33,631 bases of DNA from Terriglobia bacterium. Lineage in GTDB: Bacteria > Acidobacteriota > Terriglobia > Bryobacterales > Bryobacteraceae. The notes under the pieces were generated by a model, which ran no database searches, was not told where the DNA came from, and saw only the letters and a program-made list of their open reading frames with translations. The stretch lies in the NCBI GenBank assembly GCA_025358575.1, contig JANYJA010000210.1, forward strand, positions 1-33,631. Reading direction: 5' to 3'. The position numbers and the translations under genes are program-made. Of this stretch, positions 1-33,631 are shown piece after piece (positions within the stretch are counted from its first letter, which is position 1; every line of letters begins with the position of its first letter).

Positions 1-272
1 TCTTCAGGCCAATTCTTCGATCCAACGGTGGAAGTGCCTTTGCCAATCATGTGTTCAAACATATGGGCCATACCGGTGCGGCCGCCGGTATCATTGACTG
101 ACCCGGAATTGATGTGCATGTAGAAGCTGGCAACGGGCGCCTGATGGCGTTCAAGCACGATGAAGTGCATGCCGTTAGGGAGCGTAAATTCGGTGACATT
201 CTTTTCGAAGTCTTTGAGATTTTGAGCTGGCAAAGCGGAAACGGTCATGAGCAGGAAGACGACAAACTTCAT
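1..272 (-). CDS. M16 family zinc peptidase, N-terminal part (cut by window edge)
   Basis: Reading the minus strand from ATG at 272 gives about 90 residues that run off the left edge. The first 17 residues (MKFVVFLLMTVSALPAQ) look like a Sec signal peptide. The mature part contains the inverted zinc motif HxxEH as HMFEH (about residues 69-73), in the setting GRTGMAHMFEHMIGKGT, and a preceding LPNGMHFIVLERH strand, both typical of the pitrilysin/insulinase (M16) N-terminal domain. In this family the two histidines and a downstream glutamate bind zinc and the glutamate of the motif is the catalytic base. The protein is probably periplasmic. The rest of the catalytic domain and the second M16 domain lie outside the window. 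No clear Shine-Dalgarno site precedes the start. Confidence 0.85.
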   Translation of the reverse strand, partial: MKFVVFLLMTVSALPAQNLKDFEKNVTEFTLPNGMHFIVLERHQAPVASFYMHINSGSVNDTGGRTGMAHMFEHMIGKGTSTVGSKNWPE

Positions 273-343
273 GAACTCAATGTAGCAGGAGACCCCAGTC
301 ATTATTAGATTTCCGCCGACCTTCCCGTGGCGCCGAATCAAAT

Positions 344-544
344 ATGAGCCACGGTGGAATTCTGGAGTCCCCTCCCGGAGACATCGCGCGACTGCTCTCC
401 GAGTTGAAGGAGGGTAGGCAGCACCCCGCAAACGCTTTGATGCCGATGGTTTATGACGAATTGCGACGCGTCGCCGGGAACCACATGAGGCGTGAGCGCG
501 CTGACCACACGCTCCAGCCCACTGCCTTGGTGCACGAGACCTAG
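344..544 (+). pseudogene. Truncated ECF sigma-70 factor remnant (N-terminal region only)
   Basis: A 66-residue reading frame matches the beginning of the ECF sigma family common in Acidobacteriota and Planctomycetota. It shows LLSELKEGRQ, then MPMVYDELRRVAG, then RRERADHTLQPTALVHE, which in complete members continues as AYLRL into the rest of region 2, a linker and region 4. Here the frame stops (ACC TAG) immediately after VHE, and only nine bases further on is the stop codon of the opposing M2 peptidase gene. Nothing resembling regions 2.3-2.4 or 4 follows on this strand. It is best read as a leftover of a sigma gene cut by a rearrangement that placed the peptidase gene here; a functional 66-residue protein is less likely. 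No convincing ribosome binding site was seen. Confidence 0.7.
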
Positions 545-553
545 CCAAGCAAC

Positions 554-2347
554 CTACCAGCCCGCTGTTTTCCCCCGATTTTGTTCGTCAAGCCATATTT
601 TTAACGGTGCAAAGTAGTCCAGGATGGCAGTGGCGTCCATCTGTTTCGTGCCAGCGATGGCCTGCAATTCGTCGGGCCAAGGACGGCTGGTGCCCATTGA
701 AAGCATCGCATTCAAGCGGTCGCCTGCCGCTTTGTTGCCATAGATGGAGCAGCGGTTCAGCGGCTCGGTGCAACCCGCGGCTTGAGCTAAGGCACGATGG
801 AACTGAAACTGAAGGATGTCGGCAAGAAAATATCGTGCGTAGGGGACGTTGGCGGCTACGTGGTATTTCGCAGCGGGGTCGAAATCGGCTTCCGTGCGCC
901 CGACGGGTGGCGCGATTCCCTGGTACTTCAAACGCAATTCCCACCAGGCTTTGTTATAGTCTTCCGGTTTGATCTCGCCCGAAAATACCTTCCAGCGCCA
1001 TTGATCGATTAGCAATCCAAACGGAAGGAAAGCGATCTTTTCTAGCGCTTTGTGCAGCAACAGGCCGATATCCTTCGACGCATCTGGCGCTTTTGCCAGC
1101 AGCCCGATCTTAACCAGATAATCTGGCGTGACCGAGAGAGCAATGGTGTCGCCCACCGCTTCGTGAAACCCGTCGTTCGCACTATCGCGGAAAAGCAAGG
1201 GCTGGGTCTTATAGGCCCGCTGATAAAAGTTGTGACCCAGCTCATGATGAATCACCAGGAAATCTTCATCGGTGATGTCGATACACATTTTGATGCGCAG
1301 GTCGTCCAGCGTGTCGATGTCCCAGGCACTCGCGTGGCAGACGACCTCGTGATCCGTCGGTTTCACAAACAGCGATCGCTCCCAGAAAGTCGGCGGCAGC
1401 GGAGCGAAACCGAGTGACGTGAAAAAACTCTCGCCATAACGAACCATCTGCTTGGGCTCGGTTTGACGCGACTTCAGGACTTCGGTGAGATTGTAACCGA
1501 CGCCCGTTTCCTTCGGAGCGACGAGCGCATAGATGTTCTCCCACGACTGCGCCCACATGTTCCCCAGCAGATGCGCCGGGATGGGCCCGGTGGCGGGCAC
1601 CACGCTCTCGCCGTAATTCTCGCGCAGTCGGCTGCGGACATAAGTGTGGAGCGCCAGGTACAAAGGCCTGACCTGATCCCATAGGCGGTCCATCTCCTTG
1701 GCGAACGCGTCGGGCGGCATGTCGTATTTTTCGCGCCACATCGCGCCGCTGTCTTTAAAGCCGAGTTCTCGCGCGCCTTTGTTGGATAACTCAACGAAGC
1801 GCGCAAAAGGCTGCCGTATGGGCGGCGAGATAGCGTGCCAGCCGCGCCACGAGTCAAGCAGCCGATTAGGATCGCGGCTGTTGGCCATGATCTTCGAGAG
1901 GTCTTCAAGATCGAGGCACTTCGACTGCCCTTGTGGGCAGTACTTGCCTTTGCCATAAGTGCCTTCCATGCCGGCGACGATGCGAGTTAGTTCTTCGCTC
2001 TCTTTAGGATTTGCAGGAGTCGCCATGGTGAGCGAAAGCTTGAGCAATTTCATCTTTCGCGCCATGTCTTCGGGCAGCGGGACGCCATCGAATTTTGCCG
2101 CCTCCTTTGCCAAGACCACGCCAGCGTTGATGGCTTTCTCATCCGCATGGGCGGCGAGGATTTCGGTGTCGTCGGTGATGTAGGTAGACTTTACCCAGTC
2201 CGCGCGTGCGGCTTCGACGCCTAGTGTGAGCAACTGCTTTTCAGCGTCATCCAGAAAGGTTCTGGCTTGCGCGATAGTGGGCCGAGGCGCGCCAAGTGCA
2301 ACACCAGAGATGAGCAGGGCGAGAAATGGAGCAAACGAATACGGCAT
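554..2347 (-). CDS. M2 family zinc peptidyl-dipeptidase (ACE-like)
   Basis: This gene encodes 597 residues when started at ATG 2347; an upstream in-frame ATG at 2395 would put 16 extra residues before an obvious signal peptide (MPYSFAPFLALLISGVALGA), so the inner start is preferred. The zinc motif HELGH lies at about residues 368-372 and a third ligand glutamate in FHEAVGD lies 24 residues later, the spacing seen in angiotensin-converting-enzyme-type peptidases. M2 enzymes release dipeptides from peptide C-termini; with a signal peptide this one should act in the periplasm or outside the cell, in peptide scavenging. It is divergent from the aconitase gene, with only 48 bases between the starts. 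Family assignment is firm, substrate is not known. Confidence 0.92.
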   Translation of the reverse strand: MPYSFAPFLALLISGVALGAPRPTIAQARTFLDDAEKQLLTLGVEAARADWVKSTYITDDTEILAAHADEKAINAGVVLAKEAAKFDGVPLPEDMARKMKLLKLSLTMATPANPKESEELTRIVAGMEGTYGKGKYCPQGQSKCLDLEDLSKIMANSRDPNRLLDSWRGWHAISPPIRQPFARFVELSNKGARELGFKDSGAMWREKYDMPPDAFAKEMDRLWDQVRPLYLALHTYVRSRLRENYGESVVPATGPIPAHLLGNMWAQSWENIYALVAPKETGVGYNLTEVLKSRQTEPKQMVRYGESFFTSLGFAPLPPTFWERSLFVKPTDHEVVCHASAWDIDTLDDLRIKMCIDITDEDFLVIHHELGHNFYQRAYKTQPLLFRDSANDGFHEAVGDTIALSVTPDYLVKIGLLAKAPDASKDIGLLLHKALEKIAFLPFGLLIDQWRWKVFSGEIKPEDYNKAWWELRLKYQGIAPPVGRTEADFDPAAKYHVAANVPYARYFLADILQFQFHRALAQAAGCTEPLNRCSIYGNKAAGDRLNAMLSMGTSRPWPDELQAIAGTKQMDATAILDYFAPLKIWLDEQNRGKTAGW

Positions 2348-2383
2348 GTTGAATAGCTTACATTGTGTCCAAAACGTTAAACT

Positions 2384-2388
2384 GGAGG
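2384..2388 (+). promoter_or_regulatory. Shine-Dalgarno site of aconitase gene
   Basis: GGAGG seven bases before the ATG at 2396 fixes the aconitase start. It sits in a 48-base gap between the divergent aconitase and M2 peptidase starts, so the two promoters must overlap each other or lie inside the opposing coding sequence. Confidence 0.75.
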
Positions 2389-2395
2389 CGAGCAC

Positions 2396-5067
2396 ATGGA
2401 CAACTTAAACAGTTTCGGCTGCGCGGCTACCTTGCGCGTTGCCGAAGCCGATTACCAGATTTTCCGCCTCGCCACGCTGGAGGAGAAGGGAATCGCCAAC
2501 GTTTCGCGGCTGCCGTTCTCGACCAAGATTCTGCTGGAGAATCTGCTGCGGCAAGAAGATGGCAGGAAGGTGCAGGCCAGTGACGTGGAATACGTCGCGC
2601 GCGGCGTAGGCGGTCCCAATCCCAAAGAAATCAGCTTCATGCCCGCCCGCGTGCTGCTGCAGGACTTTACCGGAGTCCCGTGCGTGGTGGATCTTGCGGC
2701 GATGCGCGATGCTCTCGCGGCAATGGGCGCGGACCCCACCCGGGCTAATCCGCTGCTCCCCGCCGACTTGGTGATCGATCACTCCGTACAGGTTGACCAG
2801 TTCGGCACCAAGGATTCATTCTCGATCAATGCACTGCTTGAATTTCAACGCAATAAGGAGCGCTACGCTCTGCTGCGCTGGGGTCAGACCGCATTTCAGA
2901 ACTTTCGAGTGGTCCCGCCCGACACCGGAATCGTGCATCAGGTGAATCTGGAATATCTGGCATCCGTTGTTTTTCGGGCGAAGACCACTTCAGGCATCAT
3001 GGCGTACCCCGACACACTGGTTGGCACGGATTCGCACACGACCATGATTAATGGGCTCGGCGTTTTGGGCTGGGGCGTAGGCGGAATTGAGGCGGAAGCG
3101 TGCATGTTGGGGCAGCCAATTTCAATGCTGCTGCCTCCGGTAATCGGGTTTAAGCTTCACGGCAGGCTGGATGGTGGCTGCACGGCGACGGATCTGGTCC
3201 TTACGATCACGCAGATTCTCAGGAAGAAGGGTGTGGTCGGCAAGTTCGTTGAATTTTTCGGTCAGGGGCTGAGCGCTTTGAGCCTTGCGGATCGCGCCAC
3301 TGTCGCTAATATGGCACCGGAGTATGGAGCCACCATTGGCTTCTTCCCGGTGGATCGGGAGACAATCAATTATCTGCGCGTAAGCAACCGCGACGCGGAC
3401 CTCCTGAATCTGGTTGAGTCTTATTGCAAAGAACAGGGGTTGTTTCGGACCGATGAGACCAAAGATCCGTTGTTCTCCGAATCCCTGGAACTCGATCTCT
3501 CAACCGTGGTGCCATCCATGGCAGGCCCGAAGCGGCCGCAGGATCGCGTGACTCTTCCGGAAGTGTCCAAGAATTTCACCGACGCTTTCAAGGACGCGAC
3601 CAAGAAGCATACCGATCTCGAAATGGACGGCGTGAAAACCACGCTTGACGGCGGTGCTGTTGTGATCGCTGCAATAACGAGTTGCACCAATACCTCAAAC
3701 CCGTCAGTGATGGTCGCAGCCGGTCTTCTCGCTAAGAAGGCCGTGCAGAAAGGCCTCAGGAGCAAGCCGTGGGTCAAGACCAGTCTTGCGCCAGGATCGA
3801 AAGTAGTCTCGGATTATCTCGACAAGGCGGGTCTCACGCCCTATCTGGAAACGCTGAAATTTAACCTCGTGGGTTACGGCTGCACGACGTGCATCGGCAA
3901 TAGCGGACCCCTTCCCGATGCTGTGTCGGAAGCGGTGACGAAGGGCAATTTGACGGTGGCGGCGGTGCTGAGCGGGAACCGCAACTTCGAAGGCCGCATC
4001 AACGCGCAGGTGAAGGCGAATTATCTGGCATCGCCTCCGCTGGTGGTGGCGTATGCGCTGGCGGGCACGGTAAATATCGATCTCCAGAAAGACGCGTTAG
4101 GCAGTGACGACGCGGGGAAGCCGGTGTACTTGCGTGACATTTGGCCAACCACCGAAGAGATTCAGGAGACTGTGCGCGCCACCATCGATTCCGAAATGTT
4201 CCGCACTTCTTACGCCACTGCGCTTGACGGCGATGCGAACTGGAACGCGATGGCCGTTCCCACCGGCAATGTTTATTTGTGGGATTACGAGTCTACGTAC
4301 ATTAAGAAGCCGCCGTACTTCGAGGAGATGACCGACCCCAGCGCGATGGTCGAGTCCATCGATGGCCTTCGTGCACTGGTGATGCTGGGCGATTCGGTCA
4401 CGACGGATCACATTTCACCGGCAGGGAACATCGCCATCGACAGTCCCGCGGGAATGTATCTGGTCGCGCAGGGCGTCAAGCCAGCGGATTTCAATTCTTA
4501 TGGAGCGCGCCGCGGCAATCACGAAGTGATGGTGCGCGGAACGCTCGCGAATATTCGTTTGAAGAATCAACTCGCCCCGGGCACCGAAGGAAGCTGGACG
4601 GTGCATTTGCCGGATGGCGCGCAGATGTATATTTACGACGCCTCCGTGCAGTATCAACTAGAAGGCGTGCCGCTGCTCATTCTTGCCGGCAAGGAATACG
4701 GGTCGGGCTCGTCGCGCGATTGGGCCGCAAGGGAGTCAAGTTACTGGGAGTGCGTGTCGTGATTGCGGAAAGCTTCGAGCGTATTCATCGCACGAACCTG
4801 GTCGGCATGGGTGTTCTGCCGCTGCAATACCAACCGGGAGAGAACGCCGCCAGTCTGAAGCTGACGGGCAAGGAATTATTCCACGTCAACGGAGTGCGAA
4901 GAGCGCTCGCCGGTGTGGGGTGCGCCAACGTGACTGCCGTCGCCGCGGATGGCAGCGAGAAGAAATTCGACGTGCTGGTGCGCGTCGATACACCGCAGGA
5001 AGCCGAATATTTTCGCCATGGCGGCATTCTTCCCTATGTGTTGCGGCAGCTAGCCGGAGGCGCTTAG
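2396..5067 (+). CDS. acnA: Aconitate hydratase A, interrupted by an apparent one-base deletion
   Basis: Aconitase interconverts citrate and isocitrate in the TCA cycle through a [4Fe-4S] cluster. The cluster cysteines are visible at residue 430 (ITSCTNTSN) and residues 496 and 499 ([10 protein letters not shown]), and the swivel-domain signature GSSRDWAA is intact. Directly after that signature the frame fails: the coding from 2396 ends at a premature TGA at 4760-4762 (788 residues), while the expected C-terminus ([20 protein letters not shown] and onward to [12 protein letters not shown]) continues in the next frame to 5067. Restoring one A at 4729-4730 (GCA AAG GGA instead of GCA AGG GAG) gives a single product of about 890 residues, the usual AcnA/IRP-type length. 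Either a sequencing or assembly error or a genuine recent frameshift; because aconitase is normally needed, an error is more likely. Confidence 0.93.
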
Positions 5068-5073
5068 TCGCAG

Positions 5074-5379
5074 ATGTCCTTTCGCCTCCGCACCGCGCAA
5101 GGCAAGCTCAAAATTGAGCACAGCATCATTGACGGCGTACGGGAAATGCTGGAGCGATTGTTGAAGCAAAATCCGGAAATTCGATCTGTGATTCCTGGAG
5201 TCATTCGCCCCGTGCGCGACGCGAAAGGGAAAGTCCGGGTGCGCATCACGGTTCAAACCCAGAACGGCTGGAAAGCGATTGCGCTCAGTGCGGGTGCGCG
5301 TCAGGAATTGTTCGTGAGCACGACCATGGGAAAAGCTGAATTGACGAAAGCATTCGACACAGCGATGGAAGGTCGATGA
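5074..5379 (+). CDS. Small conserved-looking protein, possibly DUF2103-like
   Basis: This 101-residue protein begins six bases after the aconitase stop and is probably co-transcribed with it. It is basic, with the pattern KLKIEHSIIDGVREMLERLL followed by PEIRSVIPGVIRPVRDAKGKVRVRITVQT, that is a helix, a short loop and then beta strands. The H-S-x-x-x-G and I-x-x-V-I-P-G segments faintly recall the DUF2103 family of predicted metal-binding proteins, but I cannot confirm that without a profile search. No signal peptide, membrane segment or cysteines were seen. It converges with yraN, with a single base between the two stop codons. Confidence 0.6.
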   Translation: MSFRLRTAQGKLKIEHSIIDGVREMLERLLKQNPEIRSVIPGVIRPVRDAKGKVRVRITVQTQNGWKAIALSAGARQELFVSTTMGKAELTKAFDTAMEGR

Positions 5380-5380
5380 A

Positions 5381-5794
5381 TTACCAGGCGGCCGGAAAAT
5401 GCTCTATGACTGGCGGCGTCGAGAGCACGATTGTTACGATGTCAAACCGGGTGTCCAGCCAGTCTGTATCCGTGCGGCGGGCGTAATCGCGGGCGGCTCT
5501 TTCGAGCGTGCGGCGCTTCTGCGGTCCCACGGCGCGATCGGGAAAGCCAACATTATCATTGGCGCGAGTCTTCACTTCCACGAAAACCAGTTTTTCGCCA
5601 TCTCGCGCGATGATGTCGATTTCGCCCGCGCCGGCTCTCGGGCGGAAATTACGCGACACGATAACGAATTTGCGTTCGCGCAGAAATCGATGGGCCAGAT
5701 CCTCGCCAACCACTCCGGCGGCACGCTCAGTCGTCCACTTTTGGCGCTGAATCCGATGGCGCAGACGGTCGGCGATGTGAGACAGGAATTTCAT
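5381..5794 (-). CDS. yraN: YraN / UPF0102 family PD-(D/E)xK nuclease-fold protein
   Basis: This 137-residue protein shows the UPF0102 signature: GEDLAHRFL (G30, E31), SRNFRPRAGAGEIDIIARDG with E58 and D60, and VFVEVKTR with E73 and K75. These residues make up the PD-(D/E)xK active site of a Holliday-junction-resolvase-like fold. The family is widespread and its cellular role is unsettled; DNA processing is an inference from the fold. Its first 23 codons overlap the end of the upstream methyltransferase gene by 68 bases, which is long for same-strand genes. A GTG at residue 28 is an alternative start that would remove the overlap but would sit just before the conserved domain. Confidence 0.88.
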   Translation of the reverse strand: MKFLSHIADRLRHRIQRQKWTTERAAGVVGEDLAHRFLRERKFVIVSRNFRPRAGAGEIDIIARDGEKLVFVEVKTRANDNVGFPDRAVGPQKRRTLERAARDYARRTDTDWLDTRFDIVTIVLSTPPVIEHFPAAW

Positions 5795-6359
5795 TTGCCA
5801 GCGGCTCGAACTCGAACTCCATGGATTTGCCGCGCACCACGAAACACAAGTAGTGTTCCCAGAACCGCCGGTACCGGCGTGAGTGATTCACCAAAAATTC
5901 GAAGCCGAGCCATCGCCAAAACGCTAGTAGCCGAACATGCAGAAACTTCTCACGAAAACGCGCCGCCGAGTAGTAGCCGAATCCGGCGTGGTCTTCGCCG
6001 AAATACCTGAAGGAAAAGCTGTTTAAATGACTGCGGTGCGTCGGATCGCAGAAGGAACTGAAATCCGTGTAGTGCGGGGTCTCGATGCGCACACGCCCGC
6101 CAGGTCGTACCAAACGGTGAAACTCTTCCATGGTGCGAATCACATCGGAGACGTGTTCGATGACATGAATAGCGTGAAGACGATCGAAGCTCCCGTCGGT
6201 AAATGGGTACGGAAAATGGTCTAGATCCACCAGCACATCGGCGTCGGTAGCGGCGTTGCGGTCAATGCCGATGGACCCGGGAAACTTGCGAATGCCGCAG
6301 CCGACATCGAGAATCTTGAGCGTGCGTTTTAATTGCGGCGTTGAACGGTCGTCAGGCAA
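5727..6359 (-). CDS. Class I SAM-dependent methyltransferase
   Basis: The 210-residue protein has the SAM-binding motif I ILDVGCGIRKFPG (D18, G20, G22), an acidic motif II region (DADVLVDLDHFPY), the HVIEHV signature and a typical post-motif stretch RLVRPGGRVRIETPHY. This is the Methyltransf_11 type, usually acting on small molecules or sugar/lipid intermediates; the substrate cannot be told from sequence. The C-terminus contains many aromatic and basic residues (RRYRRFWEHYLCFVVRG), perhaps a membrane- or substrate-facing part. The start overlaps the end of the aminotransferase gene by 31 bases and the end overlaps yraN by 68 bases, so all three probably share a transcript. Confidence 0.85.
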   Translation of the reverse strand: MPDDRSTPQLKRTLKILDVGCGIRKFPGSIGIDRNAATDADVLVDLDHFPYPFTDGSFDRLHAIHVIEHVSDVIRTMEEFHRLVRPGGRVRIETPHYTDFSSFCDPTHRSHLNSFSFRYFGEDHAGFGYYSAARFREKFLHVRLLAFWRWLGFEFLVNHSRRYRRFWEHYLCFVVRGKSMEFEFEPLANEIPVSHRRPSAPSDSAPKVDD

Positions 6360-7687
6360 CTCTCCAATGTATCAAGCGCGAACTCGGCCTGATCCGCGGT
6401 GATATTGAGCGGCGGGCTCAGCCGGATCGTGTTCTCGCCCGCGCCAAGAATCAATAGCCCATGTTCGAACGCCAAATTCACCAGGTCGTCCCGCTCCGTG
6501 GATGCGCGTTCTTTCGTGACCCGATCGCGAACCAGTTCGATTCCAAGCATCAGTCCAAGTCCGCGCACATCACCGACTATCGGGAACCGTGCGGGCCACC
6601 CTCGCATGCGGTCCATCATGCGAGCGCCGATCCGCGCTGCGTTCGCGATGAGTTCCCGCTCCAACAGCTCGATTGTGACCAGAGACGCCGCGACCGACAC
6701 CGGGTTGCCGCCGAAAGTGGAAGCATGCGCGCCTGGTGGCCAATTCATAATCTCCTTGCGGGCGATGGTGGCGCTCAAGGGCATTCCGCTAGCGATGCCT
6801 TTCGCAGTGGTAAAAATATCGGGCACCGTTCCGAAATGTTCCGCGGCCCACATCTTTCCAGTGCGGCCCATCCCGCATTGCACCTCATCGTAGATAAGAT
6901 ACATGCCGTGGCGATGCGCGAGGTTCGCGATCTCCTCGTGAAAACGCTTCGGCGGCACAATGTACCCGCCTTCTCCCTGCACCGGCTCCAGCACAATCGC
7001 GGCGACTTCCTTGGCGGGTAGGATGGTCTTTAAAAGCTGATCTTCAATGGTGCTGGCGCATTCTACATTGCAGGTGTCGGGAGTCTTGTTAAACGGGCAG
7101 CGGTAGCAATAGGCGTAGGGAACGTGATGCACCCCCGGCACGAACGGCGCGAACCCCTCGCGCTGCACGGGACGCCGCGCGGTGAGCGAAAGCGCGCCCA
7201 TCGTGCGGCCGTGAAACGCGCCGTAGAAGGCGATGAACTTATCGCGACCGCTGGAATATTTTGCCAGCTTCAGTGCCGCTTCCATGGCCTCCGTTCCGGA
7301 GTTGCCGAAGTAAACGCGCCGAGCCACATTCCCTGGAGACAGCTCCGCCAGCTTCTCCGCCAGCGCAACCATATTTTCGTAATAGAAGTCCGTGCCCGAC
7401 ATGTGAATCAAGCGCGCCGCTTGCTGCTGGATAGCGTTGACCACCTGTGGATGGCAGTGCCCCGTGGCGGCCACCGCAATGCCAGCGTTGAAGTCGAGGA
7501 AGCGATTTCCATCGACGTCGTGAACCATCGCGCCCTCGGCACGGTCCACCACCAGCGGGTATCCGCGAGTGTAGGAAGGCGATAGAACCTGCTCATCGCG
7601 ATGAATGATTCGGCGCGCTCGGGGGCCGGGAAGGGGACCGCTGATGTACGGCAGATCGGCGCTCACTGGAAGTACAGTGGTGCTCAT
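6329..7687 (-). CDS. Class III PLP aminotransferase (acetylornithine / 4-aminobutyrate type)
   Basis: The 452-residue product starts at ATG 7687 with AGGAGA at 7693-7698 as ribosome binding site; a longer reading frame to 7795 only adds non-conserved sequence. The fold-type I aminotransferase features are clear: YFGNSGTEAMEAALKLA (phosphate binding), YDEVQCGMGRTG with D267, and the PLP lysine K296 in FTTAKGIASGMPL. Four cysteines at 194, 197, 206 and 210 (CYRC and CNVEC) form a compact insert seen in a broad-specificity group of this family and may bind metal or form disulfides. Members transfer amino groups from omega- or alpha-amino acids to 2-oxoglutarate; I cannot separate GabT from ArgD-like use here. 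First gene of a run with the methyltransferase and yraN. Confidence 0.9.
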   Translation of the reverse strand: MSTTVLPVSADLPYISGPLPGPRARRIIHRDEQVLSPSYTRGYPLVVDRAEGAMVHDVDGNRFLDFNAGIAVAATGHCHPQVVNAIQQQAARLIHMSGTDFYYENMVALAEKLAELSPGNVARRVYFGNSGTEAMEAALKLAKYSSGRDKFIAFYGAFHGRTMGALSLTARRPVQREGFAPFVPGVHHVPYAYCYRCPFNKTPDTCNVECASTIEDQLLKTILPAKEVAAIVLEPVQGEGGYIVPPKRFHEEIANLAHRHGMYLIYDEVQCGMGRTGKMWAAEHFGTVPDIFTTAKGIASGMPLSATIARKEIMNWPPGAHASTFGGNPVSVAASLVTIELLERELIANAARIGARMMDRMRGWPARFPIVGDVRGLGLMLGIELVRDRVTKERASTERDDLVNLAFEHGLLILGAGENTIRLSPPLNITADQAEFALDTLESCLTTVQRRN

Positions 7688-7792
7688 GCAATTCTCCTGA
7701 AATTTAGTGTGATGGTGGACGGACGAAGAGACGCGCGAGGGCGGAGAACTAATCGGAACCGAAGAGACTGGGGCGTGCCTGCGATGGCATGT

Positions 7793-7826
7793 CATGAGTG
7801 TAGCAGAGTCTTACGCTACACTCATG
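7793..7826. promoter_or_regulatory. 12-bp perfect inverted repeat in divergent promoter region
   Basis: CATGAGTGTAGC (7793-7804) and its exact reverse complement (7815-7826) flank a 10-base loop. The octamer CATGTCAT also occurs as a direct repeat at 7788-7795 and 7823-7830, abutting the Uma2 start codon at 7831. The site lies between the divergent aminotransferase (start 7687) and Uma2 genes. A dimeric repressor operator or a 5' hairpin covering the Uma2 start are the simplest readings. No T-run follows, so it is not a normal terminator. Confidence 0.55.
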
Positions 7827-7830
7827 TCAT

Positions 7831-8367
7831 ATGCCCGGCTTGATCGCCAATCTTGTTTCGGAAAAAGACTATCTTGCCAATCCCGAGTACAAGCATTGCG
7901 AATACTTCGATGGCGAAGTTATGGAGCTTAATTTGGGGTCTAAACCGCATTCGAAAATTCAATTAAGGTGCGGCGCCCGCCTCATGAATTACTGCGACGC
8001 GCACATGGGATATGCTCTTGTTGAACCGCATTGCCGGCTTCAAGTCGGTGCCCGCATTCGCTACTTGCTGCCCGACGTCGGGGTGGTTCTGCATGATAAC
8101 GATCCGGATGCTCTGTATTTGAACCGCGCGCCCGATCTAGTCGTCGAAATCCGCTCGCCTGAGGATTCCATCGTGATGATCCATCGCAAGATGGCCACTT
8201 ATTTCGAAAACGGCGCGCAACTTGGATGGATTGTCCTCCCGGAAGAGAAATCAGTGCTGGTTCTGTCGCCTAACGCCCCTGTGCAGACCAAAATTTGCGG
8301 CGAGTCGCTGGACGGCGGCGCTCTTCTGCCCGACTTCCAACTCGCCGTAGACGAACTCTTTCGCTAG
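7831..8367 (+). CDS. Uma2 family (DUF820) restriction-endonuclease-like protein
   Basis: The 178-residue protein follows the Uma2 pattern: an N-terminal YLANPEYKHCEYFDGEVMEL segment, a central LPDVGVVL strand, then APDLVVEIRSPEDS followed by a KMATYFENGAQLGWIVLPEEKSVLVL stretch. In this family the Asp, Glu and downstream Lys/Gln residues form a PD-(D/E)xK-like nuclease centre. Uma2 proteins are highly expanded in cyanobacteria, Acidobacteriota and relatives, and their function is not established. The start ATG has no obvious Shine-Dalgarno site and is directly preceded by a strong inverted repeat. The gene converges with etfA, and the two stop codons share the palindrome CTAG at 8364-8367. 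Confidence 0.85.
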   Translation: MPGLIANLVSEKDYLANPEYKHCEYFDGEVMELNLGSKPHSKIQLRCGARLMNYCDAHMGYALVEPHCRLQVGARIRYLLPDVGVVLHDNDPDALYLNRAPDLVVEIRSPEDSIVMIHRKMATYFENGAQLGWIVLPEEKSVLVLSPNAPVQTKICGESLDGGALLPDFQLAVDELFR

Positions 8368-9341
8368 CCCTTGGCTTTCTTGAGCTCTTCGATCAGCGCC
8401 GGCACTACCTGAAACAAATCGCCGACAATTCCGTAGTCGGCAATCTCGAAGATCGGAGCCGCCGGGTCTTTGTTAATCGCAACCACAAATTTTGATCCCT
8501 TCATTCCAACGAGATGCTGAATCGCGCCAGAAATCCCGACAGCTAGATACATCTTTGGAGCAACTGTCTGACCCGAACTGCCGACCTGCCTCTCCATCGG
8601 CATCCAGCCGTTGTCGCAGATTGGCCGCGACGCCGCCATTTCCGCTCCTAAAACATCTGCCAGCTTCTGCACGATCGGAATATTCTCCGGCTCCTTGATG
8701 CCGCGGCCGACCGAAACAATGATCTCCGCTGTGCCAAGATCCAATGCGCGTGCGGATTCGCGAAACAACTCCAGCGGCTTTGTCCGGATCTGCGCCGCAC
8801 TTAATTCCGGCGTGAAGGTTTCAACCTTAGCAGTGCCGTCAACCATTTTATCCGCGCGATATGCGCCCGCCTGCAGCGACGCAAAATAGGGAGCATCGCC
8901 GACGAACTCGACATCCACATTAATCTTGCCTTGAAATAACTGCCTCACAAACGTCAGCTTGCCACCAGACGATTTGTGACCGACTGCATCGCTCACCAGC
9001 ACCCGATTCAGCGCTGTCGCCAGCTTGGGCGCAAAATCACGCACGCGATAGGTGTGGGGGAACACTACAAACGTTGGCTTCATAGCCGCAATTAAATGCT
9101 GCAACGCAATGCTGTACCCATCAGGCGTGAAATTGGCGAGAAGCTCATGCTCCACGCGATGCACCGTTTCCAACTTCTTTCCGGCGATTTCCCGCGCCAG
9201 CGCTTCAACGTTCCTGCCCACAACAGCCGCGTGCACCGGGATTCCGGCTTCTTCGCCAAACTGCTGCGCCGCTGCCAGCGTCTCGAACGACATCTTGTGA
9301 AACGCGCCGTCCTGCTGCTCCAAAACCGCCAGAATGCTCAT
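8364..9341 (-). CDS. etfA: Electron transfer flavoprotein alpha subunit
   Basis: EtfA carries the FAD of the electron transfer flavoprotein that collects electrons from acyl-CoA and other dehydrogenases and passes them toward quinone. The 325 residues match the usual length. The C-terminal FAD domain is plain: VSVGRGIKEPENI, then RQVGSSGQTVAPKMYLAVGI, SGAIQHLVGMKGSK and INKDPAAPIFEIADYGIVGD. The N-terminal domain is the Rossmann-like part that pairs with EtfB. Its ATG overlaps the etfB stop (shared ATGA at 9338-9341), so translation is probably coupled. No etf:quinone oxidoreductase gene lies in the window. Confidence 0.96.
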   Translation of the reverse strand: MSILAVLEQQDGAFHKMSFETLAAAQQFGEEAGIPVHAAVVGRNVEALAREIAGKKLETVHRVEHELLANFTPDGYSIALQHLIAAMKPTFVVFPHTYRVRDFAPKLATALNRVLVSDAVGHKSSGGKLTFVRQLFQGKINVDVEFVGDAPYFASLQAGAYRADKMVDGTAKVETFTPELSAAQIRTKPLELFRESARALDLGTAEIIVSVGRGIKEPENIPIVQKLADVLGAEMAASRPICDNGWMPMERQVGSSGQTVAPKMYLAVGISGAIQHLVGMKGSKFVVAINKDPAAPIFEIADYGIVGDLFQVVPALIEELKKAKG

Positions 9342-10111
9342 AGGACCCGCGCTTCGAACTTCAATTTCTCTACCAGCTTCGCCGCCGATTCCTTGGGCGG
9401 TCCATCGAAAATCTGCGATTTCTTGCTACGCTCCGGTATATAAATGTGTCCATTCTTCACCGACGCCGCCGACATGCCCCCCAAATCCGCCGCCGTGAGT
9501 CGTCTAATCTCTTTGGACTTCGCCTTTTTAATACCCATTAACGTCGCATAGCGAAGTTTGTTGCTTCCCGATTGCATCGTCAACAGCGCCGGAAGCGGCA
9601 TCTCCACATGCTGGAACCAGCCGCCCTCCAACTCTCGTTTCACGCGCACTGAAGTGCCTGTTACTTGTACCTCCATGATGATCGTGGCATGCGGCAGACC
9701 CAGCAACTCGGCTAGAATCACGCCGGTCTGCCCGTACCCCAAATCGTCCGACTGCAGCCCCGTCAATACCAGATCCGGTTTCTCCGCCTCCAGCGCTTTC
9801 GCCATTAGCCGCGCCACTCCCAGTGCATCGGTCGCGGCGAAATTTTCTTCTTCAATGTGCAGCGCCCGGTCCGCGCCCTTTGCTAGCGCCTCACGAATCG
9901 TCTGTGACGCCCTTGCGGGGCCCGCGCACAGCACGACTACCTCGCCGCCACCGGATTTTTCTTTCAACTGCAAACCCGCTTCGAGCGCGTAGGCATCCGG
10001 CTCGTTGATCTCGTACGAGAGATCGCCGTCCTGAATCCATGAGCCATCCGAATTCACCCGAAGCAGCGAATCTCGCGCTGGCACTTGCTTGACCGCCACC
10101 ACAATTTTCAT
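9338..10111 (-). CDS. etfB: Electron transfer flavoprotein beta subunit
   Basis: The 257-residue product begins MKIVVAVKQVP and contains the EtfB hallmarks INEPDAYALEAGLQL, the signature GLQSDDLGYGQTGVILAELLGLPHA and the ELEGGWFQHVEMPLPALLTMQSG strand region. EtfB forms the heterodimer with EtfA and holds AMP as a structural cofactor in the classical type. The gene follows fabF with seven intervening bases and overlaps etfA by four, which puts fatty-acid synthesis and Etf genes in one probable operon. Confidence 0.96.
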   Translation of the reverse strand: MKIVVAVKQVPARDSLLRVNSDGSWIQDGDLSYEINEPDAYALEAGLQLKEKSGGGEVVVLCAGPARASQTIREALAKGADRALHIEEENFAATDALGVARLMAKALEAEKPDLVLTGLQSDDLGYGQTGVILAELLGLPHATIIMEVQVTGTSVRVKRELEGGWFQHVEMPLPALLTMQSGSNKLRYATLMGIKKAKSKEIRRLTAADLGGMSAASVKNGHIYIPERSKKSQIFDGPPKESAAKLVEKLKFEARVL

Positions 10112-10118
10112 ATGAATC

Positions 10119-11348
10119 TTACGCTACGTAACGCTGGAAAACGAGCGCGCCGTTGGTGCCGCCGAAACCAAATGAATTCGAAAGCGCGTGCTCAATTTTC
10201 ATGGAGCGTGCATGTCCCGGCACATAATCCAAATCGCAATCTGGATCTGGGTATTCCAAATTCATGGTTGGCGGCGCGATCTGGTCTCGTATGGCGAGCA
10301 CCGTAATTCCAGCTTCGAGCCCGCCTGCGCCCCCCAGCAGATGCCCCGTCATCGACTTAGTCGAACTCACCGCGACCTTATAAGCGTAATCGCCGAAAAC
10401 CCGCTTCAGCGCAACTGTCTCGATTTTGTCTCCAAGCGGCGTCGAGGTGCCATGAGCGTTCACATAGTCGATCTGGTCGGGATTCAGCTTGGCGTCGCGA
10501 AGAGCATTCCGCATCACGCGAAACGCACCGTCGCCATTTTCCGGAGGCGAGGTCATATGAAACGCGTCACCGCTCATCCCATAGCCTACGATTTCCGCCA
10601 GAATCGGCGCGCCTCGGCGCTTCGCCATCTCCAATTCTTCCAACACCAGGATGCCGGCACCCTCTCCCACCACAAAACCTTCACGATCCTTGTCGAAAGG
10701 CCGCGATGCGTGCTCAGGGTCGTCATTGCGGGTAGAAAGAGCTCGCATTGCGGCGAAGCCCCCGATGCCCATCGGCGAAATACAAGCTTCCGTGCCGCCG
10801 CAAATCATAACATCCGCGTCGCCCCGTTGAATAATTTTGAAAGAATCGCCGATCGAATGGGCGCTGGTGGTGCAGGCCGTCGCAGTCGCTGAATTTGGAC
10901 CCTTTGCGCCGGTCCGGATAGAAACATATCCCGACGCTAAGTTAACGATCGTCGCCGGTATGAAGAAGGGCGAAATGCGCCGCGGACCGTGCTCCAGCAG
11001 GTTGCGATGTTCGCGCTCTATCACGTCGAAACCGCCAATTCCACTGCCGATGTAAACCCCGACAAGTTCTTCATTCTCGGGCGTCACCTTCAATTGCGAC
11101 CCCGACAGAGCACATTCAGCAGCCGCAATGGCGAGCTGAATGAACCGTCCCATTTTCTTAATTTCTTTTTTGTCTATGAACTTTTGCGGATCGAAATGTT
11201 TGATCTCGCCAGCTATCCGGCAAGCAAATTCAGTTGCATCAAAAGAGGTGATTTTGGAAATTCCGCTCTTGCCCTCGAGGAGCGACTTCCAGGTCTCCTC
11301 GGTATCCATTCCCACGGCCGTCACCAAGCCGACCCCGGTTACTACCAC
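10119..11348 (-). CDS. fabF: Beta-ketoacyl-ACP synthase II; true start probably ATA at 11360
   Basis: FabF condenses malonyl-ACP with growing acyl-ACP in fatty acid elongation. The Cys-His-His triad is complete, numbered from the GTG at 11348: C159 in [11 protein letters not shown]299 in [11 protein letters not shown] and H336 in [10 protein letters not shown]. The start is odd. The first standard codon is GTG at 11348, but a strong AGGAGGT lies 19 bases before it, too far away. Reading in frame further upstream gives ATA TCG CGC AGA GTG GTA, and the ATA at 11358-11360 is exactly seven bases after the AGGAGGT and would give (M)[10 protein letters not shown], the usual FabF N-terminus. So either an AUA start is used or an ATG has been misread. 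Downstream it is seven bases from etfB. Confidence 0.96.
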
Positions 11349-11367
11349 TCTGCGCGATATACGCCTT

Positions 11368-11374
11368 ACCTCCT
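11368..11374 (-). promoter_or_regulatory. Strong Shine-Dalgarno site of fabF, placing the start at ATA
   Basis: AGGAGGT on the minus strand, between acpP and fabF. It is correctly spaced (seven bases) for the non-standard codon ATA at 11358-11360 and badly spaced (19 bases) for the first standard codon, GTG at 11348. Confidence 0.75.
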
Positions 11375-11390
11375 GTGCCGTGCACGATCG

Positions 11391-11633
11391 CTATTTTTTC
11401 GCGGATTTCGCTTCGATATAATCGACAGCATCCTTCACGGTGCCAATCTTTTCGGCATCTTCGTCCGGAATTTCCAGGCCGAAAGCCTCCTCAAAAGCCA
11501 TCACAAGCTCAACGATATCAAGCGAATCGGCCCCCAGATCGTCAACGAACGAGGCGCTGTTGTCCACCTGGCTTTCGTCCACGCCGAGCTGTTCGACGAT
11601 GATCTGTTTTACCTTCTGTTCTACTGCTTCCAT
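11391..11633 (-). CDS. acpP: Acyl carrier protein
   Basis: The 80-residue acidic four-helix protein carries the phosphopantetheine attachment serine S37 in [16 protein letters not shown]. It shuttles acyl intermediates between FabH, FabF and the reductases and dehydratases. An AGGAGG ribosome binding site precedes the ATG. It lies immediately upstream of fabF, a classical pairing. fabD and fabG, often adjacent elsewhere, are not in the window; instead a GNAT gene and a glycosyltransferase separate acpP from fabH. Confidence 0.97.
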
Positions 11634-11701
11634 GCTTCCTCCAGGTACATTTTAGATGTCAGTATGCAAACTCCCGATTCTAACGTAGTTTTGCAGCGGC
11701 C

Positions 11702-12691
11702 TCAAAACCCTTCCCACACGCACGCTGGAAACTGACGGATCGAACGAAATCCGGCATGTTCATAAAGCCGAATTGCATCTCCATTTGCCGAGGTCACCGT
11801 GAGGCTTGCGTGGCGGCATCCGTGCTCGCGCAATCCTCGTAGCGAACTGCGCAAAAGTTCGTAGCCTACCTTCAGGCCTCGCACATCGGGGTTCACGCAG
11901 ATTTGGGTGATGTGGCCGCAATCCGGCTCCACTAAGCTCGTGAGCGCGATTCCACAGAGGTAACCCGTCGCCATGTCGTAGGCGGCAGCGGAGGCACCCT
12001 TGAAGAAGGTGCCACACCCCGGATATTGGACAATGTTGTATAAGAACTTTCGGGCTCCCGCCACCGAACGGTATTGGTCGTTAATCTGGCTGTCGATATG
12101 GTCGCGGTAAGCGGAAGCGATCACGTGCGCAGCCGCCTCCTGATGATGGTCGGCCCAGCGCTCAATTAAGAAACGGCTATGTGGGTGCGGTGGTAATTCT
12201 TCCGTACCGTCAAGATTTGCCACCATGAACTCACGCCGGAATACCTGCATATGCCGTTCGGCCCGTGAGGCGCGCGGGGCCACCGCGTTCGCTATCTGCC
12301 CGATCATCATGAGTTGGCTCTCAATGCGCCGCACCTGAGATGTCGCTATCAAACCTCCTACCACGCCTCCAAGAAGAAGCTTTACGTTCTCGGCAGTTTG
12401 AAATCCCTCCCGCAGGTAAAGATCGCCGATTAAGCCCTTGTGATCTTCGAAAACAAAATAGGAATAGCCGGCCACCGCCCCTCGAACCATTAAAGCCGAC
12501 CCATTCAAGGCGCGAAGTTGAATGAATTTGCGCACCAGGTCGGCCGAACGCTCAAAGTCCCAGCTCAATTGCTCGCGCCAGACCCGTGCTTCCTCCGTTA
12601 GAAGTGGATGAAGATCGTCCGCCGTAAGCCGGCGCAGATCCCATAACTCGGGAAGCGGCGCACAGGGCACCGGTTCGATCAAGGCCGCCAT
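11702..12691 (-). CDS. GNAT family acetyltransferase with a long N-terminal region
   Basis: The 329-residue product has a clear GNAT acetyl-CoA site near its C-terminus: the beta-strand ITQICVNPDVRG followed by the pyrophosphate loop RGLKVGYELLRSSL, then ASLTVTSANGDAIRLYEHAGF. The N-terminal half (DLHPLLTEEARVWREQLSWDF, AVAGYSYFVFEDHKGLIGDLYL) looks like a second, degenerate GNAT-type fold, so this may be a tandem-GNAT protein. The substrate is unknown. It sits between a GT9 glycosyltransferase (36 bases upstream) and acpP (68 bases downstream), suggesting it acts on a lipid, an acyl-ACP product or an envelope glycan, but that is only context. Confidence 0.83.
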   Translation of the reverse strand: MAALIEPVPCAPLPELWDLRRLTADDLHPLLTEEARVWREQLSWDFERSADLVRKFIQLRALNGSALMVRGAVAGYSYFVFEDHKGLIGDLYLREGFQTAENVKLLLGGVVGGLIATSQVRRIESQLMMIGQIANAVAPRASRAERHMQVFRREFMVANLDGTEELPPHPHSRFLIERWADHHQEAAAHVIASAYRDHIDSQINDQYRSVAGARKFLYNIVQYPGCGTFFKGASAAAYDMATGYLCGIALTSLVEPDCGHITQICVNPDVRGLKVGYELLRSSLRGLREHGCRHASLTVTSANGDAIRLYEHAGFRSIRQFPACVWEGF

Positions 12692-12727
12692 GCTCTGGTT
12701 GTAACATATCGACCCTGTGGGGAACTC

Positions 12728-13465
12728 TCATCCCAGCCATGCGATCCTCACATTGCGGCCTCGCGGCGCCCAAACCAGGGGATCGGTATTCCTGAAGATT
12801 GCGATCACCGGAATACCCGTCGCGGCTGCCAAATGCGATATACCGGAATCGTTCCCAACATACAGCCTCGCCCCCGCCAGCCACCCGCCCAATTCATCTA
12901 GCGATTTGAACCGCAAGCACTCATCGAGTTGCTCCTCGGGCCCGCAGCACCAACGCACTAACATGTATCGCGAGATTCGGCGAGCAAGCTCGCGGAAATT
13001 CTGTATGGGCCAGTTTTTGCGCGGATTGCCGGAAAATGGGTGAATCGCGGCGTAATTGCCCGACTCGCTGTCGTACTGCAGGCGCGGTATCGCCCCCGGA
13101 CTGAGTCCCACTTGCGCGGCGAAAAAGTCCACCGCGTGCACCGCTCCATTCGCGGGAGGAACAGCCTCATGGAATTGGAACGGAAGCTGCGCCACCTCGG
13201 CGCGGAAATCGGGTCTATTCGTGCCGTACCAGGAAACAATCGAATCGAACTGCTGAAGGCGGCTAATTACGTCGTACGCGTTCGCCACGCCAACGCGGTC
13301 CAAGCCCGCGGAAGTAATGGATTGCGCCCGGTTCGCAAACCTGGCAAGCGGCACATTTTGCGCCGCCGTCCAGACCTCCGTATAATCACCCTTCAGATGC
13401 TCCAGCGCTGGCAGCGACACGATGAAATCGCCCACGCCGCCGGGGCGGATCAACAAACGTCTCAC
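12728..13465 (-). CDS. Glycosyltransferase family 9 (heptosyltransferase-like), short
   Basis: Translation starts at GTG 13465, seven bases after the fabH stop. The protein opens MRRLLIRPGGVGDFIVSLPAL, the GT9 N-terminal acceptor-domain signature, and ends with the nucleotide-sugar site YVGNDSGISHLAAATGIPVIAIF. A central AAIHPFSGNPRKNWPIQNF segment matches the family linker strand. At 245 residues it is about 100 shorter than typical LPS heptosyltransferases, the reduction being mainly in the middle, so it could be a compact variant with a different acceptor. Its place between fabH and acpP is unusual and hints at co-regulation of fatty acid and envelope glycan synthesis. Confidence 0.83.
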   Translation of the reverse strand: MRRLLIRPGGVGDFIVSLPALEHLKGDYTEVWTAAQNVPLARFANRAQSITSAGLDRVGVANAYDVISRLQQFDSIVSWYGTNRPDFRAEVAQLPFQFHEAVPPANGAVHAVDFFAAQVGLSPGAIPRLQYDSESGNYAAIHPFSGNPRKNWPIQNFRELARRISRYMLVRWCCGPEEQLDECLRFKSLDELGGWLAGARLYVGNDSGISHLAAATGIPVIAIFRNTDPLVWAPRGRNVRIAWLG

Positions 13466-13472
13466 GGCGTCG

Positions 13473-14474
13473 TTAGTAGGCCCAACGCCACAAGCTAGCG
13501 CCCGCCGTATAACCCGCTCCCACGGCTGCGTAGATGATTAGGTCTCCCTTCTTAAGGCGACCCTCCTCCAATGCCGTGCCGGTCGCAAGCGGGATGGTCC
13601 CCGCGGTCGTGTTTCCGTAGCGTTCGATGTTGATCACCACTTTCCCGGCCGGCAGCCCCAGGCGCTCTGCCGTCGCGTCGATGATTCGGCGGTTCGCCTG
13701 GTGCGGAATCAAGAGTGCCAGGTCGTCAATTGTGAGTCCGTTGCGCCGCAGCAGTCCATCGCACATGTCGAACATCTTCCGAACCGCATACTTGAAAACC
13801 TGCTGCCCTTCCTGGTGCACGTAATGCATCCGGCCTTCCACGGTCGCGATGCTGGCGGGCACACGGCTTCCGCCTGCGGGCATCTTGAGAAATTCGGCGC
13901 CGCTGCCGTCGATCTGCCCCACGAAATCCACGAAGCCGAGTCCTTCTTCCCCATCCTCCGCCGGTTCAATCAGCATCGCTCCGGCGCCATCGCCAAAGAG
14001 TATGCAGGTTGACCGATCGGTGTAGTCGATAATCCGGCTCATGGTATCCGCGCCGATCACGAGCACGTTCTTGTGATGGCCCGACGCGACCAGAGCGGCG
14101 CCTGTATTTAGACCATACAGAAAACCCGAGCATGCGGCTATCAAATCGAACCCCCACGCGCGCGAGGCTCCTAGCCGCTCCTGAACCAGGCAGGCCGTCG
14201 CTGGAAAAAGCATGTCCGGCGTGACTGTACAGACCAAAATGGCATCTACGTCCGCAGCGTCCATTCCCCTCTGCGCCAGGGCGGCGCGAGCCGCTTCAAA
14301 CGCCAGGTCTGACGTTGCCATCTCCGGGGGGGCGATGTGGCGTTCGGCGATTCCAGTGCGCTCCAAGATCCAGTCGTTATTGGTCTTAACCATTTTTTCA
14401 AGATCGAAGTTGGTCAGAACTCCGGGCGGGGTGTAGCAGCCTAGAGCTGTAATTTTGGGTTGGCGAAGTGGCAT
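13473..14474 (-). CDS. fabH: Beta-ketoacyl-ACP synthase III
   Basis: FabH starts fatty acid synthesis by condensing acetyl-CoA (or a branched starter) with malonyl-ACP. The catalytic triad is present: C115 in IAACSGFLYGL, H258 in LIPHQANRR and N288 in ERYGNTTAGTIPLA. At 333 residues the length is normal. The opening KITALGCYTPPGVLTN and NNDWILERTGI are family typical. An in-frame stop just upstream rules out a longer start than the ATG at 14474. It is the first gene of the minus-strand run fabH, GT9, GNAT, acpP, fabF, etfB, etfA, and is divergent from the peptidase-like gene with 29 bases between starts. Confidence 0.96.
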   Translation of the reverse strand: MPLRQPKITALGCYTPPGVLTNFDLEKMVKTNNDWILERTGIAERHIAPPEMATSDLAFEAARAALAQRGMDAADVDAILVCTVTPDMLFPATACLVQERLGASRAWGFDLIAACSGFLYGLNTGAALVASGHHKNVLVIGADTMSRIIDYTDRSTCILFGDGAGAMLIEPAEDGEEGLGFVDFVGQIDGSGAEFLKMPAGGSRVPASIATVEGRMHYVHQEGQQVFKYAVRKMFDMCDGLLRRNGLTIDDLALLIPHQANRRIIDATAERLGLPAGKVVINIERYGNTTAGTIPLATGTALEEGRLKKGDLIIYAAVGAGYTAGASLWRWAY

Positions 14475-14503
14475 GAGTTAACGGAAAGCGTACTCACCTT
14501 GAT

Positions 14504-15247
14504 ATGTTAAATTCGAGGGAAATGCAATACCGCAGCTCCGAGATTCAGAGCGGACTCTTGTTCGAAAGCCCTTCCGAAATCTATGCCCGGATATTTCAGG
14601 AACTGAAGCCGCGCACCGCCGTGCCGCCGATTCAGGTTTGTTTCCGGCGGTTCGCTAACGCCAACAGCTTTATTCGGTTGGCCCAAGGCGGCATCGAAGT
14701 GCGCATCACGGATCTTTTAGAGGGCGCGCCCGCACCCATCGGCGAGGCACTCGCCTACATCCTGCTCGGAAAGCTATTGCGTCGAGAAATCGCGGGCAAA
14801 TATGCTCACCGCTACCGCCTGTATTTAAACCGCCGAGATATGCGTGGAAAGATGCAGTTGATCCGGCAGATTCGCGGACGCAAATTCATGTCCGGGCCCA
14901 TCGGAAAATATCACAATCTAGACGATTTATTCGAAACACTTAATCGGGAATATTTCAGCGGATTGATGGGCCGGCCGCTTCTGGGTTGGAGTCGGCGGTT
15001 GTCGCGCACAATGCTGGGTCACTTCGACCCCTCTCACAATGCCATTATTATTAGCAGGATCTTCGATGATGAGCGGATTCCGAAAGTCGCCCTAGAATAC
15101 GTGATGTTCCACGAAATGCTGCACTTATGCCATCCCGTGGAGCACGCGGGCTCTCGAAGATGCGTGCATACTAAGCAATTTAAGGAAGCCGAACAAAAAT
15201 ATCCTCACCTTCGCGAAGCCAAGGAAATCCTCAAGAGAAATCTGTAA
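14504..15247 (+). CDS. SprT/M48-like zinc metalloprotease-fold protein
   Basis: The 247-residue protein has a single zincin motif HEMLH (H203, E204, H207) within VMFHEMLHLCHPV. A later histidine, H222 in VHTKQFKEAEQ, is in the place expected for the third ligand in SprT/YgjP-type proteins (HExxH followed by HxxxF). The middle DLFETLNREYFSGLMGRPLLGW matches the SprT-like region before the motif. There is no signal peptide, so it is likely cytosolic. SprT-like proteins include DNA-protein crosslink proteases, but many bacterial members are uncharacterised. An inner ATG at 14522 preceded closely by GAGGG is a possible alternative start. Confidence 0.75.
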   Translation: MLNSREMQYRSSEIQSGLLFESPSEIYARIFQELKPRTAVPPIQVCFRRFANANSFIRLAQGGIEVRITDLLEGAPAPIGEALAYILLGKLLRREIAGKYAHRYRLYLNRRDMRGKMQLIRQIRGRKFMSGPIGKYHNLDDLFETLNREYFSGLMGRPLLGWSRRLSRTMLGHFDPSHNAIIISRIFDDERIPKVALEYVMFHEMLHLCHPVEHAGSRRCVHTKQFKEAEQKYPHLREAKEILKRNL

Positions 15248-15252
15248 AGCGA

Positions 15253-15780
15253 TTATACGGTAGCGGCGAATTGTCGGGGTGCCAAAACCTGCAATTGGCG
15301 GCGCATGGAATCAAGGGCTTCGACCAGCCCGTTGATTTGCACGGTTCCGACACCAAATGAATGCACGGCGAGCTGGAATTCCACTCGCATCAGAGTCTTG
15401 GTAAACAATACTTTGTTCTCAAAAAGAACCTTCGCTAAATCCGGACGATCCACGGCGGAATCCAGCATCACCTTCTTTAGTGTGAACGTGAGGCGTGAGT
15501 AATCCATCCGCAAGCTTCTTAAATACGCACGAAAAATTTTTCGGCGTTCATTTCTCAGTTGCGAAACCATCTTAGGCGCAATTCGCTGAGCGGCGATAAA
15601 TTCGAAGTCGGATTCATCCAAGAGTCTTTCCATTGGACGATAACGGATCACCAAATCTTCGCCAGGAGGAATCCCAGACTCTTGCTGTGAGCCTGTCGAG
15701 AAGACCCGAAGGAGGGCGAGACCCAAACCTAGTGAGACAGCTAACAGAACAAAAGTTAAACACAGCAAAGTTGGAATCAT
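15253..15780 (-). CDS. Membrane-anchored protein of unknown function
   Basis: I do not recognise this 175-residue protein. It has one N-terminal hydrophobic helix (about residues 4-25, TLLCLTFVLLAVSLGLGLAL) and a soluble, mainly helical remainder rich in Arg and Leu (KMVSQLRNERRKIFRAYLRSL). Repeated basic-hydrophobic patterns and absence of cysteines suggest a helical bundle attached to the inner membrane. The stop is six bases from the stop of the converging zinc-protease-like gene. An 8-bp perfect inverted repeat overlaps its ribosome binding site (GGAGAG), pointing to regulated expression. Confidence 0.7.
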   Translation of the reverse strand: MIPTLLCLTFVLLAVSLGLGLALLRVFSTGSQQESGIPPGEDLVIRYRPMERLLDESDFEFIAAQRIAPKMVSQLRNERRKIFRAYLRSLRMDYSRLTFTLKKVMLDSAVDRPDLAKVLFENKVLFTKTLMRVEFQLAVHSFGVGTVQINGLVEALDSMRRQLQVLAPRQFAATV

Positions 15781-15786
15781 CTGTTT

Positions 15787-15818
15787 TTACTCTCCGAATA
15801 TCGACTAACTGAGAGTAA
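15787..15818 (-). promoter_or_regulatory. Hairpin or operator covering a ribosome binding site
   Basis: TTACTCTC (15787-15794) and GAGAGTAA (15811-15818) form a perfect 8-bp inverted repeat with a 16-base loop. On the minus strand the promoter-distal arm includes the GGAGAG Shine-Dalgarno of the membrane-anchored unknown whose ATG is at 15780. A folded leader would hide that site; alternatively it is a protein-binding operator. Confidence 0.45.
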
Positions 15819-16117
15819 CGCAAATATTCGTGGAGTTGCAACAGAAATCGTACTCATTCCTGCGAGTTTCTCCCGAGTTTCACCCTTATAAAGCAGTAGG
15901 TCGTTCCGTGCGGCGCGCCCACGAGTATAAAATTACGCCAGATCTTCGTGGGCGTTGGGCGTAAAAAATCGGCATGTTTGCCCCATCGGACGGATTAAGC
16001 GGGCAAAATGGCCAATGGGGTCATGTAAATTCGAATCGGTTTCGCGAGGCCGACCCAATCAGCGCCAATCGCCAAAACGGGGCCAATTCGAAACTGAAAA
16101 ACTTTCAACCCGTCCGA
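15819..16117. other. Non-coding stretch with several inverted repeats
   Basis: No convincing gene was found on either strand. Structure seen: a 9-bp perfect inverted repeat (CGCCCACGA 15916-15924 with TCGTGGGCG 15946-15954), a 7-bp repeat (TTTGCCC 15977-15983 with GGGCAAA 16001-16007) and an overlapping 6-bp repeat (CCCCAT 15981-15986 with ATGGGG 16015-16020) that cannot form at the same time as the 7-bp one. Read on the minus strand the 7-bp hairpin is followed after eight bases by six Ts, like a weak terminator for the micropeptide gene upstream. Confidence 0.5.
15963..16007 (-). terminator. Possible intrinsic terminator of the micropeptide gene
   Basis: On the minus strand a 7-bp stem (arms at 16001-16007 and 15977-15983) with a 17-base loop is followed by a run of six Ts at 15963-15968. 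The T-run starts eight bases after the stem and the loop is long, so this is a weak candidate. Confidence 0.3.
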
Positions 16118-16246
16118 TTAATAGGGGCAGGGAGGGTTATTGGGAGTTCCGCAAGTCGGCATCGGTGGGATGGCCTCCGAGACCGTTGGGGCGACGAATA
16201 AGGCCGCGATTGCGAATAGGGTGACCAGAGCGACTTTCCGAATCAT
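16118..16246 (-). CDS. Secreted micropeptide (42 residues) with two-cysteine, proline-rich tail
   Basis: The minus strand from ATG 16246 to TAA at 16118 encodes 42 residues: a textbook signal peptide (MIRKVALVTLFAIAALFVAP then TVSEA, with the cleavage pattern S-E-A) followed by a 17-residue mature part, IPPMPTCGTPNNPPCPY. The mature part has two cysteines seven residues apart and six prolines. AAGGA lies nine bases before the start. Both the signal peptide and ribosome binding site argue for a real gene despite the length. Function unknown: a disulfide-closed loop, a signalling peptide or a cell-surface peptide are all possible. It is divergent from the unknown gene at 16408, with repeated AGAAC/GTTCT motifs between them. 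Confidence 0.6.
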   Translation of the reverse strand: MIRKVALVTLFAIAALFVAPTVSEAIPPMPTCGTPNNPPCPY

Positions 16247-16295
16247 GATGTTGGTTCCTTCTTGGTTAGGGATTTAACTACATTCAAAAGTCTAA

Positions 16296-16348
16296 AGAAC
16301 CGTTCTGCAAAGGGGGTGAATTCTTAGAACTTTTTTCAATTTCAGAAC
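16296..16348. promoter_or_regulatory. Cluster of AGAAC / GTTCT motifs between divergent genes
   Basis: AGAAC-C-GTTCT (16296-16306), TTCTTAGAAC (16321-16330) and CAGAAC (16343-16348) lie in the 161-base gap between the micropeptide gene (minus) and the 16408 gene (plus). The same half-sites occur as GTTCT-n6-AGAAC in front of the XRE-S24 regulator gene, suggesting a shared regulator. Base-level function is inferred only from recurrence and symmetry. Confidence 0.4.
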
Positions 16349-16407
16349 GGGAGGCTGCGGCGGTAAAGCTCGAGGCGCTCCCAATTGGGGTACAATCAAC
16401 TTGCATT

Positions 16408-16845
16408 ATGGCCCAGGACCGATCCCCAGGTGACGATCTTTGGCGCCATACTCTGTCGCAGATACCAACAGTTTTTGGCCGACTCTTTTATCTCGCATCT
16501 CTTCGCGACCCGAATACCGGACAGTACGCGCATTTCGGATTTGCCCAGCGCGTTGGCCTTGACAATTCGGACGCGATTCTCAGAAACAGTCATTTTTCAA
16601 CCTTTCAGGATTGGCTTTGCTTGAACCTGGCCGGTCAAAAAGACGATCTGGAAGAATATTTGGCCTCGCTTCGCGACGACCGTTCGAGTGTAATCGCGAC
16701 TTGGTTGAGCCTTGAGCCATACCGCGGATGGATACCTTTGGAAACCCGGACGGCGGAGCGTGACCTTTATATGTGTGACTTGCGTGCCATCCTTGAAATC
16801 CTCAGGAACGCATATGGCGTCGCTTCCCCTGATCCAGACGCATAG
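16408..16845 (+). CDS. Protein of unknown function
   Basis: I do not recognise this 145-residue acidic protein. It has no signal peptide or membrane helix. Visible features are a helical N-terminus (DDLWRHTLSQIPTVFGRLFYLASLRD), a central KDDLEEYLASLRDDRSSVIATWLSLE stretch and a C-terminal helix (YMCDLRAILEILRNAYG). A TACAAT box lies about a dozen bases before the ATG, so the transcript may be almost leaderless. The gene ends 44 bases inside the converging XRE-S24 regulator gene; its neighbours and shared upstream motifs make it a possible target or partner of that regulator. Confidence 0.7.
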   Translation: MAQDRSPGDDLWRHTLSQIPTVFGRLFYLASLRDPNTGQYAHFGFAQRVGLDNSDAILRNSHFSTFQDWLCLNLAGQKDDLEEYLASLRDDRSSVIATWLSLEPYRGWIPLETRTAERDLYMCDLRAILEILRNAYGVASPDPDA

Positions 16846-17590
16846 CCAGTCCCGTGACTTGGCCGATGACTTCCACCTCTTCGGGAAATTTATAAACTTC
16901 GGGGTGACACATCGACGCCGGGTGGGGCTGAAGAACCAGTTGATCCTTGCGCTCATTCAGGGTGCACCAGCCGCAGGCATACCCTTGCCGATGCTCGAAG
17001 AAATAGATTGGGCGCTCAAATTCATTCGTCCATCCCGAATCGACAATCTTGCGGTGGGTGTCATCGATCAAAATCAGTGCCCCCGGCTGAATTAGGGGAT
17101 ACATGCTCCAATCTTCGGAACCGATAAACGCATACCTGTAATTTTTGAGGTCAACCCCGCTGAGCAGCGACATCGGAAGCTTCCCCCAACGCTGGATTAA
17201 CCGGCTCAGATAAGTTGTTTTTCGCATGTCTAATCCTGGATCTAGAGAAAGAGGCACTTGAACATCACCCATCTCGTTTGCTGAGAATCCAATCAAATGG
17301 GTCTTTCCCACCTCGATGCTGGCCGCGTCCGAAGGCTGCTCGGACATCTTGATTCCATACCACTCGAGGACCTCGGTGAGATCGAGACGGTATATTGTAC
17401 AGAGCGAATAGAGCCGATAAATTGACGGTACTGTTCCTTTGTTTTCAATATCCGACAAACGGCTCAATGCGATGCAGAATTCATCGTTTTTTTGACGATC
17501 GGCAATCTGACCGCTGGCGTCTTCGACATCGCGATAGCGCAAGTTCAACCGTTCGCGAGTTCTCTTCAGCCGCTGTCCGGGCTCTTCCAT
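16802..17590 (-). CDS. XRE-family regulator with S24 (LexA/CI-like) C-terminal domain
   Basis: The 262-residue protein has an N-terminal helix-turn-helix of the Cro/CI type (residues about 5-80, RLKRTRERLNLRYRDVEDAS through FCIALSRLSDIENKGTVPS and LTEVLEWYGI). Its C-terminal domain is S24-like, with S162 in GSEDWSMYPLIQPGALILIDD, the region that holds the nucleophile serine in LexA and CI. A clear catalytic lysine context was not identified, so self-cleavage is uncertain. Such proteins are repressors responding to stress or ligands. Its promoter region, shared with ubiX, carries a TGTTCT-n6-AGAACA inverted repeat that is a good autoregulation site. Confidence 0.85.
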   Translation of the reverse strand: MEEPGQRLKRTRERLNLRYRDVEDASGQIADRQKNDEFCIALSRLSDIENKGTVPSIYRLYSLCTIYRLDLTEVLEWYGIKMSEQPSDAASIEVGKTHLIGFSANEMGDVQVPLSLDPGLDMRKTTYLSRLIQRWGKLPMSLLSGVDLKNYRYAFIGSEDWSMYPLIQPGALILIDDTHRKIVDSGWTNEFERPIYFFEHRQGYACGWCTLNERKDQLVLQPHPASMCHPEVYKFPEEVEVIGQVTGLAMRLDQGKRRHMRS

Positions 17591-17725
17591 GATATTATCC
17601 TGGGTTTAGGACACGCGAACACTGGTGGTACTGAGCGATTAAAGTACTAGTACAAGCGAACACCCTCACACTACTTGGATTGTATCCATCGTTAATGAAC
17701 GCGAGCAAGCTTTTTGAGGCAGTAT

Positions 17726-17743
17726 TGTTCTGAAATTAGAACA
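17726..17743. promoter_or_regulatory. Inverted repeat TGTTCT-n6-AGAACA, probable operator
   Basis: Perfect 6-bp arms (17726-17731 and 17738-17743) around GAAATT, followed directly by the palindrome AGAATTCT at 17743-17750. It lies 24 bases before the ubiX start and 136 bases upstream of the divergent regulator start. The half-site recurs in the 16296-16348 region. Confidence 0.45.
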
Positions 17744-17766
17744 GAATTCTATCTAACAGGTGAATT

Positions 17767-18339
17767 TTGAAAATAGTGATCGGTGTTTCAGGCGCGAGCG
17801 GCTCCATTTATGCAATTCGGCTTCTAGAACGCCTCCGGGACTGCAAAGCGGCGGAGACTCACCTCGTGGTGAGCCGATCTGGAGAGAAGACGCTCTTCTT
17901 GGAGACGGGAAAACTCGTGGCGGATCTAAAGGGGCTCGCGACCTATTCCTACCCGATTGAGGACATATCGGCGCGTCTCGCTAGCGGCTCCTTCCGTACC
18001 GACGGGATGGTGATCGCGCCATGCTCCATGCACACCATGTCGGCCGTGGCCTCCGGCATCTCGTCTAATCTGCTGATACGCGCCGCCGACGTTGCTTTGA
18101 AAGAGCGCCGCAAGCTGATCCTGATGGTGCGTGAATCGCCTTTTCACCTCGGACATTTACGGTCGATGGTTAATTTAGCCGAGATGGGCGCCATCATCGC
18201 TCCCCCCATCCCCGGGTTCTACAACCGTCCCGCGTCTGTCTCCGACCTTGTAGATCACAGCGTCGACCGCATCTTGGACCTTCTCGGTTTGCCAGATGCT
18301 GCCATTCAGCGATGGGACGGCCCGAGACCGCAAGACTAA
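17767..18339 (+). CDS. ubiX: Flavin prenyltransferase (UbiX family)
   Basis: UbiX joins dimethylallyl phosphate to FMN to make prenylated FMN, the cofactor of UbiD-type decarboxylases. The 190-residue protein begins at TTG 17767 with AGGTG five bases upstream; the first residues MKIVIGVSGASGSIYAIRLL hold the FMN-binding loop. APCSMHTMSAVASGISSNLL and LMVRESPFHLGHLRSM match the conserved middle. Length is normal. No ubiD gene lies in this window, so the partner decarboxylase must be elsewhere. The pheA start follows after five bases, so the two genes share a transcript. Confidence 0.92.
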   Translation: MKIVIGVSGASGSIYAIRLLERLRDCKAAETHLVVSRSGEKTLFLETGKLVADLKGLATYSYPIEDISARLASGSFRTDGMVIAPCSMHTMSAVASGISSNLLIRAADVALKERRKLILMVRESPFHLGHLRSMVNLAEMGAIIAPPIPGFYNRPASVSDLVDHSVDRILDLLGLPDAAIQRWDGPRPQD

Positions 18340-18344
18340 CGCGT

Positions 18345-19193
18345 ATGAGAAAGAAGCCCGAACTGATCGCCTTCCAAGGAGAGAGGGGTGCCTTCAGCGA
18401 GCAGGCCGCGCGTCAATTGTTGTCGTCTTCGGTTGAGGTGTTGCCATGCCAGAGATTCGACGATGTTTTCCGCAATCTTAGGGACGGTGCGGCGAGCGGC
18501 GCGGTCGTCCCCATCGAAAACACGCTTCACGGGTCGGTCCACGAGAATTACGACCACCTTCTTCAATACGATCTGCCCATTGTGGCCGAGACGAGCGTGC
18601 GCATCGTCCATAACCTTATTGCGCCGCCCGACATCTCGTTCGCCAAAGTAAAGCGCGTATTTTCGCACCCCGTGGCGCTAGCCCAGTGTCTGGATTTTTT
18701 CGAGCGCTATCGTAATATCGAGCGCGTTCCCTTCTACGACACCGCCGGCAGCGTAAAGATGGTGATGGAAAAAGAGCTGACCGATGCAGCCGCTATCGCC
18801 TCGTCCGTCGCCGCCGAGAATTACGGCGCCCGAATACTGCGGCGCTCCATCGAAGACGATCGCCGTAATTTCACGCGGTTTTTCTTGTTGCGCCGCCCCG
18901 AAGACGTTCCCGCGAGCCCGCGGAAATCTAAGATCGCGTGGAAGACTTCGTTAGTGTTCACCACGCGCAATGTGCCGGGCGCGCTGTTCAGATCGCTAAG
19001 TGCATTCGCATTGCGCGATTTAAGCCTCACTAAAATAGAATCGCGTCCGCTTCGCGGAAAGCCGTGGGAGTATCTTTTTTACTTGGATTTCTTGGGGCAC
19101 GTGGAGGACACCAACGCGCGTAACGCCATCGGCCATCTGCGCGAAATTGCCGATCTGCTGCGCGTGCTCGGCTGCTATCCCAAGGGCTCGTGA
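18345..19193 (+). CDS. pheA: Prephenate dehydratase with ACT regulatory domain
   Basis: This 282-residue enzyme converts prephenate to phenylpyruvate in phenylalanine synthesis. The start MRKKPELIAFQGERGAFSEQ at 18345 is preferred to an upstream ATG inside ubiX because it begins directly at the catalytic domain. Catalytic-domain motifs are VVPIENTLHGSVHENYD and the T177-R178-F179 triplet (NFTRFFLL) that carries the essential threonine. The ACT domain (about 200-282) keeps the phenylalanine-binding signatures GALF (212-215) and ESRP (232-235), so feedback inhibition by phenylalanine is expected. There is no chorismate mutase domain. The stop is one base from that of the converging FNR-like gene. 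Confidence 0.93.
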   Translation: MRKKPELIAFQGERGAFSEQAARQLLSSSVEVLPCQRFDDVFRNLRDGAASGAVVPIENTLHGSVHENYDHLLQYDLPIVAETSVRIVHNLIAPPDISFAKVKRVFSHPVALAQCLDFFERYRNIERVPFYDTAGSVKMVMEKELTDAAAIASSVAAENYGARILRRSIEDDRRNFTRFFLLRRPEDVPASPRKSKIAWKTSLVFTTRNVPGALFRSLSAFALRDLSLTKIESRPLRGKPWEYLFYLDFLGHVEDTNARNAIGHLREIADLLRVLGCYPKGS

Positions 19194-19194
19194 G

Positions 19195-19884
19195 CTAGTC
19201 GTACTTCTCGAAGATGATTCTCTTTCGCTCGAAGCCAAGCTCCTTGAGCATGCCCCTGGTCTCATCGACCATTTCCCGCAAACCGCAGATGTAAACGTCG
19301 ACATCTTGCCGTTCCCTAACGGCTTCAAGCACATGGAGCTGCACGCGACCGGTACGGCCCGCCCATGCCGACTGCGGCCGCGTGAGGGTAGGAACAAAGA
19401 TAAAATTCGCGTGGCGGGCCGCCAATTCTTCAAAATCCTCGCGATACAAGAGGCCGTGTTCATGGCGAACTCCGAAAATGAGCTTGAACTGGCGCGTATC
19501 GTCGTGTGGGAGCACTGCTTGTAGCATCGCCCGGAACGGCGCAACCCCCGTCCCGGTTGCCACCAAGACGCTGGATCGCACCGGGTTGCGAAAGTGAAAC
19601 GCCCCGTATGGTCCTTTGATATCGACCGTATCTCCCCGCCGCATGTCGAACAGGTAGGGGGAGATACGGCCTTCGGCCACGCGATTCAAGCAAAGCCCGA
19701 AATGGTTTCCATCAGGAGGGGAGGCTATGGAGTAGGCCCGCGTAATTTCATCTTCGCCGAGCGTCGCAATGATTGAAACGAACTGGCCGGGCACAAAACC
19801 AAAGCGCTCGACGTCGAGAATCTCAAAATCGAAATGACGCGTCTCTGGTGCCAGTTCGCGCCACGAAATCAAGCGAGCTTTCAT
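19195..19884 (-). CDS. Ferredoxin-NADP reductase-like FAD/NAD(P)-binding oxidoreductase
   Basis: The 229-residue protein has the two-domain FNR layout: an FAD barrel with R49-AYSIAS (RxYS motif) and GPYGAF, and an NAD(P) domain starting with the G111-TGVAPFRAML loop and ending with VYICGLREMVDETRG. It has no ferredoxin domain, so it should pass electrons between NAD(P)H and a separate partner such as ferredoxin or flavodoxin. Its ATG overlaps the stop of the CbiX-like gene (ATGA at 19881-19884), giving a tight three-gene unit CBS, CbiX, FNR. Reductant supply to a siroheme or cobalamin-type step is a possible but unproven link. Confidence 0.87.
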   Translation of the reverse strand: MKARLISWRELAPETRHFDFEILDVERFGFVPGQFVSIIATLGEDEITRAYSIASPPDGNHFGLCLNRVAEGRISPYLFDMRRGDTVDIKGPYGAFHFRNPVRSSVLVATGTGVAPFRAMLQAVLPHDDTRQFKLIFGVRHEHGLLYREDFEELAARHANFIFVPTLTRPQSAWAGRTGRVQLHVLEAVRERQDVDVYICGLREMVDETRGMLKELGFERKRIIFEKYD

Positions 19885-20264
19885 GACTGAACAACAGGCG
19901 CCTGGAGAGCTTCGCGGGCACGTTCAACCAGAATTCCGCTCAGCGCCGGATGGCCATCGAGCGGAGGCGTCACCACAATTTGCAAACCCCGGTGAAGGCG
20001 GGAGATTCCTTCCACAATTGCCGGGAGATCGCGCTGCAGGTGGATCCCTAAAGTTAGAAAGTAAGGAATCACCAGAATCCGCTCGGCCCCGCGATCGACC
20101 AGGCTGGCCACAGCTTCACGCAATGTCGGGGTCGCCTGATCTAAAAATGCGGTCTCGAATAGCGAAAAGCCGCCGTCTCGCGCCGCCTGCCGCGCCACGG
20201 CGTTCACGGCCTCGTTGGCCGACGAAACGCTCGATCCGTGCGCAAAAATAATGACGCCCGTCAT
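19881..20264 (-). CDS. Single-domain CbiX/SirB-type chelatase
   Basis: This 127-residue protein resembles one half of sirohydrochlorin cobalto/ferrochelatase. The metal-binding histidines H9 (VIIFAHGSS) and H75 (FLTLGIHLQRDLP) are in place. Usual bacterial CbiX/SirB proteins have two such halves in about 250-300 residues, while short homodimeric CbiXS forms are best known from archaea, so the short length is notable. It would insert cobalt, iron or nickel into a tetrapyrrole. It overlaps by four bases both the CBS gene upstream and the FNR gene downstream. No other siroheme or cobalamin gene is present here. Confidence 0.82.
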   Translation of the reverse strand: MTGVIIFAHGSSVSSANEAVNAVARQAARDGGFSLFETAFLDQATPTLREAVASLVDRGAERILVIPYFLTLGIHLQRDLPAIVEGISRLHRGLQIVVTPPLDGHPALSGILVERAREALQAPVVQS

Positions 20265-20686
20265 GCCGTTCCGTGTATATAGGCACGCATATGGAGCAAT
20301 TCTTCGGTTTTACGGTTCAACTCGAAGTGCATAAGGTCGCGCATGGAGAGAAATCCGGTAACCCGTTCGCCGTTCAGCACGGGCAAATGCCGACAGTTGT
20401 TGACGCGCATGCTCTCCATGGCAAATTCGAGGTTGTCGGACTCGTCGACGGTTGCGACGTCGCGCGTCATCACCTCGGCGACCAGGGTCCTGGCCGGGTC
20501 GCATCCCAGCAACACCACGCGCGTTAAAAGGTCCCGCTCGCTGAAGACGCCGCAGAGCCGCTCCTTCGACAGAACCACGATGGCACCGACGTTAAGCTCG
20601 GCCATGCGGCGCGTTACCTCTTCCACGGTCTGCGCTTCGTCGACCGAGTAGAGCACGCGTCGGGCGAGTATTTGGTTAACGAGCAT
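20261..20686 (-). CDS. Tandem CBS-domain protein
   Basis: The 141-residue protein consists of two CBS motifs (about 8-60 and 70-125) and nothing else, visible as ELNVGAIVVLSKERLCGVFSERDL and NNCRHLPVLNGERVTGFLSMRDL. CBS pairs bind adenosine nucleotides such as AMP or ATP and report energy state to partners. Short stand-alone forms usually act by protein contact. As first gene of the ATGA-coupled unit CBS, CbiX, FNR it may control the activity of those enzymes, but this is inferred from position only. A 9-base tandem repeat lies just upstream at 20716-20733. Confidence 0.88.
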   Translation of the reverse strand: MLVNQILARRVLYSVDEAQTVEEVTRRMAELNVGAIVVLSKERLCGVFSERDLLTRVVLLGCDPARTLVAEVMTRDVATVDESDNLEFAMESMRVNNCRHLPVLNGERVTGFLSMRDLMHFELNRKTEELLHMRAYIHGTA

Positions 20687-20715
20687 TGCTTACGTCCAGT
20701 GTACGCCCGAGCGGG

Positions 20716-20733
20716 AATTCCAAGAATTCCAAG
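20716..20733. repeat. Tandem 9-base direct repeat (AATTCCAAG x2)
   Basis: Two adjacent copies of AATTCCAAG in the 99-base gap between the divergent CBS and HEAT-repeat genes. Could be a regulator half-site pair for either promoter; only two copies exist. Confidence 0.4.
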
Positions 20734-20785
20734 AGATTGTGGATTTCATTTACAGTTTGATACGGTGACAGCCGATATTTGAGGT

Positions 20786-21469
20786 ATGGCCGCCCTAAAC
20801 GAGCTATGCAACCCCGATTTGTACCCGCTCGAAGCTGCCGTCACCCAGGCGAAAGAGCTAATGATTCTCAACCCCAGGTTGGATCTTGAGCTAGCAGCCA
20901 TGGCACCCCGCAAAACCACGGAGGCGGCGGACCGCCTGGCCGGCCCCAGCGTGGAGAGACTGCTGGATCTGCTGGATACAATTTCTCCCGGCGTCCGCAC
21001 CTTGAATTCCTTGGTGCACCTTCTCGACGATCCAGATTTGCGGATTCGTTCCAAGGCCGCGATTCTAATTGGGCGTCGGGTGGGTAATTTGCATTGGGCC
21101 GAGAGGGTGCTGGAAGACCAAAATCCCCGTGTGCGCGCGAACGTAATCGAGGCTCTTTGGGAGAGTGCGCTGCCCCAATGTCGTGAAGTTTTTTTTCGGG
21201 CACTGAATGACTCGGACAATCGGGTCGTGGGCAATGCAATCTATGGAATCTACCGGCTAAGCCCGGAGGAAAGTGTGCCTCTATTAATCGGACTCGCCGC
21301 GCATCCCGAGCCCGCCCGACGCGTCACGGCTGCATGGGTCATGGGAAAGACGGGCGACCTGCAATTCCGCCCCCACGTTCAGAAAATGGTTCAAGACAAA
21401 GAAAAGCAGGTGCGATCTCTCGCCCTGAAGGCGATGTTCAAACTCAAAGCCGCGCAGAATGCGGCTTAA
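20786..21469 (+). CDS. HEAT-repeat protein
   Basis: The 227-residue protein is composed mainly of HEAT-type helical pairs from about residue 65 on: VHLLDDPDLRIRSKAAILIG, VLEDQNPRVRANVIEALWES, ALNDSDNRVVGNAIYGIYRL, AAHPEPARRVTAAWVMGKTG and MVQDKEKQVRSLALKAMFKL. Each has the D-x-x-x-R/V-R-x-x-A pattern. Such scaffolds bind other proteins or, in lyase relatives, phycobilin-like ligands, and the partner here is unknown. There is no signal peptide. It is monocistronic, followed 11 bases later by the 3' end of tRNA-Val on the other strand. Confidence 0.83.
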   Translation: MAALNELCNPDLYPLEAAVTQAKELMILNPRLDLELAAMAPRKTTEAADRLAGPSVERLLDLLDTISPGVRTLNSLVHLLDDPDLRIRSKAAILIGRRVGNLHWAERVLEDQNPRVRANVIEALWESALPQCREVFFRALNDSDNRVVGNAIYGIYRLSPEESVPLLIGLAAHPEPARRVTAAWVMGKTGDLQFRPHVQKMVQDKEKQVRSLALKAMFKLKAAQNAA

Positions 21470-21480
21470 GTCTTCCACAA

Positions 21481-21557
21481 TGGTGGGCGCTCACGGGATC
21501 GAACCGTGGACCTCCTGCTTGTAAGGCAGGCGCTCTAACCGGCTGAGCTAAGCGCCC
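21481..21557 (-). tRNA. tRNA-Val (anticodon TAC)
   Basis: Read on the minus strand, the 77-base gene forms a full cloverleaf. The acceptor stem GGGCGCT pairs perfectly with AGCGCCC; discriminator A and an encoded CCA follow. The D-arm is TAGCTCAGCCGGTTAGAGC, the anticodon stem CCTGC/GCAGG holds the loop CTTACAA (anticodon TAC), and the T-arm contains GGTTCGATCC. Confidence 0.96.
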
Positions 21558-21672
21558 TTAGTGGATACTCTTCCACTTTACCAAAGAGGGGCCGCCCCTT
21601 AGCATCCCTTCGTTTGCCCTGAGCATCAAAGCCTTGTTAAAATAAACGATTACGCTTAATTACGGAGACCTG

Positions 21673-22395
21673 TTGAAATCAGCGCTATCAGTTTGTCTAT
21701 TCGCTTGTAGTTTGTTCGCCGCCAGTCATGAGGCTTTGGAAACGGTGCCCAATGTCCTGGGGAATTTCGAATCCGCTACGAACACTGGAGAGCTTCGGCT
21801 TCGGGGCGCGTCCATGGACATCGAGATCGACGCTTCGCTACCCAAACTCCATCGCGAAGGCCGCTTTCACGCTTTACGCAAGATCTCGCGCCTGGGCCGT
21901 ATCTCATACGAAGCATTGCGTTTTGAAGGCGATCGGTCGGTGGAACGCGACGTGATTGCGCGGTATTTGACCGCTGAATCAGAGGCACAGGCAGGCAATG
22001 CCGCGTCGCTGGGCCTCAATCATAAAAATTACAAGTTCCACTTTAAGGGTGTGGCCCAGCTTTTCGGTCGCCAAGCGTACGTCTTTCGGCTAACCCCGCG
22101 TCAGAAACGTGTGGGCTTGTTCAAGGGCGAAGTCTGGATCGATGCCAAAACTTCAATGCCGCTCCGCGAGTCGGGTTATTTCGTCAAGAACCCCTCCGTT
22201 TTTTTGCGGCGCGTTTCGTTTATCCGGGATTACAAGATTCAGAACGAAGTAGCCGTTCCGCAACATATTGAAACGGTGATAGACACATACCTGGTGGGTC
22301 GCGCCGAAATGCACGTGGACTACACAAACGTTTCGTTTTCAACGGATTCCGCTCCAGCCGACTCTGCGTTAGTGCAGGCCTTTAGCCTACAATAA
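21673..22395 (+). CDS. Secreted LolA-fold-like (outer-membrane lipoprotein-sorting type) protein
   Basis: This 240-residue protein starts at TTG 21673 (GGAG five bases upstream) with a signal peptide (MKSALSVCLFACSLFAASHE). The mature part is strand-rich, with VAQLFGRQAYVFRLTPRQ, GLFKGEVWIDAKTSMPLRES and VPQHIETVIDTYLVGRAEMH, resembling the half-barrel of LolA/LppX-type lipid carriers, where WIDAKT-x-x-PLR is a typical edge strand. Assignment to that fold is by pattern only. hpnJ begins nine bases downstream, so it probably belongs to the hopanoid operon and could bind or ferry a hopanoid or its intermediate across the periplasm. Confidence in the gene is high, in the function low. Confidence 0.75.
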   Translation: MKSALSVCLFACSLFAASHEALETVPNVLGNFESATNTGELRLRGASMDIEIDASLPKLHREGRFHALRKISRLGRISYEALRFEGDRSVERDVIARYLTAESEAQAGNAASLGLNHKNYKFHFKGVAQLFGRQAYVFRLTPRQKRVGLFKGEVWIDAKTSMPLRESGYFVKNPSVFLRRVSFIRDYKIQNEVAVPQHIETVIDTYLVGRAEMHVDYTNVSFSTDSAPADSALVQAFSLQ

Positions 22396-22404
22396 AGAGA
22401 CCTC

Positions 22405-23862
22405 ATGCGAACTTTATTTCTAAATCCACCTTCCTTCGAAGGGTTCGATGGGGGAGCCAGTTCGCGCTGGCCTGCCTCCCGCGAAATCGAGTCTTACTGG
22501 TACCCAGTCTGGCTGTGTTATCCCGCGGGAATGCTGCCTGATAGCCGCGTGCTCGACGCGCCGCCGCACAAAATATCGATCGAGCAGACCGTCGAGATTG
22601 GCAAAGACTACAAATTGCTGGTGCTGTTCACTTCGACGCCAGGTTTCGAAGTCGACGTCAAGATGGCCGAGATGATGAAGATTGCCAACCCGACCATGAA
22701 GGTCTGCTTTGTCGGCCCGCCGGTCACGATCGAGCCCGAAAAGACGCTGAACGCGAGCATGGCGATCGATTTTGTGGTGCGCCGCGAGTTCGATCATCAG
22801 ATTGTTAAGTATGCGCAGGGCACCCCTCTAGAAGACCTGCCTGGTGTCAGCTTTCGCAAGGATGGACGCATCGTCAACAATCCCGAAGGCCCCGTTATTG
22901 AAAATCTTGACGAGCTTCCATGGGTTACGAAGGTCTATAAGCGCGATCTCGACGTCACCCGCTACAACGTTCCGTTTCTTCTAAATCCCTTCATTTCGTT
23001 TTACACGTCCCGCGGGTGCCCGGCCATGTGTACTTTCTGCCTGTGGCCGCAGACTCACTCCGGCCATCGCTGGCGCCTCCGTTCGTCCGACGACATTGCG
23101 GCCGAAGTGAAGTACGCGATCGAAGCTTTCCCGCAGGTTCGGGAAATTTTCTTCGATGACGACACATTCAATTATCAGAAGGCACGCACCATCGAGCTCT
23201 GCTCCAAGCTGAAGCCTTTGAATTTTACATGGTCATGCACTTCGCGGGTCACAACCGATTACGACACGCTGAAGGCCATGAAAGACGCAGGCTGCAGGCT
23301 TCTCATCGTTGGCTATGAGTCGGGCGATCCGCAAATCCTCAAGAACATCAAGAAAGGCGCAACTGTCGATATGGCTGAGCGTTTCACAGCCAATTGCAAG
23401 AAATTAGGTCTGCTGGTTCACGGCGACTTCATTGTGGGGCTTCCCGGCGAAACGCGCGAAAGCATCCGCAAAACTATCGATTTCGCGAAGAAACTCGACA
23501 ACGAAACCATTCAGGTTTCCATTGCGCACCCGTATCCTGGCACCGAATTCTTCGAGTATGCCAAAAAGAACGATCTTTTCTCGATCAGCAATATGACCGA
23601 TGAAGCCGGGCACCAGCTTCCCAAGGTTATCTATCCCGGCTTAAACGAGGGAGAGCTGGTGGAATGGGTGGAGCGCTTTTACGGTGAGTATTACTTCCGC
23701 CCGCGGGTCATCTGGAGGGTGGTTCGCAAGGCGATTTTCAATACTCAAGAGCGCAAGCGGCTCACGAAAGAAGCGCGCGAGTACATGGCCCTGCGTTCCA
23801 AGCGCAAGCGCTTCGTCTCCGATCACCGCCAAGCCACCATTTCCGCCAATGCTGGTGACTAG
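22405..23862 (+). CDS. hpnJ: Hopanoid biosynthesis radical SAM protein HpnJ
   Basis: HpnJ is a B12-binding-domain radical SAM enzyme required in other bacteria to convert the glucosamine head group of bacteriohopanetetrol glucosamine into the cyclitol ether. The 485-residue protein has an N-terminal cobalamin-type domain (opening RTLFLNPPSFEGFDGGAS, with LLVLFTSTPGFEVDVKMAEM) and a radical SAM core with the cluster motif C205-x3-C209-x2-C212 (RGCPAMCTFCLWPQTHSG). FFDDDTFNYQ, VGYESGDPQILKNIKKG and DFIVGLPGET are family-typical SAM-barrel segments. The C-terminal region is basic. It is followed by two half transporters and hpnI, the glycosyltransferase for the same head group. The deacetylase HpnK, which acts between them, is not in the window. 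Confidence 0.9.
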   Translation: MRTLFLNPPSFEGFDGGASSRWPASREIESYWYPVWLCYPAGMLPDSRVLDAPPHKISIEQTVEIGKDYKLLVLFTSTPGFEVDVKMAEMMKIANPTMKVCFVGPPVTIEPEKTLNASMAIDFVVRREFDHQIVKYAQGTPLEDLPGVSFRKDGRIVNNPEGPVIENLDELPWVTKVYKRDLDVTRYNVPFLLNPFISFYTSRGCPAMCTFCLWPQTHSGHRWRLRSSDDIAAEVKYAIEAFPQVREIFFDDDTFNYQKARTIELCSKLKPLNFTWSCTSRVTTDYDTLKAMKDAGCRLLIVGYESGDPQILKNIKKGATVDMAERFTANCKKLGLLVHGDFIVGLPGETRESIRKTIDFAKKLDNETIQVSIAHPYPGTEFFEYAKKNDLFSISNMTDEAGHQLPKVIYPGLNEGELVEWVERFYGEYYFRPRVIWRVVRKAIFNTQERKRLTKEAREYMALRSKRKRFVSDHRQATISANAGD

Positions 23863-23883
23863 CTTGGCTTTTCCCCGCTCGGA

Positions 23884-24327
23884 ATGATACCCAGTTATCG
23901 AATCAAAACCCGCATCTTCACCGTCATCGTGATCCTCACGAACGTCTTCGGGAATTTCCTGCTGGGGTTGGGCCTGCGGCAGGTAGGCAGTCTTGTGGGC
24001 AGGTCCCCCTTGGCGTATATCTTCGCTTTGTTCAACCCGCTCGTGGCGGTAGGGGTCGGCCTGCTAATCGCGTGGATGCTGTCGCATATGGCGCTGCTCA
24101 GTTGGGCCGATCTCAGTTATGTTCTGCCGATTACTTCGATAGGATATGCTCTGACCGCTTTCATGGGTTGGATCTTTCTCCATGAGCTGGTTTCGCCCAC
24201 GCGTTGGGCGGGTGTGGCGCTGATCGTTTTGGGCGTTATTATGGTGGGCCATACTGCTCCTCGGAGCCCAAAACCGGACGCCGTTGCGGAGCCCGAAACC
24301 GTTCTCGAAGAGGTATTCACCAGATGA
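23884..24327 (+). CDS. EamA/SMR-type half transporter, first of a pair
   Basis: The 147-residue protein has about four membrane helices (10-30, 42-65, 72-92, 96-118; for example FTVIVILTNVFGNFLLGLGL and WAGVALIVLGVIMVG), the size of one SMR unit or half of an EamA protein. The loop SWADLSYVLPITSIGYALTA and the FLHELVSPTRWAG signature are typical. The last 25 residues form a hydrophilic tail (PKPDAVAEPETVLEEVF). Its stop overlaps the start of the next, similar gene (ATGA at 24324), which suggests equimolar synthesis and a heterodimer, as for ArnE/ArnF flippases. Lying between hpnJ and hpnI, it may move a hopanoid glycoconjugate or its precursor across the inner membrane. Confidence 0.85.
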   Translation: MIPSYRIKTRIFTVIVILTNVFGNFLLGLGLRQVGSLVGRSPLAYIFALFNPLVAVGVGLLIAWMLSHMALLSWADLSYVLPITSIGYALTAFMGWIFLHELVSPTRWAGVALIVLGVIMVGHTAPRSPKPDAVAEPETVLEEVFTR

Positions 24328-24686
24328 AGTGGCTGCTGGTCGCGATTGTCGTTGCCACCACCACCGTGGGCGAGGTCGTGCAAGCGATGGGCATGAAGCA
24401 TCACGGGGAAATCCACGACTTTTCACCCACTGCGCTTGGCCGCGTTTTAGCCACGCTTACCCGAAACCGCTACATCCTGATCTCATTTCTCGCCATGGCT
24501 TTTTCATTCTTCGCGTTCATGGCCTTAATTTCAGTGGCTGACCTGAGCTTCGCCGTTCCGGCAACCGCAGCCAGCTACGTCATGGAGACTATCTTGGCGA
24601 AGGTGCTCCTCAAAGAACACATCGGCTTCAAACGCTGGGCCGGAGCGCTTTTGGTCACCGGCGGCGTCACGCTGCTCTCCATGTGA
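24324..24686 (+). CDS. EamA/SMR-type half transporter, second of a pair
   Basis: This 120-residue, four-helix protein begins MKWLLVAIVVATTTVGEVVQ at 24324, inside the stop of the preceding gene, and contains SVADLSFAVPATAASYVMET and LLKEHIGFKRWAGALLVTGGV, parallel to ADLSYVLPITS and FLHELVSPTRWAG in its partner. The start used is the one giving a membrane helix at once; an earlier in-frame ATG adds only out-of-frame translation of the partner. Both halves retain the E-x-x-x-x-x-RW-G loop motif. The four-base overlap ATGTGA links it to hpnI, whose GTG lies inside its stop. Confidence 0.85.
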   Translation: MKWLLVAIVVATTTVGEVVQAMGMKHHGEIHDFSPTALGRVLATLTRNRYILISFLAMAFSFFAFMALISVADLSFAVPATAASYVMETILAKVLLKEHIGFKRWAGALLVTGGVTLLSM

Positions 24687-25786
24687 TCTGGCTAGCGCTG
24701 CCAGCCGTTGCCGCGTCCTGCTATTACGTTCTGGCGCTTTTCGGCGCGCTCCAGGCCGCGACTAAACGAAGACACCAAACCGACTTTACGCCTCCGGTCT
24801 CAATCCTGAAACCAATTAAAGGTCGCGACCCTCTTTTCTACAACGCGATTCTCTCTCACGCGACTCAGCGTTACCCACTGTTCGAAATACTGTTTGGAGT
24901 CGCAGATCCAGGGGATCCTGCCCTGCAAGATATTAATCGGCTTCAGGCGGAACATCCTGAAATTCCGATCCGCATCATCTCTACTTCTAACCCCACGCCC
25001 AACGCCAAAGTTGGCGTGCTGGCTGATTTGGTTCCGCACGCTCAACACGAAATCCTGCTGGTCAATGACAGCGATATCTGCGTGGATCCAGATTATCTTT
25101 GCCGTGCCGTGGCACCTTTGGCCGACCGGGCGGTGGGTCTTTCCACCTGTCTCTATCGAGCGCGCGGCGGGTCGTTTCCCGCCGTCGTCGAGGCGCTCGG
25201 GATTGCCACCGAATTCACGCCGAGCGTTCTCGTCGCGCGGTTGCTCGGTGTCGCGGAATTTGCGCTTGGATCTACAATGGCGTTTCGCAAACGCGACCTC
25301 GCACGAATCGGAGGGTTCGCCGCGATCGCGGATTACTTGGCCGACGATTACCAGCTAGGCGCGCGAATCAAAAAACTTGGGCTTTCAGTCGCATTCGCGA
25401 ATACGGTGGTTCAAACCAACGTGGGCGAGGCGACATGGCGCGGCATCTGGAATCATCAAGTGCGGTGGTCCCGCACCATTCGGGTGTCGCGGCCAGCTGG
25501 ATACTACGGCTACATCGCGACGCAAGCCACCGTTTGGTCTATCCTCGCCGCGATGGCCGGCTTCGGGTTCCTCGCGGGCATCTCTCTTGGTTTACGAGTC
25601 ATCGTGGGAATTTTAACGTCGGAATTTGTTCTTCAAGACCGGAGGTCGCTCGCCTATTTCTGGCTGATACCGCTGCGCGATCTATTCGGCTTCGCCGTTT
25701 GGCTTGCGGGCGTCACTGGAGATTCCGTGGAATGGCGGGGCGAAAGACTGCGGCTTTCCCCGGATGGGAAATTGACGCGGCAATGA
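24683..25786 (+). CDS. hpnI: Hopanoid glycosyltransferase HpnI (GT21, ceramide glucosyltransferase-like)
   Basis: HpnI adds N-acetylglucosamine to bacteriohopanetetrol as the first step toward BHT glucosamine and cyclitol ether. The 367-residue protein, starting at GTG 24683, has an N-terminal membrane helix, the GT-A core with PPVSILKPIKGRDPLFYNAI, the D2 motif NDSDICVDPDYL, D3 in DYLADDYQLGARIKKLG and the (Q/R)xxRW motif HQVRWSRTIRVSRP, all GT21 hallmarks. Further membrane segments follow at about 270-305. Its coupling to two half transporters and hpnJ makes a compact head-group unit. The donor sugar is inferred from the family. It ends 16 bases before the ECF sigma gene. Confidence 0.9.
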   Translation: MIWLALPAVAASCYYVLALFGALQAATKRRHQTDFTPPVSILKPIKGRDPLFYNAILSHATQRYPLFEILFGVADPGDPALQDINRLQAEHPEIPIRIISTSNPTPNAKVGVLADLVPHAQHEILLVNDSDICVDPDYLCRAVAPLADRAVGLSTCLYRARGGSFPAVVEALGIATEFTPSVLVARLLGVAEFALGSTMAFRKRDLARIGGFAAIADYLADDYQLGARIKKLGLSVAFANTVVQTNVGEATWRGIWNHQVRWSRTIRVSRPAGYYGYIATQATVWSILAAMAGFGFLAGISLGLRVIVGILTSEFVLQDRRSLAYFWLIPLRDLFGFAVWLAGVTGDSVEWRGERLRLSPDGKLTRQ

Positions 25787-25802
25787 TAGTCTATTAGGTG
25801 CC

Positions 25803-26363
25803 TTGGAACGACAATCCTTCGACCAGGAGTACGTTCGCAAGCTAACGCAAGGCGATCCGGAAGTTTCGCGGCACTTCACCGACTACTTTTCCGAACTGCT
25901 CCAGATTAAGCTGCGCTTCCGTCTTCGGTCACCGCAGCTTGCCGAAGACGCGCGTCAGGAAACATTTCTGCGTGTTTTTTCAACTCTTCGCAAAGGCGGC
26001 ATCGAACAGCCCGACCGTCTCGGAGCATTTGTAAACTCCGTGTGCAACAACGTGATTTTCGAGCAGCTCCGTTCGCACACGCGCGCATCGCAAATGCCTG
26101 AAAATCTTCCCGACCCGCCGGACCTTCGCTTCAATGCCGAGTCCCATCTGGTTACCGAACAGCGCAAGTCCAATGTCAGGAAGGTCATCGACAACCTCCC
26201 TGAAAGAGACCGCCAAGTGCTTAAAATGGTTTTTCTGGAAGAAAAAAATCGCGAGGAAGTTTGTTCCATCATGAAGATTGAGGGCGAGTACTTGCGAGTG
26301 CTGTTGCACCGCGCCAAATCGCGCCTTAAAACTGAAATGACAAAGGTGCGCTTACATTTGTGA
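25803..26363 (+). CDS. ECF sigma factor
   Basis: The 186-residue protein has sigma region 2 (TDYFSELLQIKLRFRLRSPQ, QLAEDARQETFLRVFSTL, DRLGAFVNSVCNNVIFEQLR) and region 4 (NLPERDRQVLKMVFLEEKNR, EEVCSIMKIEGEYLRVLLHRAKSRLKTEM) with a helix-turn-helix. It starts at TTG 25803, but the AGGTG before it is only two bases away, so the exact start is uncertain. It is followed after 45 bases by a zinc-finger anti-sigma gene, which presumably restrains it. It probably directs transcription of its own cluster, including the CHAT protein gene. No clear target promoter pair was identified. Confidence 0.87.
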   Translation: MERQSFDQEYVRKLTQGDPEVSRHFTDYFSELLQIKLRFRLRSPQLAEDARQETFLRVFSTLRKGGIEQPDRLGAFVNSVCNNVIFEQLRSHTRASQMPENLPDPPDLRFNAESHLVTEQRKSNVRKVIDNLPERDRQVLKMVFLEEKNREEVCSIMKIEGEYLRVLLHRAKSRLKTEMTKVRLHL

Positions 26364-26408
26364 GACCCTTTTGAAACGAAGTCGCGCGGTGTTTCACTAG
26401 TTATCGAG

Positions 26409-27086
26409 ATGAACGACATGGATCATCAAAAGGCTGTCGATCTGCAAGCCAGCGAACGCTATTTCCTGGGCCAACTTTCCGAAATCGAATCGGAGGCGTT
26501 TGAGGCGCACTTCTTTGAGTGCGTTCACTGCGCTGAAGATGTCCGCACTACGGCCGCATTCGCCGACAATGCAAAGGCCGTTTTCCTTGAGCAACCGTTC
26601 CGCAAAGCCGTCGATTCAAAGGAGAAACGACGCTGGCTGGGTTCGTTTAGCGGATTCTGGAACCCGTTGCAGGCAGCGCCGATGGCCGCGGCGGTTTTAT
26701 TGGCGGCGTTGGTGGGCTATCAATCGCTCGTGGTGATTCCGGCATTGCGACAGCCGTTGATCGTCAGTACGATGACCTTGCGGCCTGCATCGCGCGGGGA
26801 GGAACCGGTATATCGAGTGCGGAGCGGCGATGGATTTCTTCCTTTGCGGGTGGAAGTCAACCCGCGACAGCCGGTCTCGGAGTACCATTGCGAGCTTCGG
26901 ACGGATTCGGGGTCGGTGCTGTTTCCCATGACCACGACGGCGCCGCAGTCGGGAACGCCTCTCACCGTATTGTTGCCGCTCGACAAGCTGAAAGCGGGTC
27001 ATTACACCTTTGTGGTTGCCGATGCCCAAAAAAATGAGATCGAACGATATCCATTTGTGTTAGACAAGATAGCTGAGGTGAAGTGA
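26409..27086 (+). CDS. Membrane anti-sigma factor with zinc-finger (zf-HC2-like) domain
   Basis: The 225-residue protein has an N-terminal anti-sigma domain, ASERYFLGQLSEIESEAFEA followed by HFFECVHCAEDVRT, in which the His and the two Cys (HxxxCxxC) form the zinc site. One membrane helix follows (about 90-112, APMAAAVLLAALVGYQSLVV). The region after the helix is strand-rich with no known domain: LPLRVEVNPRQPVSEYHCEL, LTVLLPLDKLKAGHYTFVVA, resembling a sensing or binding domain in the periplasm. Such ZAS-type proteins bind their ECF sigma and release it on an envelope signal. It sits between the sigma gene and the unknown/CHAT pair. Confidence 0.85.
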   Translation: MNDMDHQKAVDLQASERYFLGQLSEIESEAFEAHFFECVHCAEDVRTTAAFADNAKAVFLEQPFRKAVDSKEKRRWLGSFSGFWNPLQAAPMAAAVLLAALVGYQSLVVIPALRQPLIVSTMTLRPASRGEEPVYRVRSGDGFLPLRVEVNPRQPVSEYHCELRTDSGSVLFPMTTTAPQSGTPLTVLLPLDKLKAGHYTFVVADAQKNEIERYPFVLDKIAEVK

Positions 27087-27087
27087 A

Positions 27088-27933
27088 GTGATTTTTATGG
27101 AGTCGAGATTCGTTTTCTTGGGAAACGCATGCGGTGTTGCAGGCCATATTCGTCGTCCGGATGACGTCGTCGTTTTTGCAAAAGGCCAGAGCAGCCTTCC
27201 GGTAACTGGCGGCTATTCCAAGTCCGAAGCTAATTGCCAGGACTGTTCGGATGTCGTCACTTTCGATTCCTCTTCCACCATGGCTTCGGCCGACTTTGTG
27301 GATCGCGAAAGCGCCATTGCCCGGACATTCGGAAAAACCGATGGCCAGCCGATCGAAACGCTAAGCAAGGTGAACGCCACGGTAACCAACCTTGCCATGC
27401 TGAAGCGTGTGACGGCAGAGCGCGTGGAGATGAGCCTGACCTCACGTCACGACGGCAACGATGAGGAGCCCCACATTTCGCCCAAAGGCAGCGCCATCGT
27501 CGGCTTACGGATCGACGGTTATTTGCTGGACATTGAGCTCGATACCGATGTGTTCGAACGGTTCGGCACGAAGTCCACCTTCTGCGACGAATATGCGGCG
27601 GGCGAGAATTTTCGGCAAAATTTTTCTTCCCAGCTCTTCTCGGGAGACCGGGAAGACAGCGATGATGAGGATGACACTCAGGTTCCGGAGATGCACGGTT
27701 ACATCGTTTGTACTCTGGTAAGAAAGATATCGTGGGCAGACAAGCCGCACCCCAACGCGAGAATTCACCACAATCACATTCACCTGCCCGACTACGGACG
27801 CATCTACCTTGCGGAGTTACTGATCGGCGAAGGATCCAAACGGCTCACCATGCTTCGCTTCCAACTAGGTTCACCGGTCGGGGGTTCCGCCGCTATTGGC
27901 GACGGCCAAACAAACGGCACGAAATTACCCTAA
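27088..27933 (+). CDS. Unknown protein coupled to the CHAT gene
   Basis: I do not recognise a named domain in these 281 residues. GTG 27088 is preferred as start because GAGGTG lies seven bases upstream; ATG 27097 is the alternative. It has no signal peptide. Visible features are a conserved-looking beginning (FVFLGNACGVAGHIRRPDDV, QSSLPVTGGYS), an acidic patch (GDREDSDDEDDTQVPE), a His cluster (NARIHHNHIHLPDYGRIYLAELLIGEG) and a C-terminus with TMLRFQLGSPVGGSAAIGDG then QTNGTKLP, strand-rich throughout. The stop codon (27931) lies inside the probable start region of the CHAT gene, so translation is likely coupled. It may be a substrate, adaptor or inhibitor of the CHAT protein; that is inference from position only. 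Confidence 0.75.
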   Translation: MIFMESRFVFLGNACGVAGHIRRPDDVVVFAKGQSSLPVTGGYSKSEANCQDCSDVVTFDSSSTMASADFVDRESAIARTFGKTDGQPIETLSKVNATVTNLAMLKRVTAERVEMSLTSRHDGNDEEPHISPKGSAIVGLRIDGYLLDIELDTDVFERFGTKSTFCDEYAAGENFRQNFSSQLFSGDREDSDDEDDTQVPEMHGYIVCTLVRKISWADKPHPNARIHHNHIHLPDYGRIYLAELLIGEGSKRLTMLRFQLGSPVGGSAAIGDGQTNGTKLP

Positions 27934-30377
27934 ACAGAATCGCCGCGCTAACGCTGCTGCTCATTTTAGCGGCTTGCCGCCGGGAATCGAATCCGGCGGA
28001 GCTTTACAGTCGTGCCCGCGACGCTTATCAAAGAGGCGATCTCCCGATCGCTCTAAACCTAACAAATCTGGCCCTGCGGCAAGGGAGAACCGCGTCCGGT
28101 TTCGAATGGCATTGGAACTTTCTTCTTCTTCAATCGCAGATTAAGATTCACAAGGCCAGCGCGGCCGAGGTGTTGGCGGAAATTTCAACGCCAATCGAAG
28201 ATCCAAAGCTGCGGCCCCTCGAAGCGCGCAGGCTTACTGTTCTGGCCAATGCCTACCTGAAGCTTTCGCGTTTGGATGAGGCGGAAGTAGCGCTCAAACA
28301 CGCGGAAACCATGGCCGATGCCGCCGGGAAACCCGAGATCGATCTGCTTTGGGGCGATTTGCTTGACGAGAGGAGCATGCCCGATCCGGCCGAAAAGCGC
28401 TATTCCCAAGCGCTACGGCGCAGCCGCGAACTTCACAACCGATATTTTGAAGCACAAGCCCTCAACGATCTTGGGTATCTTCGATTGCGGGCCGCCCGGT
28501 ACGATGACGCGCAGACATTTTTCGAAGGGGCCGTGACCGCGTTTGACTCCATCCGCGCGGACTTATATGGAAATGTAACACGTCACAATCTGGCAATCTG
28601 CTATGCCAAACTGGGCGATTTCGATCGCGCGCTTGCCGAGCGCCGCAAGGCTCTGGACTTCATGCGGCGCGCGAAGTCGGAACTCTATCAAGAGCAAAAT
28701 TTGGGCGAACTCGGAAATATCTATGTTGCGCAAAACCGCGCGAAAGAGGCCATTCCGTATTTCGAGGAGGCGCTCAGTCTCGCGCGCCGCGTTCATGATT
28801 CTCGAAACTCCGAAATCTGGGCCGGTAACCTGGCGGGGGCACTTCTTAGCACTCACAATTGGGATCGAGCCGCTAAACTGAACGCCGACGCCAGAGTGCT
28901 TGCCGTGAATGCCAAGATCACCGATGCCATCCCGTACCTGCAATTCAATGAGGCGGCGATTGCAGCAGGCCGCGGCGAGACCTCGCATGCCCGATCGCTC
29001 TTCGAAAACTTAATCGCCACGCAAACGTCAAACTCCGCGTTGCTATGGGAGACTCACGCTTCTGCCGGAGAGTTAGAAGCATCCAGCGGGCACACCGTTG
29101 CGGCAAGGGCGCATTTTGAAAGCGCCATCGCAGTCATTCGCAAGGCACGATCCGCCCTCTACCTCGCCGATAACAAGATCACCTTCCACGCGCGGCTAAT
29201 CCATTTCTATCAAGAATATGTGGACCTGCTTATGCAGGCGGGCGATTCGCGCCGCGCTCTTCAAGCAGCCGATTCAAGCCGGGCGTTGGTTCTTGCCGAG
29301 GGCTTCGCTTCCGGCGTTCCCGTTAGTTCAGTGAAAGCTGTAGATTATCAGCGCGTCGCGGCGCGCACCGGAACGGTTCTGCTCTTTTACTGGCTTGCGC
29401 CAAAGCAATCGCGCATGTGGGTGATAACGGCGCGGGCGACGCAGGCTTTGCTACTGCCGCCCGAAGAAGAAATAGCAGGGCATGTGCGAGGCTACCAGCG
29501 GTTCATTGAAGAAGATCTCGGAGACCCACTAGAAACGCGGTCGGCAGATGCGCAGTGGCTGGCGGAAAAAGTTCTGCTGCCCGCTGCCTCGCTAATCCCG
29601 GCGGGGTCGCGAGTGGTGATTGTGCCCGATGGAGCGCTTCACAGCGTCAACCTCGGCACTTTACCGATAGGCGATCCAGCGGCGTATTGGATCTCCCGGG
29701 TCACGCCTTCGATTGCGCCTTCTTTACGCATTTTTGCCGCGGCAGCATCGCGGCAGGCCTCAAGAACCGCCTCGCTGCTTTTGATTGGCGATCCCTCTCA
29801 TCCGCCGCCCGGATTTCCGCATCTTCGTTACGCTGCCAAGGAATTGGCGAGCGTGGCAGCGCAATTCCCGCACCAAACCAATTTTGTGTTGACCGGCGAC
29901 CGAGCTTCGCCAGACGGCTATCGAGCGGCTGATCCCGCGCGCTTTTCGGTGATTCACTTTACAGCACATGCACTGGCTAACCACGCCAGTCCCTTGGACT
30001 CCGCCGTCATCCTTGCCCCCGCGCACAATGAGTACAAGTTGTATGCGCGAGACATCGTACAGATTCCCCTTACGGCCGACCTTGTCACTCTCTCGGCGTG
30101 CCGAAGCGCCGGGGCTCGCTCTTACGCGGGCGAAGGGTTGGTCGGTTTTTCATGGGCTTTCCTGCAAGCGGGCGCGCGCAAGGTGGTCGCGGGGCTGTGG
30201 GATGTGAACGACCAATCGACAGCGGAGCTGATGAACGCGATGTACGGCGGGTTAGCCTCGGGCAAGTCCCCGGAAGTAGCCTTGCGCGACGCGCAGATTG
30301 CCATGATCCGCTCGGCGGGAAATCTCCGAAAACCGTACTATTGGGGGCCATTTCAGGTCTATACCGGCGGCAGTTGA
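27924..30377 (+). CDS. CHAT-domain (caspase-like) TPR lipoprotein; non-standard start
   Basis: This is an approximately 817-residue protein with a lipoprotein signal (TLNRIAALTLLLILAAC, lipobox LAAC with C18), TPR-like helical repeats over about residues 25-420 (for example NPAELYSRARDAYQRGDLPI, RLDEAEVALKHAETMADAA, DFDRALAERRKALDFMRRA) and a C-terminal CHAT protease domain. The His-Cys dyad is intact: H682 in VIHFTAHALAN and C726 in VTLSACRSAGA, followed by GEGLVGFSWAFLQAGARKVV. CHAT proteases act on specific protein targets. The start is odd: no ATG, GTG or TTG lies near the signal peptide. The nearest is ATG 27708, whose 72-residue Arg/Pro/His-rich extension looks like out-of-frame translation of the upstream gene. 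ATT 27924, overlapping the upstream stop, gives a perfect signal. Tethered to a membrane by lipid, it should act in the periplasm. Confidence 0.9.
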   Translation: MTLNRIAALTLLLILAACRRESNPAELYSRARDAYQRGDLPIALNLTNLALRQGRTASGFEWHWNFLLLQSQIKIHKASAAEVLAEISTPIEDPKLRPLEARRLTVLANAYLKLSRLDEAEVALKHAETMADAAGKPEIDLLWGDLLDERSMPDPAEKRYSQALRRSRELHNRYFEAQALNDLGYLRLRAARYDDAQTFFEGAVTAFDSIRADLYGNVTRHNLAICYAKLGDFDRALAERRKALDFMRRAKSELYQEQNLGELGNIYVAQNRAKEAIPYFEEALSLARRVHDSRNSEIWAGNLAGALLSTHNWDRAAKLNADARVLAVNAKITDAIPYLQFNEAAIAAGRGETSHARSLFENLIATQTSNSALLWETHASAGELEASSGHTVAARAHFESAIAVIRKARSALYLADNKITFHARLIHFYQEYVDLLMQAGDSRRALQAADSSRALVLAEGFASGVPVSSVKAVDYQRVAARTGTVLLFYWLAPKQSRMWVITARATQALLLPPEEEIAGHVRGYQRFIEEDLGDPLETRSADAQWLAEKVLLPAASLIPAGSRVVIVPDGALHSVNLGTLPIGDPAAYWISRVTPSIAPSLRIFAAAASRQASRTASLLLIGDPSHPPPGFPHLRYAAKELASVAAQFPHQTNFVLTGDRASPDGYRAADPARFSVIHFTAHALANHASPLDSAVILAPAHNEYKLYARDIVQIPLTADLVTLSACRSAGARSYAGEGLVGFSWAFLQAGARKVVAGLWDVNDQSTAELMNAMYGGLASGKSPEVALRDAQIAMIRSAGNLRKPYYWGPFQVYTGGS

Positions 30378-30450
30378 CGGGATTCTTTCCGGGACGATAG
30401 CCTGAAAGAGCTGTGGGCTGGGGATGAGCCGGCTATCCAGGGGAGGGTGA

Positions 30451-31152
30451 TTGGTAATTTTGTTGTTTGGGCCGCCCGGTTGCGGAAAAGGGACTCAATC
30501 CCGCTTCATTACCGAAGAGATGAAGCTGCCCGCGATTTCCACCGGAGCGATGCTGCGGGATACTTGCGCCGGCGGTTCTTCGTTGGCGCACACCATCCGC
30601 GAGCTATTGGCTCAAGGGTCGCTCGTACCCGATGACTTTGTGAACGAAATGCTGATCCACCGGCTGGCGCAGGATGATTGCCGCAGGGGATTCTTGCTCG
30701 ACGGGCACCCGCGCACGGTCTCGCAGGCCGAATTTCTGCAAAATTATCTGCGGCATGTAGGCCACGCCGAACCGGTTGTGATTCATCTGGATGTCGAAGC
30801 CGCGGTATTGATCGCGAGGCTGTCGGCGCGACGCCAATGCTCGCTGTGCTCGTCAATTTACAACATGCAGTCGAAGCCGCCGCAGCTTCCAGGCGTCTGC
30901 GATTTCGATGGCGCGCGGCTAACCACTCGCACCGATGACCGGGTGGACGTGGTGCGCGATCGAATGACGGCGTATGAGCGCCTGACCAACCCCGTGATTT
31001 CTTTCTATGCGGGGCAGCGATACCACCGGCTGGATGGTGACCGCGCGCCTTTCGAGATTTCAAGCGAGATCACGAATCTGCTGCGCGAACGCTATATTAA
31101 AGCTTCTTCCGCCTCGGGCAATACATCGCCAGCGCGCGCGAACCACATGTAG
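30451..31152 (+). CDS. adk: Adenylate kinase family protein, variant active site
   Basis: The 233-residue protein starts at TTG 30451 (GGGAGGG upstream; an in-frame stop rules out a longer start). It has the P-loop G7PPGCGKGT, DDF-x-NEML AMP-site segment, and a LID with zinc ligands C130, C133, C150 and D153 (CSLC, then CDFDG), the same positions as the Cys3-Asp zinc site of Bacillus adenylate kinase. Two normally invariant sites differ: STGAMLR has Ala where Asp is usual, and DGHPRT has His where Phe is usual. A C-terminal tail of about 20 residues is extra and is encoded within the 61 bases overlapping the converging RND gene. It may be an active adenylate kinase or a divergent paralogue tied to the CHAT cluster. 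Confidence 0.85.
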   Translation: MVILLFGPPGCGKGTQSRFITEEMKLPAISTGAMLRDTCAGGSSLAHTIRELLAQGSLVPDDFVNEMLIHRLAQDDCRRGFLLDGHPRTVSQAEFLQNYLRHVGHAEPVVIHLDVEAAVLIARLSARRQCSLCSSIYNMQSKPPQLPGVCDFDGARLTTRTDDRVDVVRDRMTAYERLTNPVISFYAGQRYHRLDGDRAPFEISSEITNLLRERYIKASSASGNTSPARANHM

Positions 31153-33631
31153 AGGGTGGGGAGCACGAAGATGCTCATCAACAACGTGGCGCTAAGTCCA
31201 CCGACGATCACGATTGCGAACGGTCGTTGCGAATCCGAACCAATGCCATGCGACATCGCCGCCGGTACCAGCCCCAGCGCCGCCACCAGCATAGTCATCA
31301 TCACGGGACGCAGCTTCATCACCGCGCCTTCCTGAACTGCGTCGGTAATAGATTTTCCACGACCGCGCAACTGATTGATGTATTCGATCATGATGACGCC
31401 GGTCTGGACGGCCACGCCGAACAGTGCCAGGAAACCAACGCCTGACGACACGCTGAAGCTGGTGCCCGTCAGATACAGCGCGTACAGTCCGCCTATGGGC
31501 GCGAGCGTGAGTGAAAGCAGAATCAGCGCCGCCCACTTGAACGAATTGAACATGGAATAAAGAATTAAATAGATCAGCAAGATCGTCAAAGGCACAATCA
31601 CCGCGAGCCTGGCGTTGGCGCGCTTCTGGCTTTCATATTCCCCGGCCCAATCCATGTGATACCCCTGCGGGAGTTTCACGCTCTTGGAGACTGCCTTCAT
31701 GGCATTTTCGACTGTGCTAGCGAGATCGCTGCCGCGCACGCTGTATTTGATCGCAATATAACGCGAACTGCCCTCGCGAAAAATCATGGACGCGCCGTCT
31801 TCCACTTTTATGTCGCAAAGCTGGCCCAGAGAAACGCGCTCTCCCGAAGACGCCAAAATTCGAATGGCCGCGATGTCTTCGATACTGCGGCGATACGGCT
31901 CCTGATAACGAACGACTAAATCGTAACGGGCTTCCCCCTGAAGCACTTGCGTGACAGGCTTGCCTCCAACCGCGGTTTCAACGGCGTCCTGCACATCGGT
32001 CACATTGATGCCATAACGGTCGGCCTTGTGGCGATCGATGATTAGATTGATATTGGGCTGGCCTATCACCCGGAAAATACCGAGGTCGGCGACGCCGTTG
32101 ATCTTGCTCATCACGCCAACAACTTTGTCGCCCGTGGATTCGAGGGTTTTCAGGTCGGTGCCGTAAATCTTTACGGCGAGCTGACCTTTCACACCGCTGA
32201 CCGCTTCTTCCATGTTGTCGGCAATGGGTTGCGAGAAATTCCACAGCACCCCGGGAATGGTTTCCAGCTTCCGGTCCATTGCGGAAATCAACTCGTCTTT
32301 GGATTCGAACTGCTTGCGCCACTGGTCGTGCGGCTTGAGATCGACGAAGTATTCGGTGTTGAAGAAGCCGGTCGGGTCCGTTCCGTCATCGGGCCTGCCC
32401 ACCTGAGACACGACCTGAGTAACTTCCGGAAACTTCGCCAGGATGCCGCGGGCAGTTCGCGCGATCCGTTCGCCTTGTGTCGGACCGGTGCTGGAGGCGA
32501 GCGTGCCGCGCGCCCAGATGGCGCCTTCGTCAAGATGCGGCAGAAACTCGGAACCGATCAACCCGCCGATTGCCAGATAGAAGCTGGAACTCATCAGCAC
32601 CAGTACGACCGCGATCGTGACCCAGCGATGCCCGAGACACCAACGAAGCGAGGCACTGTACCGGTTCGTGACCCATCCCAGCATCGGATTCTCCCACTCT
32701 TTGGCGCCCTTGCGGAAAACGAAACTCGAGAGTACCGGGGCCAGCAGCATGGAATAGATCAGCGCTCCCAGCAGCGCGAAAGCCACGGTCCAGGCCATTG
32801 GCCGGAAAAGCCGGCCCTCTACCCGCTGGAGCGTGAAGATCGGCAGGTACGAAGTAATGATGATTGCGATCGCGTAGAAAACGGGACGCTGAACCTCATG
32901 CGCGGCTTTGCGGATCTTCTCAATAACGGGCATGTCTTCGGCGTCCGGATGGCTGACGTAGCGCAAGATGTTTTCCACCATCACGACTGCGCCATGCACC
33001 ACCATGCCGAAATCGAGCGCGCCCAGCGAAAGCAAGTTCGCGGGAATGCCTCGAAATTGCAGCAGGATTGAGGCGAACAATAAAGAGAAGGGAATTGTCG
33101 CCGCGACAATCAGGGAGCTCGGTATGTTGCCAAGAAACAGGAACAGAATAAGAACCACAAGCACAATGCCTTCGGTCAGGTTGTGTAAAACCGTGTGCGT
33201 CGTGAAGTGCACCAGATCGCTGCGGTCAAGGTGAGGGACCACCTTCACTCCGGGCGGAAGAATTCCGCCGTTGAGTTGGGCAATTTTCTTGTGGATGCCT
33301 TCCAAAGTTTCATCCGGAAGCGCGCCCTTGCGCATCAGGATGATTCCCTCAATCACATCGTCGTTGTCGAGGACGCGGCCATTCTCACGATGAATTGCTT
33401 TTCCTAGCTGACCGAGCCGAACCTTCGCCCCCTGTATGACGTCGCCAATGTCGCGCACGCGCACGGGCGTGCCGTTCACGGATTTAATCACGGTTGAGCC
33501 TATGTCTTCGGTATTGGACATGAGTCCGATGGCGCGCACGTTGAATGCCTGCTGGCCGTGCTCGATGAAACCGCCGCCGGCATTCACGTTGTTTGCGGAT
33601 ATGGCTTGCTCCACTTGCGCAATGCTGAGAC
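31092..33631 (-). CDS. RND heavy-metal efflux pump inner-membrane subunit (CusA/CzcA-like), partial
   Basis: The minus-strand frame runs off the right edge; about 845 C-terminal residues are present out of about 1040. The family signature is strong: SIAQVEQAISANNVNAGGGF, IARTARGILAKFPEVTQVVS, and the GVGFLALFGVAVQTGVIMIE transmembrane repeat with QEGAVMKLRPVMMTMLVAALG near the end. HME-RND pumps export Cu, Ag, Zn, Co or related substrates by proton exchange with MFP and OMF partners, which would lie outside the window. One proton-relay position differs: ALDFGMVVHGAVVMVEN has His where CzcA-type pumps have Asp (codon at 32994-32996, CAT instead of GAT). It overlaps the adenylate kinase gene end by 61 bases. 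Confidence 0.92.
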   Translation of the reverse strand, partial: LSIAQVEQAISANNVNAGGGFIEHGQQAFNVRAIGLMSNTEDIGSTVIKSVNGTPVRVRDIGDVIQGAKVRLGQLGKAIHRENGRVLDNDDVIEGIILMRKGALPDETLEGIHKKIAQLNGGILPPGVKVVPHLDRSDLVHFTTHTVLHNLTEGIVLVVLILFLFLGNIPSSLIVAATIPFSLLFASILLQFRGIPANLLSLGALDFGMVVHGAVVMVENILRYVSHPDAEDMPVIEKIRKAAHEVQRPVFYAIAIIITSYLPIFTLQRVEGRLFRPMAWTVAFALLGALIYSMLLAPVLSSFVFRKGAKEWENPMLGWVTNRYSASLRWCLGHRWVTIAVVLVLMSSSFYLAIGGLIGSEFLPHLDEGAIWARGTLASSTGPTQGERIARTARGILAKFPEVTQVVSQVGRPDDGTDPTGFFNTEYFVDLKPHDQWRKQFESKDELISAMDRKLETIPGVLWNFSQPIADNMEEAVSGVKGQLAVKIYGTDLKTLESTGDKVVGVMSKINGVADLGIFRVIGQPNINLIIDRHKADRYGINVTDVQDAVETAVGGKPVTQVLQGEARYDLVVRYQEPYRRSIEDIAAIRILASSGERVSLGQLCDIKVEDGASMIFREGSSRYIAIKYSVRGSDLASTVENAMKAVSKSVKLPQGYHMDWAGEYESQKRANARLAVIVPLTILLIYLILYSMFNSFKWAALILLSLTLAPIGGLYALYLTGTSFSVSSGVGFLALFGVAVQTGVIMIEYINQLRGRGKSITDAVQEGAVMKLRPVMMTMLVAALGLVPAAMSHGIGSDSQRPFAIVIVGGLSATLLMSIFVLPTLYMWFARAGDVLPEAEEALI

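Follow-up and report, generated by a model that had tools for sequence, protein, structure and literature searches.

Gene content and conservation of the locus

The analyzed window is a stretch of 33,631 nt (contig JANYJA010000210.1 of a Terriglobia bacterium). It contains four adjacent genes on the plus strand, coding in this order for an ECF-type sigma factor, a membrane anti-sigma factor, an all-beta protein (below, the beta-protein) and a TPR-CHAT protein. The genes and their main features are as follows:

25803 to 26363, plus strand: ECF-type sigma factor, 186 aa, TTG start (Sigma70_r2, Sigma70_r4, TIGR02937)
26409 to 27086, plus strand: membrane anti-sigma factor, 225 aa (HxxxCxxC motif and TM)
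26508 to 26531, plus strand: HxxxCxxC motif of the anti-sigma factor
26673 to 26738, plus strand: single hydrophobic stretch (TM) of the anti-sigma factor
27088 to 27933, plus strand: beta-protein, 281 aa from GTG (278 aa if ATG 27097 is used)
27708 to 27710, plus strand: candidate CHAT start TTG, whose first T ends a Val codon of the beta-protein and whose TG opens a Cys codon of the same protein
27708 to 30377, plus strand: TPR-CHAT protein; 889 aa when TTG 27708 is the start, 817 aa when ATT 27924 is
27936 to 27977, plus strand: hydrophobic signal/anchor stretch RIAALTLLLILAAC, mean hydropathy 2.32
27975 to 27977, plus strand: Cys codon of the lipobox LAAC (residue 90 if the start is TTG 27708)
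29967 to 29969, plus strand: putative catalytic His of the dyad (His754 of 889, His682 of 817)
30099 to 30101, plus strand: putative catalytic Cys of the dyad (Cys798 of 889, Cys726 of 817)

Profile searches confirmed the ECF identity of the sigma factor. Sigma70_r2 (E 4.5e-6) and Sigma70_r4 (E 7e-7) both scored above the Pfam cut-offs, TIGR02937 reached 67.5 bits against a cut-off of 42.9, and the protein is short. The description of the second gene product as a membrane zinc-finger anti-sigma factor was supported by its HxxxCxxC motif and one hydrophobic stretch, after which about 115 aa are predicted to be extracytoplasmic; the zf-HC2 model scored 18.8 bits (E 0.0018), below the cut-off of 22.2. 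Across the loci, 114 of 116 anti-sigma proteins carry HxxxCxxC and 102 of 116 a TM. Autoregulation by the ECF factor was considered and rejected for the window: of 93 upstream regions, only 14 contained a candidate ECF promoter motif, and that of the window was not one of them; TATACT and TAGTG-N-CGTTT are both absent from the 300 bases preceding the sigma gene of the window, so that autoregulation is unsupported here. A search of the window for a sigma-70-like promoter found none.

The order sigma factor, anti-sigma factor, beta-protein, TPR-CHAT was kept in 32/36 and 49/55 loci of two sets of relatives, which share nine genomes. This layout goes beyond chance, and the sequence-only reading was right to treat the four genes as one unit; the unit is conserved and is carried by soil Acidobacteria, among them the cultured Granulicella aggregans, Silvibacterium bohemicum and Acidicapsa dinghuensis. 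Among 200 genomes of the class, a CHAT orthologue (at least 254 bits, with next-best scores of at most 130) was found in 40, and all 40 also have the beta-protein. One further genome of the 200 has the beta-protein without CHAT, at a contig edge. Five candidates per genome were scored, and additional orthologues may have been missed. Clusters of relatives generally retain both the beta-protein and the sigma pair, so that the loss named in the sequence-only reading as a refutation was not the pattern seen. The exception is one of 41 CHAT orthologues (L125), which has the sigma and anti-sigma genes without the beta-protein; the latter is thus not always required. At two other loci (L047, L049) the anti-sigma gene follows CHAT, and no sigma gene was found nearby. 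For the comparisons below, 137 loci were reduced to 117 by removing 12 duplicates, seven loci without the beta-protein or CHAT, and one that had unread bases or was open-ended. Loci with a broken or distant CHAT start (e.g., L088, L115, L122, L123, L131, L134) were retained.

The TPR-CHAT protein and its predicted export

The CHAT domain (PF12770) was detected with an E-value of 2e-51 and 175.6 bits, compared with a cut-off of 24, and several TPR models also matched the protein. An AlphaFold2 model of the 817-aa reading had a pLDDT of 89.0; block means near the His were 75, and the loop at residues 728-738, directly after the Cys, fell below 50. The modeled structure is a TPR-CHAT fold resembling DdvA, Csx29 and separase. 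In a Foldseek search of the PDB, DdvA came first (8rw5, E 6.0e-15; 8rot, 6.5e-15), followed by Csx29 (8eey, 4.8e-14) and separase (1.6e-12). A second look with VIA-align placed plain TPR proteins on top (LGN, Z 30) and Csx29 (Z 29.5) above DdvA (Z 24.8, 649 aligned, rmsd 9.9), which means that the specific tie to DdvA depends on Foldseek.

The DdvS/DdvA pair of Myxococcus xanthus (PDB 8rot, 8rw5) shares with the window an ECF sigma factor, a transmembrane anti-sigma factor and a TPR-CHAT body. DdvA is described in PMC4374960 as the anti-sigma factor of the ECF factor DdvS. An envelope CHAT behind an ECF switch had been presented as unprecedented; this view does not hold, since the best Foldseek match, DdvA, is itself a transmembrane anti-sigma factor, and a TPR-CHAT within an ECF/anti-sigma switch has its precedent in DdvS/DdvA. 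The two systems differ in that DdvA, judging by its entry title and span, unites anti-sigma factor and TPR-CHAT in one chain, whereas in the window, as in the set of 36 loci, these are two genes; in the window a beta-strand protein is encoded between the two, and CHAT has its own signal or anchor.

The His-Cys dyad is intact, as had been noted from the sequence, and both residues are invariant (37/37 and 45/45 alignment rows). In a profile alignment, DdvA retains His and Cys in the dyad columns (E 0.0021, a weak match). The CHAT domain might nevertheless be catalytically silent or non-proteolytic, with the TPR-CHAT body binding a ligand and holding or freeing the anti-sigma ectodomain by contact, as that of DdvA might. 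DdvA bears its TPR-CHAT within the anti-sigma chain itself, and there no separate protein need be cut. A pure binding domain, however, would not demand an invariant dyad, and we consider this explanation unlikely. We infer a proteolytic mechanism for the CHAT protein.

In 107 of the 117 loci a hydrophobic segment lies ahead of the TPR region, which bears out the claim that CHAT has a membrane-targeting stretch. The "clear lipobox" of the sequence-only reading is present in the window as LAAC, but it is not general: a loose form of the motif was found in 76/117 loci and a strict form in 33/117, and many Acidobacteriaceae have no Cys at this site. Lipidation of CHAT is therefore not predicted to be universal. 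In random CHAT stretches, the lipobox-like motif occurred 81 times in 2340.

No Pfam model matched the beta-protein, either above the cut-off or close to it. It looks distantly akin to the choice-of-anchor P domain (NF040603), which 25 of 32 members of the family matched at E of at most 0.1 (best 3.5e-11); the window's protein scored 13.8, below the cut-off of 27. In contrast to that domain, it has no visible signal peptide or C-terminal anchor in an alignment judged by eye. The proposed HMM and structure checks gave this distant likeness but no convincing fold match in the PDB. Foldseek returned no PDB match at E of at most 0.001, which does not make the fold new; the best VIA-align hit had Z 4.9, BFVD gave no match at E of at most 0.001, and the best hit of a profile search of PDB sequences had E 0.59. 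An N-terminal hydrophobic stretch was looked for and none was seen, and the protein looks cytosolic.

These results bear on the earlier proposal that the beta-protein may be a substrate or inhibitor of CHAT, and on a reading in which it is so directly, with CHAT cytosolic, or tethered to the membrane and facing inward. The two proteins are tightly co-inherited, separase and Csx29 work intracellularly, and the model shows a zymogen-like disordered loop after the catalytic Cys. On the other hand, the hydrophobic stretch lies ahead of the entire TPR-CHAT body and its N-terminal flank is basic, so that by the positive-inside rule the body would lie outside; the lipobox-like motif is also far more frequent at this site than in random CHAT stretches. 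An inward-facing CHAT appears to us quite improbable. A beta-protein that looks cytosolic would be on the opposite side of the membrane from an exported protease and is unlikely to be its substrate.

Start codon of the CHAT gene

The CHAT protein had been reported as 817 residues long, but that reading opens on ATT at 27924. No ATG, GTG or TTG stands close before the hydrophobic stretch in the window; the only such codon upstream of it in the CHAT frame is TTG 27708, from which the stretch begins at residue 77. With this start, CHAT and the beta-protein would overlap by 226 nt. The Shine-Dalgarno energy at the TTG is only -2.9, and the codon is a weakly supported candidate in the window.

The comparison of loci was more informative. 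CHAT lies in the -1 frame relative to the beta-protein in 85 loci and in frames 0 and +1 in the other 32 of 117. In 69 of the 85, the Cys codon of the beta-protein harbors an embedded CHAT start codon. At the family level three features back this start: the frame is open, synonymous codon choice is biased, and a Shine-Dalgarno signal is present. The synonymous bias is an excess of A ahead of the Cys codon, which together with the Shine-Dalgarno signal indicates initiation at this site. Judging from these patterns, the CHAT gene is predicted to begin far inside the preceding gene in many carrier species. Selection acting separately on the N-terminal extension's own sequence was considered and rejected: synonymous codon differences in the overlap nearly match those upstream (0.559/0.569, 0.503/0.521 and 0.316/0.381 in three identity bands), so there is no clear extra constraint on the extension.

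An alternative is that CHAT is produced by a -1 frameshift within the beta-protein gene, as a fusion, or by initiation on ATT or ATA at the stop of that gene; in the window a sequencing indel might also be involved. Such an explanation would account for the 34 of 85 -1-frame loci without ATG, GTG or TTG within 45 codons upstream of the hydrophobic stretch, for the ATG of two loci (L078, L110) that aligns with the ATT of two others (L092, L093), and for the finding that of the 14 listed loci belonging to the same family as the window, only the window shows the embedded start. Yet 32 of the 34 loci lacking a near start carry ATG, GTG or TTG at the Cys site, where the A excess and the Shine-Dalgarno signal favor initiation, and the 32 loci in frames 0 and +1 are incompatible with a conserved frameshift. 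We therefore rejected the frameshift fusion as a general explanation, and a frameshift or unusual start codon is in our estimate improbable, although initiation on ATT or ATA may apply at single loci. Two seeming in-frame fusions (L099, L120) contain unread bases (X) and were left out.

An embedded start in the Cys codon would offer an internally controlled example of selection maintaining a long overlap between two genes on the same strand. Published studies describe long overlaps as selected against (purifying selection; PMC2542354, PMC3887535). Start codons of this type are probably easy for genome annotation to overlook or to place wrongly.

Proposed signaling circuit and related systems

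Our preferred reading, with a probability of about 0.42, is that the four genes form an ECF-sigma signaling unit in which an exported CHAT protein switches the anti-sigma factor and the cytosolic beta-protein is a partner of CHAT. The zinc-finger anti-sigma factor would retain its sigma factor at the inner membrane. Once exported, the TPR-CHAT protein would stay in the envelope through its hydrophobic stretch, in some lineages via a lipid, and its TPR solenoid would detect an envelope cue or a partner. The separase/caspase-like CHAT domain would then cleave or otherwise switch the extracytoplasmic part of the anti-sigma factor, and the sigma factor would be freed. Such a scheme would be a two-protein form of the single chain of DdvA. 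The cytosolic beta-protein would be a dedicated partner, most likely holding or inhibiting CHAT before export; because the reading frames are coupled or overlapping, we propose that both proteins are made together. In its most specific form, the proposal has an exported separase-like protease as the first cutter of the anti-sigma factor and a cytosolic beta-protein as its keeper, with co-production through a start in the keeper's conserved Cys codon and a same-strand overlap of 215-290 nt. This combination is speculative, and we hold it to be rather unlikely as a whole.

DegS is a PDZ serine protease, and a CHAT cysteine protease in its place would be new. The proposed circuit would work like the RseA/DegS type of sigma E release, in which, as outlined in PMC10028731, an envelope protease initiates the destruction of a membrane anti-sigma factor. 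The same source describes the Craspase (type III-E CRISPR) locus, which likewise combines a TPR-CHAT protease, an ECF sigma factor and a sigma inhibitor: Csx29 cleaves Csx30, an inhibitor of CASP-sigma (PMC10028731). Csx29 ranks high among the structures matched by the CHAT model, but the CHAT protein of the window scores only 16.6 bits against the NCBIfam Csx29 cut-off of 300. The window also differs from Craspase in that its inhibitor is a membrane zinc-finger anti-sigma factor and its CHAT is predicted to be exported.

Release of sigma factors by proteases is a main bacterial route of response to envelope stress, and two solved systems, Craspase and DdvA, link separase-like CHAT proteins with sigma factors. 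In a soil phylum with little genetics, the unit combines both ideas in components that are encoded separately, are widely inherited and can be deleted individually. Cleavage of the anti-sigma factor by CHAT, if it occurs, would make CHAT a first cutter of a new type.

A somewhat less probable explanation is that CHAT and the beta-protein are outputs of the switch, directed at other targets such as phage or a damaged envelope. Both genes lie downstream of the sigma and anti-sigma genes in constant order, and a survey of near relatives' CHAT genes (21 loci of 39 matches) showed that partners and order vary: seven of 21 have same-strand sigma and anti-sigma genes alongside, two of the seven being the four-gene cassette. 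Among PADLOC defence models, however, CHAT matched none but a general TPR model, and the anti-sigma factor matched DruB1 weakly (E 0.017); a reading as a defence system was rejected. Co-inheritance with a single sigma subfamily also suggests a closed circuit, as in our preferred reading. No beta-protein gene was found at the second CHAT locus of the host genome (L069), which further differs from the window's unit in having CHAT first in order; it, too, has a sigma factor and a zinc-finger anti-sigma factor alongside.

The four-gene unit and its conservation

The open reading frames place four genes in series on the + strand of the window. They are as follows:

25803-30377, + strand: four-gene series
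Gene 1, + strand: ECF sigma factor; region 2 and region 4 both score above the Pfam cut-offs
Gene 2, + strand: 225-aa protein with an HxxxCxxC motif and a single hydrophobic stretch
Gene 3, 27088-27933, + strand: 281-aa protein
Gene 4, + strand: CHAT domain (E 2e-51, Pfam search) preceded by TPRs

Judged by its motif and hydrophobic stretch, gene 2 is a ZAS-type anti-sigma factor, despite a zf-HC2 score under the cut-off. No Pfam family was found for gene 3 in the Pfam search. A glycosyltransferase family 21 gene (24683-25786; PF13506, E 3e-43) ends 17 bases 5′ of the sigma gene, and an adenylate kinase gene (30451-31152; ADK, E 8.5e-42) lies 3′ of the unit. The end of the latter frame is overlapped by a long open frame on the - strand (31092-33629), which by eye resembles an RND efflux pump. 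The sole tRNA detected in the window is tRNA-Val (tac) at 21481-21557 on the - strand.

The sequence-only reading had taken the four adjacent genes as one unit, and this was borne out in relatives. The full order of sigma, anti-sigma, gene 3 and CHAT was present in 32 of the 36 loci of the first search. The anti-sigma gene was located 3′ of CHAT in two loci (L047 and L049), no sigma was detected in L043, and a contig end cuts the unit in L054. The gene 3 protein was present in 37 of 200 genomes of the class by sequence search and in 41 by profile. A search of the same set with the CHAT protein, in which five candidates were scored per genome, gave 41 places with at least 254 bits in 40 genomes, followed by paralogues with at most 130 bits. 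All 40 genomes fall within the 41 that carry gene 3; in the extra genome, G188, gene 3 sits at a contig edge. The second orthologue copy in one genome (L125, G177:C131) has sigma, anti-sigma and CHAT without gene 3, so that G177 holds the full unit plus this paralogous one. A scan of named genomes, restricted by the peptide patterns used, yielded 55 loci (54 Acidobacteriota and one, L116, labelled Myxococcota) with the full gene order in 49; nine genomes are common to both sets. L116, the only one of the 55 outside Acidobacteriota by label, carries the full unit. At L091 (2902-13334), the full unit is followed on the opposite strand by a second sigma gene, again of this subfamily, and by a further CHAT gene.

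The start of the CHAT gene and the gene 3 protein

The CHAT frame relative to gene 3 was -1 in 85, +1 in 20 and 0 in 12 of 117 loci. When the frame was 0 or +1, 30 of 32 loci had a usual start codon within 45 codons 5′ of the CHAT hydrophobic stretch; in frame -1, the same span lacked one in 34 of the 85 loci. In 32 of these 34, a usual start codon is present at the Cys site, that is, the Cys codon of the CSLV motif of gene 3. Together with the preceding base, this codon gives ATG in 47, GTG in 12, TTG in 10 and CTG in 3 of the 85 loci of frame -1; in the other loci, ATG, GTG or TTG occurs there in 9 of 32. After clustering at 70% identity, the site held a start codon in 56 of 69 loci of frame -1 versus 8 of 28 others (Fisher p 2e-6). 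The -1 frame 3′ of the site contained 6 stops in 5320 codons (3 of 69 loci), compared with 441 in 14198 codons 5′ of it in the same genes and 44 in 2460 codons 3′ of it in loci of other frames (25 of 32 loci). This frame was open for at least 225 nt in 74 of 85 loci versus 7 of 32 others. The codon preceding Cys had a third-position A in 48 cases against 19.1 expected (z 8.4), which is the highest of 277 columns. Anti-Shine-Dalgarno pairing averaged -6.35 at the site; control positions averaged -3.16, and the corresponding site of loci in other frames -4.59. Because of these start codons, the open -1 frame, the A bias and the pairing, the CHAT start very probably lies inside gene 3 in most loci of frame -1. 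The resulting N-terminal extension is 44-181 residues long (median 79), with a median net charge of +8; a synonymous codon comparison revealed no clear selection signal in its own sequence.

The 817-aa CHAT protein of the sequence-only reading could not be confirmed in that form, since it opens on ATT at 27924, which is not a usual start codon. The TTG at 27708 is the sole ATG, GTG or TTG 5′ of the hydrophobic stretch in the CHAT frame of the window. The case for an embedded start is weaker here than for the -1 frame family, because the codon at the Cys site is TTG, the pairing energy is only -2.9, and none of the other members among the 14 listed loci of the window's own family has a usual codon there. 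In another family, f6, all 8 loci have one. Initiation on ATT, or an assembly indel, is possible for the window gene.

The model of the gene 3 protein (pLDDT 88.4, pTM 0.87) is all-beta except for three short helices, and structure and profile searches gave no convincing match to its fold in PDB or BFVD. The NCBIfam choice-of-anchor P family was matched by 25 of 32 members of the gene 3 protein family at E ≤0.1 (best 3.5e-11); the window protein gave E 0.041, with a score below the cut-off. The protein is taken as cytosolic because no signal peptide was seen by eye. In relatives, NG-x(2-4)-P or PP is conserved right before the stop, irrespective of the CHAT frame. A C-terminal Pro slows release.

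Fold and predicted location of the CHAT protein

The dyad described as intact from the sequence is conserved in relatives, with His and Cys invariant in 37/37 and 45/45 alignment rows. The AlphaFold2 model (mean pLDDT 89.0, pTM 0.81) has a loop with pLDDT <50 directly after the dyad Cys. Foldseek ranked DdvA first (8rw5, E 6.0e-15; 8rot, 6.5e-15), followed by Csx29 (8eey, 4.8e-14) and separase (9hn0, 1.6e-12). In VIA-align, LGN-type TPR proteins were at the top (Z 30), followed by Csx29 (7y85, Z 29.5, 488 aligned, rmsd 10.6), and DdvA scored Z 24.8 (649 aligned, rmsd 9.9). A profile of the CHAT domain only, compared with PDB sequences, gave weak matches throughout: DdvA was best (E 0.0021), with separases at E 0.012 to 0.015 and Csx29 at E 0.014. 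In this weak alignment, the dyad columns are occupied by His and Cys in DdvA as well.

By a simple hydropathy test, 107 of 117 non-redundant loci encode a hydrophobic stretch N-terminal to the TPRs. It was followed by a loose lipobox in 76 of 117 loci versus 81 of 2340 random CHAT stretches; for the strict form, the counts were 33 of 117 and 44 of 2340. Many Acidobacteriaceae CHAT proteins have no Cys at the lipobox position, and several of these show by eye a sequence resembling a signal peptidase I site. Thus, predicted membrane targeting looks general across the family, but predicted lipidation does not.

Promoters, known systems and proposed function

Among 93 cluster representatives, 42 carry TATACT 5′ of the sigma gene (mean of 2.2 and maximum of 6 in shuffled sequences). 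Its frequency and mostly fixed distance suggest a housekeeping extended -10 promoter. The ECF-like pair TAGTG-N14-18-CGTTT was found there in 14 of the 93 (mean of 0.1 and maximum of 1 in shuffled sequences), and neither motif is present in the 300 bases 5′ of the window's sigma gene. Going by these motifs, ECF autoregulation is therefore possible in some relatives, and for the window they give no sign of it.

Two solved TPR-CHAT systems are tied to ECF sigma factors. In Myxococcus xanthus, DdvA serves as anti-sigma to the ECF factor DdvS, and its external signal was described as unknown in 2015 (PMC4374960). DdvA combines the TPR-CHAT body and the anti-sigma in one chain, whereas the CHAT protein of the window is encoded by a gene of its own, has an intact dyad and is predicted to be exported. 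In the second system, the TPR-CHAT protein Csx29 cleaves Csx30, an inhibitor of an ECF sigma factor (PMC10028731). Within the literature covered, which excluded preprints and most subscription papers, no paper mentioning both the CHAT domain and Acidobacteria was found. In the same scope, the Craspase paper alone mentions an ECF sigma factor, an anti-sigma and the CHAT domain, and for TPR-CHAT with ECF and anti-sigma it is joined by just one more, on CalpL.

The simplest joint reading by analogy is that the CHAT protein, once exported, would sense in the envelope and act on the anti-sigma ectodomain. For the gene 3 protein, a role as a cytosolic keeper or export partner of CHAT would fit best, because it appears to share the inheritance and translation of CHAT but, by predicted location, not its compartment.

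In near relatives, 39 CHAT matches were obtained in 17 genomes, and 11 of the 21 loci inspected had a sigma or anti-sigma match nearby. Both adjoined CHAT on the same strand in 7 of the 21, two of which are the four-gene cassette. Another of the seven is the second CHAT gene of the window's genome (L069, G000:C208, 719-4446). There the order is CHAT, ECF sigma and zinc-finger anti-sigma, without gene 3.
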